Below are positions 1-64,000 of a stretch of 64,000 nt of DNA, piece after piece (the first letter of the stretch is position 1; each line of letters opens with the position of its first letter). The notes below the pieces were generated by a model, which was not told the DNA's origin, did not search any database, and saw only the letters and a program-made list of their open reading frames with translations. The stretch is from Chitinispirillales bacterium (lineage in GTDB: Bacteria > Fibrobacterota > Chitinivibrionia > Chitinivibrionales > Chitinispirillaceae): positions 186,001-250,000 of the forward strand of contig JAIRVB010000035.1 of assembly GCA_031254105.1 (NCBI GenBank), read 5' to 3'. A program made the translations under genes and the position numbers.

Positions 1-1
1 T

Positions 2-1288
2 GAGGGGTTCAGGATTCGTAATTTCGGAACACTGCGTGATGTTACCATTGGCAGTCTTTGGAATGACAAAGGCACTGGTGAACTGACACCCATGACTGCC
101 GTGATCGGAAAGAACGGAGTAGGAAAAAGCACGTTATTTGATGCTTTTGGGTTCTTATCTGAATGCTTAAAATTTGGCGTTGAGGAAGCCTGTGACAAAC
201 GCAATGGATTTGAACATATTGTTTCGCAGGGTATTGACGAACCTATTGAATTTGAAATCTATTATCGTGAAGAACATAACGCACGTCCTATTACTTATGA
301 AGTCTCTTTTATGTTAGACAGTCACTCCCGTCCTTACGTCAAAAGCGAACGTTTGCGACAACGCAGAGAAGGACAACCTAAAGGCTGGCCATTTTCATTT
401 TTGATCCTTGAAAACGGTCGCGGTTGGGTTTGGAAAGGAGAATCTGAAGGAATACAAATACAAGAATCTGCTGACCAAAATGCATTACAAACACTTGATA
501 AATTAATGCATGAGAAGTCCGAAGAGTCCAAAGAAAGAGAGTTTTTAGAATTAGAAGATAACCGAAAGTTAGGTATAGCAACGCTGGGGGCATTAAAGCA
601 ACACCCTAGGATTTCCGCTTTCAGGCAGTTTATTGAGGGGTGGTACCTTTCGTACTTTACGCCGGATGCAGCCCGCAGCTTGTCTTTAGCAGGCCCTCAG
701 AAACATTTGAATATACATGGCGATAATATTGGCCCTGTCGTACAGTTCATGGAACGCGACCATCCAAAGCAGTTTGCAAGAATTCTTAAAGACATTGCCG
801 GAAAGATACCCGGGATTGATAAAATCTCCACAGAACGCATGTCCGATGGCCGCTTGTTATTAAAATTTAACGATAAAAGCTTCAAAGACCCATTTTCCGC
901 TCAACAGATGTCGGACGGTACATTGAAAGTATTTGCGTATCTGCTTTTGCTATCCGACCCAACACCGCCGCCTTTTATCTGCATTGAAGAACCGGAAAAC
1001 GGGCTTTATCATAAATTACTTGAAGTCCTTGCAATGCAGTTTCGTACTCACGTTACTGATGGGGAAAGTAAATCGCAAATATTTATTACGACACATCAAC
1101 CATATTTTGTTGACGCACTTGAACCAAATGAGGTTTGGATTCTAGAAAAAGGCGCAGATGGATTCTCAAAGATACGCCGCGCAAGTGAATACCCTATTGT
1201 TCAAGGATTAGTCAGTGAAGGACTTCTTCTAGGCGGGCTATGGTACAGCGATTATTTTGAGGGAGGCGTAAACCATGGTGCACTTTGA
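2..1288 (+). CDS. ABC/AAA-type ATPase, 5' end outside window (RloA/AriA-like)
   Basis: The reading frame is open from base 2, and the residues before the first ATG (position 92) read as a normal ABC-type N-terminus (RIRNFGTLRDVTIG), so the gene starts upstream of the window. The Walker A motif GKNGVGKST follows directly. Near the C-terminus are an ABC-signature-like segment (MSDGTLKVFAYLL), Walker B (FICIEEPENGL) and an H-loop (TTHQPYF). This is the layout of single-chain AAA_15/AAA_21 ATPases found in two-gene anti-phage modules. The 3' end overlaps the next gene by 14 bases, so the two are translated as a unit. Inferred role: ATP-driven sensor that controls the downstream TOPRIM-like protein. 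Family assignment is firm; defence function is inferred from architecture and neighbours. Confidence 0.8.
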   Translation, partial: EGFRIRNFGTLRDVTIGSLWNDKGTGELTPMTAVIGKNGVGKSTLFDAFGFLSECLKFGVEEACDKRNGFEHIVSQGIDEPIEFEIYYREEHNARPITYEVSFMLDSHSRPYVKSERLRQRREGQPKGWPFSFLILENGRGWVWKGESEGIQIQESADQNALQTLDKLMHEKSEESKEREFLELEDNRKLGIATLGALKQHPRISAFRQFIEGWYLSYFTPDAARSLSLAGPQKHLNIHGDNIGPVVQFMERDHPKQFARILKDIAGKIPGIDKISTERMSDGRLLLKFNDKSFKDPFSAQQMSDGTLKVFAYLLLLSDPTPPPFICIEEPENGLYHKLLEVLAMQFRTHVTDGESKSQIFITTHQPYFVDALEPNEVWILEKGADGFSKIRRASEYPIVQGLVSEGLLLGGLWYSDYFEGGVNHGAL

Positions 1289-1943
1289 ATTTCTTACAGA
1301 AGACCAATCGAGTGCAAAAGCAATGGTAATACTTATCGACAAGTTATTTGGCGATAAAATTACATACAATATCCATTCTTATAAGGGATTGGGACACACT
1401 CCAAAAAATTTACGTCCTAAAACTGATGCGAAAAAACGGATACTTCTTGACAGATTGCCGGGATTACTGCGTGGTTATGGGCACAACCCCAATTGCGGGA
1501 TTATTGTAATACTGTGCGATTTGGATAAAAGAAATGAAGAACTATTTCGTGCTGAACTACAACAAGTGTTAGATTTCTGTAATCCAAAACCAATAACGCT
1601 CTTTTGCCTTGCCATTGAAGAATTTGAGGCATGGTATCTTGGAGATTTAAACGCGATATATACAGCATACCCATCAGCAAATCAAAGTGTTTTGAATAGT
1701 TATAAAAATGATTCTATTTGTGATACATGGGAGTTTCTTGCTGACGCTGTTTGTAAAGGTGGAAGTATTGCTCTAAAAGAAAAAGGATGGCAGGCTATTG
1801 GAAAGCAGAAATCAATATGGGCGGAAGAAATCACACCTCATATGAATATTAATGATAACATTTCTCCAAGCTTTATGTATATGTGTACGCAATTACGAAA
1901 TGTTAGCGGACAAACGATACAAAATATAGAAAATACTCATTAA
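1275..1943 (+). CDS. DUF4276 family protein (TOPRIM-like, predicted nuclease)
   Basis: 222 residues. The start ATG lies inside the end of the ATPase gene, behind a good ribosome site (GGGAGG at 1261-1266). The N-terminus has an acidic residue after the first strand (FLTEDQ, E9). Later comes a hydrophobic strand ending in DLDKR (D82 and D84), and then IEEFEAWYLGD. Together these give the E...DxD pattern of TOPRIM-fold metal binding, as in OLD-type nucleases and the DUF4276/DUF4435 families. Such proteins regularly follow an ABC-type ATPase gene, as here; AriA/AriB of PARIS is the best known comparable arrangement. Nuclease activity and an effector role are inferences. The family call rests on motif pattern and context without a database search. 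Confidence 0.7.
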   Translation: MVHFEFLTEDQSSAKAMVILIDKLFGDKITYNIHSYKGLGHTPKNLRPKTDAKKRILLDRLPGLLRGYGHNPNCGIIVILCDLDKRNEELFRAELQQVLDFCNPKPITLFCLAIEEFEAWYLGDLNAIYTAYPSANQSVLNSYKNDSICDTWEFLADAVCKGGSIALKEKGWQAIGKQKSIWAEEITPHMNINDNISPSFMYMCTQLRNVSGQTIQNIENTH

Positions 1944-1991
1944 AAATTTGGGGTATTTTAACGGTTTTTGTTATGGTTCTGGTCAATCTGT

Positions 1992-2016
1992 TAAATAAAG
2001 GATAACTGTATATTAT
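1992..2016 (+). repeat. 25-bp inverted repeat, copy A (upstream of carbamoyltransferase)
   Basis: A 25-base sequence containing AAAGGATAACTGTATATTAT ends 14 bases before the carbamoyltransferase ATG. The same 25 bases occur, without mismatch, on the opposite strand at 8163-8187 directly before the STAND gene. It carries an AAAGGA Shine-Dalgarno-like core and an AT-rich tract, so it could be a shared promoter/leader element or the terminal repeat of a transferred module. Confidence 0.85.
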
Positions 2017-2030
2017 CGTAAGGATATGCC

Positions 2031-3734
2031 ATGAAAATCACATTAGGCATCCATGTTGGACATGACCGTGGAGTTGCCTTAATCAAAGATAATGTTGTTA
2101 TTGGAGCAATATCACAAGAAAGAATAGACCGTATAAAATATTCCCCATCGTCAAATATTCCATTTGATTCTATTGACAAGCTACTTGGATACTGTAATAT
2201 AAAATTATCAAATATTTCATGCATAGGGATTTCATATGATGGACTTGAAGGGCTATCTGCTTTGAACTTATATCACGAAGAATTTTTGGAGCATTATCAA
2301 TGTGAATATATTCCTATGTATCTTGTAAGTCACCATGAAGCTCATGCGTATTCGGCTTTTTTTGCTTCAGGTTTTTCAGAAAGCCTTATTTTTGTTGCTG
2401 ATGGTGGTGGTGATTATATAAATGGCAAGCAAGAAGCTGAAAGTTTATTTGTTGGACAAAATGGAAAAATAAGTTGCATCTCGCAACGTTTACAGAATCC
2501 CATGATAAGAAAACTTGGTGATAAAAGAAACTATATAATTCCACTTATGCCAGATGTAATAAAGGAAGCTAACATAAGTATAGGGAGAAAATATGAACAG
2601 ATCACTTACTTGTTAAACTTGGGTAGGGGTGGTTCTGGAAAAACTATGGGTCTTGCATCATACGGGAAGTCATTGATTAACTTTAAACAAGAAGATTTTT
2701 CTGATTTTAATTTTTCTGTAAAATATAAAGATATTCTTGAAAACGTTTTTGCTATGGCAACACTATTGGGAGACACATTTAATACGTTTATAGAAAAAGA
2801 AAGAGCGAATATAGCTGCAACAGCACAAGCTTTTGTGGAAACATCAATTATTGGTTTATTAGACAGCGTTTTTTCGCAATATCCCTGTAAAAATCTTTGT
2901 TTAGCAGGTGGAGTTTTCTTAAATTGCATAGTTAATCAAAAGATACTAAATAATTTTAATTTGGATAGTCTATTTGTAATGCCTCCTGCTGGAGATGATG
3001 GGCAAGCTATTGGGGCTGCTTTTTTTGCCCATTGCCGTCATTTTGGTTTTAAAAATAAATTTGAAATAAAATTACCTTATTTAGGTCTTTCGTATTCAAA
3101 TCAAGATATAGAGACTACACTAAAAAGTATGAATTTAAATTACTCGTTTTTTGATGATGACGATTTATCAACCCAAATAGCTACTAGTATTGCGGATAAT
3201 AAGATTGTTGCATTACATAGAGGAAGAACTGAAATTGGGCCAAGGGCTTTATGTCATCGAAGTATTATCACAAGTCCTATCAATCCAAACATGAAAGATA
3301 TTCTAAATAATCGTGTAAAACACAGGGAATCATTCAGACCATTTGGCCCTACAGTAATTGCTGAAGAACAATCCAAATATTTTGATTTACGTTGTACATC
3401 AGACTTTATGCTATTTGCGGCAGATGTAAAAAAAGAATATAGAGATAAATTAGTTGCCGTCACGCATATAGATAATACAGCAAGAGTCCAAGCTGTTAGC
3501 AAACAACAAGAACCTTTTGTTCATTCGTTATTACAAGAGGTAAAAAAAATAATCGGTTTTCCGATTATTTTAAATACTTCCTTTAATATTGCAGGGCAAC
3601 CTATTGTGGAAAGTCCGTTAGATGCAGTTAAAACTTTTCTTACTGCTGATATTGATGTATTGGTTATTGGAAATTATGTTTTAAAAAAACATAACAACTT
3701 GAATGATACTGTTCTGAAAGTAGATGCGTTATGA
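2031..3734 (+). CDS. NodU/CmcH-family carbamoyltransferase
   Basis: 567 residues, the normal length for the family. Enzymes of this type (TobZ, CmcH, NodU) make carbamoyl-adenylate from carbamoyl phosphate and ATP in a Kae1-like N-terminal domain, then pass the carbamoyl group to a hydroxyl of a small molecule or sugar. Visible marks: N-terminus GIHVGHDRGVALI, the metal-binding type motif HHEAHAYS (101-108), VADGGGDY (122-129), LCLAGGVFLNC in the middle, and a C-terminal domain with HRGRTEIGPRALCHRS and FRPFGPTV. The stop overlaps the start of the next gene by 4 bases (ATGA). The substrate cannot be read from the sequence, and no sugar or antibiotic biosynthesis genes are nearby. Instead it sits among nuclease/ATPase genes, which is unusual. 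Confidence 0.88.
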   Translation: MKITLGIHVGHDRGVALIKDNVVIGAISQERIDRIKYSPSSNIPFDSIDKLLGYCNIKLSNISCIGISYDGLEGLSALNLYHEEFLEHYQCEYIPMYLVSHHEAHAYSAFFASGFSESLIFVADGGGDYINGKQEAESLFVGQNGKISCISQRLQNPMIRKLGDKRNYIIPLMPDVIKEANISIGRKYEQITYLLNLGRGGSGKTMGLASYGKSLINFKQEDFSDFNFSVKYKDILENVFAMATLLGDTFNTFIEKERANIAATAQAFVETSIIGLLDSVFSQYPCKNLCLAGGVFLNCIVNQKILNNFNLDSLFVMPPAGDDGQAIGAAFFAHCRHFGFKNKFEIKLPYLGLSYSNQDIETTLKSMNLNYSFFDDDDLSTQIATSIADNKIVALHRGRTEIGPRALCHRSIITSPINPNMKDILNNRVKHRESFRPFGPTVIAEEQSKYFDLRCTSDFMLFAADVKKEYRDKLVAVTHIDNTARVQAVSKQQEPFVHSLLQEVKKIIGFPIILNTSFNIAGQPIVESPLDAVKTFLTADIDVLVIGNYVLKKHNNLNDTVLKVDAL

Positions 3735-4816
3735 AGTGGATCCAAAAATGGATTGCTGAACAGTGGAATAAAGAGGGCATAGCATATTCAAAAACAACGT
3801 ATTTGTATGCCACAATTGTGTGGTTTGCGGTTGGTTTGTTACCACTATTTGGTTATCCAGCACCTTTTTCTGGCAATAAGGGTATATTGCATTTGGGTAT
3901 ACTCATTTTAATTGTGTTGTTTCTCATAATAGCAACATGTATTATTATATTCTTTGTCAAAAGAAATAAAAATGATATTATTGCTAATGCAACCAAAATG
4001 TTTAAGAAAGAGAAATACCAAGATATATTGACATTGAGAAGAAGATGGAGCCGCTTTTTATGGATTGAAGGAAAACTTTTCGAAAGATTAAAACTTGGAG
4101 AAATTGCGAAAAAAGCAGCAATAAATTTGGAAAAGAATAAAGATTTGACTGAAATATATATTGACGACTTAGGCTGGACAAATGTACCCATAGATTGCAA
4201 CAAAGCAAAAGGAATTTTGGAATCTGGATTGGAGTGTGCTAAAAAAATAAATAATAATGATGATAAAAACTACTGGATCGCTAGAGCAAAAAGACATTTG
4301 GCAGGTATTGAATTAGAAAATATGGAATATGGCCAAGCAGACATATTAATTAATGATGCTATATCATTTGCAAATAATATTGTAGAGGAACAAAGAAAAA
4401 AAGAAATGCTTGCAGGAATTTACCACATGAAAGCATTCAAAACTTTAAAAACAAGTGGTCAAGATAAAGAAAAAATAGAGAAGGCTTTAGAATATGCAAA
4501 AAAATCAAAAGAGTTGTGTTCTGAACGAGATAAAATTCGCTATATAAGAATTTATTCCTTAGAGGGGTGTATTTATGAGGTAAAAGGAGATATAAATAGA
4601 GCCGAACAGCTATATCGTACCGGTTTAAAAGAGTCTAAGGATTTAGGACGAATAGATGAAATTATTAAAAATAGTTTTGGTTTGGCAAGGATTTCAGATG
4701 ATGAAAAAGAACAAAGACAACATTTGAGAAAGGCTGAAAAATTACTTAAAAAAACACCTGTTTCGTATCTTATAGACGAAAAAGAAATACGGTTAATGAA
4801 ATATAACATATTTTGA
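3731..4816 (+). CDS. Membrane-anchored TPR-like protein
   Basis: 361 residues, coupled to the carbamoyltransferase by a 4-base ATGA overlap. Two hydrophobic segments lie near the N-terminus (about 25-42 and 53-76). They are followed by a basic stretch (VKRNK) and an all-helical, Lys/Glu-rich cytoplasmic part with TPR-like features, for example GCIYEVKGDINRAEQLY and EKALEYAKKSKEL. No enzymatic motif is visible. The coupling suggests the protein scaffolds, senses for or localises the carbamoyltransferase. I do not recognise a named family; the TPR assignment comes from helix periodicity and A/Y/G spacing. Confidence 0.65.
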   Translation: MKWIQKWIAEQWNKEGIAYSKTTYLYATIVWFAVGLLPLFGYPAPFSGNKGILHLGILILIVLFLIIATCIIIFFVKRNKNDIIANATKMFKKEKYQDILTLRRRWSRFLWIEGKLFERLKLGEIAKKAAINLEKNKDLTEIYIDDLGWTNVPIDCNKAKGILESGLECAKKINNNDDKNYWIARAKRHLAGIELENMEYGQADILINDAISFANNIVEEQRKKEMLAGIYHMKAFKTLKTSGQDKEKIEKALEYAKKSKELCSERDKIRYIRIYSLEGCIYEVKGDINRAEQLYRTGLKESKDLGRIDEIIKNSFGLARISDDEKEQRQHLRKAEKLLKKTPVSYLIDEKEIRLMKYNIF

Positions 4817-4891
4817 GTATAGGCATACTATGTATTGTAACACAGCTAACTAAAATAACTTTTTAATAAATGATAAACCAAACAACAAAAA

Positions 4892-7800
4892 CTATGAAAT
4901 AGGGATGAAATATTTTGTCTTAGAATCACGCAACAAGTGTTTAGGTGGATTATCAATAAACAGCAACTCTTTTTGAGAAGCTTTTTTGTATTCCTTTTTT
5001 ATGCTTCTATTTGAGTTTGAACATATATACCTACAAGCAGGCTTTACACAGTTAAAATCACAAAAACTTGTAGAGTTATAGTAGCTTACCAAAGACATTT
5101 TTTGGTAAAACGCAGTTTCTCCCTTAATAGATTGATAGAAAGATCCTATATTACTTAGTGCCAGAATATTTCCAGAACACAAATCAAGTTCACCTAAATA
5201 CAAAAGATTTTGCATTTTTAGCATTGTATGTACTGTTTCAAATGTACGCATTTGAATATCATCACTTTGGTTCAAACGTGACTGTATAATAGCACGAAGA
5301 TTATAAAATTTCCATATATGTACAGGAATTCCAAATTTTATACTGCTATCAATGCCTCTATCTATAAAATTATGAGCTTCATCAAACGATTTTCCATCTC
5401 CAACAGAAAGGAATGCAGTAACAGCCAGTGCAGAATATGATCGTATCATTGAGTTGGAATAATTATTGTTAATGGCTTGTTTTAGCAATGAATGCGCTTT
5501 TTCATGACTCTCTTTTAAATCTGCTGTCTTACCATGCAGTAAATCAAGTAGTAACAATGAAATTCTACTACTACATAGTATTCTCTTGGATGAACCATCA
5601 TTTAAAACTTCTCCAACTTTTAATAAACTATCATAGGCAACCTCATAATCATTGTAGAAATTGATTTTACTCTTATTTAGGTATGCTAAAGCGAGTAAGC
5701 CATTATCTGATTTTTTTTCAGCTTCGCGGAATGATAAAATGTTGAAATGAGTTGATAGTGATTTGCAATTAAATCTCTTATAAATGCTGCATAGCCTATC
5801 AAATAAATCAAATGTAATGTCAGTACTCATTGAATTCGGAAAAATATTCCACTTTGCAAATAATTTTTTTAAAAGCAATTCGCTGTCACTTAAATATCCA
5901 GCATTGATAAGGCTATGGGCTTTTTGCTCTATTATTGCATCTTCGATATCATCACCATCAAAAAACTTATTTGTTTTTATGAGTTTAAGAGCTTCGTTGC
6001 AATCGACAATTGCTTTTGCTGGGGTGTAATGATGTAATGATATATATATCTTGACCTTCAGAATATTTTTAAGCAATTCTTTTTTAATTTTGTTTTTATG
6101 AAATAATTCCCAAATACAATTTAAATAGTCATATAATTCGATATCAATATTGATTGCCGAAAGATTAGGTAAATCTTCAAGGTATTCAATATAATCAGTA
6201 AAACATTCTTTGGCATATAGAGTGTCTCCATTCCATAAAGCAAGGCGCCCCTTCTCATGTATATTTATTCTATCTAAAAGAAAAGGCTTGTCTGCAAAAA
6301 TATGGTTTGCCACATGTTTTTTTAAATCGGTTTTCGTTTCTATATTATTCTTAAAAAACAAATACATACTTTCATGGATAAAAGCAATATTGCCATCGCC
6401 CCCTATTTGAATAAAGCGGCGCAGGGTTAAGAAATCCAAAAGGGTGGTATCCTCATTGAAGTAGCGCACTGCATTGGAAAGAGACTGCCTCCCACCGATT
6501 ACGCTTAGAGTTAATAAGTAATCGTGCATTTGACGACCGTTTTCGAGAGAAGTAAGATGCTTTAACCGCTGTTCGTAAATATCACTTACCTTTTGGGGAA
6601 TATATGTTTTTAAATTAAATGTACTAACGTTTATAATTCCAACAGTATTGCGGTTAATAATTTCTACAATTTTTGATTCCAATAAATATTCAATAAATTG
6701 TACAATAAAAAGCGGATTGTTACGGCTCATATTGCATATTTTTTCGAGTACGATTTGGGGTACTTGAGTTATTATGAAGCGTACAAGTTTGATTGTATCT
6801 TCTGATGATAGCGCCTCCAAATTCCAACCGCTTATTGATTTATTTTCTTTGCACCATTCCACAAATGAGTAATATGCAACGGTTCCGACACTATAATCAG
6901 TTCGTCCGCACAAGACTATATTCACGCTTGAACTGCAACCTTCAAGAGCTTTAATTTCTTCCCAAAGCTTATCCGGAGCATTATGACAGTCATCAATAAA
7001 TAGAATTGCTCTTCCATAACTAAAACTATTTTCACAATTTTTAACCATTTGAGCAAGTGTTGAATAATTGTTAGTTTTTTTCAAATAATAGTTCTTTATT
7101 AGATAGTTTTTTATCTCATGTAAAAAGCTATCGCTATTTTTTTTAACAACAAAAAAACCAAAATTAAATCCTTGCCCATTAAGCCGTTTATATATTTCTT
7201 GAAAAACACGCGTTTTACCCACTCCTGCTTCACCCCAAATGTAATGAATTTTTGAAGACTCGGAGTCTTTAAAATAACTATCAAAATGATCAATACAAGA
7301 TTTGTGGCCTTCTCCGAAAAGTGGGGTTTCAAAAAAGGCAGTCATGTCACTGCCCTTAATGTGTACCTGTGTTTCAGTTTCGCCGATTTTTATACCAAAA
7401 AGCAAATCGTCAATTTCATCCGTAAATATGCGGACAATTGAAACTTTTTTGATATATGTGCCGTAGGCTTTAATAACGAAAGAAACACAGGGTTCCTCCA
7501 TACTCCAGTTGCGGTCGCTTAAAAGTTTTTGTGTTGTCAGGTTTTCGTTTTCAGAGACATTATGATATAGTAAATATATGTCATAAGCTTTTTTGATACT
7601 TTCCGTTCTTGTCATAATTTGATATTCAGCAGTTAGACAAGGTTGGTTAATTTTTGGCATTTCACCAATAGTACGTCCGAATTGTTCTAAGGCAACAGAT
7701 AATATTTTGCGGTCTATCAATACAAATGTTATACCGCATAATTTCAATTCATTTTCTACGCAATAATATGTATAGGGGGTGATTGTAGCATTGGTAACCA

Positions 7801-8164
7801 AAACAAAATAATCTGGTTTTTCTTCTTTTATTCTCGAAACATTACCCATTATTCGTTCATGTTTTATACTATTTGAATCTGTACTTTTGCATTCAATGAA
7901 TATTTTAATTGATTCTTTATCTTCAACATAAAAATTTTGATTTAGGATTCCACGCAAATCAACGTTTGATGTGATTACAGCATCTCTTCCATCGTCACGA
8001 CTTTTGGAAGTAGGGTGTATCTTTACATTTGGCGAGAAATAAGGTGATAATTGTTCTGTAATAACTTTTACTATAAAAACCTCAAATTCATCTCCGAGCG
8101 AAGAACCCAGAGCCCAGTTTTGTTCTTTTTGTTTTTCACCTATTGTTCTTACAGAACTTAACAT
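4892..8164 (-). CDS. STAND NTPase with N-terminal PD-(D/E)XK nuclease (Avs-like)
   Basis: 1090 residues. Residues 20-150 form an Mrr/restriction-like nuclease: E26, then DDGRDAV (D61), then IECKS (E91, K93), matching E...D...ExK. The central part is a STAND-type NTPase: Walker A GEAGVGKTR (311-319), Walker B AILFIDDC (386-393) and a sensor-like IVLCGRTDY. A winged-helix region follows, and from about residue 690 a long helical repeat part. Nuclease-NTPase-repeat is the layout of antiviral STAND (Avs) proteins, in which the repeats sense a phage protein and the nuclease kills or blocks. It is transcribed toward the carbamoyltransferase pair and starts inside copy B of the 25-bp inverted repeat. 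Avs-like is an architectural inference; no named Avs type is claimed. Confidence 0.8.
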   Translation of the reverse strand: MLSSVRTIGEKQKEQNWALGSSLGDEFEVFIVKVITEQLSPYFSPNVKIHPTSKSRDDGRDAVITSNVDLRGILNQNFYVEDKESIKIFIECKSTDSNSIKHERIMGNVSRIKEEKPDYFVLVTNATITPYTYYCVENELKLCGITFVLIDRKILSVALEQFGRTIGEMPKINQPCLTAEYQIMTRTESIKKAYDIYLLYHNVSENENLTTQKLLSDRNWSMEEPCVSFVIKAYGTYIKKVSIVRIFTDEIDDLLFGIKIGETETQVHIKGSDMTAFFETPLFGEGHKSCIDHFDSYFKDSESSKIHYIWGEAGVGKTRVFQEIYKRLNGQGFNFGFFVVKKNSDSFLHEIKNYLIKNYYLKKTNNYSTLAQMVKNCENSFSYGRAILFIDDCHNAPDKLWEEIKALEGCSSSVNIVLCGRTDYSVGTVAYYSFVEWCKENKSISGWNLEALSSEDTIKLVRFIITQVPQIVLEKICNMSRNNPLFIVQFIEYLLESKIVEIINRNTVGIINVSTFNLKTYIPQKVSDIYEQRLKHLTSLENGRQMHDYLLTLSVIGGRQSLSNAVRYFNEDTTLLDFLTLRRFIQIGGDGNIAFIHESMYLFFKNNIETKTDLKKHVANHIFADKPFLLDRINIHEKGRLALWNGDTLYAKECFTDYIEYLEDLPNLSAINIDIELYDYLNCIWELFHKNKIKKELLKNILKVKIYISLHHYTPAKAIVDCNEALKLIKTNKFFDGDDIEDAIIEQKAHSLINAGYLSDSELLLKKLFAKWNIFPNSMSTDITFDLFDRLCSIYKRFNCKSLSTHFNILSFREAEKKSDNGLLALAYLNKSKINFYNDYEVAYDSLLKVGEVLNDGSSKRILCSSRISLLLLDLLHGKTADLKESHEKAHSLLKQAINNNYSNSMIRSYSALAVTAFLSVGDGKSFDEAHNFIDRGIDSSIKFGIPVHIWKFYNLRAIIQSRLNQSDDIQMRTFETVHTMLKMQNLLYLGELDLCSGNILALSNIGSFYQSIKGETAFYQKMSLVSYYNSTSFCDFNCVKPACRYICSNSNRSIKKEYKKASQKELLFIDNPPKHLLRDSKTKYFIPIS

Positions 8165-8187
8165 AATATACAGTTATCCTTTATTTA
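8163..8187 (-). repeat. 25-bp inverted repeat, copy B (upstream of STAND gene)
   Basis: Perfect reverse complement of 1992-2016. It runs into the first two bases of the STAND start codon. Its AAAGGA would serve as the ribosome site 12 bases before ATG, a somewhat long spacing. Bases beyond the 25-bp core do not match well on either side. Confidence 0.85.
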
Positions 8188-8354
8188 CGGTAATCAAAAG
8201 AGGGGAGTAAGAGAGCTAAAAACTCCTTGTTCAGAAAAGAAACCAATACCGAATAAATCGGTTTTTATGTGCAAAGTTATCAGGGAAAACATATTTTCAT
8301 ATAATGATTTTTTGTCCGCTGTATCCAGAATACCAATCCTAAAGAGAAATTACC

Positions 8355-8594
8355 GTGAAAAATACAGAGAAAAAAATGGCAAATAAAGAACTGTTTAAAA
8401 GGCGCGTAAAACTATACGCGGGTGGGTTTGGAATCCTTATCGCGGGGACATTAGTAATATTAGCTCTCTCTCAGATTCAGAACAAAATATTGTGGTTCCA
8501 GCTATGGGCTGCCGCAACGATCATAATATATCTTGTAATACTAATAACTTTGCAGAATATAAAAAACAAAAAAGAACTCATTAACAAAACGTAG
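8355..8594 (+). CDS. Small membrane protein, unknown
   Basis: 79 residues from a GTG preceded by AAAGAG; an in-frame ATG at 8376 would give a 72-residue product. A basic N-terminus (KKMANKELFKRRVK) is followed by two hydrophobic segments (about 23-40 and 46-65) and a Lys-rich tail, giving an inner-membrane hairpin. It lies between the divergent STAND gene and the HU gene and could share a transcript with the latter (46-base gap). No family recognised. Confidence 0.55.
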   Translation: MKNTEKKMANKELFKRRVKLYAGGFGILIAGTLVILALSQIQNKILWFQLWAAATIIIYLVILITLQNIKNKKELINKT

Positions 8595-8640
8595 TTAAAG
8601 GCAATCACTTCTCACCGTATTAAAAAAAGGAGTAGTTTTC

Positions 8641-8976
8641 ATGGCCGGAAAAAGTCTGACCCAAACTCAATTAATCCAAAAACTTGCTGAGGATGAACAG
8701 CTCACAAAGAAGCAGGTCAAAGCGCTTCTTGACAATCTGGCCGCTTTAGCTTACAAAGAAGCTAAGAATGGGTTTACATTCCCCGGATTAGGAAAGCTGG
8801 TTCTCGTACAACGTAAGGCAAGAACAGGAAGAAATCCTGCCACTGGCGAAACAATCAAAATCCCCGCTAAGAAAGTTGTGAAATTCAAAGTCTCAAAAAC
8901 TGCCAAGGACGCAATTCTGGGAACCGGAACGCCAAAAGCGGCAGCGCCGGCAAAGAAAACTACAAAGAAAAAATAA
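8641..8976 (+). CDS. HU family DNA-binding protein with Lys-rich tail
   Basis: 111 residues behind a clear AAAAGGAG ribosome site. The N-terminal helices (LTQTQLIQKLAEDEQLTKKQVKALLDNL) and the DNA-binding arm with GRNPATGETIKIPA are typical of HU/IHF. Against the usual 90 residues it has an extra C-terminal tail rich in Ala, Pro and Lys (APAKKTTKKK), as seen in several phyla with histone-like tails. It probably acts as a dimer that bends and compacts DNA. A strong intrinsic terminator follows. Confidence 0.93.
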   Translation: MAGKSLTQTQLIQKLAEDEQLTKKQVKALLDNLAALAYKEAKNGFTFPGLGKLVLVQRKARTGRNPATGETIKIPAKKVVKFKVSKTAKDAILGTGTPKAAAPAKKTTKKK

Positions 8977-9018
8977 TCGTGCATCTATAATGGGGCTCCC
9001 GCCCCTCACTTCGACCAT

Positions 9019-9054
9019 AAAAAGGCGCTCCAAACCCCACCGGAGCGCCTTTTT
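9019..9054 (+). terminator. Intrinsic terminator after HU gene
   Basis: A 13-bp perfect stem (9019-9031 with 9042-9054, core GGCGCTCC/GGAGCGCC) closes a 10-base loop and ends in a run of five T. It is palindromic enough to work in both directions. Confidence 0.88.
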
Positions 9055-9285
9055 CCGTTCTACGCTGCCCCTCCATGCGGGGATACCCCCGCAACGCCCC
9101 AAGAGGGAATTCCTGACTGATCTGAGCCTTTTAAAATCTAACCCAAAAACGCCGTAACTAAAGTTACGTAGGGAATCTTTGATTTCTTTTTGCTTCCCCC
9201 ATCCGGGCATAGGAAAAAATACTTGTAAATCCGGCTTGCGCAAGAAGCGGTTTGACATTTTATATACTGAATAATCAAGCGTTTC

Positions 9286-9314
9286 TTGCACTTTTAATAT
9301 GGTAATGCTAAAAT
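9286..9314 (+). promoter_or_regulatory. Sigma70-like promoter candidate
   Basis: TTGCAC (9286-9291) and TAAAAT (9309-9314) are separated by exactly 17 bases, 80 bases upstream of the methyltransferase start. The 9055-9285 stretch before it holds no gene I can support, only small hairpins such as GCGGGG/CCCCGC. Confidence 0.4.
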
Positions 9315-9393
9315 TAATCATAAAAGAGTAGCAGAATAATGAAACTAAAGAAGAAATTATGAGCGCCTGAGAAAGAAGCAATGGGGGATTGTC

Positions 9394-9951
9394 TTGATAA
9401 ATTATCTAAGCCTGACAGCATTTATTATCCTCATTGCTCTTGCGGTGGGACGCGGCTTCATGCTTCGCCGGAGGGGGAGCAACGCTTTTGTGTTAGGTGT
9501 CACAAACAAGAGCGACCTTTTGTTGATTCCAATCGTACTTTTATTTTTCTACGCTTTATTGTCAACAGCGCTCGGCTTTCCTTTTCCAAAAGTTTTAATT
9601 AAACCATTTTTCACAAATAATGTGGCCGGATGGATGGGGATTATCATCTGTTATGTAAGCATAGTATGGTTCGCCATGACGCTCAGATCATTCGGCAAAT
9701 CGTTTCGCATAGGTATAGATGAAAGATCACCGGATAAGCTCATCACATCCGGCATGTTCGCCCTGAGCCGTAATCCAATCTTCACCGCGTTCATTGCTTT
9801 TGTTGTGGGTATATTTCTTATTCATCCGAATATTACCGCAAGCGCCGCGATTGTGTTTTTTGTTACGGTGATTCACCGGCAGATACTCAGGGAGGAAAAG
9901 TTCTTGTGTGGGCATTACGGTAAAGAATATGAAGACTATTGCTGCGGGTAA
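9394..9951 (+). CDS. ICMT/PEMT-like integral membrane methyltransferase
   Basis: 185 residues from a TTG preceded by GGGGGA. There are four to five hydrophobic segments, with the family signature in the C-terminal half: LITSGMFALSRNPIFTAF, then REEKFLCGHYGKEYEDYC. This RNP...EE...YxxY pattern marks isoprenylcysteine carboxyl methyltransferase and phospholipid methyltransferase relatives, which use S-adenosylmethionine at the membrane. The bacterial substrate is not predictable. Expressed alone, behind a plausible promoter. Confidence 0.78.
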   Translation: MINYLSLTAFIILIALAVGRGFMLRRRGSNAFVLGVTNKSDLLLIPIVLLFFYALLSTALGFPFPKVLIKPFFTNNVAGWMGIIICYVSIVWFAMTLRSFGKSFRIGIDERSPDKLITSGMFALSRNPIFTAFIAFVVGIFLIHPNITASAAIVFFVTVIHRQILREEKFLCGHYGKEYEDYCCG

Positions 9952-10057
9952 GAAAATACCTTTAAAAGCGCGCTGACTTCTTTAAATATTGCACGTAGCA
10001 CCTGATTTTTCAAAGGTTATATGCTAATACTAAAGCATCTTTCATAAAACCAATAAA

Positions 10058-10120
10058 AAATAAGTTGGCTTTGATTCAAAATGCGATTAAAATAATGGGG
10101 GGAGTTCGTAAATTGATATA
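10058..10120. repeat. Dispersed intergenic repeat, copy 1
   Basis: About 63 bases running from AAATAAGTTGGCTTTGATTC to GGGGGGAGTTCGTAAATTG. They match 19792-19886 with few substitutions, except that copy 2 contains an extra ~32 bases. Lies in the spacer before the nucleotidyltransferase-like gene. Confidence 0.75.
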
Positions 10121-10213
10121 TTGATTAAAAAAGTTAAGAACATCAATATTTTCCGCGATACTTGATTTTGGCTCCTCATTTGATTATCTTTTATTCAGAT
10201 AATAGGAGAGGCT

Positions 10214-10948
10214 ATGTACAGAGAAGAAATGATAAAAATGCTTTACGCAATTGATGCGGAGCTTGATCAGCCGCTAAAGATTACAATTACCGGAGCTTCC
10301 GCTTTGATACTAAGAGGTAGTATCTCAAGGGCGACTTCGGATATAGACATCCTTGAAGCATCGCCGGATTTGGGTCAAGCGAAATACAGGGAAATTATTG
10401 ATAAAATAGCGGCAAAATATCACCTGACAAATAATTGGATAGACACCAGTCCCTCAGAGATGACTTTTAAGCATTTACCTGAATATCGGCCTGATTTACA
10501 AATCGTTGAGGGTGATTTTAAGTTTTTGCAGCCTTACATTATTTCTAAAGCAGACTCTGTAATTACGAAATTTGCATATTATGAGAATATCAGACAGTGG
10601 GATAAAAAAGATATAAAGGAGTTGGATTTTTCAGAAGCGGATTATAACCAACTGCGTCTAAAATTGGATAAACTCAGCAGCATTGATCCAGAACGGGCTT
10701 TACGGATTGAAATTGAATTCAAAGCATTGAAACCAGAATTTATAAAAACGCCGGAAGGATTTCTGTACAGCAATAGTAACGAAATCGCTGTTTACGCTCA
10801 GCAAAGATATGGAATTATACTTGAAGAAGAATATCTTAAACAGTTGAATGAAGATGCTCAAAAATCAGACTCCAGCGTTTTCCTTAAAGCAATATTGCAA
10901 GTGGATTACAGAGCGCTTGAAACAATTGTCAGAAATAAAAGGGCATGA
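10214..10948 (+). CDS. DUF6036-like nucleotidyltransferase, possible toxin
   Basis: 244 residues, ribosome site AGGAGAGG, ATG start. The N-terminal third carries a minimal nucleotidyltransferase core: GASALILRG, then SDIDIL, giving the G-S and DxD pattern of pol-beta-type transferases, with a later acidic segment (YRPDLQIVEGDF). This resembles DUF6036/AbiEii-like proteins of type IV toxin-antitoxin modules. The downstream gene overlaps by 4 bases (ATGA), as usual for such pairs. Alternative: an enzyme for antibiotic or tRNA nucleotidylation. The toxin role is inferred. Confidence 0.6.
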   Translation: MYREEMIKMLYAIDAELDQPLKITITGASALILRGSISRATSDIDILEASPDLGQAKYREIIDKIAAKYHLTNNWIDTSPSEMTFKHLPEYRPDLQIVEGDFKFLQPYIISKADSVITKFAYYENIRQWDKKDIKELDFSEADYNQLRLKLDKLSSIDPERALRIEIEFKALKPEFIKTPEGFLYSNSNEIAVYAQQRYGIILEEEYLKQLNEDAQKSDSSVFLKAILQVDYRALETIVRNKRA

Positions 10949-11703
10949 TAATGGAACTGAAACAGCCAATTAACCCCGAATTAATAGATGAATACTACGC
11001 CAAGTGGATAAAGCTGGGGTGGTATGCTGCCGGCAGACCGTATCAGGGAAGTGTTGACCCTGAAAAGCTGATTGTAGAAACTACGCATATAGGACGTTAT
11101 GAGGGAAGACTTTTCAAGGCGATGCTTACCTGGGTCAGGGATTATAATGATCTGATAAATGTTCAAAAACTTCTGCATTATATCAATGACGCTGATCAGC
11201 CAGTTTTAGGCGCTGTGGTGGAAATTGCCGCAAGCGCTGCCGGAGCATTGCCGCGAATGAAAGCAATCCTAAAACGTTGCCAGCCGCTTAAAGATGCTGA
11301 GGTTTTGTTTAAAGAAACCGATGAGTTCGGAGTATACGAAAGAAATCAAAAAGAATTCAGCAAAAAAGAATATCTGAAATGGGGATTGTACTGCACCATG
11401 ACGGAGTTCTATGAAGACGCAATGTATAACCGTCACTATGTGCTGATGAATAACCCTTTGCTTGCTATACGGGCATTAATCGGGCCTAACATCCGTTCCG
11501 AGATTTTATTTGAACTGGAGCACCGTTCACAAATAAGCATAACAGCCCTAAAAGAACATGTGGGATACGCATATTCTGCTGTCTACACAGAAGTAATGAA
11601 TCTTATCCGAAACGGATACCTTTCAAATGAAACAAATGGGAAAAAACAGATGATAACAATGAAAAAACCATTTGCTAAATATTTGAAAAGTATTCCTGTT
11701 TGA
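10945..11703 (+). CDS. Winged-helix protein coupled to nucleotidyltransferase
   Basis: 252 residues, overlapping the previous stop by 4 bases; a second in-frame ATG lies at 10951. The N-terminal two thirds are helical without a motif I know. The last ~70 residues (SEILFELEHRSQISITALKEH... TEVMNLIRNGYLSNE) look like a winged helix-turn-helix, suggesting autoregulation by DNA binding. In a toxin-antitoxin reading this is the antitoxin/regulator, though here it follows its partner where many antitoxins precede. Confidence 0.6.
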   Translation: MIMELKQPINPELIDEYYAKWIKLGWYAAGRPYQGSVDPEKLIVETTHIGRYEGRLFKAMLTWVRDYNDLINVQKLLHYINDADQPVLGAVVEIAASAAGALPRMKAILKRCQPLKDAEVLFKETDEFGVYERNQKEFSKKEYLKWGLYCTMTEFYEDAMYNRHYVLMNNPLLAIRALIGPNIRSEILFELEHRSQISITALKEHVGYAYSAVYTEVMNLIRNGYLSNETNGKKQMITMKKPFAKYLKSIPV

Positions 11704-11722
11704 ATTCGGAGAGCTTAATGAA

Positions 11723-11821
11723 ATGGGTCAGGAAGAACTTTTTAAAAGAAGTTCCGAATTGGTGCGTCTGCGTGAATATACACAAAAAAGTCAGGATTCA
11801 GCGTCATCTGCGGTGGCTTAA
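11723..11821 (+). other. 32-codon ORF, possible gene remnant
   Basis: Reads MGQEELFKRSSELVRLREYT and then a short Ser/Ala-rich tail. The amphipathic, charge-rich composition looks like true protein, and a GGAGAG lies 11 bases upstream. It may be a very small gene or the end of a deleted one, lying between two convergent modules. Low certainty. Confidence 0.25.
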
Positions 11822-11830
11822 AAAACTGAA

Positions 11831-13030
11831 CTATCCTTTCAAAAGCCAATCCAAAGCGTTCAAAATATTAATTCCCTCATGTACAGAATCCGGATCGGGG
11901 TCAATGTGAAGAAGTATTTTTGGAAAATTATCCTTTACATTCGTTAAAACGGAAACTTCGCGTTCAAAAGTAGCATTGTCCCGAATCGTTAAGGCTACTT
12001 GATAATATTCAGTCTGTCCCAGGGCGGAAATTGCCACAAAGTCGATTTCCTGAGTTCCTGCTTTTCCAACAGAAACTTTATAGCCGCGTCTTAATAGCTC
12101 CAGATAAATTACATTTTCAAGTACAAAACCAAAATCGCTCTTTTCGTTATTCAGCAGATAATTTCTGAAACCTAAATCAGCGATATAATATTTTTCAATG
12201 GTTTTCAGGTGTTCTTTACCTTTAATATCAAAACGCGACGCTCTGTAAAACAGAAGGGAATCAACAAGGCCCCCTATATAACTTTCCAATGTGTTTACAG
12301 AGATTTTGCGCCCATGACTTGTTAAGGTATCCGCTATTTTTTTCGTGGAATTAAGAGAACCTATATTGCCTGCCAAAAACTTCACAACTTTTTCCAAAAC
12401 ATCCGGCGCAGCGATTCTTTTTCTGGAGACAACATTTTTAAGTAAAACCGTATTGTAAATTCCACCGTAGTATTCGCGAATCTCCTTGTAACTGTTCTCC
12501 CTGTTTATCAGGTAAGGCAGCGCGCCCTGTGTTATGTATCTGCTGTACAGATCGTATTTTGACAAATCTTTATAAGAATCTCTGAATTCGGCAAACGAAA
12601 GCGGAAATATTGGGATTTCAATGTATCTGCCGGAAAGCAGCGTCGCAAGCTCGCCGGACATAAAGAATGCGTTTGAACCTGTTATATAAATATCACAGTT
12701 TTTTCGCAAATGCAAACTATCTACAACTCTCTCAAAACTTGCCACTTCCTGAATTTCATCTAAAAAAATGTAATACCGCGTTTCATCATCTTTGATCTTT
12801 GAGGTAACATACTCATAAAGAGCGTGATATTCCTTTAGACGCTCAAAAGCCAAATCCTCAAAATTCAATGATATTATCTGCTCCTCTTTAACCCCCGCAG
12901 CAATCAATTTCTTTGCGAAATTCTGCAAAAGCGTAGACTTGCCGCATCTGCGAATCCCGGTGAGTACCTTTATGATCGGTTTTTCAGAATATGAAGCAAG
13001 CGTTTCTAAATATTTCTCTCTTATCAGCAT
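11831..13030 (-). CDS. AAA ATPase with C-terminal DUF4143 domain (1 of 4)
   Basis: 399 residues. N-terminal AAA_14 domain: Walker A GIRRCGKST, Walker B YYIFLDEIQEV, sensor ITGSN followed by LSGRY. The C-terminal DUF4143 part holds EIDFVAISALGQTEYYQVAL, an acidic-D...QxA arrangement like a PD-(D/E)XK core. The family is abundant in anaerobic gut bacteria; its biological role is unproven, with links to nucleoid or mobile-element functions proposed. Closest relative here is the gene at 15845-17083 (same GELATLLSGRY stretch). The start follows an AAAGG site that lies within a cluster of TGAAAAAA half-sites, suggesting self-regulation. Confidence 0.85.
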   Translation of the reverse strand: MLIREKYLETLASYSEKPIIKVLTGIRRCGKSTLLQNFAKKLIAAGVKEEQIISLNFEDLAFERLKEYHALYEYVTSKIKDDETRYYIFLDEIQEVASFERVVDSLHLRKNCDIYITGSNAFFMSGELATLLSGRYIEIPIFPLSFAEFRDSYKDLSKYDLYSRYITQGALPYLINRENSYKEIREYYGGIYNTVLLKNVVSRKRIAAPDVLEKVVKFLAGNIGSLNSTKKIADTLTSHGRKISVNTLESYIGGLVDSLLFYRASRFDIKGKEHLKTIEKYYIADLGFRNYLLNNEKSDFGFVLENVIYLELLRRGYKVSVGKAGTQEIDFVAISALGQTEYYQVALTIRDNATFEREVSVLTNVKDNFPKILLHIDPDPDSVHEGINILNALDWLLKG

Positions 13031-13038
13031 TTGAAACC

Positions 13039-13143
13039 TTTTTTCAGTTGATTGAAAAAAATGTGTGGATTAAAAAGTTTTTTCAGTCCATTTTAAAAAA
13101 TATATGAACGCGAAAGTTTTTGCAATACATTGAAAAAACTTTT
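13039..13143 (-). promoter_or_regulatory. Clustered TGAAAAAA half-sites (operator candidate)
   Basis: Two nested inverted repeats lie just upstream of the ATPase start: TTTTTTCA-6 bp-TGAAAAAA (13039-13060), and a 13-bp perfect pair AAAAGTTTTTTCA (13073-13085) / its complement (13131-13143). All four arms share the octamer TGAAAAAA. The rest of the gap to 13398 holds a weak CTCAGT/ACTGAG hairpin (13209-13231) and no supported gene. Confidence 0.5.
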
Positions 13144-13398
13144 GAACGTTGCCAAAAAATGTAAACCACGTGATGTTTCAGATAGCCAATTAGCTATATA
13201 GTCAAACTCTCAGTGTAATCGGGTGACTGAGTGTGCTGAAGCAGAATTGCTCTAACAATAAATCTGTACGATGCCATAGTAAAGCCTCTGCATGTTTAAA
13301 CGGTTATCTTTTGGGTTAGCCTTTTATTAATTTTTTATAAGAGAGTTTCATCGCATTTATTGTTGAAGGAAAAAGGATTTACGAATGGTGGAAGCGTA

Positions 13399-13986
13399 AT
13401 GATATTCTACATTGCAGATTTGCATCTTGGACATAAAAACATAATTAAATTTTGCGAGCGTCCGTTTTCAAGCGTTGAAGAAATGAATAAAACGTTCATT
13501 GAAAATTGGAACGAAGTTGTTGATGAGAGCGATACAGTCTATATTATCGGTGATTTCGCATACCGTTCCGCTTTGTCTACGAAACCTGTCCTCGAAAAGC
13601 TTAAAGGGATAAAGCATCTGATAACAGGCAACCATGATAGGGGATGGATGAAAAATATCAAACCGGAGGAATATTTTGCCTCAGTTTCGCCATTGGCTGA
13701 GATTGACGATGGTGATACACATGTGATACTTTGCCATTATCCGATGCTAAGTTGGAACAGGGCGGCTTACGGAGCTGTACATATTCATGGACATATCCAT
13801 AACAGTATTAAAGGGCGTACGATCGCGATTTTAAAAGATATGAACGCATATAATGCGGGGGTGGATGTAAACTATTTTAAGCCTGTAACTTTAGAACAAT
13901 TAAAAGTCAACAAAGAAACGTTTTACAAAAGATATGATACAGCCACAAAATGTTTAGAATTAACGAAAACGGAAGAGAGTGCATAA
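13399..13986 (+). CDS. Metallophosphoesterase (calcineurin-like)
   Basis: 195 residues from the ATG at 13399, chosen over an upstream in-frame TTG because GGTGGAAG precedes it and the protein then begins at the first strand of the fold. Metal motifs in order: DLHLGH (D and H), IIGDFAY (GD), ITGNHDR (GNHD), LCHYPM (H) and HIHGHIHN (GHxH). This is a small stand-alone Mn/Fe phosphoesterase of the MJ0912/YfcE-like type, probably acting on phosphodiesters or nucleotides. It stands alone, with a second phosphoesterase gene 184 bases downstream. Confidence 0.85.
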   Translation: MIFYIADLHLGHKNIIKFCERPFSSVEEMNKTFIENWNEVVDESDTVYIIGDFAYRSALSTKPVLEKLKGIKHLITGNHDRGWMKNIKPEEYFASVSPLAEIDDGDTHVILCHYPMLSWNRAAYGAVHIHGHIHNSIKGRTIAILKDMNAYNAGVDVNYFKPVTLEQLKVNKETFYKRYDTATKCLELTKTEESA

Positions 13987-14141
13987 TCAATCTTTGATAA
14001 ATTTCATTTTTACATTGCGCTTAACGTTATTTGAGGTCGTCAAAAAAAAGTGTAATTTAGTACGTTAAGAGTTTAAATAAAAAATAACATATGAGAGGCA
14101 ATAGACTTTCTCTCACGGTAACAATATAACCAAGAAGGAGT

Positions 14142-14161
14142 GTCGAGGCTGTCTACTCGAC
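14142..14161 (+). promoter_or_regulatory. Hairpin between Shine-Dalgarno and TTG start
   Basis: GTCGAG (14142-14147) pairs with CTCGAC (14156-14161). It sits between AAGGAG (14135-14140) and the TTG at 14171. The linear spacing of 30 bases is too long, but folding out the 20-base hairpin leaves about 10. Confidence 0.45.
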
Positions 14162-14170
14162 AAGCGTATT

Positions 14171-15685
14171 TTGAGCACATACATAATCGGAGATATTCAC
14201 GGCTGCTTTACACAGTTTGACGAACTCAGAACACGGATCGAAGCGAATGATCCCAACGCGGTGTTTATTCTCATCGGTGATATTGTCGCTCGCGGGCCGG
14301 AAGATGATAAGATGCTTGACTGGGCGTACAACAACATTACGCCGGACGGCAAATATCAAATGGTTCTTGGTAATCATGACGACGGTTTTATTGCGGTATT
14401 CGGCAAAGGCAAGTTCGAAACTGTTTACAGTTTAGACAATCGTGAACCGCCGTTTGATGAGTTCGAACACTTAAAAAAAACGGAATTAATGTACAAATAT
14501 GCGGCGTTTCTATCAAAGCAGCCGCTTGTAAAAGAAGTAGAAGTTGGCGGGCAAAAATTTGTGATTGTTCATGCCTGGTATGAACCGGAAGATGATATAA
14601 CGGATGACAAGGGAAAAAGCCCTTTTAAGCGAAGATATTGCCTTATATGGGAAAGATTCATAGATGAATACAGTGGTAAGATTAAGTTAAAGTACAAGCC
14701 TGCGCACAATGAAAAATTGATTCATGGACACACTCCTACGCTTCTTTCCAAAGATGCTACCTGCCGCAGCTATAGTCCGGGCAAGGTATGGGATATGGGC
14801 GGGAACATTGATATTGATTGCGGTTTAGTATTTAATGTTAACAAAAGAAACAAATACGGAAATCTTGCCGCGTATAACCTTGAAACAGGTAAGGCGGAGT
14901 ATTTATTTGACATTGCCGATGGCTACGCCGATAGTGAAGGCGAGTACCTTGACGACAAATTAGAACGTGAAGAAAAAGAGCGCCTTGAACTCCAGAAGCA
15001 AAAACAGGAAGCTGCTGAGAGAGCCAAACCATATTTATTGACGTTTTATAAGCAGGTATTCGATCTTGATGAACTCCCAGCGGAAAAAGATTCCATCCCC
15101 CGATGTGAATTTAATTTTTTAGGTGATTATATATACCCATGTATTGATACAAATCGTGAACGCAGAAGTAAAATTTCCGAATTCGATTTTGAGAATGATC
15201 CGATGCTCGCTATGATACGCTATTTTAAAGACAATAAGCATACGCTCTACCTTTACTGTGTCAAATCCAAATGCTGGTCTGGAGTTGATTTGGATCCTGA
15301 TTTGGAACATCATGCTATATTTAGATTTGACGACAGATTTTATCTGTTAAGCGCAAGTCATAGTAATCCGGAATTCGCAGAAATCGCAATTCATATTTTC
15401 CAAACATATAAGGCGGAACAGCTGCTTTACTATAAGACAAAAACACCATCTTATAATTGCAATAAGGCAGACCATATAATGGCAAACGATATTAAAATAG
15501 ATAAGGTAAGGCGTTATAATGGTGATAGCGACAAAATGGAACTGAATGGCTTGATAACTTGCGATTTTTACGATGATCGTGAGTTGTTTACAGTAAAGAT
15601 TCTGAAGAGTTATAGTTACAACCTCTTTATTAGGGTTTTAGACAGTCAAAAGAATGTATTGGCGGAAATCCGCAGAGCATATTGA
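14171..15685 (+). CDS. PPP-type phosphatase with long C-terminal extension
   Basis: 504 residues from TTG; no ATG or GTG exists in frame upstream. Residues 1-245 are an ApaH/PrpE-like phosphatase: GDIHGCF, IGDIVARGPED, LGNHDDGF, VIVHAWY and HGHTPTL. The usual DRG of the second motif is ARG here, replacing an acidic residue that normally contacts the active site. A charged helix (LEREEKERLELQKQKQEAAE) then leads into about 200 residues that I cannot assign. The phosphatase domain resembles diadenosine-tetraphosphate or protein phosphatases. The extension suggests a specialised sensor or partner-binding role. Confidence 0.78.
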   Translation: MSTYIIGDIHGCFTQFDELRTRIEANDPNAVFILIGDIVARGPEDDKMLDWAYNNITPDGKYQMVLGNHDDGFIAVFGKGKFETVYSLDNREPPFDEFEHLKKTELMYKYAAFLSKQPLVKEVEVGGQKFVIVHAWYEPEDDITDDKGKSPFKRRYCLIWERFIDEYSGKIKLKYKPAHNEKLIHGHTPTLLSKDATCRSYSPGKVWDMGGNIDIDCGLVFNVNKRNKYGNLAAYNLETGKAEYLFDIADGYADSEGEYLDDKLEREEKERLELQKQKQEAAERAKPYLLTFYKQVFDLDELPAEKDSIPRCEFNFLGDYIYPCIDTNRERRSKISEFDFENDPMLAMIRYFKDNKHTLYLYCVKSKCWSGVDLDPDLEHHAIFRFDDRFYLLSASHSNPEFAEIAIHIFQTYKAEQLLYYKTKTPSYNCNKADHIMANDIKIDKVRRYNGDSDKMELNGLITCDFYDDRELFTVKILKSYSYNLFIRVLDSQKNVLAEIRRAY

Positions 15686-15844
15686 CAGACGGTGTATTGA
15701 AAATGGCCACATGTTTTCAGATTTGGAACTCAAAAGAACAAATTTGCACATCTTCTAATCCACATTTGATTTCCCCCTCCCACCCAACGTATATTACTAA
15801 CCATACCCAACGAATTCGGAATCAACTCCGAAAAAAGAGGAATC

Positions 15845-17083
15845 ATGTCAGAAAATTGGAATGAACTCCGAAGCCATATAGAGCGCCCGGAATATTTGGA
15901 TTTCCTTACAAACTGGAAAGATGAGGATATTATCAAAGTAATATCCGGTGTCCGCAGATGCGGCAAATCTACGCTTTTTGAGATATACAGGCAGTACCTT
16001 GTTAAAAATGGGGTTAAGAGCGAGCAGATTGTAAGCATAAATTTTGAGGAATTTGATTTCGGCCATTTGCAGGACGGCCGTAAGCTTTATGATTACGTGA
16101 AAAGCAAGACGCAGGATAAACAAAAATACTATATCTTTTTGGACGAGATTCAAAATGTTAAAGAATTTGAAAAAGTGGTTGATAGTCTATACCTTAAAAA
16201 AAATCTTGATATTTACATCACCGGCTCAAACGCTTACTTTTTGAGCGGGGAACTTGCGACGCTTCTTTCGGGAAGATACGTTGAACTGAAAATGCTGCCG
16301 CTCTCGTTTAAAGAGTTCGCCTCAACACGGGATGAAAAAAATGGCCGCGTTCTTTACAATGAGTATCTTAAAACTTCTTTCCCTTATGCGATTACGCTTA
16401 ACGCTGAAAAACAGCGGCAGTATTTAGATGGAATCTATTCAAGCGTGGTTTTAAAAGATATTGTAACACGGCTTGCGGTAGCGGACGCAGCGACATTGGA
16501 ACTTGTGATACGGTATTTGTACGCGGAAACCGGAAATATCCAGAATATCAGCAAAATCGCTAATACCCTTACAAGTTATGGTAATAAGGTAAGCGACAAA
16601 ACAATATCCCGCTACATTAACGGTATTGAAGACAGTATGCTTATTTACAAGGCAAACCGCTACAATGTTAAGGGGCGTAAAGTATTTGCGAACAACGCGA
16701 AATATTATGCGGTAGATAACGGGCTGAGACGCTTAATAGCGGGGGACAGGAGCGAGGACTACGGCCATATTTTAGAAAATATCGTTTATTTAGAACTATT
16801 GAGACGCGGGTATCAGGTCTATGTGGGAGTTGTGGACGATCACGAAGTTGACTTTTGGGCGAAGAGGTCAAACGGAGAGCAGCTTTACATACAAGTCGCT
16901 TTTAACACGGAGAAAAAAGAGGTTCTTGAAAGAGAACTGCGCTCTTTGGAAGAGGTAAAAGATCAGCACCCGAAATTATTGCTTACAATGGATGAGATAC
17001 TGCCGGAGCAGAATTTTAACGGTATTATCAAGACAAGCGCGCTAAAATGGCTTTTGGGGGAATCTCGCGATACTTTAGTGTAA
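15845..17083 (+). CDS. AAA ATPase with C-terminal DUF4143 domain (2 of 4)
   Basis: 412 residues, ribosome site AGAGGAAT. Walker A GVRRCGKST, Walker B YYIFLDEIQNV, sensor ITGSNAYFLSGELATLLSGRY; the C-terminal DUF4143 has HEVDFWAKR followed by QLYIQVAF. It is clearly paralogous to the gene at 11831-13030, on the opposite strand about 4 kb away. The 3' end overlaps a truncated DUF6088 gene on the other strand, so the end of this gene marks a recombination junction. Confidence 0.86.
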   Translation: MSENWNELRSHIERPEYLDFLTNWKDEDIIKVISGVRRCGKSTLFEIYRQYLVKNGVKSEQIVSINFEEFDFGHLQDGRKLYDYVKSKTQDKQKYYIFLDEIQNVKEFEKVVDSLYLKKNLDIYITGSNAYFLSGELATLLSGRYVELKMLPLSFKEFASTRDEKNGRVLYNEYLKTSFPYAITLNAEKQRQYLDGIYSSVVLKDIVTRLAVADAATLELVIRYLYAETGNIQNISKIANTLTSYGNKVSDKTISRYINGIEDSMLIYKANRYNVKGRKVFANNAKYYAVDNGLRRLIAGDRSEDYGHILENIVYLELLRRGYQVYVGVVDDHEVDFWAKRSNGEQLYIQVAFNTEKKEVLERELRSLEEVKDQHPKLLLTMDEILPEQNFNGIIKTSALKWLLGESRDTLV

Positions 17084-17372
17084 AAAAACTCAATATCGGC
17101 GATTGGATTTTCCAGTCATACTTCCGCGCCAGCGCGTAGGCAACATGCCCCACATCTGGCGCGACATTTTTTTGCAAAAGTTTGCTATATTCAGGATAAT
17201 AATAAAGCCCAGGAAGAATACGAGCAATTTTGCCCTCTTTTGCCAAGTCGGTAAGAAAACGGTCTATCTCCCAACGCTTTAAATCAGGCAAGAAATCAAT
17301 GGCAGAGAATACCCAACCCTTACCATGACCATAAATGCGAGAAAGTATTCTGTTTCTTGCTGTTTCTTTCAT
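17028..17372 (-). pseudogene. Truncated DUF6088 / AbiEi-like antitoxin
   Basis: The ORF gives 114 residues. The first ~93 are a good DUF6088 N-terminus: winged-helix part (KRWEIDRFLTDLAKEGKIAR), then ILPGLYYYPEYSKLL and ALARKYDWKIQ. After DWKIQ the frame runs into bases antisense to the end of the ATPase gene, and the family's remaining ~100 residues are missing. Start and ribosome site (AGGGG) are intact and a palindromic operator lies just upstream. The DNA-binding half may therefore still be made, while its usual nucleotidyltransferase toxin partner is absent. Confidence 0.7.
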
Positions 17373-17386
17373 TCGGTACCCCTAAC

Positions 17387-17420
17387 TTTTGTAGAAATAC
17401 AGTATATTTTTTCTACAAAA
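17387..17420 (-). promoter_or_regulatory. 11-bp inverted repeat, operator of DUF6088 gene
   Basis: TTTTGTAGAAA (17387-17397) and its exact complement (17410-17420) flank 12 bases that include, on the minus strand, a TATACT -10-like box. It lies 15 bases upstream of the DUF6088 start. AbiEi-type antitoxins are known to repress their own promoters through inverted repeats, which fits. Confidence 0.65.
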
Positions 17421-17513
17421 CACAACCAAACCGCTCACATTTATTGCGATTATCGCCTTTTACCAAATATTAAGTGAAAAAATAATTTAATCCTGTACAT
17501 TTCTCATCCAATC

Positions 17514-17558
17514 TCGTATAATTTAATATAATCTCGTACTTTCTCGTACAATCGTGTA
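17514..17558 (+). promoter_or_regulatory. Two-part upstream element of fic gene
   Basis: TCGTATAATTTAATATAAT (17514-17532) and TCTCGTACAATCGTGTA (17542-17558) lie 60-104 bases before the fic start. Both motifs recur in the same order upstream of the Rpn-like gene (44396-44448, minus strand) with 17/19 and 16/17 matches. TATAAT within the first could be a -10 box. Confidence 0.55.
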
Positions 17559-17617
17559 AAATATCATATTATAATCAAAAAAGATAAATTGAGGCATATA
17601 AAAGGTAGATCCCGAAT

Positions 17618-18664
17618 ATGAAAGACATTAAAATAACCCCATTAATGCTAACTCAAATCGCGGAATTAGATGAATTCAAAGGAGCCTGGGCCAGTATTGC
17701 GCGGTTGCGTCCGCAACAGCTAAAAGCCCTTAAAAAAGTATCTACTATAGAATCTATCGGTTCTTCCAATCGTATTGAGGGCAACAAACTTTCTGATAAA
17801 GAGGTTGAAAATTTTCTTTCGAGTATAAACAAAAAATCTTTCAAATCCAGAGATGAAGAGGAGATCGCAGGATATGCCGAGCTAATGAATACGGTTTTTG
17901 ACAGTTATTCGGTAATACCTTTGGCCGCAAACCATATAAAGCAGCTGCACAAGATACTTTTGCAGTTTGTTGGAAAAGACGCGAGACACCGTGGAGAATA
18001 CAAGAAGCTTTCTAATTCAGTTGCGGCGTTTGATACAAACGGTAAAGAGATCGGCATTGTCTTTGAAACGGCCTCACCCATTAACACACCGCGTCTTATG
18101 GAAGAGCTGATAGTGTGGACGCGGGAAAATCTTGACGCTCCGCTGCTGCACCCGCTTATAGTTATTGGTGTATTTGTCGTGCATTTTTTGGGGATACACC
18201 CATTTCAAGATGGAAACGGCCGTTTGTCGCGTGCGCTTACCGCAATGCTGCTGCTTAAACACGGATATGTGTATGTTCAATACAGTTCGGTTGAATCTAT
18301 CATTGAAGCAAGCAAGGAGGGGTATTACCGCGCCTTGCGCCGTTCGCAGAAAAATATTTGGAAAGGTAAAGCAGATTACGAACCGTGGCTGTCGTTTTTC
18401 CTGACAACTTTACAGAAACAAAAGAGGCATTTGGAAGAAAAAATAGACACAATGGCGGTTGATGATAACAAGCTCAGTAAAAATGCGAGAGCTATATTGA
18501 ATTTATTTGATAACAAGCCGGAATGGAGCGTGCAGGACGCTGCCAAAACTCTGTCAATGAATGTTAATACAGCATATAAAACGATCAAAACGCTTGTTGA
18601 AAATGGCTATCTGACTAAACACGGTACGACAAAAGGAGCGTGGTATGAGAAGTCGGAACAATAA
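17618..18664 (+). CDS. Fic family AMP-transferase, class II
   Basis: 348 residues. The N-terminal helix has the inhibitory motif S-x3-E-G (S50-NRI-E54-G55), in which the Glu blocks ATP binding. The catalytic motif is HPFQDGNGR (194-202) with all essential residues, so the enzyme should be an active but self-inhibited adenylyltransferase acting on a protein hydroxyl. The C-terminal ~60 residues form a winged helix (WSVQDAAKTLSMNVNTAYKT), typical of chromosomal Fic proteins that also regulate transcription. Divergent from the truncated DUF6088 gene; it shares an unusual upstream element with the Rpn-like nuclease. Confidence 0.93.
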   Translation: MKDIKITPLMLTQIAELDEFKGAWASIARLRPQQLKALKKVSTIESIGSSNRIEGNKLSDKEVENFLSSINKKSFKSRDEEEIAGYAELMNTVFDSYSVIPLAANHIKQLHKILLQFVGKDARHRGEYKKLSNSVAAFDTNGKEIGIVFETASPINTPRLMEELIVWTRENLDAPLLHPLIVIGVFVVHFLGIHPFQDGNGRLSRALTAMLLLKHGYVYVQYSSVESIIEASKEGYYRALRRSQKNIWKGKADYEPWLSFFLTTLQKQKRHLEEKIDTMAVDDNKLSKNARAILNLFDNKPEWSVQDAAKTLSMNVNTAYKTIKTLVENGYLTKHGTTKGAWYEKSEQ

Positions 18665-18699
18665 ATAAAAAAGGGGTCAAAACGTTTTAAACATTAATA

Positions 18700-18980
18700 A
18701 ACTTGCAGATATTGCACAAAGAGTATCCTTTTGGCGATAATCCGGCTAAAAGCCGTAAAGGAATCTATGGAATATCGGATAACTGTTACAATTTTTGGTA
18801 CAAATATGTCTTTCCCAAAAAACAGCCATTGAACAGGGGGCGGGAAAAGCGATTCTCAAAACATCTGCTTTACCCGATATAAACAGTTACATCGGCAGAG
18901 TGTTTGAGGGAATTTGTTATCAACATCTTTTGCGGTTAATCTTAGAACGAAACGCATTATACGCAAAATGTATTCATTAA
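18700..18980 (+). pseudogene. Remnant of DUF234-type AAA ATPase
   Basis: Two overlapping frames together read as the C-terminal DUF234 region of an archaeal-type ATPase: PFGDNPAKSRKGIYGISDN and FWYKYVFPK in one frame, then IEQGAGKA and INSYIGRVFEGICYQHLL in another. The frame changes at the A-run near 18818-18823. No Walker motifs remain. Fic-distal, with no start or ribosome site, so it is dead. Confidence 0.65.
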
Positions 18981-18998
18981 CATTACTGTGGAGAAAAA

Positions 18999-19475
18999 AT
19001 GTATACTGGTGTTACAAAAGTATTTCATAATCCGGAAACCGACTTATATATTTTGGTTTACAATAAGATAAAAACATATCTTAAACAACAAAACAAATAC
19101 CCTCAAAATACTTGTGAAATCCTGGCAGCAATGGCCACTAATTCAATGATGCGCAGAACGCAGATGATCAAAAAAGAAAAGAAATTATTAAAACTCGTGG
19201 ACAGCTCGGAGGTGAGAAAAATGATAGATAATGCTATTAAGACCATACCCGGTCTCTCAGATCCTGTCATCAAAATATTTTTAAATGTCAAATTATATCT
19301 TAAACAGCAAACAAGTTATTCATTGAATAAATGCGAATACATGGCTGCAGATGCGCTTGGCTCAATTGTAAAAGCAGCTGCGGACGAATCCGCCGTAACT
19401 GAATATTTGGCAGATAAAGACCCCTCTGAATATTTAGATATTTCCGAATTAACAAATAATACAAACGATAAATGA
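18999..19475 (+). CDS. Hypothetical protein with internal duplication
   Basis: 158 residues behind TGTGGAG. No known family. Residues ~20-50 (YNKIKTYLKQQNKY, then CEILAAMATNSM) and ~94-125 (LNVKLYLKQQTSY, then CEYMAADALGSI) are two copies of the same helical unit with a conserved YLKQQ and Cys-Glu. The first copy is followed by a very basic linker (MRRTQMIKKEKKLLK). The repeat suggests a two-lobed helical adaptor. Its stop overlaps a short ORF by 4 bases. Confidence 0.6.
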   Translation: MYTGVTKVFHNPETDLYILVYNKIKTYLKQQNKYPQNTCEILAAMATNSMMRRTQMIKKEKKLLKLVDSSEVRKMIDNAIKTIPGLSDPVIKIFLNVKLYLKQQTSYSLNKCEYMAADALGSIVKAAADESAVTEYLADKDPSEYLDISELTNNTNDK

Positions 19476-19627
19476 GTTTAAAAAACTCTTCCCCAAAAAG
19501 CCGTCCGCGTAACGATGCTTACGTTGCGCGGAAAGTAACGCTTGATTCTGTGAAATGTTTGTTTATAAAACCAAAAGATAAACTTGACACTCTTCCGACT
19601 ATCAAAAAGTACATTGCAAAGATCTGA
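19472..19627 (+). CDS. Possible 51-residue protein coupled to upstream gene
   Basis: The ATG overlaps the previous stop as ATGA, typical of coupled genes. Basic product beginning MSLKNSSPKSRPRNDAYVAR, then VTLDSVKCLFIKPKDKLD. No family recognised. It could be chance, because the first 60 bases also contain a hairpin-like CCGCGTAACG/CGTTGCGCGG segment. Confidence 0.3.
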   Translation: MSLKNSSPKSRPRNDAYVARKVTLDSVKCLFIKPKDKLDTLPTIKKYIAKI

Positions 19628-19791
19628 GAAATAGAGCCTTTGCCAGCCGTACTTGACAACGCTAAACAAAAAAAACGCTGATAGGAGCGCGAATGCCATT
19701 TGTAGTGAACGGAAGCCAAATCTATTTGCCTTTTATAGGCATATATCTGTAGGAAAAACACGCCCAGCAAAAGCGGCCACAAAACTATGTG

Positions 19792-19886
19792 AAATAAGTT
19801 GACTTTGATTCAAAGTACCATTAAATTAATGGGGGAGTTAATGAGGGGAGTAACGGGTTAATGGGGGGAGTTCATAAATTGATATA
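19792..19886. repeat. Dispersed intergenic repeat, copy 2
   Basis: Matches 10058-10120; the centre has gained ~32 bases, made of repeated TTAATGGGGGGAGTT-like pieces. The surrounding spacer 19628-19955 otherwise shows nothing I can name. Confidence 0.75.
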
Positions 19887-19955
19887 GCTGCCAATTGCCA
19901 TACCAACAGCGAGCTTATGGCAACAGGTGGGCGGCCCGCAAGGGAGCCGCCATTA

Positions 19956-21173
19956 CTAAATGTCCCAAATGGGGATAGATACTACTTCGCGTGAAAGCGG
20001 TATGCGTTCCGGCTGCAGACAGAGTACCGCCCCAAGCCCTACCTTTTTTTTAAGTTTTTCTAATTCTTTAAAATTGCTGCTGTCGCTTAGTTTTGGGTTG
20101 GCGCTCTTTTTTACTTCGATAGGATATAATATCCCGTTTTGCTCTATGACGATGTCTATCTCTTTTTGGTCTGCATCGCGGTACATGTACATTGCGGGTT
20201 CTTTACCATTGTGAATATATGATTTTAGTATCTCCCCTACAACATAAGTTTCAAGAATCTCTCCCGCCATTGCGCCGTTCATAAGTGTTTCAGGCGTAAG
20301 CCATTTTGTTAAGTATGCGCAAAGTCCTGTGTCCAGGAAGTACATTTTTGGCGTTTTGATAATACGTTTTGTAATGTTGGGTGAATATGTGTGAAGCAGG
20401 TATACTAAACCTGAACGCTCCAAAACACCCATCCAGCTTTGCGCAGTTTTTACATCTATACCTATATCACGCGCTAAGGAAGAGTAATTAAGCAGCTGCC
20501 CGGTCTGCGCCGCAACCACGGAGAGAAAATCAAAAAACTGTATCGGCTTTGATATGTTGTAAAAGTCTTTTACGTCACGTTCGATATAAGATTGAATGTA
20601 GGAACTGTAGTATTTTTCCCTGTCAAGATTTTTTGTAAGCGCAGCCTCCGGTAAGCCCCCCTCCCAAATGTGCTTATAAACATCTTGTATTGTCCGCTTT
20701 TTTCCATCATTTGATGTGTCCATAGAGGGCAGAAACGGAATACTGGAAAATGGCACTTTTGTTTTTTCACGATATGACAGCCCAAGCAAATCCCAAATTC
20801 CGATACGTCCGGCCAAGGATTCCTGAATATTTTTCATGAGCTTGTACTTTTGGGAACCTGTCAGCCAGAACGCCCCTTTATGCTGCGGATTTTCGTCTGC
20901 ATAGATTTTTATGTATGGGAACAATTCCGGCGCATACTGGATTTCGTCAATAATTACCGGAGGGGCGTTCTGCTGTAAAAATAGCTCAGGGTCTTCCTGC
21001 GCTAATTTTCTAAACTTCATATTATCTAAGGAAACATATTTTCGCTCGGTTTCTTTTGCCATATTTTTAAGCAGGGTTGATTTCCCGACCTGTCGTTGTC
21101 CGCTCAGAAGAATCACGCGGAAGCTTTCAGACCCTTTTTCCAAAGAGGCTTTTAATGTTCTTTCTAAGTACAT
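19956..21173 (-). CDS. AAA ATPase with DUF4143 domain (3 of 4, distinct subfamily)
   Basis: 405 residues, ribosome site CAGGAG. Walker A SGQRQVGKST and Walker B PPVIIDEIQYAP, then WLTGSQKYKLMKNIQESLAGR; the C-terminal domain has QKEIDIVIEQNGILYPIEVKKS, a complete D...ExK. This is the second subfamily of these ATPases (VGKST, LAGR, EVKKS). It has a more nuclease-like C-terminus than the other three in the window. A 15-bp palindrome lies just upstream. Confidence 0.87.
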   Translation of the reverse strand: MYLERTLKASLEKGSESFRVILLSGQRQVGKSTLLKNMAKETERKYVSLDNMKFRKLAQEDPELFLQQNAPPVIIDEIQYAPELFPYIKIYADENPQHKGAFWLTGSQKYKLMKNIQESLAGRIGIWDLLGLSYREKTKVPFSSIPFLPSMDTSNDGKKRTIQDVYKHIWEGGLPEAALTKNLDREKYYSSYIQSYIERDVKDFYNISKPIQFFDFLSVVAAQTGQLLNYSSLARDIGIDVKTAQSWMGVLERSGLVYLLHTYSPNITKRIIKTPKMYFLDTGLCAYLTKWLTPETLMNGAMAGEILETYVVGEILKSYIHNGKEPAMYMYRDADQKEIDIVIEQNGILYPIEVKKSANPKLSDSSNFKELEKLKKKVGLGAVLCLQPERIPLSREVVSIPIWDI

Positions 21174-21200
21174 ATTTTCGGCTCCTGTTTTCGTATAATT

Positions 21201-21215
21201 TGGAGTAATACTCCA
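21201..21215 (-). promoter_or_regulatory. Palindrome upstream of ATPase (operator candidate)
   Basis: TGGAGTA-A-TACTCCA, perfect 7-bp arms, 28 bases upstream of the ATPase start. Further right (21265-21285) is a CCCCGCAG/CTGCGGGG hairpin, and a short start-less open frame runs to 21445. Confidence 0.45.
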
Positions 21216-21428
21216 TAATATACGGAAAGGTATTTAAAAAAGCCAGTAAAATCGAATGAATTCTCCCCGCAGCAAGACTGCGGGGTATCTAATGGTGGAT
21301 CAAAATTTTAAAACGAAGCAAGCTTCGGGAATTAAACCCCGCTGAGATTAAAAAAGATATTGTTGAGAATTTTATGGACAAAATTCAAAGCCGAATTATA
21401 TTAGTTGTTGTAACTTGTTTAGAATCAA

Positions 21429-21449
21429 TGTATTATGTTGCATAATACA
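21429..21449 (+). promoter_or_regulatory. Palindrome before membrane-protein cluster
   Basis: TGTATTATG-TTG-CATAATACA, perfect 9-bp arms, 33 bases upstream of the first gene. It contains TATTAT/CATAAT -10-like boxes, so a repressor bound here would cover the promoter. Confidence 0.5.
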
Positions 21450-21481
21450 TATTATGTAAACTTGAATGCAGGAGCCGACAA

Positions 21482-21925
21482 ATGGAACCGCTATTTTATT
21501 TGATAATGTTTTTTGCTGTCAGTGTTCCCTGCTTACTTGTCGCAAATCATGTAAGCAATAAACTGTCGATTGGACAATACCCCATCATTATGACTGTTGG
21601 CATATTGTCACTGTTTATCACATATTATGCAATAAAACTTCTAATAGGAATAGACCATGATATATTTCTCAACGATAATATTTACGCAATCACATTGACA
21701 CTGTGTTGCGGAGCAGCGGTTTGTATATCCGCATTAACAGCAACATATTTTATGAGAGAAAAAAACATAAAATGTCCATTCTGCGAAAGTAAAAATCTCT
21801 ATTTAGGCAGAATACCTCTCCCTATGGACACATACGGATGTGTAAATTGTGAAAAAAAGGTTGAACTAATGAAAAAAGCAAATATGTCGAAGGAAGATAT
21901 TCTGTACATATTAAATAACGGATAA
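21482..21925 (+). CDS. Membrane protein with C-terminal zinc ribbon
   Basis: 147 residues; the ribosome site AGGAG precedes ATG by eight bases. Three hydrophobic segments fill the first ~95 residues. Then comes a zinc ribbon, CPFCESKNLY... GCVNCEKK (two CxxC pairs 18 residues apart), and a short charged tail. First of three small membrane-protein genes with 3- and 12-base gaps. No family name can be given; the ribbon suggests a cytoplasmic nucleic-acid or protein contact. Confidence 0.65.
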   Translation: MEPLFYLIMFFAVSVPCLLVANHVSNKLSIGQYPIIMTVGILSLFITYYAIKLLIGIDHDIFLNDNIYAITLTLCCGAAVCISALTATYFMREKNIKCPFCESKNLYLGRIPLPMDTYGCVNCEKKVELMKKANMSKEDILYILNNG

Positions 21926-21928
21926 ACA

Positions 21929-22339
21929 ATGGAAACAATAATACACCCAACAACATATTTGGTAATGTCTTTAGTAGTTGGTATTTCTTCTTTAGTTGTG
22001 GCGTTTAAAATGGAGCATCTGCATTACACATTGAAAGCAAGTTTACTCATTGCGTCAATCGTGTTGTTTACAATTGGTATTACGCCGCCTATTATATTCA
22101 TTTTATCCGACATATTCGAATTAAAACCACCCACGATGTTCATATATGTGAGAATGATAGGTATAATCTCCCCGTTCATTTTTCATGCTGTAGACCATTT
22201 TTTTAAATTGGAAGCATTCGGTGATCTGATAAAATCATCAAAAGTAGATCCTCAACGTCTTTTGGAAGAAATGCGGAAAAAAGAAAAAGTAAAATATAAA
22301 GCATTATTAAAAAATGAAATAGAAAAATTAACTCAATAA
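21929..22339 (+). CDS. Small four-helix membrane protein
   Basis: 136 residues starting three bases after the previous stop. Four hydrophobic segments, then a very basic cytoplasmic tail (LLEEMRKKEKVKYKALLKNEIEK). No known domain. Position and spacing imply the same transcript and function as its neighbours. Confidence 0.6.
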   Translation: METIIHPTTYLVMSLVVGISSLVVAFKMEHLHYTLKASLLIASIVLFTIGITPPIIFILSDIFELKPPTMFIYVRMIGIISPFIFHAVDHFFKLEAFGDLIKSSKVDPQRLLEEMRKKEKVKYKALLKNEIEKLTQ

Positions 22340-22351
22340 CGGAAATCATCA

Positions 22352-22726
22352 ATGAAAAAAGGCAGCAAAATTTTAGTAGATAAGCTTAATACAATAAATG
22401 CGGTTATAGCGTTATCACTGTTATCATTATTTGTAATTTGGTGTTTTACAAAATCTCCTTATAACGCAATTAGTATTGCATTGGCTGTAATGGGAATTAT
22501 TATGTTTTTTGGTGCATTTGCGTTTAAAATATTCTATTTTGAAAGAAAATACAATTATAACTTTAATTACACGGATTCTACTCGTGTATGTAAAGCTGTG
22601 GAATCAAAATCTTGTAGTTTTCGTAAATGTGAAAAAAATAATCAAGAGTGCATTTTCGCTTTTGATATTGATGAAAATGGAGATGCTATGTGCTTTTGTT
22701 ACAAAAAGAACATTATGACGCATTAG
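22352..22726 (+). CDS. Small membrane protein with Cys-rich C-terminus
   Basis: 124 residues. Two hydrophobic segments (about 14-30 and 37-57) precede a Cys-rich tail: CKAVESKSCSFRKCEKNNQECIFAF, in pieces of C-x7-C-x4-C-x6-C, then CFCY. The seven cysteines could bind metal, paralleling the zinc ribbon of the first gene of this cluster. Not recognised. Confidence 0.58.
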   Translation: MKKGSKILVDKLNTINAVIALSLLSLFVIWCFTKSPYNAISIALAVMGIIMFFGAFAFKIFYFERKYNYNFNYTDSTRVCKAVESKSCSFRKCEKNNQECIFAFDIDENGDAMCFCYKKNIMTH

Positions 22727-22815
22727 AAACGTATCGGCAACACTCACTAAAACTTTTAAGACAAAAATGAACAAAAAAAATTTCTTAAAAACGAAAATAA
22801 TAACAATATCTTATT

Positions 22816-22911
22816 GTACTGCGCCGCTTTGATCGTTTGCAAACGTATCTGCGCCCGTTCCGTGGTGATAAGCTACCCGATGAAGAGGTTTTGAAAGGGA
22901 ATATGTTTTAA
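22816..22911 (+). pseudogene. C-terminal coding remnant
   Basis: The frame from 22816 reads LRRFDRLQTYLRPFRGDKL, then PDEEVLKGNMF and a stop. It has the look of a conserved protein end but no start or upstream domain. The source family is unknown. The rest of 22727-23051 is AT-rich, with a GGTGAG-TAAT-CTCACC palindrome at 23023-23038. Confidence 0.3.
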
Positions 22912-23051
22912 AAAGATGTATTGTTGAGGAAAAAACATGCTATTTCTACAAAAAGTAAAAATATAAAATGAAATAAACTGCCAAAAATAGTGTATTTTCA
23001 CGCATTCATGATCACGGTAATGGGTGAGTAATCTCACCTAAAATAGCAGCG

Positions 23052-24263
23052 CTAATATTCCCCGCTTAACAGAAAATCCGCGATATGCATTGTCTTGACC
23101 CCTTGAACATTTCCACTCGCAAATTCATCTGTCCGCAGAACATATTTCGGGTAGTTGTCATGAATGTCAAGAAGTCTGCCGTATTCTCTTTCTTGCGTTT
23201 CCTCACGGTCAATCTGCTGCGTAACTTGAATGTACAGCTTTTTCTCCTGCTTTACAGCTACAAAATCAATTTCGGCAGTCTCGATTTTTCCAATACTGAC
23301 CTCATAGCCGCGCCGCAGAAGCTCAAGGCACACAAGATTTTCAAGCATTGCCGCTACGCTGTCCGGCGTATAACCCAGAACGCTGTAACGAAACGCGGGG
23401 TCGCTCAGGTAAAACTTTTCCTGTGTCTTCAATATCTCTTTTCCGGCAATATCGTACCGTGAACATCGGTGTAGAATAAACGCGCTTTCTAATTTGCTCA
23501 AATAACTGTAAACTGTCTCATTGTCAATTGAACGCTTCTCATTTTTCAGGAACTTGGCGATAGAGCTTGCGGAAAATGTCCGCCCTGCGTTATCAAACGC
23601 AAACTTGACAATTCTCTCTAACTGGTCAACCTTGCGGATCTCATTGCGCCTGACAATGTCTGAAAATATGGTAGAATTATAAATGTCTCTTACGATCGTA
23701 TATGTTTCATCCTGTGTATATTCCTGTAAATGAACAGCCGGAAACCCGCCTAATTTAAGGTAACGCGCCAATTCTCGGTGTGTGTCGTCCTCAGAAGTAT
23801 AAGCTCTACGGAATGTCAAATATTCCGCGAAAGAAAGCGGGAAAACATGGACAGAAATATACCGCCCTGTCAGGTAAGTAGATATTTCAGATGACATCAG
23901 GCGTGAATTAGAGCCTGTTACATAAATGTCAACATCGAAATCTGTCATAAAGGAGTTAACAGCCTTCTCCCAAGACTCTACCTCTTGAATTTCATCCAAA
24001 AACAGGTACGTCTTACCGTTTGGAGAGAGACGCTGCCTGACATTTTCATACAGGAGTTTTGCCGTTTTTATCTCCTCTAACTGCAAGGAGTCAAAATTGT
24101 ATGCCAGTATTTGATTGTCCGCAACGCCGCGCTTTTTGAGTTCTCCCGCAATCATTTTCAAAATGGTTGATTTGCCACAGCGCCGGACGCCGGAAAGCAC
24201 TTTTATAAACGGCGTATCCACATAGGGCATGATTTTTTCGATATAGACAGGTCTTGGAATCAT
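23052..24263 (-). CDS. AAA ATPase with DUF4143 domain (4 of 4)
   Basis: 403 residues, strong ribosome site GAGGAGG. Walker A GVRRCGKST, Walker B YLFLDEIQEVES, sensor YVTGSNSRLMSSEISTYLTGRY; the C-terminal part has AEIDFVAVKQEKKLYIQVTQ. Same subfamily as genes 1 and 2 but more divergent (STYLTGRY for ATLLSGRY). Confidence 0.87.
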   Translation of the reverse strand: MIPRPVYIEKIMPYVDTPFIKVLSGVRRCGKSTILKMIAGELKKRGVADNQILAYNFDSLQLEEIKTAKLLYENVRQRLSPNGKTYLFLDEIQEVESWEKAVNSFMTDFDVDIYVTGSNSRLMSSEISTYLTGRYISVHVFPLSFAEYLTFRRAYTSEDDTHRELARYLKLGGFPAVHLQEYTQDETYTIVRDIYNSTIFSDIVRRNEIRKVDQLERIVKFAFDNAGRTFSASSIAKFLKNEKRSIDNETVYSYLSKLESAFILHRCSRYDIAGKEILKTQEKFYLSDPAFRYSVLGYTPDSVAAMLENLVCLELLRRGYEVSIGKIETAEIDFVAVKQEKKLYIQVTQQIDREETQEREYGRLLDIHDNYPKYVLRTDEFASGNVQGVKTMHIADFLLSGEY

Positions 24264-24508
24264 AAAAATATCCTCCTCACCTATAAAATAATATTAAATG
24301 CGGGATTTTGAAAGAAGTTTTGCGATTATAACCCGATGAAGCTTGGAAAGGTGCCGTGTTTTGCGGATATAATCGGTCGGATAGATAGGTTAATTATTTT
24401 ACTGTACTTTGTCATTATAGAGTAAAAACGGCGCGTTTCCATCCAACATTCCACCGGAAAGCGCATTAACTCAGTAAAAATCTATGAAGCAAAACGTATA
24501 TTAATACT

Positions 24509-26203
24509 ATGAATAAAAAAATCCCTACCCCGCTGCCCATAGGACAGTCCTCTTTTGAAATGCTGATAGAGATGGGCTCCTATTATGTTGATAAAACGCT
24601 GTTCATAAAAGATATTTTAGACAGTAACGCTACATTTCTTCTCTGCACCCGTCCGCGCAGATTTGGCAAGACGCTAAATCAAAATATGCTCAAATGCTTT
24701 TTTGAGGATACCGCGCAAATCGGCGGCAAGGATACACGCGCATTGTTCAATGGCATGAACATAGAAAAAGCGGGTGAAGAGTATTTAGAGCATCAGGGTA
24801 AATATCCGGTTATCTTTTTGAGCTTTAAGGACGTTGAGCGTGATACTTATGAACTCACGTTTACAGCGTTTAAAATGCTTATCGCAAGCGAGTTTAAAAG
24901 GCATGGTTATGCCGTAGAAAAGTTATCATACGAAGATGACATAGAGCGGTTTAAAAAAATATCTTCCAATAGCGGCTCTCTTATTGATTATTCGGAATCG
25001 ATCCGGTTTCTTTCAAGATGCTTAGAAAACTATTACGGTCAAAAAGTTATTATCCTGATAGATGAGTACGATGTTCCTCTAAATGGCTCGCATGTTAACG
25101 ATTTCTATAAAGAGCTGATCGGGTTTATGCGTCCTCTCATGAGCAGCGCGCTCAAAGATAACTCACATTTACGGCTTGCGGTTATTACAGGCTGCTTGCG
25201 CATTTCAAAAGAGAGCATATTCACAGGACTTAACAATCTTGACATAATCTCGATACTTAACAAGAATTATGCCGAGTATTTCGGCTTTACACAAAGCGAA
25301 ATGGATACAATGCTTAGCCATTACGGTATGGAAGACAAGTATGAGGTTGTCAAAGAATGGTATGACGGCTACCTGTTCGGTGATACTGAAGTATATAATC
25401 CGTGGAGTTCCATAAACGCGGTAAAAAGATGGCTCTCCGACATAAACGATTCTCCAAAACCTCATTGGGCAAACACCAGCGGTAACGCCATAGTCCGTAA
25501 TTTGGTTGACAAAGCAAAAGGCAATACAAGAACAGAACTCGAAGCCCTTATCTCCGGCGGGACAATATCAAAAGAGATACATGAAGATATAACCTACGAA
25601 GAAATAGATAATGATATTGACAATCTGTGGAACTTTCTGTTTTTTACCGGTTACCTCAAAAAAGTCGGCGAACGCACTGATGAAGACGGTATACTGACCT
25701 TAGACCTTGCGGTTCCCAATACCGAATTAATGTACATCTACAAAACCAAAATACAGGAATGGTTCAAGGAGCGGATCAAACAAAAAGATTTCGGCCCGCT
25801 TTATGAAGCGATTATAAACGGAAATACTGAAATCGTCCAAAGCTCACTGAACGACCTGCTTTTAGACACAATAAGCTATCTTGACGGCAAAGAAGATTTT
25901 TACCACGGCTTCATGCTCGGCATTCTTACCTCATTGCAAAACTTCGTAATTACATCTAACCGGGAAACCGGACTCGGACGAAGCGACATTATTTTAAAAC
26001 ACGCAAGCGGCAGCGGGAAAGCCGTTATTCTTGAACTTAAATGGACAAAAGAGATGCGTGAAATTTGTAAAGCAAGCGAAGACGCGCTGCGGCAGATAAA
26101 TGAGAATATGTACGTAAGAGAATTAGAAAAAGAATGCTATGACGATATTGTTAAGTATGGGATTGCGTTTTGTAAGAAGAGGTGTGAGGTGAGGAGGGGG
26201 TGA
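24509..26203 (+). CDS. AAA-ATPase-like protein with PD-(D/E)XK domain (DUF1703 type)
   Basis: 564 residues. N-terminus PLPIGQSSFEMLIEMGSYYVDKT with Walker A CTRPRRFGKT, Walker B ILIDEYDVPL, and the family's WYDGYLFG and YNPWSS motifs. The C-terminal nuclease-like domain has GRSDIILKH...VILELKW (D...ExK). Normal full length. These proteins are multiplied in many anaerobes and often lie next to IS elements; function unproven. It is the last gene of the accessory island, followed by an IS3 transposase remnant. Confidence 0.88.
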   Translation: MNKKIPTPLPIGQSSFEMLIEMGSYYVDKTLFIKDILDSNATFLLCTRPRRFGKTLNQNMLKCFFEDTAQIGGKDTRALFNGMNIEKAGEEYLEHQGKYPVIFLSFKDVERDTYELTFTAFKMLIASEFKRHGYAVEKLSYEDDIERFKKISSNSGSLIDYSESIRFLSRCLENYYGQKVIILIDEYDVPLNGSHVNDFYKELIGFMRPLMSSALKDNSHLRLAVITGCLRISKESIFTGLNNLDIISILNKNYAEYFGFTQSEMDTMLSHYGMEDKYEVVKEWYDGYLFGDTEVYNPWSSINAVKRWLSDINDSPKPHWANTSGNAIVRNLVDKAKGNTRTELEALISGGTISKEIHEDITYEEIDNDIDNLWNFLFFTGYLKKVGERTDEDGILTLDLAVPNTELMYIYKTKIQEWFKERIKQKDFGPLYEAIINGNTEIVQSSLNDLLLDTISYLDGKEDFYHGFMLGILTSLQNFVITSNRETGLGRSDIILKHASGSGKAVILELKWTKEMREICKASEDALRQINENMYVRELEKECYDDIVKYGIAFCKKRCEVRRG

Positions 26204-26322
26204 TTTAACCACCAACGAAGGAATTAATTTACAGAAAAAATTTTATACGTGAACTTTTCCCCCATTGTGTAGACAATATATTAATCCTTATTGTTAAATT
26301 TTAAATTTAATTGCAGGAGGTT

Positions 26323-26400
26323 ATGTTTATGGGTAAAAAAAGGCTTGTAAAACAGCGAGTTTATTCCAAGGAGTTCAAAGATGAGGCAGTATCCCGATAA
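26323..26400 (+). pseudogene. IS3-family OrfA transposase, N-terminal stub
   Basis: Strong GCAGGAGG ribosome site, then 25 codons reading MGKKRLVKQRVYSKEFKDEA and a stop. RVYSKEFKDEAV is the typical start of the IS3 OrfA helix-turn-helix. Everything downstream is replaced by the 3' side of flgL, so the element was cut off, marking an island boundary. ATTGT-GTAG-ACAAT at 26267-26280 may be part of its left end. Confidence 0.6.
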
Positions 26401-26414
26401 CCTATAACCCCAAA

Positions 26415-28658
26415 TCACATGAAATTTGCCAGTGAGGGCTGCAAGACCCGCATGGCTGCCTGGAGTGCGGCCTGATATACGTTTTCAGTAAGCATGAGCT
26501 TTGTTATCACCTCTGCGAGATCCGCATCCTCTAACGCTGATTTTTGCGCGGATACCTCTATGGCCTGCTCATCGTTTCTTTTGAGCGTGAGTTCGTAGCG
26601 GTTGATCCTGGCGCCGATCTCGCTCTGAGCGTTGAGCACGGCATCGTACATGGTGCTGATCTTATCAATTGACTCCTGTATCGCTTCACGGTCTCCGGTG
26701 TGAAGCGCCTGGCTGAAATTTAAGAATACATCAACCATGTTGTTTCCGCTGTAGGGGTCGTTAAGCATCTCCTGTGCGGTCATGTTTATACTGGTTGAGA
26801 TTCCCTCTTCTATGGCGCGGCTGATCTTACCATCGCCTTTTATCTCATTGCCGTAAATATCTTTACTCTTTGTGATATAGTCAAAACTGATCTGAAACTT
26901 GTTAGGGCTGTAATTGCCGTGATAGGTATTCGGGGCGTAAGGATCGGTATTGTACTGATTCACCCACAGCCACTCAGGCGTAACATCCTTCATAAGATCG
27001 GTGTTATAAAAAGTGATCTCGCCTGTTTCGTAGTTTACTTTGTAATCGTATTCGTTTTCCCCTTTGTGGTATGTACCGTTTTCATCGTAGTAGCCGGGTT
27101 TCCATTCTCCAAACCCCTCAGTATATGTTTTACTGCCGATTGTTATTTTAAGCGACCCTGGGAAGATGTTCTGAACGCTTGTCTGCTGAGTGCCGCTCTT
27201 TGCGTCAAGGAGCTGCACGGTTACAGGGCCCTGTGAGGTGCAGAAATTGAAATTTTCCGAATTGTCCCTGTTAAAGGTAAAAGTACTGTCTTTAGGCGCG
27301 TTGTTAAGCGCGTCCCGCATCTTCTCACTTAGAATAGTTATCTCGCCCGTTACAGGGTTGATATCATAGTCGGGGTTTTGAGGGTTAAGAGGATTGTTAG
27401 GGTTTCTTTTCTGTAATGTTACTGTTTCATAATCATATTCAGGGTAACCGTCGGCGTCATAAATCTGGTTCTTATCGTCATCAAGTCTGGGACTTTTAAT
27501 AACCAAATCAATAGAAGTGAGAGCGGTTAATGTAAGGATGTTCTTAAGCTCACTGCTGTCATGATCCCATTTCATCTGCATGGTGTCGCCGATTTTGAAG
27601 ATATCGCTGTTTCTGACATCTACTTTTATAGTGCTGTCAGCCAGCTGAGTCGAGTTAAGAATATCCGGTACGTTGCTGCCGCTGCGTGGTGGGATGAACT
27701 CAAAGGGGACTATATTTTCAATATGCGCAGTGCCGTTTAAGCCGCTCAGATTATTACTCATCCGTTCACTTATAATAGTCAGTTCACCGGTTGTGTAGTT
27801 AATGCGGTAATCTTTATCAATTTCATAAGTCTCACCTGCGCCAATCGTTCCGTCGCCGTCAATATCAAAACTGATGGTTGGAATGGCATTATAGATATTG
27901 CTGACATTGATGGTGCTTTCACCGCCGGCGGGGAGGGGGAGAGTTCCGGTATAGTCCAATTTGATACTGAATGTGTCTCCAATATTTACAGCGCCGGTCG
28001 GAATATCAATACTTGGAGTATACTGCGGCCCGTAGTCCGGCCCGCCGGGTGGGTATCCGTGAGGAGTTACATTCACCCAGTTTTGGGTATTAAGCTCACT
28101 TGTTAAACTGTAATATGACATCGGATTGGCTCTTGGATCCCATTCAACTTTGTAAGTGTTGCTTTTAGGATCCAGGTACGAAATCCCGTAGTCTCTTATG
28201 TTTGTACCTGAACTTTCGATATTGTAAGGCGCGGTTTTTGTTTGCGTGCCGTTAAAAATGTAGTTGCCGTTGTATTGAGTGTTTATAATTGCCATCATCT
28301 GACGGAAGAGTTCATCGACCTCCTTCTGGTCTGACTGGCGGTCGGAGGGGCTGTAGGTGTCGTTTGAGGCCTTTATGGAAAGTTCTTTCATTCTGTGCAG
28401 AATGTCATTCATGCTGCTCATTGCGCTTGAGGTTACGCCCATTATGGCAAGGCCGTCTTCCATGTTGCGTTTGTATTGCTTGAGCTGAGACTGCTTGGAG
28501 TTCAGTTTTATAGTATTGGCTACGTCAATGGGATCATCTGAGGGCTTGCGGAGCCGTTTACCTGTGGCGAGCTGCTCCTGAAGATTGACCATGTCGCTGT
28601 AACGGCCGCTCAGGTTCTTTTGGACGTTTCGATTGACTGTTGCAAATGTCACTCTCAT
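26415..28658 (-). CDS. flgL: Flagellar hook-associated protein 3 (FlgL), oversized
   Basis: 747 residues against roughly 300 in E. coli. The N-terminal D0/D1 helices (VNRNVQKNLSGRYSDMVNLQ, GKRLRKPSDDP) and the C-terminal helix (SALEDADLAEVITKL, then QAALQAAMRVLQPSLANFM) are standard. FlgL joins the hook to the filament. Between them lies ~450 residues of extra outward domains with three copies of a Y-x-I/V-N-x-x-TGEIT strand motif near residues 283, 433 and 543. Ribosome site AGGAG; starts 19 bases after flgK. Confidence 0.92.
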   Translation of the reverse strand: MRVTFATVNRNVQKNLSGRYSDMVNLQEQLATGKRLRKPSDDPIDVANTIKLNSKQSQLKQYKRNMEDGLAIMGVTSSAMSSMNDILHRMKELSIKASNDTYSPSDRQSDQKEVDELFRQMMAIINTQYNGNYIFNGTQTKTAPYNIESSGTNIRDYGISYLDPKSNTYKVEWDPRANPMSYYSLTSELNTQNWVNVTPHGYPPGGPDYGPQYTPSIDIPTGAVNIGDTFSIKLDYTGTLPLPAGGESTINVSNIYNAIPTISFDIDGDGTIGAGETYEIDKDYRINYTTGELTIISERMSNNLSGLNGTAHIENIVPFEFIPPRSGSNVPDILNSTQLADSTIKVDVRNSDIFKIGDTMQMKWDHDSSELKNILTLTALTSIDLVIKSPRLDDDKNQIYDADGYPEYDYETVTLQKRNPNNPLNPQNPDYDINPVTGEITILSEKMRDALNNAPKDSTFTFNRDNSENFNFCTSQGPVTVQLLDAKSGTQQTSVQNIFPGSLKITIGSKTYTEGFGEWKPGYYDENGTYHKGENEYDYKVNYETGEITFYNTDLMKDVTPEWLWVNQYNTDPYAPNTYHGNYSPNKFQISFDYITKSKDIYGNEIKGDGKISRAIEEGISTSINMTAQEMLNDPYSGNNMVDVFLNFSQALHTGDREAIQESIDKISTMYDAVLNAQSEIGARINRYELTLKRNDEQAIEVSAQKSALEDADLAEVITKLMLTENVYQAALQAAMRVLQPSLANFM

Positions 28659-28677
28659 TATTATGTTCTCCTGCGCT

Positions 28678-30414
28678 TTATAAGTTAAGCAGCGTTTCTA
28701 TCATCTTGTCAACGGTACTTATAAGCCTTGCGGCTGCCGTATATGTGTGCTGGTAGCGGATGAGGTTAGCCATCTCCTCATCAAGAGAGACTCCCGCGAT
28801 CATGTCCTGCTGGGTTACGTACTGGTCTGCTAAAAACAACCGTGTTTCGAGATTTGAGTGCGACTGGTTTGTATTCAACCCAAGCCGTCCGATAACAGAG
28901 CTGTAGAATTCCGCGAATGTGACCGTTTGTTCGCCGATTGCGTTAGGAACCATAGACAGGGCGTTACGCAGCTCTGAGATTGCTAAAGCGTTTGAGTTGT
29001 CGCCCGGTCCTATGGAGCTGCCGGTTGTATTGAAACTGAAATCTATCGTAATCGTACAATCGTTAAAAACATAGTCAAGATTATCCGGATCATCGCCGAT
29101 ACCTTCGCGCAGAAGTCTGAACGCGCCGGTTGCGTAATCAATTTCGTAGTCAACGCCCTCTACCATTTGTACGGTGCCGCCGTTGGTGGTTGTCAGGTTT
29201 ACGGTTACAGAGTTCGCGATAATGTTTTTTGCCTGAATAGGGGTATTGGCGCTTGGATCCTGATAGATTTGAAAAGGTTGTTCATCACCAAATTTGTAAC
29301 CGCCGTTGTCAGGAATTGTGTTTCTCGCTTTTACCTCAACCTGTCCGCCTGAAGCAGCCGCGATGTTGCGTACATTGGAGTTAATGGCTGCGGAAATCTT
29401 TATATCCGATGCGCCTGTAACATTCGGATCAAAAAAGGAGATTCCGGTAAAACCTTCAAGGCTGTAACCCTTTTCATGAGCCGCGTTGATAGTTTTTACA
29501 AACGCAACTGCCAGTTCATCAAGCCGTTTCTGGTATTCGGGAATATAAATATCACGGCTGTCAATAAGGCCCCTGATCTGTCCGCCCGGGGGATTGTAGT
29601 CAAGCTTTGTGTCGGCAAAGCGGATGCCGACATCCCTCCTGGTTGTTCCGTCGGGATTCTGAATAGTGGTTGTTGTTGTTTCAAGTTTCTGAATGTGGTG
29701 GGGCGATACAATAACGTGTCCGCCGGTGGTTACTGTGATCTGTCCCAAACTGTTTTCCATCACATTAATATCTATAATCTGCGAAAGCTCATGAAGCAGC
29801 CTGTCGCGTTTGTCGCGGCTGTCGTTTGCGTTCTGGTTTCCTATTTCTACAGACGCGACCTCGTGGTTGAGGTTTAAAAGCTCCTGGGCGATCTGATTAA
29901 CCCTGTTGACTCTCAGCGGTATCTCATCATTTTTCTGCTGACGCAGATCCGCAAGCTCAGCCGCGGTTCTGTTAAAATGCTCAACAAGAGTTTGCGCCTC
30001 GGTTCTTACCATTGTACGGGCTGCGGTGTCCTGCGGGTTATTGGCAAGGTTGTGCCATGAATTAAAAAAATCGTCAACATATTTCATTATACCAAGTTCG
30101 CTTGGTTCGCACAGTACTGTTTCTACTCTGTTAAACGTAGAAACTACCTCCGCGAAGTAGCCCACTTCTGTGTTCTGACGCCTGATCTGCTGATCGAGAA
30201 ACGCGCTGCGGATGCGCTCAATATTTACTATATCGGAACCCATTCCAATCTGGCCGAAAGTTCCATTCCTGGAGTAAAGGGTGGTTTGGTTCAGACGCTT
30301 GCGTGAATACCCCTCAACATCGGCGTTTGTGATGTTTTGACCTGTAATGTCAATTGCCATCTGCGATGTCTGCAGCCCGCGCGATCCTGTATTCAGTATG
30401 GAAAAAAGGCTCAT
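28678..30414 (-). CDS. flgK: Flagellar hook-associated protein 1 (FlgK)
   Basis: 578 residues. The N-terminus SLFSILNTGSRGLQTSQMAI and NITNADVEGYSRKR is the conserved rod/hook-family start; the C-terminus (SLDEEMANLIRYQHTYTAAA) is equally typical. FlgK forms the first hook-filament junction and is exported with FlgN as chaperone. An insertion near residue 428 carries VDYEIDYATGAFRLL, the same strand motif as in FlgL. Ribosome site GAGGG. Third gene of the leftward flagellar operon. Confidence 0.94.
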   Translation of the reverse strand: MSLFSILNTGSRGLQTSQMAIDITGQNITNADVEGYSRKRLNQTTLYSRNGTFGQIGMGSDIVNIERIRSAFLDQQIRRQNTEVGYFAEVVSTFNRVETVLCEPSELGIMKYVDDFFNSWHNLANNPQDTAARTMVRTEAQTLVEHFNRTAAELADLRQQKNDEIPLRVNRVNQIAQELLNLNHEVASVEIGNQNANDSRDKRDRLLHELSQIIDINVMENSLGQITVTTGGHVIVSPHHIQKLETTTTTIQNPDGTTRRDVGIRFADTKLDYNPPGGQIRGLIDSRDIYIPEYQKRLDELAVAFVKTINAAHEKGYSLEGFTGISFFDPNVTGASDIKISAAINSNVRNIAAASGGQVEVKARNTIPDNGGYKFGDEQPFQIYQDPSANTPIQAKNIIANSVTVNLTTTNGGTVQMVEGVDYEIDYATGAFRLLREGIGDDPDNLDYVFNDCTITIDFSFNTTGSSIGPGDNSNALAISELRNALSMVPNAIGEQTVTFAEFYSSVIGRLGLNTNQSHSNLETRLFLADQYVTQQDMIAGVSLDEEMANLIRYQHTYTAAARLISTVDKMIETLLNL

Positions 30415-30475
30415 GTTTTATCCCTCAGATCACTTATCATTATAAAAAGCACACATTTTTCTGTATCTCATGGGC

Positions 30476-30494
30476 GGGCGGCTGACAACCGCCC
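30476..30494. repeat. GC-rich palindrome (GGGCGG...CCGCCC)
   Basis: Six-bp arms around CTGACAA, in the flgN-flgK spacer. Member of the palindrome family found in several spacers. Confidence 0.5.
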
Positions 30495-30520
30495 CTGCTA
30501 TAAAAACACGTATATCCGTA

Positions 30521-31024
30521 TCAAATCACTTTATTAAAAATTGTTAAACTGCTTGCCGGCTTAATATCACCTTTATGCCTGTAGCTGCTTTTGGGACGGT
30601 ACGACTCTTTTATCATTTGAATCGAAGCGTTTACATCTCCAAGAGCTTCCTTAAAAAGTATGGTGTTCGATGTATTTACGGCTTTCAGCTCGTTTATGCG
30701 CTTTGTAAGCGTTGCTTTAATATCCAATAATTTTTTCTTTTGTGAAGGTTCGCAATGCTCGACAAGCGAAAGTAAACGGCCTGAAGGCGCTGCTCCGTCA
30801 AGCATCTCGGTAAGTCTGGCGCACACGTCAATACGCCTGTCCTCTGCGCGTTCAAGGGAACAGATCTGCTCATCGTACGCGCTGCACTTCTTCTGAAGCT
30901 CATTAATATTTTTGGAGCGCGCGCTTTTGTTTATCTCATGAGCAAGAGCTATCAGGTTCAAATGAGTCTCATTTTCCTGAGTGAGCAGCTCAATAAGCTC
31001 ATTGAAAAGCAGTCTCTTTTCCAT
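30521..31024 (-). CDS. FlgN-like flagellar export chaperone
   Basis: 167 residues from the ATG at 31024, which has GAGG close upstream; the TTG two codons earlier is less likely. All-helical, starting RLLFNELIELLTQENETHLN, with the Glu/Leu pattern of FlgN. FlgN proteins hold FlgK and FlgL before export, and this gene directly precedes flgK, which supports the call more than sequence alone. Its start lies inside the end of the flgJ-like gene (26-base overlap). Confidence 0.7.
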   Translation of the reverse strand: MEKRLLFNELIELLTQENETHLNLIALAHEINKSARSKNINELQKKCSAYDEQICSLERAEDRRIDVCARLTEMLDGAAPSGRLLSLVEHCEPSQKKKLLDIKATLTKRINELKAVNTSNTILFKEALGDVNASIQMIKESYRPKSSYRHKGDIKPASSLTIFNKVI

Positions 31025-31847
31025 CCTCAACCTCGTTTACTTTTGCGGCTGTATCCGCTGTGGCAGCCTTATTTTTCAGTTTTAAAACGTTGTTTACATA
31101 TTCCTGAGTTTCTTTAAAAGGAGGAATGCCCCCATGTTTCCTCACCGCCCCCGGCCCCGCGTTATAGGAAGCAAGCGCAAGCCTCTCATCGCCGTCAAAC
31201 ATAGTAAGCATGTTTTTGAGGTACTTAACGCCGCCGTTGATGTTTTCGGCGGGGGAGAAGGAGTACTTAACGCCCATCTCCTTTGCGGTTCCGTCCATAA
31301 GCTGCATCAGTCCCTTAGCGCCCTTATTAGAGATAGCATTCGGATTTCCGGCAGATTCGCACGCTATGACAGCTGTCACAAGATTCTTATCTACTCCGTG
31401 ACGCTCGCTTATCTCCGCTATTAAAGATTCCCACCTGCCGCTAACTCTATTTAAAAGAGAGGTGCTGTCTCTATCGCTTATGCCGCGGGGGGGAGTGTCC
31501 GCCGTGTTGCCAGACCGTTTCTCCATCGCCCACAGCGGAACGCCTTTAAGATCCTTTGTTGAAGGAAGCCCTCTGCCTTCGCTGCGCTCAATCTCCTTAA
31601 AAATCAGATCAGCTAACCCCATTGAACCTTTAGATGCCATCATTTTCGAGTACTCATCATCAAGCATCTCAGTGAATATCTTTTCACCCATGCCGGTCTT
31701 GATAAACGACCCTTCAGGTATGTTTTTGCGCATCGATTTAAGCATCATGGATGTAAACATCGCTTCAAACTCCTGGGCTACCATACGCGCCTTCCTGGAA
31801 GCTTCTTGAGATGTGGCGGATGCTGCTTTAATATTCTCTGTTATCAT
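30999..31847 (-). CDS. FlgJ-like rod-binding protein fused to lytic transglycosylase
   Basis: 282 residues from the ATG at 31847 (GAAGGGG upstream); the longer frame to 31973 has no ribosome site. The N-terminal part has EFEAMFTSMMLKSMRK, a FlgJ rod-binding motif. The C-terminal part is an SLT domain: VIACESAGNPNAISNKGAKG with catalytic Glu, GLMQLMDGTA, and YNAGPGAVRKHGG. The fusion would cut peptidoglycan so the rod can pass. Enteric FlgJ uses a glucosaminidase domain, so this is the alternative SLT arrangement. First gene of the flgJ-flgN-flgK-flgL series. Confidence 0.88.
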   Translation of the reverse strand: MITENIKAASATSQEASRKARMVAQEFEAMFTSMMLKSMRKNIPEGSFIKTGMGEKIFTEMLDDEYSKMMASKGSMGLADLIFKEIERSEGRGLPSTKDLKGVPLWAMEKRSGNTADTPPRGISDRDSTSLLNRVSGRWESLIAEISERHGVDKNLVTAVIACESAGNPNAISNKGAKGLMQLMDGTAKEMGVKYSFSPAENINGGVKYLKNMLTMFDGDERLALASYNAGPGAVRKHGGIPPFKETQEYVNNVLKLKNKAATADTAAKVNEVEDGKETAFQ

Positions 31848-32257
31848 AGTGCCCCTTCTGCTGTTTTCGCAGAATACGCAAAGCCTGTGCCATATAGGTA
31901 ATTGTAGTATTATCAATGACTTAAGTGTGAGTTTTGTGAGATTCAAGGGGAAATATTTGCCTGTGCGGGGCAAGAATGTCTATAGGGATAATGCAGAAAT
32001 AGATGGCGGAACGCAGAAATAAAAAATTAAGATATAATCGGGTTTTTGTTGTATTATCAATTGTTTTTTATTTTTGTATCCTGCCATTTGTTTTTTTGGC
32101 CGGTTAAAAGATAAATTTACAGAGAAAATTTTACAGGCTCATTTTAAATATTTCCGCATCAGGACGTTCTTTTGAGAAGATATCTAAAGGATTATCCGAA
32201 AAAATGTTGACGTCACAAAAGATAATGGATACACTTATAATATTATGGTGAAAATAC
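31848..32257. other. Intergenic region, AT-rich
   Basis: Contains the divergent promoter zone for the flagellar genes and a GCAGAAAT repeat cluster (31988-32022). No supported gene. Confidence 0.5.
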
Positions 32258-32628
32258 ATGAAATTTTATACTAACAATAGCTTTATTCAAATGCAGAGTT
32301 GTTATGGTGGCCAGTTATCGCTTGACTGTCCTTGTAATCTATATTTGGATTTAACGCAAGACTGCAATTTGTCCTGTAAAATGTGCCGTGACATAAAGAT
32401 AATTTTATTGTTGACACAAGCTGCAACGCGCCTTTTATAAATTCCTCAATAGCTTATAATGGTGATGTGTACCTGTGTTGTAACGGCGGGGCGGCTGCGG
32501 AAAATGTATGTGATAAAAGTTTTAATGAAGTGTGGAAAAGCGAGAGGTACAACGAATTAAGAGCGGCGGTTAATCATGGCGCCGGTATGCCGGAACGGTG
32601 CGAAACGTGCGCGTGGTTTAACAGGTGA
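32258..32628 (+). pseudogene. Radical SAM/SPASM protein with internal deletion
   Basis: The first 45 codons end in LDLTQDCNLSCKMCRD, a complete radical SAM CxxxCxxC iron-sulfur motif. Around 32395-32405 the frame changes and continues as a SPASM-type C-terminus: SCNAPFINSSIAYNGDVYLC, then CNGG, FNEVWKSERYNELR and PERCETCAWFNR with its cysteines. The ~200 residues of the SAM barrel between them are missing. Both halves fit one peptide- or sugar-modifying enzyme, now dead. Confidence 0.75.
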
Positions 32629-32906
32629 TTTGACAAACTTACAATCTTTCGGGTCATTGTGAACAACTTTGTTATCAAATGAAGAAAGTAATCTTATCAC
32701 ATAAATTGTAATTGCTGTTACTATAAACTTCAGTGCGATCAAGCATACATTTACACCAGAGATTAGCAACCATCCGTAAAAAAATACCCCATAACCCCAG
32801 AAAGCCCCCTTATAACAAAAACTGACAACTGAAAACTTTTTTTAATATATATTTATGTACTGCCGTAAGCAATGAAGCTTTGGCAAACCGAGGATCACGG
32901 CCAAAA

Positions 32907-33533
32907 ATGTTTGATAAGCTTAAACCTGGTTTTAATGAGTTTCTGAAACCGCCAATGCGGTTTTTCGCTAAATTAGGTATTCACCCCAATCATATTACTC
33001 TTTTGGGAGTCGCGCTGTTTGGCGGAGCCGGTTTACTGTGCGCTCTTGGCCTGAATTACTGGCTTTGGGCTTTTGCGCTATTAGTATTAGGCGGGTTTAT
33101 GGACGGGATTGACGGACAGTTAGCGCGTGAATATGGGAAAAAAAGCACATTTGGTTCTATCTTAGATTCAAGCTGCGACCGCATCACGGAGATTCTGTTC
33201 TTAGCGGGACTGCTTGTGTTCTACATGCACAATTTCCCGGAGCTTCGTACGTGGGGAGTGTACTTATGCTACGCAACGATTGCGGGATCTGTGATGGTAA
33301 GTTATGTAAAGGCGTGCTGCGATGGGGCAGGGGTTAAATGTACAAGAGGATTTATGCAGCGCCCCGAACGGCTTTTCCTTTTTGGGACAGGTCTTGTGTT
33401 TGGCCCGGTGGCAATGCTGTGGATTCTTGGCGTAGTATCTGTTCTTGGCGCGGTGACCGCAATTGAGAGGCTTATCGGCGCCGCTGTTCAGTGCGAACGT
33501 AACACGGAGATCTCTTCATGCCGGAAAGATTAA
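32907..33533 (+). CDS. CDP-alcohol phosphatidyltransferase
   Basis: 208 residues from the ATG at 32907; a TTG at 32880 would add nine residues but has no ribosome site. The family motif DG-x2-AR-x8-G-x3-D-x3-D is complete as DGQLAREYGKKSTFGSILD, then SSCD, within a multi-pass membrane protein. IHPNHITLLG near the start resembles inositol-phosphate or archaetidyl-type phospholipid synthases. It moves a phosphatidyl group from CDP-diacylglycerol to an alcohol not determined here. The 3' end overlaps trxB by 16 bases. Confidence 0.85.
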   Translation: MFDKLKPGFNEFLKPPMRFFAKLGIHPNHITLLGVALFGGAGLLCALGLNYWLWAFALLVLGGFMDGIDGQLAREYGKKSTFGSILDSSCDRITEILFLAGLLVFYMHNFPELRTWGVYLCYATIAGSVMVSYVKACCDGAGVKCTRGFMQRPERLFLFGTGLVFGPVAMLWILGVVSVLGAVTAIERLIGAAVQCERNTEISSCRKD

Positions 33534-34465
33534 TTATAATAGGATCAGGCCCCTCGGGGCTGACAGCCGCTATTTACGCTTCGCGGGCTAATATTAATCC
33601 TCTGCTTTTTGAGGGATTTCAGGAAGGCGGGATTCCCGGCGGCCAGCTCATGATAACAAATGAGGTCGAAAATTTCCCTGGTTTTCCAAACGGCATTATG
33701 GGCCCTTTACTTATGCAAAACATGCGCGAGCAGGCTGTAAAGCTTGGCTGCCGCATGATTATGGAAGATATACAAAGCGTTAACCTTGACAGCTACCCAT
33801 TTGCCGTCACCTCCGCAAGCGGAGATACTTACACTGCCGATGCTTTGATCATCGCAACCGGAGCTGTCGCTAAACGGCTGCCGCTTGATTCTGAAAAAAG
33901 ATTATGGGGAAAAGGTATTTCTGCGTGCGCTGTTTGCGATGGCGCGCTTCCGGTTTTTAGAAATAAGGAATTAGCCGTGATTGGCGGAGGGGACACTGCT
34001 GTGGAGGAGGCGTTGCATCTCACTAAGTTTGCTTCCAAGGTATATCTGATTCACCGCAGAGATGAGCTGAGAGCAAGCAAGATCATGCAGACACGCGTTC
34101 TCACACATCCCAAGGTGCATATTTTGTGGAATAAAACAGTTGAAGAATTTGTCGGCGAAAGTAGTCTTTCCTCTTTACGTTTGCGCGACACCGCTACAGG
34201 TGAATTTACCGATCTGCCGGTTGCCGGAGCTTTTGAGGCTATCGGGCATTCGCCTAATACCAATTTTTTAAACGGGCAGCTAAACCTCGATTCACAGGGA
34301 TACATCATTACAGAGCAGGATTCTACGGTGACCTCTGCAGATGGTGTGTTTGCCGCGGGAGATGTTCAGGATACTAAGTACCGTCAAGCGGTCACCGCCG
34401 CCGCAAGCGGCTGTCAGGCTGCTATTGACGCTGAGAGATGGCTTCTTGAACGGTTGGGGATTTAG
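33518..34465 (+). CDS. trxB: Thioredoxin-disulfide reductase
   Basis: 315 residues, usual length. FAD motif GSGPSGLTAAIYASRA at the N-terminus, redox-active CAVC (in ISACAVCDGALP), NADPH motif GGGDTAVEEA and FAD motif FAAGDVQDTKYRQ. It reduces thioredoxin with NADPH in the cytoplasm. GGAGA ribosome site inside the upstream gene; ends before a double hairpin region. Confidence 0.96.
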   Translation: MPERLIIIGSGPSGLTAAIYASRANINPLLFEGFQEGGIPGGQLMITNEVENFPGFPNGIMGPLLMQNMREQAVKLGCRMIMEDIQSVNLDSYPFAVTSASGDTYTADALIIATGAVAKRLPLDSEKRLWGKGISACAVCDGALPVFRNKELAVIGGGDTAVEEALHLTKFASKVYLIHRRDELRASKIMQTRVLTHPKVHILWNKTVEEFVGESSLSSLRLRDTATGEFTDLPVAGAFEAIGHSPNTNFLNGQLNLDSQGYIITEQDSTVTSADGVFAAGDVQDTKYRQAVTAAASGCQAAIDAERWLLERLGI

Positions 34466-34500
34466 TAGATGTAGTAAGGACAGTATTGGTAGTGTGGGCT

Positions 34501-34528
34501 GTAAGGGCGAATAATTATTCGCCCTTAC
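34501..34528. repeat. Perfect 28-bp palindrome
   Basis: GTAAGGGCGAATAA followed directly by its complement, no loop. Belongs to the GGGCG...CGCCC palindrome family; could fold as a cruciform or as a hairpin in RNA. Confidence 0.75.
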
Positions 34529-34542
34529 ATTAACCGCTGATG

Positions 34543-34569
34543 CACGGGCGACTCATGCCGCCCGTTTTT
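34543..34569 (+). terminator. Terminator of trxB operon
   Basis: ACGGGCG / CGCCCGT stem with an 8-base loop followed by TTTT, 78 bases after trxB. Confidence 0.65.
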
Positions 34570-34573
34570 CATG

Positions 34574-35230
34574 CTACTTCCAAATCAATAATTTTATTCT
34601 GTTAAACTCCGGTGCGTACTTCACCTTATTTTCGGCAGCGGTAATAGATACATCAAAAGTTTTTACTACAACGCGCGCTATGCGGTTTACCGCAGAATCA
34701 AAAATCCTACTCGGTTCAATTTTAGTAGTTTTAAGTTTTTTGAGCCCACTCACGTATTCTTCAATTTCAGGTAGTTTTTCTTGTAAAATATATTTGAATT
34801 GCTCCTCAGGCATTAAAAGAAAGTTTGCGAAAAAATCAGCTTGGTTTTCCAACTCGCGATGTTCTGCGTTACCCATAGATTTATGAAACTCAGCCCATTC
34901 TTCTACAGAACGGAGCATTTGCCGTTCTAATATCTCGCGATGCAGAACTATATGGCCTACTTCATGCGCCAGTGTAAAACGATAACGCCCAGGCAATTCA
35001 GTATACAATTTGTCATCAATTCTGATCTCTTTAAAATCTCCGAGGGTAAAGGCATCGCTATTAAATTTAGAGCGAAGTCCATGCATGGGAACAATATCTA
35101 TTCCTATACCATATTCAATGACTTCCTCTATGGGAAAGGGCAGTGCGCCATGTTCATTGTATTGTAAAGAGAACGCTTCGGCTGCCTCGCGGACAGCCTT
35201 TTTAGATAGTTTTTGAACTTTGGAATTCAT
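34574..35230 (-). CDS. ImmA/IrrE family metallopeptidase
   Basis: 218 residues from an ATG that overlaps the previous stop as TGATG. Zinc peptidase motif LAHEVGHIVLH (HExxH) near the middle, with a downstream Glu-rich helix (ENQADFFANFLLMPEEQF) giving the third ligand, as in ImmA. Such enzymes cut a partner repressor after a stress signal, releasing its targets. The XRE protein encoded just upstream is the obvious substrate. Confidence 0.88.
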   Translation of the reverse strand: MNSKVQKLSKKAVREAAEAFSLQYNEHGALPFPIEEVIEYGIGIDIVPMHGLRSKFNSDAFTLGDFKEIRIDDKLYTELPGRYRFTLAHEVGHIVLHREILERQMLRSVEEWAEFHKSMGNAEHRELENQADFFANFLLMPEEQFKYILQEKLPEIEEYVSGLKKLKTTKIEPSRIFDSAVNRIARVVVKTFDVSITAAENKVKYAPEFNRIKLLIWK

Positions 35231-35607
35231 CACGTTTCCCGAATCATTTGCGCAAGTTCCATCAGTTTTTCTTCATCTAACTTCTCGCCGCGTATGGTTC
35301 TGAATATATATGGCAGTTTTGCCACAAGCTGTTTATCTGAAAGTATAGACGGAGGCAGCTTCCCCCTGCAGAGAGCAGCAAGATCAAAAAACTTATGCCA
35401 CTCTTCAGATCCCTTTAAAAGACCCAAGTTCTCTGCAAGAGCAATCTGCTTTTCCTCTGAACCCGGAGGTGCTGACAAGCCTCTTTCGAGTTTGGAATGA
35501 TTCCCGTTATCGTAACCAAACTCCTCGCAAAACCTCCTTAGCGTCAAACCGGTCTTTAAGCGCATTTCTTTGGCAAAGTTACCGAAAGTCTCAAATACGG
35601 TTTCCAT
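35230..35607 (-). CDS. XRE-family regulator paired with ImmA peptidase
   Basis: 125 residues. Helix-turn-helix in FAKEMRLKTGLTLRRFCEEF, then NGNHSKLERGLSAPP. The C-terminal helical part is of a type common in XRE proteins paired with ImmA. Coupled to the peptidase by TGATG. Likely represses its own promoter until cleaved. Confidence 0.85.
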   Translation of the reverse strand: METVFETFGNFAKEMRLKTGLTLRRFCEEFGYDNGNHSKLERGLSAPPGSEEKQIALAENLGLLKGSEEWHKFFDLAALCRGKLPPSILSDKQLVAKLPYIFRTIRGEKLDEEKLMELAQMIRET

Positions 35608-35840
35608 AGTGCCTCCATTTTTTGTTATTTCCGAAATATGCGTGATGGGGTGTTGTATTAAATATACACCACTTTGAGGAAAATATCAATTACTATTCCA
35701 AAAAGGTAGAAAAAAAATGGTTTTAGGATTGTTTTGTGTTTATTATTTGCGTGGCATAGTATATTCGCAATTTTTGCACAACCATACTTTGTGCCTCTTA
35801 CCACCCATACCCAATACAAGAAGAGAAATTAACGGTCAGT

Positions 35841-36122
35841 TCATTTCTTAGCTTTTGTTTTATAATATGTATATATGGCACCTCGACTATTTTTAATCTT
35901 CAATGTTGTACCTTTATGTTCTTGAATTACATATTTAAGTATTTCTGCTTTATCACCAAAATCGTCTATTAGAATAATGTCTTGGCCATTCACCTTGTAT
36001 TTAAATGTCTGCTGATTGGTTTTAACAATATCAAACATTTTAATATATCCGGTTAAAAGTTGAAATTCATTTTCATTTATCGTTATATATTCAACAGGTA
36101 TTTCATATGGTGTTATTCCCAT
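35841..36122 (-). CDS. Hypothetical protein, probably 3' part of a broken secreted gene
   Basis: 93 residues starting MGITPYEIPVEYITI with no clear ribosome site. Beta-rich, with pieces such as FKYKVNGQDIILIDD, resembling lipocalin-like small secreted proteins. The upstream 34-codon signal-peptide ORF (36160-36264) would fit as its lost beginning, but several stops lie between in all frames. Confidence 0.45.
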   Translation of the reverse strand: MGITPYEIPVEYITINENEFQLLTGYIKMFDIVKTNQQTFKYKVNGQDIILIDDFGDKAEILKYVIQEHKGTTLKIKNSRGAIYTYYKTKAKK

Positions 36123-36159
36123 GAGGGCCTATGTCATTATATTTGCTCCCATCTCATTA

Positions 36160-36264
36160 CTAATTACTGCACCATTCCCCATATAGTACCTTAACATCCG
36201 TTTGAGAATACAAATTAAAACTGACAAAAAAGATAAACATAAAAACCAATAATTTTAGTTTCAT
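36160..36264 (-). pseudogene. Signal-peptide start of broken secreted protein
   Basis: AAAGGAG ribosome site and ATG, then MKLKLLVFMFIFFVSF, NLYSQ (signal peptide with likely cut after YSQ), VKVLYGEWCSN and a stop. A lipocalin-type GEW near the mature N-terminus suggests the same family as the next ORF downstream. Repeated AGTAAT around the stop points to slippage damage. Confidence 0.45.
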
Positions 36265-36320
36265 AGTAACACTCCTTTAAAGAAATTTATTTTTGCTCCA
36301 TTTTTTGCTAATTTTTTCAA

Positions 36321-36458
36321 GGCAGTTCACCGCTTTCATTGTCATTTGCTCGTAAAAGTAAAAAATTATCGTATGAGACAATAGGTAAAATAGCCGCTGT
36401 TTTGGAAGTTGAAGTGGATTGGCTAATAGGATTGGAAAAAATGAATTTGAAACAGTGA
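36321..36458 (+). pseudogene. XRE regulator, C-terminal half only
   Basis: The frame reads SKKLSYETIGKIAAVLEVEV, then DWLIGLEKMNLKQ and a stop. This is the second half of an XRE helix-turn-helix domain, without its first helices or a start codon. The stop overlaps the next possible start as GTGA. Confidence 0.5.
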
Positions 36459-36676
36459 GGGAATGGATTAAAGAAGCTGGATTTAAAATATTTCAGGATG
36501 AAAAAAATAAAAAATATAATCAATATCAAATTATCCACCCTGAATATAGGGCTGTCAACACTTACGAAGAACAAATATTAATTAATTTAATCAATGGAAT
36601 TGTTACAAATTGTGAAAATATTAAAGAGCAATTGACTACTAAGTTTATAAGAGACTTGTTTACTATCAACAAATAA
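36455..36676 (+). CDS. Small hypothetical protein coupled to XRE remnant
   Basis: 73 residues if started at the GTG overlapping the XRE stop. Mixed alpha/beta, polar, with EWIKEAGFKIFQDEK and YEEQILINLINGI. The GTGA overlap suggests it was the partner of the regulator, perhaps a small toxin or effector, and may no longer be expressed normally. Confidence 0.4.
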   Translation: MREWIKEAGFKIFQDEKNKKYNQYQIIHPEYRAVNTYEEQILINLINGIVTNCENIKEQLTTKFIRDLFTINK

Positions 36677-36700
36677 AATGACGGTATAATTTGATTCCCC

Positions 36701-38104
36701 TCACCGCCAAAGCCTCAAAAAATCGGGAAGCCTCAAAACATCATTATAAGAGATAAAGAGAAAGAGCGCCAGAAAGAGTATTATAAATATTTTATTTATG
36801 AGAAGCTGCGCTTTTACAGGAAGCGGTTTTTTCCGTATAGCTTCTATTCCAAGAAACATTAAAAGGCCGCCGTCTGTGATTACAAGCGGCATAAGATTAA
36901 GAACCGCCAAGTTTATTCCTATAAGCGCCATAAAATTTAAAATGTTTGAAAATCCTTGAAACGCCATGAAGCCTGAAATGGGAATAATATTAAGAGGTCC
37001 GGCGAGCTGGTTTGCGCTGACCTTGCCATTAACAAGCTTGCCCAGCACATCGAAAATCATTGTTGTAAATTCCCATGACTTCGCAATTGTGGGGCCTATA
37101 GCAGCGATAGGGCCGTATTTTACAAATTTTGTTATCTCCGGCGCTGGTTCGATGCCAAGCAGATAACGGTTTCTGGTTGAATCAAACGCAGGCGTCAGCT
37201 CTACGCCAACGACCTCGCCGCCGCGCTTTAACGTTATTTCGACAGGGCCGTTTTGAGGATCATAGTCCATCATAATAAAAGCAAACTGGTCAAAAGAGAA
37301 TACATGAGTTTCGTTTATTGACACAATAGTATCGCCCGCTTTCAGAGAGTTTTCCGCGCTGCCTCCGGGCATTACTTTACCTACAACAGGGAGAAACCGT
37401 GCTGGAAGCAAACCGCCTGTGGGGTCTTTTGGCATACGGGGGCCGCTTTTCTCGATGTAAAGACCCATCTCAAGAGTTTCTTGGCCGCGCTGTACTTTTA
37501 TATTGTAATCTCCGAGCTGCTGAGCTATTAAGTTTTGCACCTGTTCCCAGGTGTTCACCGGTTCTCCATTTATAGATAAGATACTGTCTCCCGCTTTAAA
37601 CCCAGCCTCCTGACCAGCTGAATTGTTGACAACAACACCAACCCTTGTGCTGTCCATAAAAGCGGGACGGTCTACTCCATAAATAAACATAACCCAAAGT
37701 GTGAGCAGCGCGAAAACAAAATTCGCGAGCGGTCCGGCTATGGCTACAACCGCGCGCTGCCAGATCGGTTTTGAATTGTCGCCGGCGCCTACAATATCTT
37801 CTTTTTCTTGTGACTGATTACCATTTACTGTTTCGCTCATACCATCTGAGCTTGTCTCTTCATCGGGATTGTTTCCGGCCATCGCCACATAACCGCCAAA
37901 GGGGATTGCGTTAATGCGGTATTCTGTGTCGCCGCGCTTGTGCTTCCAAAGCGGACGCCCAAAACCTATGGCAAAAGCAAGTACCTTGAACTTGCAGGCT
38001 TTGGCTGCCAGAAAATGGCCCAGCTCATGAACAAATACCAAAATCCCAAGAACTAAAAGGCCGACTACAATTGCCAATACGAAAAACAATGGACTCGCGC
38101 TCAC
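36701..38104 (-). CDS. rseP: RseP-type site-2 zinc protease
   Basis: 467 residues. HELGH at 26-30 in the first membrane segment supplies two zinc ligands; the C-terminal membrane segment has NLMPLVITDGG in place of the usual LDGG. Between them are two PDZ domains (GFKAGDSILSINGEPV and NSLKAGDTIVSINETHV). An acidic loop around residues 80-110 (ETSSDGMSETVNGNQ) is longer than usual. It cuts membrane-bound regulators and signal-peptide remnants. Last gene of the uppS-cdsA-dxr-rseP series. Confidence 0.94.
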   Translation of the reverse strand: MSASPLFFVLAIVVGLLVLGILVFVHELGHFLAAKACKFKVLAFAIGFGRPLWKHKRGDTEYRINAIPFGGYVAMAGNNPDEETSSDGMSETVNGNQSQEKEDIVGAGDNSKPIWQRAVVAIAGPLANFVFALLTLWVMFIYGVDRPAFMDSTRVGVVVNNSAGQEAGFKAGDSILSINGEPVNTWEQVQNLIAQQLGDYNIKVQRGQETLEMGLYIEKSGPRMPKDPTGGLLPARFLPVVGKVMPGGSAENSLKAGDTIVSINETHVFSFDQFAFIMMDYDPQNGPVEITLKRGGEVVGVELTPAFDSTRNRYLLGIEPAPEITKFVKYGPIAAIGPTIAKSWEFTTMIFDVLGKLVNGKVSANQLAGPLNIIPISGFMAFQGFSNILNFMALIGINLAVLNLMPLVITDGGLLMFLGIEAIRKKPLPVKAQLLINKIFIILFLALFLFISYNDVLRLPDFLRLWR

Positions 38105-38153
38105 GTGTTACACCTCTTTTTATTTAATGAAAATCAAAATCAAATTGCTGTAC

Positions 38154-38288
38154 GGGCGCGATTTATCGCGCCATATTTATCAACGGGCAGCCGCAAGGGC
38201 TGCCCGTACGATTTGTACGGGTGCGATTTATCGCACCCTATATTCGCGCATACCCTATACGCTGTACGGGCACCCCTCGCGGGTGCCC
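38154..38288. repeat. Cluster of four GC-rich palindromes
   Basis: In the dxr-rseP spacer: GGCGCGAT-TT-ATCGCGCC (38155-38172), CGGGCAGCC-GCAAG-GGCTGCCCG (38184-38206), GGGTGCGAT-TT-ATCGCACCC (38219-38238) and GGGCACCC-CTCGC-GGGTGCCC (38268-38288). Three of the four have TGTAC or GTAC at an edge. They differ in arm sequence but keep the design. Confidence 0.75.
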
Positions 38289-38321
38289 ATGTGTCCATTA
38301 TAAAAATCATTCCTATATTAT

Positions 38322-39482
38322 TTACACATACCTCGCAATGATTTCCTGCCGTGTTTCTTTATCCGCCTGCTCTATAACTTCAACGGAATCGGCTTTAATC
38401 GATTTATGATTACGCAATGCTAATGCCACTATTTCGGCGATACCCGTATATCCGATTTTTTCTCTTAAAAACAGATCTACCGCCACCTCATTTGCCGCGT
38501 TTACAACAGCGGGAGCCGTACCTCCCATCTCACCTGCCTCAATGCACAGTTTCAGGCAGGGGAAACGGTCTGGATCGGGTTCAAAAAAATCCATTTTGCC
38601 AATTTCCGGCAGATTTAGCCGTTTGCCTGTTATCGGAAATCTCTCAGGCCATGTAAGGGCATACTGTATGGGAAGCTCCATATCCGGCAGCCCAAGCTGC
38701 GCTATCTGCGCGCCGTCATAGAATTCTACAATAGAGTGTATGATCGATTGAGGATGAATCCAAACCCGAAGTTTAGAGTAGGGAAGTGAGAAGAGGTGAT
38801 GCGCTTCTATTACTTCAAACCCCTTGTTCATAAGTGTTGAGGAGTCGATAGTTATCTTTCTCCCCATAGCCCATGTCGGGTGGTTAAGGGCCTGCGCAGC
38901 GGTAATTGACGCGAATTTTTCTTTTGGTAAATTTCTGAAAGGGCCTCCTGAGGCTGTAAGGATTATTGACTCTACCGACTTGTCGGCATGGCATGACCCA
39001 AGACACTGCATTACCGCGCTGTGCTCACTGTCAACCGGCATCAGCCGCTCTTTATCATCACCGATAAGAGTTTGAATGTAATCGCCGCCGATTACAAGAC
39101 TCTCCTTATTGGCAAGCGCAACCCGCTTACCGCGGTTTAAAGCTCTTACAGTTGGTCTGAAACCCACCGCTCCTACAAGAGCGTTAAGCAGAATGTCATA
39201 ATCAGCTTCCTCGACAATTCTCTCAAGGCCCCCTGTTCCTTCGTAAACAGTAAGCTGTGAACCGAATTGTTCTTTAAGGACGTCCGCTTTTTGTGGATCA
39301 GCAATAAAAGCGTGCTTCGGTGAAAACTCTTTAATCTGTTCGACCAATAAATCTATATTGGAACCCGCTCCAAGACCCGATACCGCGAAATTCTCCCTGA
39401 AACGGCGTACGCAGTTACAGGCGCTTTTCCCGATTGATCCGGTTGAGCCGAGAATCAGGATTCTATTACTTTCGTGAATCAT
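38322..39482 (-). CDS. dxr: 1-deoxy-D-xylulose 5-phosphate reductoisomerase
   Basis: 386 residues. NADPH motif ILGSTGSIGKSA, metal/substrate motifs VDSEHSAVMQCL and SGGPFRNLPKE, then PTWAMGRKITIDSSTLMNKG and APAVVNAANEVAVDLFL. Second step of the MEP isoprenoid pathway, feeding UppS encoded upstream. The upstream spacer carries TTTCCAG tandem repeats. Confidence 0.97.
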   Translation of the reverse strand: MIHESNRILILGSTGSIGKSACNCVRRFRENFAVSGLGAGSNIDLLVEQIKEFSPKHAFIADPQKADVLKEQFGSQLTVYEGTGGLERIVEEADYDILLNALVGAVGFRPTVRALNRGKRVALANKESLVIGGDYIQTLIGDDKERLMPVDSEHSAVMQCLGSCHADKSVESIILTASGGPFRNLPKEKFASITAAQALNHPTWAMGRKITIDSSTLMNKGFEVIEAHHLFSLPYSKLRVWIHPQSIIHSIVEFYDGAQIAQLGLPDMELPIQYALTWPERFPITGKRLNLPEIGKMDFFEPDPDRFPCLKLCIEAGEMGGTAPAVVNAANEVAVDLFLREKIGYTGIAEIVALALRNHKSIKADSVEVIEQADKETRQEIIARYV

Positions 39483-39483
39483 A

Positions 39484-39514
<31 letters not shown>

Positions 39515-39561
39515 CAAAATAGAAAATAACTGGTAACTGACAACTGGAAACATCCTTCCTG

Positions 39562-40479
39562 CTATCGGGTTAACACCCAGGCCAGAAGATAGAGCACAGG
39601 AGCGGTGAAAAACACACTGTCGAATCTGTCAAGAATACCGCCGTGCCCGTGAATCATATTCCCCGCGTCTTTTACTTTGAAATAACGCTTTATAAGTGAT
39701 ACAAGAAGATCGCCTACCTGCGCCGTGATACCAATAAGAATCCCCATAACAGGCCCGATAATTATCGGATACTGCGGGTTTCTGATAAATATCCAGCATA
39801 CAGATATGATAACTACCGGGGCAAGGAGTCCGGCAGCGCTTCCCTCAATAGTTTTATTCGGGCTGATTGACGCGGACAAACGGCGTTTTCCCCAGGCAGA
39901 TCCGACAAAATAAGCGACGCTGTCGCACATGAAAACCGATGTGATCACAATCACTATCGCAAACTGATGCATAAGAGGAACCGTAGAAGGGCTGAAGAGC
40001 TGTTGAAACGGATCGCGGTACAGGCTCATCATACTGATAGAGGCGATATTTAAAAAAACTATCCCGCTGAAGAACAAACATGCCCTTTTCCAGCGCGCCT
40101 GAGGGTTAACCCTTCCGCAAAAGAAAGCTTCAAACGCTACAAACATGAGCAGTACGTAAATTGACAATGTACCAGGGATCGGATAGTTGAACAGGTAGGC
40201 GGTACCCATAGTGAAAATCCACACATACCCAATCCAAAAAGCGTTAACGGGAAAGGCTATGCTCAGCATATTTCTGTACTCATATACACCAAGCATCGCA
40301 AGCAGAAAAGCAAGAACCTGCCCCGGGTATATAGGTGCCAGATCCGGGCCCGGGGTATGGCCAAGCAGCTTTACCAGCGGCGCGGAAAGTGAAAACTGTG
40401 AATTGATAATAATTAAAGCCAGCGGGACCGCAAACACTACAAAAATCAGACGCTTTTTGAGATTGGCAGTGTTAATCAT
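39562..40479 (-). CDS. cdsA: Phosphatidate cytidylyltransferase
   Basis: 305 residues, about eight membrane segments. The signature is complete at the C-terminus: VGDLLVSLIKRYFKVKD and HGGILDRFDS; GKRRLSASISPNKTIEGS precedes it. Makes CDP-diacylglycerol for phospholipid synthesis. Start overlaps the uppS stop by 4 bases. Confidence 0.95.
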   Translation of the reverse strand: MINTANLKKRLIFVVFAVPLALIIINSQFSLSAPLVKLLGHTPGPDLAPIYPGQVLAFLLAMLGVYEYRNMLSIAFPVNAFWIGYVWIFTMGTAYLFNYPIPGTLSIYVLLMFVAFEAFFCGRVNPQARWKRACLFFSGIVFLNIASISMMSLYRDPFQQLFSPSTVPLMHQFAIVIVITSVFMCDSVAYFVGSAWGKRRLSASISPNKTIEGSAAGLLAPVVIISVCWIFIRNPQYPIIIGPVMGILIGITAQVGDLLVSLIKRYFKVKDAGNMIHGHGGILDRFDSVFFTAPVLYLLAWVLTR

Positions 40480-41180
40480 TCCTTTACCTTTCCGAATCGT
40501 CGATCCCGTTTGTTAAAATCCTCTATAGCGCTGATCAAAGCCTCTTTGTTGAAGTCGGGCCACAGCGTGTCTGTTATGTAAAGTTCAGAATAAGCGGCCT
40601 GCCAAAGCAGAAAATTGCTTATACGGCAGTCGCCTCCCGTGCGTATGATAAGCTCGGGGTCTGGAATGTCTTTTGTATAGAGATAACCGCTGAAACTGTT
40701 TTCGTCAAGAGTATCAATCAGCTTTGGATTGTCAAGCGCGTCCTGAGCGAACGCGCGGGCCGCGTTGACAATCTCCATCCTGCCGCCGTAACTTATGGCT
40801 AAGATAAGCGTGAGTCCGGTATTACCGCTCGTTTCCTCAATTCCTTTTTTCAGTTCCGCCCTTGTTTTGGCCGGAAGCCGCTCAAGACCGCCTATCGCCT
40901 TGAGCCGTACATTGTTTTCGTTGAGACTTTTTATCTCTTTACGGGTCATCTCCACAAGAAGATCCATAAGCATGGATACCTCTATCCGCGGGCGCCCCCA
41001 GTTTTCAGCTGAAAAAACATAAATTGTCAGATACGAAATCCCAAGCTCCCCGCACGCCCGGACTATCGCGCGCGTGGCGTCAGTCCCAGCCCTGTGTCCC
41101 GCGGTACGCGGCAAGCCCCGCCCACGGGCCCAGCGGCCGTTTCCGTCCATGATTATGCCAATATGGCGCGGGATGTTCAT
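40476..41180 (-). CDS. uppS: Isoprenyl (undecaprenyl) diphosphate synthase
   Basis: 234 residues. GIIMDGNGRWARGRGLP with the catalytic Asp, YLTIYVFSAENWGRP, and PELIIRTGGDCRISNFLLWQ near the end. Makes the C55 carrier lipid for wall synthesis. First gene of the leftward envelope operon; the 41181-41434 spacer holds its promoter zone and no other gene. Confidence 0.96.
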   Translation of the reverse strand: MNIPRHIGIIMDGNGRWARGRGLPRTAGHRAGTDATRAIVRACGELGISYLTIYVFSAENWGRPRIEVSMLMDLLVEMTRKEIKSLNENNVRLKAIGGLERLPAKTRAELKKGIEETSGNTGLTLILAISYGGRMEIVNAARAFAQDALDNPKLIDTLDENSFSGYLYTKDIPDPELIIRTGGDCRISNFLLWQAAYSELYITDTLWPDFNKEALISAIEDFNKRDRRFGKVKE

Positions 41181-41434
41181 AGTAAGCGGCAGACATCTCT
41201 TTTTAGTAGTGGAGTTTGGTTTTTAAATAGCTATTAAATATATATTAAGGAAAGGCTTATATATCAAATAAGTGAGGCGTTCGCGCGGACCGTTACACGG
41301 CGCAGATTATTTTACTTAGTGTTGAGGCGTATTTGTTTTATTGAATAATTTTTATGAGAGTGTAAATTATTTTCTGTAACTTAGTTTATTTAATACAGAA
41401 ATAATAATAATACATATATAATGTGTTACAAATA

Positions 41435-41593
41435 TTACTGATTGTAAAGCGCCGAAGTCAGGACGCTTCCCTGCATGTTATAAAAATTCCATTTTTGCAT
41501 CTCTTTTTTTATCTCAAAATATGCGTTATTATACGGCTCGCCAAAGTTCTCTTTGAGTTTTGAAATTGACATATCAAAGGCAATGGCAAACAT
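41435..41593 (-). pseudogene. VapD-like toxin, truncated
   Basis: 52 codons, start three bases after the stop of the 60-residue gene. MFAIAFDMSISKLKENFGEP, then YNNAYFEIKKEMQKW and MQGSV match the first half of VapD ribonuclease toxins (typically 90-95 residues), including the first-strand Asp (D7). After QGSV the frame ends within nine unrelated codons, so the second half is missing. VapD has a Cas2-like fold and acts as a dimeric RNase; this form is probably inactive. Confidence 0.65.
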
Positions 41594-41596
41594 GTT

Positions 41597-41779
41597 TTAC
41601 GCTTCTTCCAACGGGATAAAATATTTTTCTTTATCGAAAAAGATACGGCCGAAAGCATCCTTAGCCGATATTACAATACCGTTAAACGGGTTTTTTTCAA
41701 TATCAATAACCTCACCTGTAATCCAATCGTCCTGCCCTGTTATTTCAGGCGAAATCTTAACCTTTTCGCTGATTCCCAT
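41597..41779 (-). CDS. 60-residue protein upstream of VapD, possible antitoxin
   Basis: Excellent ribosome site AAGGAGG. Product begins MGISEKVKISPEITGQDDWI, continues through NPFNGIVISAKDAFGRIFF and ends YFIPLEEA; small and beta-rich. It looks intact. Position directly before vapD, three bases apart, suggests the antitoxin or regulator, inferred from layout only. Confidence 0.6.
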   Translation of the reverse strand: MGISEKVKISPEITGQDDWITGEVIDIEKNPFNGIVISAKDAFGRIFFDKEKYFIPLEEA

Positions 41780-41868
41780 AATAAACCCTCCTTAGCCGTT
41801 TTGGAAAAATCTCCTTACTTGAAAATAAATAGCGACGGAAACAAATTCAAAATTTGCCCATACGCAAT

Positions 41869-43374
41869 TTATCCTAACAACATAAATTGTTTTTCCGTCT
41901 TTTCCGGATCATTCACAACACACTGCGTAGTCCCATCGGGCATATCCTTTACAACAACTCCCGCGTTCGCGAACTGATCACGGATTTTATCTGCTTCCGC
42001 AAAGTTACGGGCTGCGCGGGATTTTTTTCGCAGGACTGATTTTTCCATGAGGATGTTTTTTAGATTTTGTGTGAAATCACCTTTAAAAAGAAGCGAGATT
42101 TTAAACCCTTCCGATTCTTCCAAAACTTCTGAAACCTGCTCCTCATCAACCCTGAACAGATCAAGTCCCAAAACCTTGTCAGCTTCCTCAATAAAGGCGC
42201 GTTTAGCCGCCCCGCTTGCTTTTTCATCGCGCAAAACTTCCCAAACAGCGGCGATTGCTCTGGGCATATTGAGATCATCACAAAGCGCGTCCATGAACGG
42301 TGTTAGTAAGGTTTGTACTTCTGAGTTATCAACAACTCCTGAAGCGGTATCAAGATTAGCGATTGTTTTACGTAAATTAGAAAGCCCGTGAGCCGATGCC
42401 GTCACGTTTTCAAAAGAGAACTGAAGCGGCGACCGGTAGTGGGCGCTGAAGCAAAACATTCTGTACGCAAGAGGGTCTGTCCCCCGCTCTTTAAGCTTTT
42501 GAAGTGTGACAAAGTTTCCGCCGGATTTGGCCATTTTGCCTTTATCAAGAACAAGAAATTCTCCATGAAGCCAGTAATTCACATATTTTTTTCCCGTTGC
42601 GGCTTCGCTTTGAGCAATTTCGTTTGTATGATGCACCCGTATGTGATCCGCGCCCCCGCAGTGAATGTCAATGGGTTGGGGGAGATACGCCAGAGCCATT
42701 GCGCTGCACTCAATGTGCCAGCCGGGAAATCCTGTTCCCCAGGGACTCTCCCACTCCATCTGACGTTTAGCGTCTTTGGGAGAAAACTTCCACAGGGCAA
42801 AATCGGTAACATTTCGTTTTTCACCCATGTCAACACGCTCGCCCGCTCTCAGACTTGATGGGTCAAGATGCGCGAAATCGCAGTAAGCGGGGAATTTGTA
42901 AGTATCAAAGTAGATGCCGTCTGTTGTACGGTATGTAAAGCCTTTTTCTTCGAGAGTCTGTACCATATCAATCATCTGTTTGATATGATCAGCCGCTTTT
43001 GGCCAGGCATCGGGCTGCGTAATATTGAGATTTGCGATATCTTCCATGAATTTAGCGGTGTAAAAGGCGGCGATATCCCACACGCTTTTGCCTTCACGCT
43101 CCGCGCCTTTTTCCATTTTGTCTTCGCCTGTGTCGGCATCGGAGACAAGGTGGCCTACATCGGTGATGTTTACAATGTGACGGACTTTGTATCCGCACAT
43201 AAGTAAAGCGCGTTTTAATACGTCTTCAAATATATAGGTTCGAAGATTTCCTATATGAGCGTAGTTATAGACTGTTGGCCCGCAGCAGTATAATCCGACA
43301 GAACCGTTTTCCTGCGGTTGAAAAAGTTCTTTGCGGTTTGACGCTGTGTTGTGTAAGTATAAGTCTCTTTTCAT
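41869..43374 (-). CDS. cysS: Cysteine-tRNA ligase
   Basis: 501 residues. CCGPTVYNYAHIGNLRTYI holds the zinc Cys and the HIGH motif (HIGN); GWHIECSAMA and HVHH-type zinc residues follow (GGADHIRVHHTNE); the KMSKS loop is KMAKSGGNF. The C-terminal anticodon region is present. Full length, charges tRNA-Cys. Confidence 0.97.
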   Translation of the reverse strand: MKRDLYLHNTASNRKELFQPQENGSVGLYCCGPTVYNYAHIGNLRTYIFEDVLKRALLMCGYKVRHIVNITDVGHLVSDADTGEDKMEKGAEREGKSVWDIAAFYTAKFMEDIANLNITQPDAWPKAADHIKQMIDMVQTLEEKGFTYRTTDGIYFDTYKFPAYCDFAHLDPSSLRAGERVDMGEKRNVTDFALWKFSPKDAKRQMEWESPWGTGFPGWHIECSAMALAYLPQPIDIHCGGADHIRVHHTNEIAQSEAATGKKYVNYWLHGEFLVLDKGKMAKSGGNFVTLQKLKERGTDPLAYRMFCFSAHYRSPLQFSFENVTASAHGLSNLRKTIANLDTASGVVDNSEVQTLLTPFMDALCDDLNMPRAIAAVWEVLRDEKASGAAKRAFIEEADKVLGLDLFRVDEEQVSEVLEESEGFKISLLFKGDFTQNLKNILMEKSVLRKKSRAARNFAEADKIRDQFANAGVVVKDMPDGTTQCVVNDPEKTEKQFMLLG

Positions 43375-43458
43375 CTTCTTTAGTTCTCGTTTTTTTTGAT
43401 TGTGATGCTCAATATGCTAGTTCCTTTGGCAGATCAACATGCACAGGTACACTCACAA

Positions 43459-44331
43459 CTAAAAAAGATCCAAATACTCACGAAGTTTCTTTAAAATTTC
43501 ATTTGGATCTGTAACACCTTGTTTTAGTAAATTCTCAACAGTGCTTACTGTCTCTTTCTTACCCTCCGCCAATCCCTCTTTCCTGCCGTCAAACTTCCCG
43601 CTATGGTATGACGTTCGTATTGAGTTGCGTTCGTAAAGGGTTTGGTCTAAATAGTGGAGATAAGCGTTCTTATCTTTTTCCGTCATGTTGTCGAAAATGA
43701 GTCTCTCTCTTGCTTCTTTAAGGCCGCGCGCTGTAAAATATTCCGGTATCTCAGTATTTTTAAGATAGTACATCCATTCATCAAGACTGTTTTTAGCCGC
43801 GTTATCAAAGTCATTAACGCAGAGGATATAATACTCAGGATATAAATCCTGCACTCTTTCCTTAGCGAAAAACTTTTTTTGCTTCTCATTCAGCTGAAGC
43901 ACGGTATTGCTGTGAATGCCGCGGTACTCCGTAACTCCATGATACACGTAATCCGACCCATCGCCCATGTCAAAATAAAGGATATTGATATGATATACTT
44001 TACGGACTTTACTGTAGTCATCCCCTGATAAGATATGTTCGGTTATAGCTTTTGAGACCCCATAAAGCATCCGCAAATAATAATCTACCTCCGCATTGTT
44101 CTGAATCTCAATAATAAGAAGTTCTTTCCTGCTGTTCTCTACCAGCATATCTACGCGGTTGAACTTGTCTTCAAAATGCTCCTGATTGGCCTCGCTCTCT
44201 TTAACATTAATGATTTTGATATCATCATTCAAAAGAACAGACAGAAAGCCTTCCAAAACCGTATGGTCAGCTTTATTGCGAAGCAGACGCTTTATAGCCC
44301 AATCAAACCGGATTAATTTTGGCTCTTTCAT
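43459..44331 (-). CDS. Rpn-like PD-(D/E)XK nuclease
   Basis: 290 residues from the ATG at 44331 (GGAG upstream), preferred over a TTG at 44400. Starts LIRFDWAIKRLLRNKADHTV, typical of Rpn/PD-(D/E)XK transposase-like proteins. Nuclease core FNRVDMLVENSRKELLIIEIQN (D...ExQ). The C-terminus has KFDGRKEGLAEGKKE and a helical end. Rpn proteins are recombination-promoting nucleases; some act in anti-phage defence. It shares an unusual upstream element with the fic gene 27 kb away. Confidence 0.85.
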   Translation of the reverse strand: MKEPKLIRFDWAIKRLLRNKADHTVLEGFLSVLLNDDIKIINVKESEANQEHFEDKFNRVDMLVENSRKELLIIEIQNNAEVDYYLRMLYGVSKAITEHILSGDDYSKVRKVYHINILYFDMGDGSDYVYHGVTEYRGIHSNTVLQLNEKQKKFFAKERVQDLYPEYYILCVNDFDNAAKNSLDEWMYYLKNTEIPEYFTARGLKEARERLIFDNMTEKDKNAYLHYLDQTLYERNSIRTSYHSGKFDGRKEGLAEGKKETVSTVENLLKQGVTDPNEILKKLREYLDLF

Positions 44332-44395
44332 ATATTGTATATCTCCAAACAAGGATAAGATAGATAATCCGGTTGTATGATACCTTACTGTAATA

Positions 44396-44448
44396 TACAA
44401 GATTGTACGAGATTGTATTAGTATTTAGTATTGTGTTAAATTATACGA
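44396..44448 (-). promoter_or_regulatory. Two-part upstream element of Rpn-like gene
   Basis: On the minus strand, TCGTATAATTTAACACAAT (44430-44448) then TCTCGTACAATCTTGTA (44396-44412), ending 64 bases before the start codon. Same motifs and order as at 17514-17558; the gap between them is 17 instead of 9 bases. Confidence 0.55.
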
Positions 44449-44586
44449 CAAAGGATACTCGGCGCACTAAAACAAAAAACGCCTTTGCCGATTTTTTTAT
44501 AGTCGCGTTTTAAGCCGGATGGCCTCATAAAAAGCCGGACGGGAAGTTGGGCTGTTCGGTGGGTTCATTCTTTTATGTGAAGTTTT

Positions 44587-44616
44587 CCATCCACGATTTT
44601 TTGGGGTCGTGGATGG
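44587..44616 (-). terminator. Hairpin after Mrr-like gene
   Basis: CCATCCACGA / TCGTGGATGG, 10-bp arms, 10-base loop, 20 bases beyond the stop of the endonuclease gene. No U-tract on the coding side, so it may only stabilise the transcript end. Confidence 0.4.
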
Positions 44617-44636
44617 GGTGGGTTTGTGGGAGTTTT

Positions 44637-45641
44637 TTACAGGCTAAGTAAATCTTTTGCGTCATATTTTAAGATAAATGCAGCAACATCTTCACAACAC
44701 ATTAAACCAATTGGAATCTTTATTTTTTCCTGAGTTTCCTCAATTTTTTTGATTAAAACATCTGAAGCTTTTGCGGTTGATACTATTAAACCCATATCCG
44801 CTCTATATTTCTTAATTGCAGTTTCTATCTGTTCAACTGCCGTTATTTCATAATGAACATCTGTAAATGATTTTACTTGAACTACTAGTATTTCGTCTTT
44901 TTGCTGCCATTCAAAAGTTGAATATGTAATAATCAGATCAGCTCCATAGTCTGTGCCAAAACCCGAACCGTTAACCTTTACACTGCGTACGTTGGGGACT
45001 TTATCAAATACTTTCCCAAGTAAGTATTCAAGTCTTTTGCCTGGATGATTTTTTTGAATGGATTTTGCTATATTTTCCAAATCAGGCTTTATATCCGCTT
45101 TTAAATAGTAAAGACCGTATTCGATATTTGATTGTGTATTTACCGTATTATTTTTCAGATTCTCTAAAGATATACTGAATTGTTCGGTATCGTAAATTCT
45201 CCAATATTTGCCACGCAATTTAAGCTTTCTGTTAATAAGCGGAGTTACATTGTGGTTGTCTCTGTCAAATTCTACAATAGTGTTGGGATCTAATTTAAAA
45301 GTATGCCGAAAATCTCCAGCGTCAGAATAATCACTCACGCCAATTTTGTTTGGTTCTTCATCCCATTTGTATGTTTCTATTACCTTTCCGGCAGTACATT
45401 TTCCCCACTCCGGAATATTTATATGAACAATCCAGTCTCCCACGTTAATATCTAAAAGAAAGTACTTATAACAATCCTTTTCTTTATTACTTAACTTATT
45501 CCAATCTTTTTCTTTAAGCTTTTTTAAATCAGCATCTTCTAAATAGCTCCATCCGAATCTTGAAATTCCTTTTTTTAATGATGCATTGACAAAATCAATA
45601 CTTTCCTTGCCTTCCGGAGTATTAAATGCCCAAACATTCAT
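44637..45641 (-). CDS. Mrr-type restriction endonuclease with N-terminal reader-like domain
   Basis: 334 residues from the ATG at 45641 (AAGGAG); a longer frame to 45689 lacks a ribosome site. The N-terminal ~160 residues have VGDWIVHINIPEWGKCTAGK and FRHTFKLDPNTIVEFDRD, resembling EVE/PUA-type modified-base readers. The C-terminal Mrr domain has GFGTDYGADLIITYS...ILVVQVKSF (D...QxK), then LIVSTAKASD. It stands alone without a methyltransferase, as type IV enzymes do, so it may cut modified foreign DNA. The reader domain is my inference. Confidence 0.72.
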   Translation of the reverse strand: MNVWAFNTPEGKESIDFVNASLKKGISRFGWSYLEDADLKKLKEKDWNKLSNKEKDCYKYFLLDINVGDWIVHINIPEWGKCTAGKVIETYKWDEEPNKIGVSDYSDAGDFRHTFKLDPNTIVEFDRDNHNVTPLINRKLKLRGKYWRIYDTEQFSISLENLKNNTVNTQSNIEYGLYYLKADIKPDLENIAKSIQKNHPGKRLEYLLGKVFDKVPNVRSVKVNGSGFGTDYGADLIITYSTFEWQQKDEILVVQVKSFTDVHYEITAVEQIETAIKKYRADMGLIVSTAKASDVLIKKIEETQEKIKIPIGLMCCEDVAAFILKYDAKDLLSL

Positions 45642-45757
45642 AGAGATTCTCCTTCGTTTTAAAATTTGGTTCAAAAAGCTAACATACACCCAAAACTATC
45701 AAATTTTTACCGCTACTTGACTTGAACGTATCATGAAACGTCATAAACTATCTAAAT

Positions 45758-46696
45758 AGTCATCCCTTAAAAATATGTTTTTATTAATAATTTTACCAAA
45801 GAAGTGAAATAATAGTTAAAAGAATCTGCTGGTAAAGAGTTATTTTATCTAAAAATCTTGCATATAATTTCTTTAACAGGTGGGTAAAGATGATTGGTAA
45901 TAACGTAGATAAAACCCAGCATAAACTATTTTCAACCCTTGAAGAGCTTCTCAATCCCAAGCATCCGTTGTTTGCTTTAGCGAACCGTATTGACTGGAGA
46001 GAATTTGATTCATACTTTAAGGATTATTACTCTATAGTTTGCTGCGTTACAAGAATGCTCTTGAATTGTATGAAGAAGTATTAAAGCAGAAAAAGACAGA
46101 CAACAATAAGATTTATAGTTTGCACGAGCCTGATGTTTATTGTATCAGTAAAGGTAAAGATCATAAAAAATATGAGTTTGGAAGTAAGGTTTCGATTTTA
46201 GTAACAAAGGACAGCGGTATTATTGTTGGTGCGCTTTCACTTGATACAAACCTCTACGATGGCCATACGCTGCCTCAAGCTCTCCAACAATACGAAACGT
46301 TAATGAACAAAAGACCTGGTGAGGTGATAGCTGATCGTGGATATAAGGGCAGAAAGTTTATAGAGCAGACCATTATTTCTATACCGACAAATGGTCGCAA
46401 ATCATTAAGCGCAAATGAAAAACGAAATATAAGAGATAAGTTTAGGCGCCGAGCGTCAATAGAACCTGTTAGTTGGACATTTAAAATCTGACACAAAGCT
46501 TAAAAGAAACTATCTCAAGGGATTGCAGGGTGATAAGATTAATGCAATGCTTGCAGCGGCTGCGTTTAATTTTCGCAAGTGGATGCGGATGTTTTTTGCC
46601 CATTTAAAAAATTTATTTCAATATCTAAAAAGAAGCATTTACATAAGATTTTATTTCAAATACGGGTGTCTAAATAACTCTTTTTAAGGGACGACT
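45758..46696 (+). mobile_element. Degraded IS5-like insertion sequence with readable ends
   Basis: Ends AGTCATCCCTTAAAAA (45758-45773) and its near-complement (46681-46696) match at 15 of 16 bases, and both are flanked by AAAT (45754-45757, 46697-46700), a likely target duplication. About 940 bases, shorter than an intact element. Confidence 0.75.
45890..46687 (+). pseudogene. IS5-family transposase, deleted and frameshifted
   Basis: The N-terminal piece LFSTLEELLNPKHPLFALAN with IDWREFDSYF is the usual start. Near 46030-46050 most of the N-terminal half is gone and the frame changes. The later piece has SKVSILVTKDSGIIVGA, GEVIADRGYKG (catalytic Asp region) and RRRASIEPV. One extra base near 46470 then shifts the frame before GHLKSDTKLKRNYLKG (position of the catalytic Glu is within the EPV region). 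Non-functional. Confidence 0.8.
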
Positions 46697-46824
46697 AAAT
46701 AGCTTTCCCTGTAGCTCATTAAATAAAGCAAAATAATCACAGAAATTTATGACGCTTCATGTGCAACTATATTTCGATTATTTTGATTTTCAGAATATTT
46801 TTATTAAAACTTCTGCAAGCACAT

Positions 46825-47859
46825 TTAAAACTTCATATTTACAACACCGGTTCCCTGCTCAATTTTGCCAATAATCACCGGTTCATATCCGGCAAGTTCG
46901 GGAGCTTTCATTACAGTATCTGCATTTTCAAGTGATACTACAAGCACCATGCCTATTCCCATATTGAATGTACGGTACATCTCAAGATTCTCTACATTGC
47001 CGGTCTTTTGTAAATATTGGAATATGGGCAAAGGGGTCCATGATTTGGCGTCAATCACCGCGTCGCAGTTTTGCGGCAGTACTCTGTCAACATTATCTGT
47101 AAATCCGCCGCCTGTTATGTGGGCGCAGCCTTTTATAAGTCCATTTTCCATAATAGAAAGCAGCTTTATATAAGAGCGGTGAGGCTCAAGCAGCGCCTGA
47201 CCGAAAGTTTTGCCGTCCTCAAAAATATCGGAATATTTCTTTTTGCCAACCTCAGTAACGATTTTACGGGCTAAACTGTAACCGTTAGTGTGTAGTCCGG
47301 CAGAACGCAAACCTATCGCCACATCACCCGCTTTAATCGATGATCCATCGATAACCTTATTTTTGTCAACTACACCGACGATTGTGCCTACGAGGTCAAA
47401 TTCACCCTGACCATATATATCCGGCATCTCAGCGGTTTCGCCGCCTATTAGAACGCAGTCATTTTCACGGCAAGCTGAGGCTAGTCCCTCAACGATCTGC
47501 TCCGCAACCTCCGGTATAAGCTTTCCGATACCGATATAATCTAAGAAGAAGAGCGGCTTTGCTCCCATGACAAGAATATCGTCAACGCAGTGGTTGACAA
47601 TATCTCTGCCTACGCTGTTGTAAACTTTGGAATCGAAAGCGATCTTTACTTTTGTTCCAACGCTGTCTGTTGATGATACTAAAACCGGCGCGTCCATCGT
47701 TTTAAGATGCGAGATGTCAAACATACCGCCAAATTGCCCGAACTGCCCTGCAACGTGCTTATTATATGTAGAAGATACAAGCGCGCCTATACGCCCCTTT
47801 GTCTTGTTCCATGTGTCTATGCTTACTCCGGCATCGGAATATTTAAGCGATTCTGCCAT
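46825..47859 (-). CDS. purM: Phosphoribosylformylglycinamidine cyclo-ligase
   Basis: 344 residues, usual length. SSTDSVGTKVKIAF, GRDIVNHCVDDILVMGAKPL, GGETAEMPDIYGQGEFDLVG and AHITGGGFTDNVDRVLP are the conserved AIR-synthase stretches. Fifth step of purine synthesis. Single gene. Confidence 0.96.
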   Translation of the reverse strand: MAESLKYSDAGVSIDTWNKTKGRIGALVSSTYNKHVAGQFGQFGGMFDISHLKTMDAPVLVSSTDSVGTKVKIAFDSKVYNSVGRDIVNHCVDDILVMGAKPLFFLDYIGIGKLIPEVAEQIVEGLASACRENDCVLIGGETAEMPDIYGQGEFDLVGTIVGVVDKNKVIDGSSIKAGDVAIGLRSAGLHTNGYSLARKIVTEVGKKKYSDIFEDGKTFGQALLEPHRSYIKLLSIMENGLIKGCAHITGGGFTDNVDRVLPQNCDAVIDAKSWTPLPIFQYLQKTGNVENLEMYRTFNMGIGMVLVVSLENADTVMKAPELAGYEPVIIGKIEQGTGVVNMKF

Positions 47860-48345
47860 AAGTAGTTCGTTCCTCTTCGAATTTAGAGATCGTTATACCG
47901 TTTTACCAATTTTTGCGTGTAACGGTTAAATCACAATAAAATAGGAAAGGCCGTAAATAAATACAAGTAAATAGCTGATAAGGACGCGTAAAATGGAAGA
48001 ACAGCGCTCTCGTTTTCAATTTATTCATTGTACTGGGGACGAAACCGCCGGATCGCCCCCATAATGTAAAGATATAAAATATCAGCGCACGGTTGCGGCA
48101 CAAACAGTTACGCTCCTTTGACTCCCATGAAGAAGAGTTTGCCCATTGTATGGCGCGCTCTGATTCCAGGTTGTCGAAAGAAGGCGGGGCGCCGGCGCAA
48201 TGGATTGGTGATTGCTTTTATGTAACAGCGCAATGAACAATACAAATTCCCCAAATTTACCAACAAATTGCCCCATTTAGCCTGTGCGTTATTTATTTTG
48301 TTCAACTGTTTAATTCAGTTGAAATTGTATAAAATTGGAGTAGTC
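47860..48345. other. Intergenic region, 486 bases
   Basis: Divergent promoter zone between purM and the CoA-dehydratase activase gene. No riboswitch, repeat or conserved ORF recognised; the frame open from 48268 has no ribosome site. Confidence 0.5.
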
Positions 48346-51300
48346 ATGAAAACGCTTGGAATTTGTTTTGGAGCCACTACAGTTCAATATGTCAAGATTG
48401 ACGCATCAGAAAGCGGCAAAACTATCGAAACGCGGGGACGAGTTGCCCACGATGGCGATCCCAAAGGGGTTGTGCTTAGGCTTTTGGCGCAAAATGATAT
48501 GGCTGATGTTAAAAAGGTCGCCGTAACAGGCAGGGCTTTCCGCTCAAGTGTTGATCTGTCAACCATATCCGAACCGGAAGCGGTAGAGTGCGCGTTAAGG
48601 GAGATATATCCTGAGGGCCAGTACCCCAATCTTGTGATAAGTTCGGGAGGAGAGACTCAGCTTGTTTATGTGATGAACTCAAAGGGCGGTATAAGTTCCG
48701 TGCAGTCAGGTAACAAATGCGCTTCCGGAACAGGAGAGTTTTTTTTGCAGCAGATCCGCAGAATGGGACTTACGCTTGAGGAAGCTGTTGAACTAGCAAA
48801 GCAGGGTGCTCCTCATAAAATCGCGGGCCGCTGCAGCGTGTTTTGCAAAAGCGACTGTACGCACGCGCTTAACAAAGGTGAACCGCGGGCGAATATCGCG
48901 GCTGGCCTCTGTCTTATGATGGCGGATAAAATAGGTGAGCTTATAAAGGATATTGAAAGCGATAAAACCGCGCTTATAGGCGGCGGGTCTCTAAATACGG
49001 CAATGGTCAAAATTTTGAGGGAGCGTCTTGAAAAGCGCTCCGGAACGCTTGACGTTCCATCCACTGCCGCCGTGTTTGAAGCGTATGGGGCCGCGCTCTG
49101 GGCTGCGGATAACGATTGTATCGCGCTGCCGCAGGATCACGCTTCTGTCATTCATGACGCTCCTACGTCTTTTGGCAGACATCAGCCCCTCAACAGCGCG
49201 TTGGATCTGGTTTCTTTTAAGTCAATGAATAAGGGCAGCGCCAATGAGGGTGACGAGTGTGTGATGGGGCTTGACGTAGGCTCTACGACAACCAAGGCTG
49301 TGCTCATGCGAAGGGAGGATAAGGCGGTTCTTGCGTCTATCTATCTGCGTACAAATGGTGATCCTGTACAGGCGTCCCGCAACTGCTATAAAGCGGTCAG
49401 CGAACAGGTTGGCGGTACAAAGATTGAGATTACAGGTTTGGGCGTAACAGGATCAGGCCGTCAGATCGCCGCGCTTCACGCTCTTACAGATAATGTTATA
49501 AATGAGATTATCGCTCACGCTACGGCTGCTTCCTATTTTGACAGGGAGGTAGACACTATTTTTGAAATAGGCGGACAGGACGCAAAGTATACATATCTTA
49601 CAGGCGGAGTGCCGTCGGATTACGCGATGAATGAAGCGTGCAGCGCGGGTACAGGTTCATTTTTGGAAGAGTCCGCGCGCGAATCGCTCAATGTTCTAAC
49701 TGAGGAGATAGGGGAGAAGGCGCTTCAGGGAGATAACCCGCCGAACTTTACGGATCAGTGTTCGGCGTTTATTTCAAGTGATATTAAAACTGCCGGACAG
49801 GAGGGTATCGGTAAAAATGACATTCTTTCGGGGCTCGTGTATTCCGTCTGCCTCAATTACATCAACCGTGTAAAGGGATCACGCCCTGTCGGCAGGAAGA
49901 TATTTATGCAGGGCGGGGTTTGCTACAACAAAGCGGTGCCTGTCGCAATGGCTTCGCTTATGAGGCATGAGATAATAGTCCCGCCGGAGCCCGGACTTAT
50001 GGGAGCTTTCGGGGTTGCTCTTGAGACCGCAAACCGTATGGAACTCAAACTCACGGAAACCGCAAAATTTGACCTCGATGAATTGACTTCACGCGAAGCG
50101 ACTCGCGAAGGCAGTTTCGTATGTGTCGGCGGAAAAGAGAAGTGTGACCGTAAATGTGAAATTTCACGCATCAGGGTAAATGGCAAACTTTATCCTTTCG
50201 GCGGGGTTTGCAATAAATACTACAATATGCGTCTTCAAAAAGAGGTTGAGGTCGATGATCTTGATTTGGTTGCTGTTCGTCAAAAACTCCTTTTTGAAAA
50301 GTATGGAATAAGTGATGAGCCGGTTTCTGAGGAGCAGGACAAGCCAAGCAGAACAGTCGGTATTATGCGTACGTTTCTTACCCATGCCATGTATCCGATT
50401 TACTCTAACTTTTTCCATGAGATGGGCTTTAAGGTTGTTCTTTCTGACGCGATTGATCCTGAAGGTATTGCCCGTATTGAAGCCGCGTTCTGTCTGCCCG
50501 CGGAACTTACACATGGCGGTTTTCTCAATCTACTTAAGAAAAAGCTTGACTATATCTTCCTGCCGCAAATTTCTCAGATATCGGTGCAAAATCCTTCCGC
50601 GTATACTAAAGCTTGCGTTTTTGTCCAGGCTGAACCGTATTACCTTAAAGCGACTTTCAGGCGTGAAATAGAGGAATCTACAACAGCGGTGCTTTCTCCG
50701 GTGCTTCGCATGGACGGCGGTTATGAGAGAGCGGAAACGCCGCTTGTTGAGATGGCTGTCGCGATGGGCGTGAGTGCTGAGGCGGCAAAAGACGCTTACG
50801 CTAAAGCTGTCGGCCGTCAGCGCGCTTACGATAGCGAAATGCAGAACTATGGCAGCAAAGCGCTTAAATATCTTGATGAACATCCGGATACTTTTGGTCT
50901 TGTAATTTTTGGACGTCCATATAATTCATTCGCGTCTGACGCCAACATGGGTATTCCTCATAAAGCCGCTTCGCGCGGCTTCATTGTGATTCCGTTCGAT
51001 ATGCTTCCGGCGGCAGAATATAAGACTGATAAAAAGATGTACTGGGGTATGGGACAAAAGATAATGAAAGCTGCGCAGTTTGTAAAGGAAAGAGAAAACC
51101 TTTTTGGAATTTTCATTACAAATTTCTCATGCGGCCCCGATTCTTTCGTACTCAGCTATTTCCGCAATCTCATGAAGACAAAGCCCTCTCTGACTCTTGA
51201 GCTTGACCAGCATACAGCCGATGCCGGAATTGATACAAGAATTGAAGCCGCTGTTGATATAATGCAAAGTTACCGCAGAATCAGCAAAACCCTCCCTCTT

Positions 51301-52740
51301 GAGGACAACTCGTTTGTAGCCGCGAGAGTAGAAGATGAGGATATGCGTGTAAAGGCGTCTGACGGTAAATATTATTCACTTCAGGATCCGCGTGTAGAGC
51401 TTGTATTGCCGTCAATGGGGCGTTATGGCACTGAAGCTGTAGCCGCGATTTTTCGTAGTATGGGTGTTGACGCTCACGCGCTGCCGGTGGCTGATAAGGA
51501 GATCCTCAACCTTGGAAAGAAGAATTCTACCTGTAAAGAGTGCGTACCTTACATCGTTACTACCGGTTCTTATCTGCATTATCTCAATAACCGTAAAGAC
51601 CCAAACCGCATAACACTCTTTTTTATGGCGACAGGCGGAGGCCCATGCAGGCTTGGCCAGTACTGCCGCGCGGTTACGCAGCATATCGAAAATAACAAGA
51701 TTCCTAACGCCGCGGTGTTTACCATGACAGATGAAAACGGCTACGGCGGACTTGGCACAAGAAGGCTTCTGCGCGCCTGGCAGAGTATCGTAATATCCGA
51801 TGTGTTCAGCGATATGCGCAGCATGCTTACTGTTACGGCAAGCGACAAAAAACAGGCTCTTGACATACTTGAGGAGTGCTGGCAGGAGCTGATCAGGTTT
51901 TTTGAAGGCAGCGTATCTGGCAATGTTTCAGGCGTTTTGACTAAAATCGCGAAACGGTTGTCGCAAGTTCCTCTTAAAACGAAGCTTTCCGAAGTTCCGG
52001 TTGTATCTTTAATAGGGGAGATATTTGTAAGACGGGATGAGTTCTGCCGTCAAACTATAGTGAACTATTTAGAAGACCGCGGTTTTACGGTCAAGGTAGC
52101 GCCGATCAGCGAATTTTTGTGCTACAGTAACTTTGTGATCAACTCTAAGCTTGATGAAAGGCAGCGTGACTTTAAAGAGATGCTTCGTGTCCGCTTGACC
52201 TCTCAGCTTCAGGAGTGGTGGGAACGCCGGATAAAGTCAATTCTTGCTCAAAGCGGTTTGTACCATTTTGAGATGGTTGAGGTCGAAAAGACAATTGAGG
52301 CCGGAGAACATCTGATAAATGTTAATTTCAGAGGAGAGGCGATTCTTACCGTTGGCCTTGCTTTAAGAGAGATACTTAACGATTCATGCGGCGTTATTTC
52401 CATCGGCCCCTTTGGATGTATGCCCTCAAGAGTTGCGGAGGCGATCCTTAAAAAGGAGATGAACGTTACCGGGAAAGCCAGACTGCCGGGTTGGAAAGAG
52501 AAAGCCCATGAATATGAAGAGATAGGGGAGTTTCCGTTTTTGGCGGTTGAAACAGATGGGAGTCCGTTCCCGCAGCTGATAGAAGCGAATATGGAAGCCT
52601 TCGTGCTGCAGGCTAAACGTCTTCATGAGTTTCATAAGCAGCGTAAGAGTGACGTAAAGCAACAGCCCGAAACTTTTTCTTCCAAGCTTCAGAATTTAGT
52701 GAGCGCTGGGTCTTTCGGGCTTATTTCACGTAAAAAGTAG
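48346..52740 (+). CDS. 2-hydroxyacyl-CoA dehydratase activase-type giant protein
   Basis: 1464 residues from the ATG at 48346 (TTGGAG upstream). Order: a first BadF/BadG-type ASKHA ATPase domain (GICFGATTVQYVKID, CASGTGEFF; 1-265); a second one (MGLDVGSTTTKAVLM, IFEIGGQDAKY, CSAGTGSFLEE; ~305-555); a Cys cluster CDRKCEISR (~600); a DUF2229 region; and a C-terminal HgdB-like part with CSNF and IGPFGCMPSR (~1353). Such fusions are common in strict anaerobes and combine activator and dehydratase-like parts around iron-sulfur clusters. Exact substrate unknown. No CoA-transferase or dehydratase subunits lie next to it. Confidence 0.9.
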   Translation: MKTLGICFGATTVQYVKIDASESGKTIETRGRVAHDGDPKGVVLRLLAQNDMADVKKVAVTGRAFRSSVDLSTISEPEAVECALREIYPEGQYPNLVISSGGETQLVYVMNSKGGISSVQSGNKCASGTGEFFLQQIRRMGLTLEEAVELAKQGAPHKIAGRCSVFCKSDCTHALNKGEPRANIAAGLCLMMADKIGELIKDIESDKTALIGGGSLNTAMVKILRERLEKRSGTLDVPSTAAVFEAYGAALWAADNDCIALPQDHASVIHDAPTSFGRHQPLNSALDLVSFKSMNKGSANEGDECVMGLDVGSTTTKAVLMRREDKAVLASIYLRTNGDPVQASRNCYKAVSEQVGGTKIEITGLGVTGSGRQIAALHALTDNVINEIIAHATAASYFDREVDTIFEIGGQDAKYTYLTGGVPSDYAMNEACSAGTGSFLEESARESLNVLTEEIGEKALQGDNPPNFTDQCSAFISSDIKTAGQEGIGKNDILSGLVYSVCLNYINRVKGSRPVGRKIFMQGGVCYNKAVPVAMASLMRHEIIVPPEPGLMGAFGVALETANRMELKLTETAKFDLDELTSREATREGSFVCVGGKEKCDRKCEISRIRVNGKLYPFGGVCNKYYNMRLQKEVEVDDLDLVAVRQKLLFEKYGISDEPVSEEQDKPSRTVGIMRTFLTHAMYPIYSNFFHEMGFKVVLSDAIDPEGIARIEAAFCLPAELTHGGFLNLLKKKLDYIFLPQISQISVQNPSAYTKACVFVQAEPYYLKATFRREIEESTTAVLSPVLRMDGGYERAETPLVEMAVAMGVSAEAAKDAYAKAVGRQRAYDSEMQNYGSKALKYLDEHPDTFGLVIFGRPYNSFASDANMGIPHKAASRGFIVIPFDMLPAAEYKTDKKMYWGMGQKIMKAAQFVKERENLFGIFITNFSCGPDSFVLSYFRNLMKTKPSLTLELDQHTADAGIDTRIEAAVDIMQSYRRISKTLPLEDNSFVAARVEDEDMRVKASDGKYYSLQDPRVELVLPSMGRYGTEAVAAIFRSMGVDAHALPVADKEILNLGKKNSTCKECVPYIVTTGSYLHYLNNRKDPNRITLFFMATGGGPCRLGQYCRAVTQHIENNKIPNAAVFTMTDENGYGGLGTRRLLRAWQSIVISDVFSDMRSMLTVTASDKKQALDILEECWQELIRFFEGSVSGNVSGVLTKIAKRLSQVPLKTKLSEVPVVSLIGEIFVRRDEFCRQTIVNYLEDRGFTVKVAPISEFLCYSNFVINSKLDERQRDFKEMLRVRLTSQLQEWWERRIKSILAQSGLYHFEMVEVEKTIEAGEHLINVNFRGEAILTVGLALREILNDSCGVISIGPFGCMPSRVAEAILKKEMNVTGKARLPGWKEKAHEYEEIGEFPFLAVETDGSPFPQLIEANMEAFVLQAKRLHEFHKQRKSDVKQQPETFSSKLQNLVSAGSFGLISRKK

Positions 52741-52890
52741 CGGACTGATAATTAACTCTAAAGATTATCCGCTGAGAATTCTACACTATCGAACGGCCGT
52801 TTCTACGTGTCATGAAGGGGGACACTGCCGTAAGGTTGTCTTTATAGTCCTGTGTTTCAACATGGGGTGCGAGGGAAGCGTGTGTTTGGA

Positions 52891-52910
52891 GGGCGTTGCG
52901 TGCAACGCCC
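52891..52910. repeat. GC-rich palindrome
   Basis: GGGCGTTGC-GT-GCAACGCCC followed by GTAC, near-identical to 63610-63629. The 52741-53042 spacer otherwise holds no supported gene. Confidence 0.7.
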
Positions 52911-53042
52911 GTACAGGTTATTGGTGGGGGGCGCATTTTATGTGTGGTTCCCGCATTGTGATAATGCTTAGCTGTATAGAGGCAGTCTGTGGCTGTGTGT
53001 CCCTTAACGGCGCGGAGAGAATACTGATAGAAGAGGGATTTA

Positions 53043-54140
53043 ATGGATAAAATTGGTTTATTGATAATTGCTTTTGCCATGTCAATTCTCGCTGATGTGC
53101 TGCATCTGAATAATGATGAAGAGATAAGAGACGCGGTTATTATTGAGATTGGCGTTAACGATATAAAATTCAGGATAGGTGAGAGACCTGTTGTATACAT
53201 CATAGAAAAGTCGGATGTTGCCGCAATCTCTTACGCTGACGGAACAAGAGAAGAGCTCGATTCGCGGCTTCCGCGTAACAGGCAGAGCAGCCGGGCGGTA
53301 GATCCGCAGGATTTGATTGAAAACAAAGAGAGAATGCTTGAGGCGCAACGCAGAGCGCTTGAAGTGGAGAGGCGCGCTCTTGAGGAGCAAAGGCGTATGG
53401 TTGAAAGAGAGAGGATGGAAGCGGAGGCTGACAGAGAAGTTTCCGAACTGTCTAACCGCGCAAAACCGGCCGGTAACGCTGCCGGGCTGAGTTGGTTTGC
53501 GCGCGGTTCCCTAGGCTGGGATAAGTTGACATTCGATTATGATAAGAATTCGCCGTTGAGCGGGATAAATATTGGGGCGGATGTCAGCTTTTTCTTTCCT
53601 GTAGGAGATATTTTAGGTGTAAAGGACAATTTTATTAAGTTTGGTTTTACCGCTGGTTTTGGATACACCGGCTTATCCGTATCTCGTGAAAGATCTTCTG
53701 AAGGTATAAATTATACTGAAGAGATCAAACACACAGATACTGATTTGAGTTTGTCGGTATTGTTCAGGATAGGGGAAAAGAGAAGGTATGTTGATGCTTT
53801 TTACGATATTTCCTTCCCAATTTCAACTCAAAGTAAAGCAGCCGCGAAAATACCAGGCTATGCTGAGCAAACGGTTACGTATAAGCACAACCCGGAGACA
53901 GGACAAAGCATCGGCGTGTTCGGACGGTATGATTTTATCGGCATTGGATTTGGCAAAAGTCTCATAGATAATGTAACATTTGAAGTTGATGTAATCAGAG
54001 ATAACGCGGTTTCCACCTTTATAGCAAGCGGCTTTCTCCCCATATCGCAAACGTATGAAATCATCCCATCTTTACGTTATCGCTTCGGAGAATACTCTAC
54101 TAGAATCATTTATTCAATTGGACTTGAGTACTCATTCTAA
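53043..54140 (+). CDS. Coiled-coil plus outer-membrane beta-barrel protein
   Basis: 365 residues, ribosome site GAGG. Hydrophobic N-terminus ending in SILADV (probable signal peptide); residues 20-70 form a small beta domain. A charged coiled coil (RMLEAQRRALEVERRALEEQ) at ~97-130 follows, then ~200 residues of alternating beta strands ending in YSIGLEYSF, a C-terminal Phe typical of outer-membrane barrels. Likely a periplasm-spanning surface anchor. No named family; precedes the PorU-like gene on the same strand. Confidence 0.65.
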   Translation: MDKIGLLIIAFAMSILADVLHLNNDEEIRDAVIIEIGVNDIKFRIGERPVVYIIEKSDVAAISYADGTREELDSRLPRNRQSSRAVDPQDLIENKERMLEAQRRALEVERRALEEQRRMVERERMEAEADREVSELSNRAKPAGNAAGLSWFARGSLGWDKLTFDYDKNSPLSGINIGADVSFFFPVGDILGVKDNFIKFGFTAGFGYTGLSVSRERSSEGINYTEEIKHTDTDLSLSVLFRIGEKRRYVDAFYDISFPISTQSKAAAKIPGYAEQTVTYKHNPETGQSIGVFGRYDFIGIGFGKSLIDNVTFEVDVIRDNAVSTFIASGFLPISQTYEIIPSLRYRFGEYSTRIIYSIGLEYSF

Positions 54141-54182
54141 ATAAAATGGAAGAATGGGCAATGTAAAAATAAAAATATCAAA

Positions 54183-54209
54183 ATTCAATCATTTCTGCAT
54201 TATGTATTA
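54183..54209. repeat. ATTTCTGC-type intergenic repeat, copy
   Basis: TTCAATCATTTCTGCATT, then a TGTATT core; matches 60439-60464 almost exactly. Spacer between two envelope genes. Confidence 0.6.
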
Positions 54210-54319
54210 TTTTTGTGTTCACATTATATTTCTTGCCGTGTTATAGGTTTTTATCCCTGAATAATTAGTATATTTCTATTCTTATCTTACAAGATAGAAT
54301 AACCGGAGACTTACTAAAT

Positions 54320-57300
54320 ATGCCGAGGTTTATTGCCAGGACTATTTTCCTGCTTGTTATTTCCGTTTGCTTGACGGCTTTCGCTAATATTTCTGTTGTC
54401 GAAAGTACGCCGTCACGTCTTATTTTGAATTGGGAGATTCAGGGATTCGATACTGTTACAGTAAGTGCGGGTGGAGTTAAACGTACACATATCTCTTTTG
54501 AGGGCGGGCATGTTATTACCGGCGACAGCGGCTCCGCGCAGATTCCAGGGTATTCTCTGTATGCCGGAGTTCCGGCCCAGGGAGCGGCAAGAGTCTCCGT
54601 TGAACCAGAGGAGTTTACTACTTTGCGCCTCTCCGCCCCTTTACATAAACGTCCCAACCCAAGTGATCCGATGGAGCCTGTATTTTCTTCCAGATGGATA
54701 AGCGATCCCTCTTACACCGCTTTAAGAGATTACCGCGCCGCCCAGCTTGTAATTCGTCCGGTTCACAATTTGGGGCAGGGCAGATTGCAGGTATTGAGGA
54801 AAGCGCGTATTGTTATTGATTTCCCTGCCGCCTCTCATAACGGCGCTGCGTGGGAGCCGGAGAGTGATTATGAACGTATGGTTAAACGGCTTCTTATCAA
54901 TTATAAAATTGCTCAGGGATGGCAGCAAAGTGACAGACGAACGTTGCGTAAGTCTGCTGAGATTCAGGATCAGTTTCCGTTTACGGTCAATCAACAGCTT
55001 GCGGCTTTTAAAGTGGGCGCCCGCGGTAATGAAGTTTCGCCAAGGAATAATACTCTTATAAAAATCAGCGGCCGCAAAATTCGTGAGCTTTTTGGTAGTA
55101 ATGTACCGATAAATTCAGTAGCTCTTTATGCTTCTGTAAAGGGAGAACTAAATGAAAATGTGCCCAAAGAAGGTGAGATTCCGGCAGGCGTTTTTGAAGT
55201 GCCTATTATGCGTCCCGACAAAAGCGGCAATGTGGGCAGTGACGATTACTTTGTCGCCTGTGTGAGCGGCACGTCTGACTGGTCTTATAACACCGCGTCT
55301 CAAAGATATGTCTTTGCTCTCAACCGTTACGACAACCAGCGCACATATTGGCTTGCAATCAAAAACGGGGGCGGTGAAACAATGAACCGCTTTATTCAAC
55401 CCGGAGAAAGCGGCGGCGTATCTGAGGATTTTGAAAATAACGTTTACATCGGTACGCCGCGGGTTCTCGCGGATCGTTCAATAGCTGGCGGAATTGATTG
55501 GGTGTGGAAGAAGTTTGGTTCTGCCGGCAGAGCGGACACTACGGTACAGCTTGATTTGCCGGGCCTTGATAAGAAAAGTCCGGGTTCGATATCTCTTGAG
55601 ATGCATTCTCGTTCCTTTACCAAACTTAATGCGTATCTCGGTCCAAATGTGCTTTGTACGAATTGCAACAGCAATGAATGGAGCGGTATCACAACATGGG
55701 AATCAACGAATCTCAGGATTAATAATACCGACCCCGGCGTAAACTATGAGCTTGAAGGATTGCATTTGCGCTACAGGCGTCCGATTGTCATGCCTGAATC
55801 CGGAGGCGCTCTTGAGGTTTTTTCCTCCTGTACATCGGGGGTGAGGCAGTACCGGCTTAACAAAACAGGCAATGAACTTACATATATCGTTCGCGTCCCA
55901 ATAGATGAAAAAAACATTTCACTGATTGACACTGTAAAGTCGGGTACGGCGTGGCGCGACGTTGGTAATCAGGGAACAAGATATATAGTGATGGCCGCAA
56001 AAGATATTGTTGATTATAGTAATTATCTGGAGCGTGTTGATTATAAGTTACCAACCGGCGTCTCTTCCGGCGATGGCGGTTTTCTTATCCGTAACCTGCG
56101 CAATACCGGTAATGTTTCCGGCTATCTTATAATTACTCATCAGGATTTTCTTGCCGCCTCGTTAGCGCTGGCCAGGCACAAGGATAGCGTTGGTTTTAAT
56201 TCCCCGAGAGTGGTATTGCTTTCCGATGTGCAAAATCAGTTCGGCGGCGGGAATATGGATCCCGCGTCAATAAGAAATTTTTTACTTTTTGTATACAGGA
56301 ACTGGGATCGGGGCAAAAATCTGGACTTTGTCACCCTTATGGGTTCAGGGCATTACGATTATAAAAATATCAGTTCCCGTTCGGTCAATTTCATGCCTGT
56401 AGCGTACCGTACAAACGGAAATGATAATAGATACAACAAAGTTACCGATGACTATTTCGTTTTTCTGGATACCGCGGTTAAATCTGATTCTCAGCATTAC
56501 GGGTACTACTTTATCGGGCGTCTTCCGGCGAGAAGTTCTACCGAAGCTTTTGACATGGTAGAAAAAATAGTTGAAATGGAAAGTCCTGCCCTGGCGGATT
56601 TTGACTCCTGGCGCAACAGGGTTTTGCTGACAGCTGATGATGATCTGGTGGGAAGCGGAACTGAGTCGATCGAACACTATGCGTCTTCCGAAAAGGTGGC
56701 GGAAATCATTGAGAAGAATAGGCCAAGTCTGGATTTAAGGAAACTTTATCTGTTTGAGTATGAAAGGAATGAACATTACAATAAGCCCGCGGCGACCAGG
56801 ACATTTATAAATGAGATCAACGGCGGAGTTTCTGTAGTCAATTGGTTCGGCCACGGAAATTCCGATCAGCTCGCTGATGAAAGAATATTTTCAAAAGATG
56901 ATATTTACGCCTTATACAACAGAAAACGTTACCCTCTTTTCTCTTTTTTCTCCTGCTCCGTAGGTAAATTTGATCACCCCGGAAGCGATTGCCTTTCCGC
57001 GCAGCTTGTCAGGCAGCCCAGGGCCGGAGCTATTGCGGTTATTTCCGCCGCCCGTGATGTAATGGCCACTGCTAATGAGTACCTGTCGTTGCCGTTTTTT
57101 GAAGCGCTGTTTCATTCTACCGATAATTTGCCGGTTGGAGCTGCTTTAACATTTGGTAAATATGGATACAGGAACCAGGACAACAGGTATTATATACTTT
57201 TGGGAGATCCGTCTATAACTTTTTCCAGACAGCACCGCAAAATTGATCTTGCCATTAAGAATGAGTCCGGCGTTTCGCTTGACACGCTTAAGGCTTTGCA

Positions 57301-58354
57301 GCAGATTAGCATTAAGGGTTCGGTAAATGACTTTTCCGGCCGCAAAGATGTTAATTTTAGCGGCGGCAGCGCGTTTGTGAATCTTACGCTGTTCAACGCT
57401 TCGTACACCACGCGCAGAAAGGATGGGGGGACTCGCGCAAACCCTGAATATATATTACCGGGAAGTCCTGTCTTCAGCGCCAAAGTGCCGGTCAAAAATG
57501 GTGAATTCGAACAATCACTGCTTTTGCCGATGAATCTTTCCTTTGGAAAACCAGGTGTCAGGCTGACAGCCTATGCTTGGAAAGATACTCTTACAGGAAG
57601 CGGATTTTTGAGTGATCTTATTTTTGAAGGTTCTGAAAGCAATAAAGCAAACGATACCGCGGGCCCGCAAATAAGTATCAGGCCTGTTTATAACATCGGT
57701 ACAATGGATCAATCCGGTATTTTCGTGAAAAACCGCGTTACCGCTCAGCTGCCTCTGACTCTTGAGGTTAGTGTCGCGGATGAAAGCGGTGTAAGCGTAA
57801 TTGGTACAGGACCGGATGAAGGCTTGACTATGGAAATTGCCGGAGCGCTTTCAAAACGCAGCATTAACCACCTCTTCCAATTTTCTGAAGGTAGTTTTCA
57901 TCAGGGAATCGCTACTGTTACATTCGAGGAAAATTCTATAAAGAGCGGAGTCTATGAGTTTATTGTGAGTTCACAGGATCTGCTTGGTAATGTCAGCAGG
58001 CAGTCCTTTACTTTAGAAATCCTTGATCAGATGGATCTCAAGCTTGACCATGTGTTAAACATACCTAATCCGGTGAAGATGGGGAGGGAAACACGCTTTT
58101 ATTACTATCACTCAAATACGAATGATTTTGCCGGTTCGGATGTAACAGCCATCATAAGAGTTTATTCTCTCGGCGGAAGACTTTTAGCCGTAATACGAAA
58201 TCCCGTTAATGGCCAGCCGTGGATACCTAAAGATGAAAGAGGCAATCTTCTTTCACCGAATGTTTACCTGTATCAGGTTTCGGTCTCCTCAGCCAGTCAG
58301 GGTAAAAGCGCAAAAAGCAAAATAAAGAAGCTTATGGTGCATCCTCCGCGTTGA
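54320..58354 (+). CDS. PorU-like C25 peptidase (type IX secretion sortase)
   Basis: 1344 residues with an N-terminal signal peptide (TIFLLVISVCLTAFA). The peptidase C25 domain in the middle has VNWFGHGNSDQ (catalytic His845) and LFSFFSCSVGKFDHPGSDC (catalytic Cys879), followed by AGAIAVISAARDV. The N- and C-terminal parts are beta-rich; the last ~100 residues (NIPNPVKMGRETRFYYYH, then VYSLGGRLLAVI) look like a FlgD/secretion-tail domain. PorU cuts the C-terminal signal from T9SS cargo and attaches it to the surface. Length and domain layout fit PorU; no PorV is seen next to it. Confidence 0.82.
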   Translation: MPRFIARTIFLLVISVCLTAFANISVVESTPSRLILNWEIQGFDTVTVSAGGVKRTHISFEGGHVITGDSGSAQIPGYSLYAGVPAQGAARVSVEPEEFTTLRLSAPLHKRPNPSDPMEPVFSSRWISDPSYTALRDYRAAQLVIRPVHNLGQGRLQVLRKARIVIDFPAASHNGAAWEPESDYERMVKRLLINYKIAQGWQQSDRRTLRKSAEIQDQFPFTVNQQLAAFKVGARGNEVSPRNNTLIKISGRKIRELFGSNVPINSVALYASVKGELNENVPKEGEIPAGVFEVPIMRPDKSGNVGSDDYFVACVSGTSDWSYNTASQRYVFALNRYDNQRTYWLAIKNGGGETMNRFIQPGESGGVSEDFENNVYIGTPRVLADRSIAGGIDWVWKKFGSAGRADTTVQLDLPGLDKKSPGSISLEMHSRSFTKLNAYLGPNVLCTNCNSNEWSGITTWESTNLRINNTDPGVNYELEGLHLRYRRPIVMPESGGALEVFSSCTSGVRQYRLNKTGNELTYIVRVPIDEKNISLIDTVKSGTAWRDVGNQGTRYIVMAAKDIVDYSNYLERVDYKLPTGVSSGDGGFLIRNLRNTGNVSGYLIITHQDFLAASLALARHKDSVGFNSPRVVLLSDVQNQFGGGNMDPASIRNFLLFVYRNWDRGKNLDFVTLMGSGHYDYKNISSRSVNFMPVAYRTNGNDNRYNKVTDDYFVFLDTAVKSDSQHYGYYFIGRLPARSSTEAFDMVEKIVEMESPALADFDSWRNRVLLTADDDLVGSGTESIEHYASSEKVAEIIEKNRPSLDLRKLYLFEYERNEHYNKPAATRTFINEINGGVSVVNWFGHGNSDQLADERIFSKDDIYALYNRKRYPLFSFFSCSVGKFDHPGSDCLSAQLVRQPRAGAIAVISAARDVMATANEYLSLPFFEALFHSTDNLPVGAALTFGKYGYRNQDNRYYILLGDPSITFSRQHRKIDLAIKNESGVSLDTLKALQQISIKGSVNDFSGRKDVNFSGGSAFVNLTLFNASYTTRRKDGGTRANPEYILPGSPVFSAKVPVKNGEFEQSLLLPMNLSFGKPGVRLTAYAWKDTLTGSGFLSDLIFEGSESNKANDTAGPQISIRPVYNIGTMDQSGIFVKNRVTAQLPLTLEVSVADESGVSVIGTGPDEGLTMEIAGALSKRSINHLFQFSEGSFHQGIATVTFEENSIKSGVYEFIVSSQDLLGNVSRQSFTLEILDQMDLKLDHVLNIPNPVKMGRETRFYYYHSNTNDFAGSDVTAIIRVYSLGGRLLAVIRNPVNGQPWIPKDERGNLLSPNVYLYQVSVSSASQGKSAKSKIKKLMVHPPR

Positions 58355-58411
58355 TTTTTCAGGTAATGATTACAGGGCGCGTGTTCTACACGTAATAGCG
58401 GTAAGCAAGAG

Positions 58412-58472
58412 AACTCGCGCACAGCAATAATCACTGCTAAAAAACTCACGCATAGCAATAATCACTGCCAAA
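58412..58472 (+). repeat. Imperfect 31-base tandem duplication
   Basis: Two units built on AACTCRCGCAYAGCAATAAT then CACTGCYAAA, directly upstream of the next gene's start. Possibly a leader or promoter duplication. Confidence 0.6.
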
Positions 58473-58488
58473 AAAGTATTTTCAGATA

Positions 58489-60384
58489 ATGGTATACCGT
58501 ACGCTTAGCACAATAATACTGACACTGACAGCGCTGACAAGTTTAGCGGCAGCTTCTGAAACAGAAACTGTTCCGCAAACGGCTTTGCCGTCTGTTAATG
58601 ACACGCTCCTGCTTCTAAAAAATATGCGAGGGCCTGTTCACAAACAGCCCTCTACCGATAGCGCGCTGCTTTTTAACCCCTTTTTTTACGGCTCGCCGGA
58701 AATTTTCCGCAGTGATGGCGCCAGCGCTTCGGAGATTCTTAAATATAAATCTCTTGCGGTAGCTGTGCCGTTCACACTCTCAAGCGGCATGAACCGGCTT
58801 TTGGTGTGGGGAAACAGCGCGCCTTTGACTGTGCCGTCCTCTCCTTCACTGCTTACATCCTGTTACTCACGCTATGGAAGCAGTGATTATCTTTTCAGTA
58901 CCCAGGGGAGCAGTTTCACATTTGGGCCTGAGGCGAGTCTTCATTATCAACCTTATCCGCATGCTTTGGCCGTACCGGAGATGCTTATCTACTGGGAGAA
59001 CGGTGTTTTCAACCAGAACTCCTTTAATTTACGTTTCAGCCGTCCCTTGAGTCAAAACCTCATGCTGAACGCGTTTTCAAACTACCGCTACTTTACAGGT
59101 AAGCGTTTCAACCATGAACGCGGCGGAACTATGGATTTCTACAAATTTTTTACTTCCGACACATCGCTTTTAATGAACCGCGGATATAATCCTTTAGTAG
59201 ATGAGCTTTCCATGGGCGGCGCTTTGCTTTGGGAAAACGATGATGAGTCAAAATGGCGCGCAGGATTTTCTTATGGAAGTCTTAGCAACGAATATGCCCT
59301 TGACATTAAAGCGGAAGAGCCGGACAGACTCTATTGGGCGCTGCTTGACCGCGGTATTTACCGTACGGAAGCAAGTCTGCTTGATAAAAAAATAGGCCCT
59401 CTTGTCACAGGTTTTAAGGCCGCGGTAACAAGTGAAACTCACGAATCAAGTTTTCCCCCTGATACGACTATTTTTACAGGAAAAGGTCATACGACAAATT
59501 TTCAGGCAGGCGCGGATATCGCCATGCCGGCAGGTGAGTTTAGCCGCCTGGCTTTTACAATTGAAAGCGTTGTGAAAAACAGAGAGTTTTTTGACGGAGC
59601 AGAGAAAAATTTTGTTGAGTATGCGCCGGAATTCGTTTACACTCTGACTTTGCCGCATGCGGTTGTTAATACAGAGATTCGCGTAAGCGCAGGCGCGGTA
59701 ATGCTTACCTGCGAAGATACGGCCCTGGCAAATCCAAAGGCTAAAGCTGCGGCCTCGTTTTCTACAGATAACGCCAGCTTGACTTTATTTGCCAAGACCG
59801 ACGCGATAGCGGTTTATCCCGATTTTGAACAGATGCTTTACAGGCCGTACACCGATGGTTATGTGATGATTGGAGGTCATGGTTTTGTGCAGGCTCCTTA
59901 TGGCGGGCTGCTTTTGGGATATCAACTCATGGAGGGGATTGATCCTTTTACTGTCGATATGGCCTGGCCTATGGGAAAAGCTCCTTATCCTCAGCCCCGC
60001 CACACGTTTTTAATTGCCCCGGGAACCTCCCGAGTGAAAGGCTTCTCTTTACAGTCAAAAGCGTTTATCAGTGATTCGAGGCCATACCTTAAGGCATCCG
60101 CAAATATGTCGTATGTACTGCAGCCTAAAGGCATGACTCATTTCTTTGAAGCGCTCCTTGGCATGGACTACTGGAGTCGGCGCGATCCGGTTGATTTTGC
60201 GGGCCATCGCGGGTGGAACGTCCCTATTTATGATCTCAACCTCAAACTCAGCGCCCACATCCGTTCATTCAGGCTGTTTTACAAGGCGGATAATCTGCTT
60301 AATCTGCGCCATGCTTATGTTCCGGGCTATTTTTCACCAGGGCTGACATTCAGGTGGGGAGTTAACTGGTTTATTCAGAGATAG
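58489..60384 (+). CDS. TonB-receptor-like outer-membrane barrel
   Basis: 631 residues; signal peptide IILTLTALTSLAAA. The remainder is beta-strand rich. The C-terminus FYKADNLLNLRHAYVPGYFS, then PGLTFRWGVNWF, closely follows the end of TonB-dependent receptors (NLF..Y..VPGYP.PGRTFR.G). I see no clear plug domain, and the length is short for a full receptor. It may be a plug-less porin. Lies 134 bases after the PorU-like gene on the same strand. Confidence 0.68.
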   Translation: MVYRTLSTIILTLTALTSLAAASETETVPQTALPSVNDTLLLLKNMRGPVHKQPSTDSALLFNPFFYGSPEIFRSDGASASEILKYKSLAVAVPFTLSSGMNRLLVWGNSAPLTVPSSPSLLTSCYSRYGSSDYLFSTQGSSFTFGPEASLHYQPYPHALAVPEMLIYWENGVFNQNSFNLRFSRPLSQNLMLNAFSNYRYFTGKRFNHERGGTMDFYKFFTSDTSLLMNRGYNPLVDELSMGGALLWENDDESKWRAGFSYGSLSNEYALDIKAEEPDRLYWALLDRGIYRTEASLLDKKIGPLVTGFKAAVTSETHESSFPPDTTIFTGKGHTTNFQAGADIAMPAGEFSRLAFTIESVVKNREFFDGAEKNFVEYAPEFVYTLTLPHAVVNTEIRVSAGAVMLTCEDTALANPKAKAAASFSTDNASLTLFAKTDAIAVYPDFEQMLYRPYTDGYVMIGGHGFVQAPYGGLLLGYQLMEGIDPFTVDMAWPMGKAPYPQPRHTFLIAPGTSRVKGFSLQSKAFISDSRPYLKASANMSYVLQPKGMTHFFEALLGMDYWSRRDPVDFAGHRGWNVPIYDLNLKLSAHIRSFRLFYKADNLLNLRHAYVPGYFSPGLTFRWGVNWFIQR

Positions 60385-60390
60385 TAGAAA

Positions 60391-60470
60391 GATAATGCAG
60401 AAATAATAATGCAGAATGCAGAAATAAAAACATAACGTTCAATCATTTCTGCATTCTGTATTCTGCATTA
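60391..60470. repeat. GCAGAAAT/ATTTCTGC inverted repeat cluster
   Basis: Left TAATGCAGAATGCAGAAAT (60407-60425) faces ATTTCTGCATTCTG and TTCTGCATTA (60445-60470). It separates the convergent barrel gene and ahcY and could end both transcripts. Confidence 0.65.
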
Positions 60471-60471
60471 T

Positions 60472-61902
60472 TCAATACCTGTAATGTTCCGGCTTAAACG
60501 GCCCATCCACCTGCACGCCTATGTAGCCGGCTTGCTTTTTAGAAAGCGCGGTCAGTTTTACGCCTATTTTTTCAAGGTGAAGTCTTGCGACCTCTTCGTC
60601 AAGTATCTTTGGGAGAATAAAAACGCCGGGTTTGTACTTGTCTTTGTTTTTCCACAGATCAAGCTGAGCAAGCGTCTGGTTTGAAAATGAATTTGACATG
60701 ACAAACGACGGGTGTCCGGTTGCGCAGCCGAGGTTTACAAGCCGTCCTTCGGCGAGCAGAAATATGGCATGACCATCCGGGTAAACATATTTATCTACCT
60801 GCGGCTTAATATTGATTTTTTCAATGTTTGGCCAATTGTTCAGTTTGTCAACTTGTATTTCATTGTCGAAATGCCCGATGTTGCAGACTATAGCCTGATC
60901 TTTCATTTTGGACATGTGCTCCGCGGTTATAATATCTACGTTACCTGTGGTTGTAACATATATGTCGCCTGTACCGAGGGTGTCCTCAACGGTTGTTACC
61001 TGATATCCCGCCATTGCCGCCTGAAGCGCGCAGATAGGATCTATTTCGGTTACTATTACACGCGCGCCGAGGCCGCTCATTGATTGCGCGCATCCCTTGC
61101 CCACATCGCCGTATCCGCATACAACCGCGACTTTACCGGCTATCATTACATCTGTGGCGCGTTTGATTCCGTCGGCGAGACTTTCCCTGCATCCGTAAAG
61201 GTTATCGAATTTTGATTTCGTTACCGAATCGTTGACATTTATCGCTGGTACGAGAAGTTTGCCCTCTGAGAGCATCTGGTAGAGACGGTGTACTCCGGTG
61301 GTTGTTTCTTCTGAGACGCCTTTCCATTCGCTGACTACTTTGCGCCAGTGGTTCTTATCCTTTTCATAAACTTTTTTAAGGAGTTCTTTGATTACCGATT
61401 CTTCATGACTGTCCGATGGGCTGTCTACCCATTTGTCGCCGTTTTCAAGCTCAAAACCTTTGTGTATGAGAAGAGTAGCGTCTCCGCCGTCGTCAACGAT
61501 CAGCTCCGGCCCCTTTCCGCCGTCAAAAGTAAGCGCTTTAAATGTGCAGGCCCAGTACTCTTCAAGAGTTTCACCTTTCCACGCAAACACAGGCGTTCCG
61601 CCGGACGCGATTGCGGCTGCAGCGTGATCTTGAGTCGAAAAGATGTTGCAGGAGGCCCAGCGGACTTGCGCGCCCAGAGCCTTTAGCGTTTCAATAAGAA
61701 CCGCGGTCTGAACCGTCATATGCAGAGATCCGGAAACACGTGCGCCGGCCAAAGGCTTGTCTTTGGCGTATTTCTCTCTTATTGACATAAGTCCGGGCAT
61801 CTCTTTTTCCGCGATTTCTATCTCCTTGCGTCCCCAGTCAGCCAAATTCATATCTTTTACGATGTAAGGTTCATTACTCCAGATGTCGATATTCTGTGAC
61901 AT
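60472..61902 (-). CDS. ahcY: Adenosylhomocysteinase
   Basis: 476 residues. [39 protein letters not shown] motif [13 protein letters not shown] and the C-terminal [10 protein letters not shown]... PFKPEHYRY are all conserved. Splits S-adenosylhomocysteine to adenosine and homocysteine, relieving product inhibition of methyltransferases. A 16-bp exact tandem repeat lies upstream. Confidence 0.97.
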
Positions 61903-61950
61903 TGTGACCGCTGCTCCTTTTGGTGATTAGATAAAAAACTCTATAACAGA

Positions 61951-61982
61951 ATAGCAAAAATACTATATAGCAAAAATACTAT
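61951..61982. repeat. 16-bp exact tandem repeat upstream of ahcY
   Basis: ATAGCAAAAATACTAT twice in a row, 49-80 bases before the ahcY start. No riboswitch structure recognised. Confidence 0.7.
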
Positions 61983-62093
61983 TTGACGAAGATTAGTGGT
62001 TAGAGATGCGGGAATTATCCACAATTATCTATTAGCTTTCCTCCTCGCTCTGAAGGAGCGCGCAGGAGAAGAGTTTTCTATTTCCGCATTGGT

Positions 62094-63086
62094 TTATTTG
62101 TTTTGCATTGTAACTAAAACATTAGCTCCGGCTTCACCTTCAAGTTTCACACCGTTTAGTTTTGCCGGTACAAGAATAGTCTGCCCTCTGCCAAGGGATA
62201 CGCTGTAGTTTTCCGCAGTTACGGACGCGCTTCCCTCTATTACCGATATTACCCTGAATCCATCAATAACTTTAAGATCCGCCGTTGCCGAACCCGCAAA
62301 TCTGTACTGACCCAAAAAGAACTTGGGGTTGTCGCAGCGGGATTCGTATGTGTAGTTTTCGCTCCGCTCAAGCAGAACGGGAGCTGGTTTGAGGGGTATG
62401 TTTTCAGTAAAATTTATAATTTCGAGCGCTTTGTCGATGTGCAGCTCTCTGAGCGCTCCTTCCGGAGTTTTACGGTTCCAGTCGTAAAGGCGCAGCGTAG
62501 TATCCGATTCTTCCTGTACTTCGTAAATGAGCACTCCTTTCAGCAGCGCGTGTACGGTTCCGGGCGGTATAAAAAACACATCTCCGGCTTTAACGGGAAT
62601 TAAATTTACAAGTGATCCAAAGTTGCCTGTTCTTACGGCAAGGCTGGCTTCAGACGGGGTTACATTTCCGCGGTTAAAACCGGCGGCTATCTGCGCCCCC
62701 TTAAGCGCGTCAACCACATACCAGCACTCTGTTTTGCCGCGCTCCCCCCACCCGTGCGCCTGAGACTGCTCCGCGCTTGGGTGTACCTGAATTGAAAGAT
62801 TTTCACGTGCGTCAATAAACTTGAAAAGAAGAGGAAACCCTTTTTGGTTGTGTCCGGTGAGTCCAGCCGGGTCGCGGCTGAACAGCTCCCCAAGTGTAAT
62901 TCCAGTAAACTTCCCTGTACATACTTTAGTTTGATTGTTGCCCCACGCGCTTATCTCCCAGGATTCTCCTATGGAATGTCCGGCAGGAATGTTTTTACCG
63001 AGCTTTTCGGCCAATGCGCGGCCGCCCCAAATTTTTTCTTTAAAAATTGGCTCAAACTGAAGAGGAGTAGAAAATGTATCAGACAT
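62094..63086 (-). CDS. manA: Mannose-6-phosphate isomerase, class I
   Basis: 330 residues from the ATG at 63086; a TTG at 63098 would add four. FKEKIWGGRALAEKLG start, zinc motif SIQVHPSAEQSQAHGWGERG, then KTECWYVVD, GTVHALLKGVLIYEVQEESD with the zinc His, and LYDWNR. Converts mannose-6-phosphate and fructose-6-phosphate, feeding GDP-mannose. Short class I form of Firmicutes-like type. Single gene. Confidence 0.93.
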   Translation of the reverse strand: MSDTFSTPLQFEPIFKEKIWGGRALAEKLGKNIPAGHSIGESWEISAWGNNQTKVCTGKFTGITLGELFSRDPAGLTGHNQKGFPLLFKFIDARENLSIQVHPSAEQSQAHGWGERGKTECWYVVDALKGAQIAAGFNRGNVTPSEASLAVRTGNFGSLVNLIPVKAGDVFFIPPGTVHALLKGVLIYEVQEESDTTLRLYDWNRKTPEGALRELHIDKALEIINFTENIPLKPAPVLLERSENYTYESRCDNPKFFLGQYRFAGSATADLKVIDGFRVISVIEGSASVTAENYSVSLGRGQTILVPAKLNGVKLEGEAGANVLVTMQNK

Positions 63087-63667
63087 TTTTAAATTCAAAT
63101 TACAGATTAGTCAGAATGTATAATTAATGCAGAGTGTACAATGTACAAATAACTGATACTTGTAAATCACTCATTATAAAAGTACAACATCGCGGGATGG
63201 GAAGGCAATTAATTAGGATAAATGATCTATATGCGCGTTTCTCTATTTCTCAAATTTGTTGCGTTCGGACAGGACTTAATATATAATAATATATGTGGAA
63301 AGGGTGAACGCGCCGTTTTCCCTGCGGGTATGCGTGAAACGGGACAGTTAAGCCGCGATGCATCCAAAGGGGAAGATCCCTGCGTGTACTGGTTTTGAAT
63401 ACAGTTTTTTACATCGATTTCAAATTTCCGCACGAAAAACAATACATTTTTTGGTATTTTGGTTTATATTTATTGGTGGCAGGGGTCGTAGAGACGCGGG
63501 GTATGGCATCCGCAAGGGCGCCCGTATAAAAATAGGAGGCGGGTGGGTATGTCCCGGTATGGCGGCTCTTGATCATGCGTCCATTATATAAATAATTATA
63601 GATTTGGTAGGGCGTTGCGCGCAACGCCCGTACATGTTTGGGGTATTTGAAATATAAGGGGGTTGTC
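63087..63667. other. Intergenic region, 581 bases
   Basis: Holds a TAATGCAGAGT-type repeat fragment (63124-63134), an AT-rich stretch with TATAATAATAT near 63280 and the palindrome at 63610-63629. No gene supported. Confidence 0.5.
63610..63629. repeat. Perfect 20-bp GC-rich palindrome
   Basis: GGGCGTTGCG followed directly by its complement, then GTAC; 38 bases before the fibro-slime gene. Twin of 52891-52910. Confidence 0.75.
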
Positions 63668-64000
63668 ATGATTGGAAAGTTAAACGTTTCAGGCCGGGGT
63701 TTCCGGTTTTCGATGCTGGCGGTTTTGTCGTTTCTGGCTCCTGCTGTGCTGGCACAGCAGGTCGCAAGGATTTATGTGCCTGTGACCTACTATGATTTTC
63801 GTTCCGACAGGTCAAATCCTGAGTTTGAGCAGCCTCATGGGGGCGGGGTTAGAACCGGGGCGGTTCAAAACACGCTTGACGCCGATTTTAAGCCTGTGGC
63901 AGGCCCAAGCGCCGGAGCGAACAGGAGCATGGGTATCGCTCACTGGTTTAGAGACTGGAATACTTATACCGGCGGAAAGTACGGAAAAGGAAGTTTCCTG
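63668..64000 (+). CDS. Fibro-slime-type secreted protein, 3' end outside window
   Basis: 111 codons, open to the window edge; strong AAGGGGG ribosome site. Signal peptide FSMLAVLSFLAPAVLAQQ, then RIYVPVTYYDFRSDRSNPEF, the typical beginning of fibro-slime domains (V-x-YYDF-x-SD-x-SNPEFE), and further on GIAHWFRDW. These domains occur in Fibrobacter surface and cellulose-attachment proteins and in slime-mould proteins. Domain order beyond this point is not visible. Probably exported and perhaps processed by the PorU-like peptidase. Confidence 0.85.
   Translation, partial: MIGKLNVSGRGFRFSMLAVLSFLAPAVLAQQVARIYVPVTYYDFRSDRSNPEFEQPHGGGVRTGAVQNTLDADFKPVAGPSAGANRSMGIAHWFRDWNTYTGGKYGKGSFL

Follow-up and report, generated by a model that had tools for sequence, protein, structure and literature searches.

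The window, the whole 64,000-nt stretch of DNA analysed here, spans positions 186001–250000 of contig C14 in a 3.68-Mb genome of 56 contigs. Near its left end, three genes lie between two inverted copies of a 25-bp repeat, preceded by a pair of HEC-01-like genes. In window coordinates, the features are as follows:

1–1288, plus strand: AAA_21 ATPase, a HEC-01A-like candidate defence protein; the ORF begins at C14:185990, 11 bp outside the window
1275–1943, plus strand: DUF4276-like partner (below the Pfam cut-off), HEC-01B-like by PADLOC match
1931–1991, plus strand: outer flank adjoining the left site, part of an 87-bp likeness to contig C55
1992–2016, plus strand: predicted left recombination site (outer arm 1992–2001, ATAA 2002–2005, 7-bp spacer 2006–2012, TTAT 2013–2016)
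2031–3734, plus strand: module gene 1, an O-carbamoyltransferase (Carbam_trans_N/C; TobZ- and GdmN-chain-like) with HHxxH at residue 101
3731–4816, plus strand: module gene 2, with an N-terminal hydrophobic stretch and a TPR-like part that has only a weak Pfam TPR match (E 0.0085)
4892–8164, minus strand: module gene 3, with an Mrr-like N-terminal domain, a STAND-type NTPase (AAA_22, NB-ARC) and a long C-terminal part
8163–8187, minus strand: predicted right recombination site, inverted and with an identical spacer (TTAT 8163–8166, spacer 8167–8173, ATAA 8174–8177, outer arm 8178–8187)

The two repeat copies agree at 25 of 25 positions, and ungapped extension of the pair reaches 31 nt at 94% identity. 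Outward, the copies part immediately; inward, the next two bases differ, TAAG is common to both, and the sequences then diverge. A 23-base core allowed up to three mismatches matches these two places only in the window and has no match in 100 dinucleotide-preserving shuffles of it, which bears out an earlier note on this DNA that had reported a mismatch-free match and judged chance negligible. Between the left repeat and the carbamoyltransferase ATG lie 14 bp, and the right repeat, at its inner edge, overlaps the start codon of the STAND gene.

The gene calls of that note (carbamoyltransferase, membrane/TPR protein and STAND nuclease) hold, with the TPR match weak and the Mrr-like domain of module gene 3 just below its cut-off (20.6 versus 21 bits). 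Module gene 3 carries ExK at residue 91 and a Walker A motif at residue 311. PADLOC assigns no family to the three module genes at E ≤ 0.01, and none of them matches a transposase. The STAND protein has no relative among 72,556 plasmids at E ≤ 1e-10, and that of a second locus in the genome (on contig C55) has no plasmid match either.

Sites and recombinases in the source genome

A site-pattern scan of the source genome finds seven sites, all within two recombinase-bearing loci on contigs C14 and C55; a reversed pattern, used as control, gives 0 and 1 matches on the two strands. The 25-mer could have proved common elsewhere in the genome, an outcome that the earlier note had set against its own reading, and sites of this type are instead confined to recombinase loci. 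A three-mismatch site at window position 43974 was taken as chance, as were matches in contig C23 and in genome G029. The two loci read as follows:

C14:182808, plus strand: site at the end of the left module
C14, between 182808 and 184569: left module, a convergent GNAT/TM-like protein and methyltransferase
C14:184569, minus strand: site overlapping the recombinase stop codon
C14:184587–185492, minus strand: Xer-like tyrosine recombinase, 509–1414 bp left of the window
C14:185908 (185905–185927), plus strand: site with spacer CTACATG
C14, between 185908 and 187997, plus strand: HEC-01A/B (PADLOC)
C14:187997, plus strand: site corresponding to the left repeat
C14, between 187997 and 194163: window module, comprising the carbamoyltransferase, the TM/TPR-like protein and the convergent Mrr-STAND protein
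C14:194163, minus strand: site corresponding to the right repeat
C55, in order: site (plus); ATP-grasp protein; 760-aa protein of convergent orientation that matches AAA weakly; site (minus); recombinase

The sites on C14 thus run plus, minus, recombinase, plus, plus, minus. The C55 recombinase is 90% identical to that of C14 and lacks a site at its 3′ end. Window positions 1931–2017 share 88.5% identity over 87 bp with the recombinase-proximal site and flank of C55. The second module, on the other side of the C14 recombinase, and the C55 module both have the anatomy of the window module with other cargo and other spacers. The neighbouring gene pair, placed between the recombinase and the left repeat, matches HEC-01A (6e-174) and HEC-01B (2.5e-85) strongly, yet it lies between two same-direction sites of different spacers, outside the bounded module. 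The searches made found no inverted partner for the site at C14:185905–185927, so HEC-01 falls outside a simple module model.

The C14 recombinase fails the NCBIfam cut-offs for both XerC (230 of 335 bits) and XerD (217 of 330 bits), while of two host homologues, both partial sequences, one passes XerD (345 of 330) and the other comes close to XerC (321 of 335). Alignment of six recombinase sequences shows Arg150, Lys174, His240, Arg243, His266 and Tyr275 to be invariant. We take these, with His240 and Arg243 forming the H-xx-R motif, to be the catalytic residues of tyrosine recombinases, and by this alignment the enzyme keeps the catalytic columns of an active one. In a phylogenetic tree, the recombinases form a clade apart from XerC and XerD with moderate support (86/92). 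The final tree includes one added XerS row and leaves out five near-duplicate or partial rows (L029, L031, L036, L045 and L046). Judged from these sequences, the 25 bp of each repeat comprise an outer arm, a core and a spacer, and the two copies most likely serve a tyrosine recombinase as paired core sites.

Site anatomy across other bacteria

Convergent genes enclosed by inverted, equal-spacer sites also adjoin relatives of the recombinase in Cloacimonadota, Aliarcobacter, Streptococcus and Paenibacillus and on contigs of faecal origin. The only other exact match to the 23-base motif in the genome contigs searched lies on a Cloacimonadota contig (L019), where the recombinase stop codon overlaps one site and an inverted site follows 4.8 kb further on. 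Between them lie methyltransferase and SHMT-fold genes and a convergent TM/STAND-like protein. A search of the Cloacimonadota also found genome G272, with a site pair and a recombinase 77% identical to that of the source genome. Because the L019 recombinase is only 41% identical to the same enzyme, these values suggest transfer of the recombinase between phyla. Within the source organism's own phylum, 4 of 167 genomes, the source genome included, carry the recombinase at E ≤ 1e-45. In each of the other three, a contig end interrupts the locus. G066 and G067 have sites at these ends; the G020 locus (L031), whose 5′-cut recombinase stands at a contig start, has no site at the recombinase 3′ end and no pair. 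In related MAGs, a contig ends no more than 92 bp from five of the seven sites, four of these being in G066 and G067. A repeat this short would not by itself be expected to interrupt assembly, so contigs ending there likely reflect mixed populations at the sites.

Recombinase homology at E ≤ 1e-40 retrieved nine plasmid records (five Streptococcus, three Aliarcobacter and one Paenibacillus, the last with a recombinase outside the clade described above). All nine hold one inverted ATAA-N7-TTAT pair with identical N7, its near end at most 75 bp from the recombinase gene. Identical spacers are required by definition in the plasmid count and in that of the 15 loci below; in an earlier listing that allowed one spacer mismatch, all the module pairs listed had 0 mismatches. 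Searches of a phage collection gave 13 matches, of which the nearest three were examined: L040 holds a pair, L039 has a single site in another arrangement and no pair, and L041, cut by a contig end, has no pair.

Across 33 site ends chosen by their core, the outer arm lies near TRAATRAAGG in most (T at −10 in 28 of 33, G at −1 in 27 of 33) and is weak in Streptococcus and Paenibacillus. The same kind of outer arm stands outside every module. The spacer varies among loci and agrees at both ends of any one module; the inner arm varies, and in some ends a ribosome-binding-like stretch lies within it.

Several controls bear on specificity. Dinucleotide shuffles of 15 loci, 1500 in all, produced a pair in 2. 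At 18 loci, pairs occur at a spacer length of 7 in 18 of 18 and at 5, 6, 8, 9 or 10 in none; those read at length 4 are the same sites read shorter. XerC/XerD-like gene loci (two named by NCBIfam, two placed by the tree) have a pair in 0 of 4 cases.

An IMG/VR set of 80 loci was chosen by recombinase alone. Exact pairs occur in three of the eight best (E ≤ 3e-56, 39–51% identity over at least 238 residues) and in none of the other 72, which comprise 874,512 bases and have weaker or partial recombinase matches. The probability that all pairs would fall among the eight best of 80 by chance is 0.0007 for three pairs and 0.009 for the two clean ones. The latter, L066 (methyltransferase and TM protein) and L067 (ATP-grasp and STAND-like protein), are convergent and fit the module build. 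The third, L063, is doubtful and may be chance, as it encloses repeat-rich proteins and has one site inside an ORF; it was left out of the module count. L065 and L068 are on contigs that stop at a site, L064 shows a single site and no pair, and L062 and L069 have no pair and a recombinase at the contig end. A degenerate 20-base pattern had no match in viral contigs and a single-protein scan of them found nothing, whereas the alignment-based search did find loci.

Module replacement on plasmids and alternative readings

Two Streptococcus plasmids (L044 and L045) have flanks that are 99.3% (281 bp) and 99.1% (5.2 kb) identical and enclose unrelated modules: a polyprenyl synthetase with a multi-TM protein in one, an SHMT-fold enzyme with a TPR/STAND-like protein in the other. 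Their similarity ends approximately 11 bp inside the sites. Unrelated modules also lie between matching flanks in the pair L044/L046 (97.6% and 90.9% identity) and in the Aliarcobacter pair L036/L037 (97.8% and 90.4%). With near-identical flanks around unrelated modules and a switch in sequence at the sites, these alignments indicate that modules are exchanged there. One spacer is common to the Streptococcus modules and another to L036 and L037, as expected if equal spacers gate exchange.

It is highly probable, in our judgement, that window positions 1992–8187 are a single cassette on an exchange platform that a recombinase serves. The repeats of 25 bp would be core sites for the Xer-like recombinase at C14:184587–185492, each consisting of a platform-side outer arm, ATAA, a 7-bp crossover spacer, TTAT and a module-owned inner arm. 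The module would be turned round by a crossover between its two inverted sites and exchanged for another by a crossover with a module of equal spacer. Comparison among loci establishes the anatomy of the sites, the identity of their spacers, the linkage to the recombinase and the replacement of modules at these sites; we infer that this enzyme performs the recombination and that modules invert. Good support for the earlier suggestion of a transferred block bounded by the repeats comes from the adjoining recombinase, the identical 7-bp spacers, the restriction of sites to recombinase loci and the plasmid replacements. Among the loci compared, no empty platform or site was found.

Tyrosine-recombinase invertons combine an adjoining recombinase with inverted identical sites, and the layout here is the same. 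The sites might accordingly form a phase-variation switch, in which the recombinase flips the module, the gene next to a stronger outside promoter is expressed, and the plasmid swaps arise by homologous recombination in the flanks. The outer genes do begin at or near the sites, with a ribosome-binding-like stretch in the repeated part in Streptococcus, Paenibacillus and the C14 left module; methyltransferase/GNAT modules occur in both orientations to the recombinase (L036 versus L046 and the C14 left module), and contigs ending at sites fit mixed orientations. We nevertheless consider this reading rather unlikely. Plasmid similarity ends at the sites and not at varied flank positions, the same module was not seen in opposite orientation among isolates, and a promoter scan around the L042 module gave 16 promoter-like sites against 22.1 in shuffles, showing no excess. 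Unlike an inverton, the segment consists of whole genes, and unrelated genes take their place at the same position, with inversion as a putative step.

The closest known kind is the dif module of Acinetobacter plasmids, in which accessory genes lie between inversely oriented, Xer-type pdif sites with ATAA..TTAT cores (PMC13141974). A pdif site has an 11-bp XerC arm, a 6-bp spacer and an 11-bp XerD arm, and C and D modules alternate; rearrangement between identical-spacer sites has been shown experimentally, modules are replaced between plasmids, and two models have been proposed for their movement (PMC13141974). The modules described here are likewise bounded by inversely oriented ATAA..TTAT sites. 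They differ in having a dedicated adjoining recombinase, a 7-bp spacer, another outer arm and a variable inner arm, no C/D alternation, and cargo that is mostly an enzyme with a STAND-like or membrane partner. Filing them as dif modules was rejected on spacer length, arms and alternation, although they work alike. That the sites are true dif modules served by the host XerC and XerD, with the nearby recombinase incidental, would explain the core and the inverted arrangement and is improbable: across the 18 loci the spacer is never the 6 bp given for pdif in that source, and pairs go with the recombinase family and are absent at all four XerC/XerD-like gene loci.

Each outer gene has a copy of the repeat close upstream, oriented alike, which led to the proposal of a common leader or operator co-regulating the module genes. 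We think this very improbable, since the central seven bases differ among loci while agreeing at the two ends of a module, and the linkage to a recombinase extends to distant bacteria; an operator is not needed and leaves the spacer difference between loci unexplained. Terminal inverted repeats of a transposon-like element would also place inverted ends around a gene block, an idea that hardly survives the lack of a transposase match among the three enclosed genes and the different content found at the same backbone position in plasmids.

Cargo, known systems and a possible defence role

Under the exchange-platform reading, the window module would be a convergent set in which an enzyme side (carbamoyltransferase and TM/TPR-like protein) faces a sensor/effector side (Mrr-STAND). 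Fifteen distinct complete modules were counted:

ATP-grasp and STAND-like: C55 of the source genome, L035, L037, L048, L067
Methyltransferase and GNAT/TM or TM protein: C14 left module of the source genome, L036, L046, L066
SHMT-fold and STAND/TPR-like: L019, L045
Carbamoyltransferase, TM/TPR-like and Mrr-STAND: window
Two GT2 proteins and STAND-like: L043
Polyprenyl synthetase and multi-TM: L042
SIR2-SLOG and TIR: L040

By these assignments, most modules combine an enzyme with a STAND/TPR-like or membrane partner, several of the STAND-like labels being based on weak AAA/STAND matches. The two sides of a module converge, with 3′ ends ranging from a 65-bp overlap to 75 bp apart. The methyltransferases of the source genome, Aliarcobacter and Streptococcus are 40–42% identical. 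In the phylum search, none of the other 166 genomes encodes a relative of the C14 left-module methyltransferase at E ≤ 1e-15, and the GNAT/TM partner of this enzyme finds matches at E ≤ 1e-5 in 3 of the 72,556 plasmids, each time within such a module. Given this general build, the earlier proposal of a link between the carbamoyltransferase and the nuclease is plausible, though the carbamoyltransferase/TM-TPR/Mrr-STAND combination was met in the window module alone among the modules compared.

Integrons comprise a recombinase gene and a resident place that holds different cassettes, and the platform resembles them in this respect. It differs in having two inverted sites around a convergent module where integrons have same-direction arrays. 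An integron reading, raised by attC-like words seen by eye in the 87-bp block, was rejected because the sites are inverted and the recombinase scores 85 of 265 bits, far below cut-off, against the integron-integrase profile. Among the literature matches listed, which give partial coverage, no description of a dedicated-recombinase exchange platform was found.

Module L040 resembles Thoeris (ThsA/ThsB) in pairing a ThsA-like SIR2-SLOG protein (2.7e-97) with a TIR protein, which matches ThsB only at 3e-7 and has PDC-S66 as its best PADLOC match; the window module, with its carbamoyltransferase, TM/TPR-like and Mrr-STAND proteins, is unlike Thoeris. This Thoeris-like pair and the HEC-01 neighbour are hints of a defence role for the modules, and we infer that the cargo of the window module is probably one anti-phage or other conflict system.

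By analogy with L040, we tentatively propose a broader reading, which we hold to be somewhat less than an even bet: a cross-phylum platform that has a recombinase of its own and inverted sites coded by their spacers may swap whole two-part immune systems, each cargo pairing an enzyme that makes a small-molecule signal with a sensing STAND/TPR-like or membrane effector. The signals would be carbamoylated, ATP-grasp-ligated, methylated, PLP-made, prenylated or glycosylated. If this is true, the modules would contain several undescribed signalling defence systems, the carbamoyltransferase/Mrr-STAND set of the window included, and enzyme families unrelated to one another would be linked to partners of STAND-like or membrane type. 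The rule of inverted ATAA-N7-TTAT sites with equal spacers beside a member of this recombinase family would then retrieve complete two-part conflict systems from genomes with no defence genes known beforehand, and the platform would represent a self-contained relative of dif-module exchange.

A candidate defence gene pair beside the recombinase

Between the Xer-like tyrosine recombinase and the left site of the 1992-8187 module lies HEC-01A/B, a candidate defence gene pair called by PADLOC:

HEC-01A/B with one bounding site: C14:185905-187943, of which the part inside the window runs from the left edge as far as 1943

Putative recombinase core sites flank the pair on both sides in the same direction, with differing spacers (CTACATG versus CTGTATA). 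Since no counterpart of HEC-01A/B occupies the corresponding place of C55, the second such locus in this genome, the pair is perhaps a separate insertion adjoining the recombinase.

Other repeats in the window

A 55-nt inverted repeat with 78% complementary arms (12922-12976 and 15929-15983) perhaps reflects paralogous genes; the first arm lies within a P-loop ATPase-like ORF (11831-13030). A further repeat family comprises direct repeats at 10047-10120 and 19781-19886, with ~9.7 kb between copies, that share a 55-nt match at 82% and a 28-nt match at 96%. Two ORFs (10214-11703) lie downstream of the former copy.

Sites at other loci

In the IMG/VR locus L063 (10321-13674), an exact inverted site pair encloses repeat-rich proteins; one of the two sites falls within an ORF, and the pair may be a chance occurrence. 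At ~1477-1523 of L058 (G073:C18), a site preceded by codons that, read by eye, resemble the recombinase C-terminus (RNRIRIF) is perhaps a relic of the platform of recombinase and sites. L054 (G065:C295, 1-805, minus strand) carries a single site running into a pentapeptide-repeat protein, a possible further type of cargo.

Follow-up and report, generated by a model that had tools for sequence, protein, structure and literature searches.

A carbamoyltransferase and a convergent STAND nuclease form a conserved module between inverted recombination-type sites in a Chitinispirillales bacterium

The carbamoyltransferase gene in a 64,000-nt stretch of a Chitinispirillales bacterium (GCA_031254105.1 JAIRVB010000035.1:186001-250000, hereafter the window) and a convergent gene for a STAND nuclease make up one conserved two-gene module, which is bounded at both start codons by inverted sites with a 16-nt core. 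Modules of this kind differ between related replicons exactly at the sites, beside an Xer-like tyrosine recombinase. Judged from the sequence relationships described below, the carbamoyltransferase/STAND pair, found in at least four phyla, looks like one of a set of interchangeable convergent gene-pair cassettes, and an anti-phage or conflict function of the module is likely, if unproven. We give a probability of about 0.6 to the reading in which a modular platform, subject to exchange and inversion by the recombinase, carries the STAND-paired module as an anti-phage system. The features of the locus are collected in Table 1.

Table 1. Module, bounding sites and left-hand neighbours, in window coordinates
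Feature	Position	Strand	Remarks
HEC-01A-like AAA_21 ATPase	2..1288	+	start just outside window; PADLOC PDLC04182, E 4e-185
HEC-01B-like DUF4276 protein	1275..1943	+	neighbour; PADLOC PDLC04205, E 2.5e-85
Flank outside left site	1931..2000	+	common with flank outside STAND-side site of second module (C55)
Left recombination-type site, 25-nt arm TAAATAAAGGATAACTGTATATTAT	1992..2016	+	perfect inverted copy at 8163-8187
Core of left site, GATAACTGTATATTAT	2001-2016	+	14 nt before carbamoyltransferase start codon
Carbamoyltransferase, separate STAND-paired subfamily, 567 aa	2031..3734	+	Pfam N and C domains, clade 100/99, invariant motifs
Membrane-anchored TPR-like protein, 361 aa, accessory gene	3731..4816	+	ATGA overlap; without counterpart in six other modules
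STAND nuclease, 1090 aa (Mrr-like nuclease, NTPase, helical-repeat solenoid)	4892..8164	-	conserved convergent partner
Right recombination-type site, inverted copy	8163..8187	-	abuts STAND start codon

A sequence-only reading of this DNA had coupled the carbamoyltransferase to the overlapping 361-aa protein, described as a two-TM TPR protein, had set both outside any biosynthetic cluster with ATPase and nuclease genes as the only neighbours, and had considered a role at the membrane. The two genes and their ATGA overlap are where that reading placed them, the neighbours are the AAA_21 and DUF4276 genes on the left and the STAND nuclease on the right, and the carbamoyltransferase, tied to this nuclease, does lie outside any biosynthetic cluster. 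Its supposed coupling partner is unconserved; the conserved one is the convergent STAND nuclease, just beyond the gene pair that had been joined, and the inverted repeats bounding the whole carbamoyltransferase-TPR-STAND unit were absent from that account. The HEC-01A/B-like pair on the left (window 2-1943) lies between two directly repeated sites (copies at C14:185908 and 187997), and therefore could be an excisable cassette.

The carbamoyltransferase is the sole Carbam_trans_N protein of the genome and matches both Pfam domains of its family far above the cut-offs (Carbam_trans_N at 118.8 bits, cut-off 24; Carbam_trans_C at 215.2 bits, cut-off 27), with E-values of 5e-59 against TobZ and 5e-58 against GdmN. 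It shares the two-domain architecture (PF02543 and PF16861) and conserved motifs of the TobZ, NodU, CmcH and GdmN O-carbamoyltransferases, from which it differs in its own clade, a KYEQITYL motif and a STAND nuclease partner instead of a biosynthetic cluster. The HHxxHA motif of Kae1 type, D124 and D322, and the C-terminal motifs GRxExGPRAL and LNTSFN are invariant in six aligned subfamily members, and we take the HHxxHA and aspartate residues to be the metal ligands, as in TobZ. By maximum likelihood, the STAND-paired carbamoyltransferases group into a single clade (support 100/99) with 23 others outside it. Outgroup members with annotated surroundings belong mostly to nodulation, polyketide, sugar or phage clusters, and distant homologues in general do occur in nodulation, polyketide, glycan and phage clusters; members of the close clade do not. 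There is no biosynthetic cluster at the present locus. A phage origin is rejected, since no close relative was found in phages or IMG/VR. The predicted structure of the enzyme is of low confidence (pLDDT 61.5) with an unreliable C-terminal half, and was left out of the analysis.

The STAND nuclease has Walker motifs (GEAGVGKT and LFIDD), an AAA_22/NB-ARC match and, in a model of moderate confidence, a helical-repeat solenoid at residues 614-1025; the top fold matches of this model are 6mfv (STAND-TPR) and 8dgf (Avs4). The PD-(D/E)xK nuclease residues D57, D61, E91 and K93 are invariant in five members, and the Mrr_cat match, just under the cut-off in the window protein (E 5e-4), is over it in a Phaeobacter STAND nuclease (7e-7). 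Since the nuclease, Walker A, metal and C-terminal motifs are all invariant, the carbamoyltransferase and the STAND nuclease are both probably active. The order of nuclease, STAND and solenoid is that of the Avs family of anti-phage NTPases and Mrr-type nucleases; unlike these, the protein has no PADLOC/Avs model hit and is always convergent with a carbamoyltransferase. In PADLOC-DB 2.0 no model matches the carbamoyltransferase, the TPR protein or the STAND nuclease, and only the neighbouring HEC-01A/B is recognized. Sequence searches with the STAND nuclease gave no match in phages or IMG/VR.

The pairing of the two genes is seen in every close homologue of the module. Genome and viral scans with single proteins returned nothing, and it was an alignment with the Ruegeria protein that found the loci. 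With the window/Ruegeria alignment, 84,980 species genomes yielded seven loci, of which five are full-length subfamily members (two from uncultured Clostridium and one each from Lachnospiraceae, Caldithrix and Ruegeria halocynthiae), although the scan is keyed on short conserved motifs and divergent members will be missed. Identities are 49, 48, 48, 43 and 34%. Immediately downstream of each of the five lies a convergent STAND nuclease (E 4e-158 to 1e-34), and none has a TPR gene; STAND identity declines in step with that of the carbamoyltransferases. Among plasmids, the carbamoyltransferase has its best relative on Ruegeria pSD25 (34%, E 5e-103), and this relative converges on two ORFs, split by an IS21 transposase, one of which corresponds to the N-terminal and the other to the C-terminal half of the window STAND nuclease (1e-20 and 2e-16). 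When this nuclease is compared with 72,556 plasmids, its sole match is again pSD25, with that carbamoyltransferase as direct neighbour. All six other members of the subfamily (Clostridia, Calditrichota, Ruegeria) accordingly have a convergent STAND nuclease, and the count of partners among close homologues that the sequence-only reading had proposed comes to 7/7 for STAND and 1/7 for the TPR protein. Over the module, one Clostridium locus matches the Lachnospiraceae locus at 99.8% identity, and the number of independent lineages among the seven modules is about four to five. Within the phylum, none of 167 other genomes searched has the STAND nuclease.

The STAND gene of pSD25 is broken by the IS21-family insertion (L027, 8643-13797), the R. 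halocynthiae copy being uninterrupted. The Lachnospiraceae locus (L051; 1411-1816, 8888-8973 and 13627-14032) contains 406 nt of the STAND 5' end as an additional, inverted copy beside another site, and the STAND 5' region is also duplicated upstream of the carbamoyltransferase, which is either a real rearrangement or an assembly artefact.

The TPR-membrane gene sits between the carbamoyltransferase and the STAND nuclease in this copy of the module only, and its G+C content (0.308) is similar to that of the rest of the module. As a two-TM TPR protein it stands in part: the ORF and its overlap are real, whereas the TPR matches are below threshold (best Pfam E ~0.01) and hydropathy gives one strong membrane segment (~46-80) and a second that is marginal. 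Its occurrence in a single module leads us to reject it as a conserved partner; neither a functional unit with the carbamoyltransferase nor action at the membrane finds support, and the protein would be a lineage-specific accessory. Its one real homologue (G095, L031 8503-9792), the sole clear one in the phylum, lacks core sites and has a NUDIX hydrolase and a histidine phosphatase beside it, which may make up a further enzyme/TPR set.

The sites at the two outer ends of the unit are perfectly inverted, and the form AAAGGATAACTN5TTAT occurs without mismatch five times genome-wide, three times at this locus and twice on contig C55. Over 28 aligned sites the core has a constant length of 16 nt, GATAAYN6TTAT (with an AATAAT start in one Aliarcobacter module), and between platforms conservation is limited to this core. 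Inverted sites stand at module ends in the window, on C55, just upstream of the window (L003), on pSD25 (27-nt repeat), in R. halocynthiae (34 nt, at the very ends of its contig), and in Lachnospiraceae, Clostridium, Phaeobacter, Aliarcobacter and Streptococcus, and in Caldithrix a site lies between the recombinase and the carbamoyltransferase. The surroundings of 27 other carbamoyltransferases, 375 kb in all, contain the core twice, in neither case at a carbamoyltransferase start.

The same core also bounds convergent pairs of other kinds, namely ATP-grasp/STAND, acetyltransferase/methyltransferase, glycosyltransferase/STAND nuclease, prenyl synthase/membrane protein and SHMT-like/STAND. In most modules an enzyme of small-molecule or group-transfer chemistry faces a STAND NTPase, a STAND nuclease or a membrane protein. 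On C55 of the window genome, the inverted pair encloses an ATP-grasp protein (D-Ala-D-Ala-ligase-like) opposite a STAND-like NTPase of 760 aa, and the adjoining recombinase is 90% identical to the one that lies upstream of the window; this is a second platform module in the genome (G000, C55:11299-14556; L063 6300-9557). The left flank of the window module (1931-2017) is 88.5% identical over 87 bp to L063 9623-9537 on C55, so that one flank adjoins the enzyme gene at the window locus and the STAND gene on C55. Just upstream of the window (L003 6804-9492), a methyltransferase and an acetyltransferase-like membrane protein face each other between variant sites, next to the tyrosine recombinase to which the C55 recombinase is 90% identical; this pair lies inside a 60-nt inverted repeat that reaches into both coding sequences, and homologous pairs occur in S. 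salivarius and A. faecis.

Homologous tyrosine recombinases are adjacent in the window genome (two loci), Ruegeria pSD25, Caldithrix, Phaeobacter, Aliarcobacter and Streptococcus, with 28-35% identity among those of the window genome, Ruegeria and Caldithrix; near the Clostridia modules, where contigs end, no recombinase gene is visible. Plasmids with homologous recombinases lead to further inverted-repeat modules: Phaeobacter pP66_d (a STAND nuclease and HAD protein facing two glycosyltransferases), Aliarcobacter cryaerophilus (a STAND protein facing ATP-grasp plus a tRNA-editing domain) and Streptococcus salivarius (an acetyltransferase-like protein facing a methyltransferase, 39% and 42% identical to the window-genome pair). 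At one recombinase locus, S. salivarius/S. equinus plasmids carry three modules (acetyltransferase/methyltransferase, prenyl synthase/membrane protein and SHMT-like/STAND-TPR), and the S. salivarius plasmid flanks are ~91-97% identical right up to the sites. Similarly, Aliarcobacter faecis has an acetyltransferase/methyltransferase module in place of the STAND/ATP-grasp module of A. cryaerophilus, and pSD25 and pP66_d have the recombinase and flank in common with different modules between the sites. Because different modules occupy one locus with conserved flanks, we read these loci as a platform for cassettes that can be exchanged and probably inverted. A core-site pair is missing from six of the plasmids examined that carry a homologous recombinase, five of the Roseobacter group and one from Rhizobium. 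Related recombinases on Roseobacter-group plasmids (L084, L086 and L087, no core sites) lie near UvrD-helicase plus AAA ATPase, SbcCD-like and Qat defence genes. One recent study points out that recombinases with no known function are frequent neighbours of anti-phage genes (PMC12529663).

With regard to inversion, the assemblies of Clostridium, R. halocynthiae, Lachnospiraceae and two members of the window phylum have contigs that stop at the sites or close to them. This would be expected if orientation were mixed, but repeats alone could also cause it; we regard these assembly breaks as suggestive of mixed orientation. Three near-identical Phaeobacter plasmids, compared for in situ inversion, have one orientation throughout. 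A promoter scan of the flanks found 41 promoter-like sites, compared with 33 in shuffled sequence.

Roles as sensors and effectors of immunity are known for STAND proteins. In the mechanism that we propose, the recombinase would invert and exchange modules, expression would depend on the flanking DNA, and flipping would re-assign flanks to genes. The module would act inside the cell as a conflict (anti-phage) system: the STAND protein may sense invasion via its TPR-like solenoid and its Mrr domain would cut DNA, while the carbamoyltransferase would supply its own STAND partner with a licensing, restraining or triggering signal in the form of a carbamoylated ligand or mark. This reading seems the best explanation because it accounts for the STAND partner in 7/7 modules, the 100/99 clade, the inverted sites, module swapping, homologous recombinases, intact catalytic residues, and the adjoining HEC-01A/B and tyrosine recombinase. 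Counted against it are module types without STAND (acetyltransferase/methyltransferase, prenyl synthase/membrane protein), the missing PADLOC matches for module proteins, the single orientation of the Phaeobacter plasmids and the inconclusive promoter scan. A wider version, to which we give slightly less than even odds, would be a cross-phylum gene-exchange platform in which the Xer-like recombinase keeps, flips and swaps one or a few convergent two-gene conflict modules as a switchable innate immune repertoire, with a carbamoylated molecule or mark controlling the nuclease.

Convergent gene order is common in restriction-modification systems, and with the intact Mrr-type nuclease it is consistent with the carbamoyltransferase marking nucleic acid (e.g., hydroxymethylated bases) and the Mrr-STAND protein cutting DNA according to the mark. 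Some relatives of the carbamoyltransferase family are indeed able to carbamoylate 5hmC in DNA (PMC8670742), but there is no hydroxylating enzyme nearby, and the platform pairs STAND proteins with ATP-grasp, SHMT-like and glycosyltransferase enzymes that are implausible as DNA modifiers. We consider this alternative unlikely. As enzyme chemistry varies while STAND or membrane partners recur, control of the partner by an enzyme product, whether ligand or mark, is favoured over direct DNA modification.

The two-gene structure, the plasmid or cassette carriage and the constant company of nuclease and enzyme would also be expected of an addiction-type system, with the STAND nuclease as toxin and the carbamoyltransferase, or what it makes, as an antidote, so that the cassette or plasmid is stabilized. 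The large regulated STAND architecture with sensor repeats does not suit such a role, the genes lie on opposite strands and are not co-transcribed, which is unusual for toxin-antitoxin operons, and inverted sites would uncouple their expression; this, too, seems improbable. Surface control by invertible loci is frequent (e.g., PMC11892184), and carbamoyltransferases, glycosyltransferases, prenyl synthase and ATP-grasp ligase all fit envelope chemistry, so the modules may conceivably switch surface chemistry through modification of envelope glycans, with the STAND gene as passenger or alternative phase. A passenger does not predict the constant link between the carbamoyltransferase and one particular STAND nuclease across four phyla, and no glycan genes are nearby, which makes phase-variable decoration an outside chance. 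That the two genes share only a mobile cassette as neutral cargo is very improbable, for although the platform carries many unrelated pairs, the same pairings (carbamoyltransferase/STAND, ATP-grasp/STAND, acetyltransferase/methyltransferase) recur across phyla and are not reassorted.

The platform is not described in PADLOC or in the open-access literature searched, and the carbamoyltransferase/STAND pair and the platform look undescribed, while inverted Xer-type modules are already a known kind. Of the systems compared, pdif modules and invertible phase-variation loci come nearest. A pdif site has 28 bp, with 11-bp XerC and XerD arms and a 6-bp centre. In the pdif/dif (Xer) modules of Acinetobacter plasmids, accessory genes are mostly flanked by inverted Xer-type sites and suspected to shuffle (PMC11705084). 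The modules described here likewise have inverted Xer-like core sites, but a dedicated recombinase gene is often next door, where pdif uses host XerC/XerD; both genes start at the sites and converge, and the two sites of a module share one identical core, whereas the inverted sites tested in PMC11705084 are without a common central region. Invertons and the tail-fibre switch of phages Mu and P1 also have convergent genes between inverted sites beside a recombinase, but here whole modules differ between replicons at one locus and the content is an enzyme with a STAND or membrane protein. Integrons similarly join a site-specific recombinase to exchangeable cassettes; in the present case the sites are inverted, in contrast to directly repeated attC, with a 16-nt GATAA-N7-TTAT core, the cassettes are convergent gene pairs, and there is no array, except for HEC-01A/B between direct copies beside the module.

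The pairing supplies a definite partner for a "homeless" carbamoyltransferase, together with a test, and brings to light a recombination platform by which pairs of enzyme and STAND genes are shuffled between phyla. Should the modules flip and give protection from phage, they would provide combinatorial, phase-variable immunity, like an integron for immune gene pairs, and the short core of fixed length makes genome-wide discovery of more modules straightforward.

Elsewhere in the window, an overlapping pair at 10214-11703, a DUF6036 nucleotidyltransferase with a winged-helix (HVO_A0114-like) protein, is a candidate AbiE-like toxin-antitoxin system. On a Metabacillus plasmid (L028, 6276-8755), an unannotated carbamoyltransferase is immediately preceded by a 2OG-Fe(II) oxygenase gene, and the two may act as a pair that hydroxylates and then carbamoylates.
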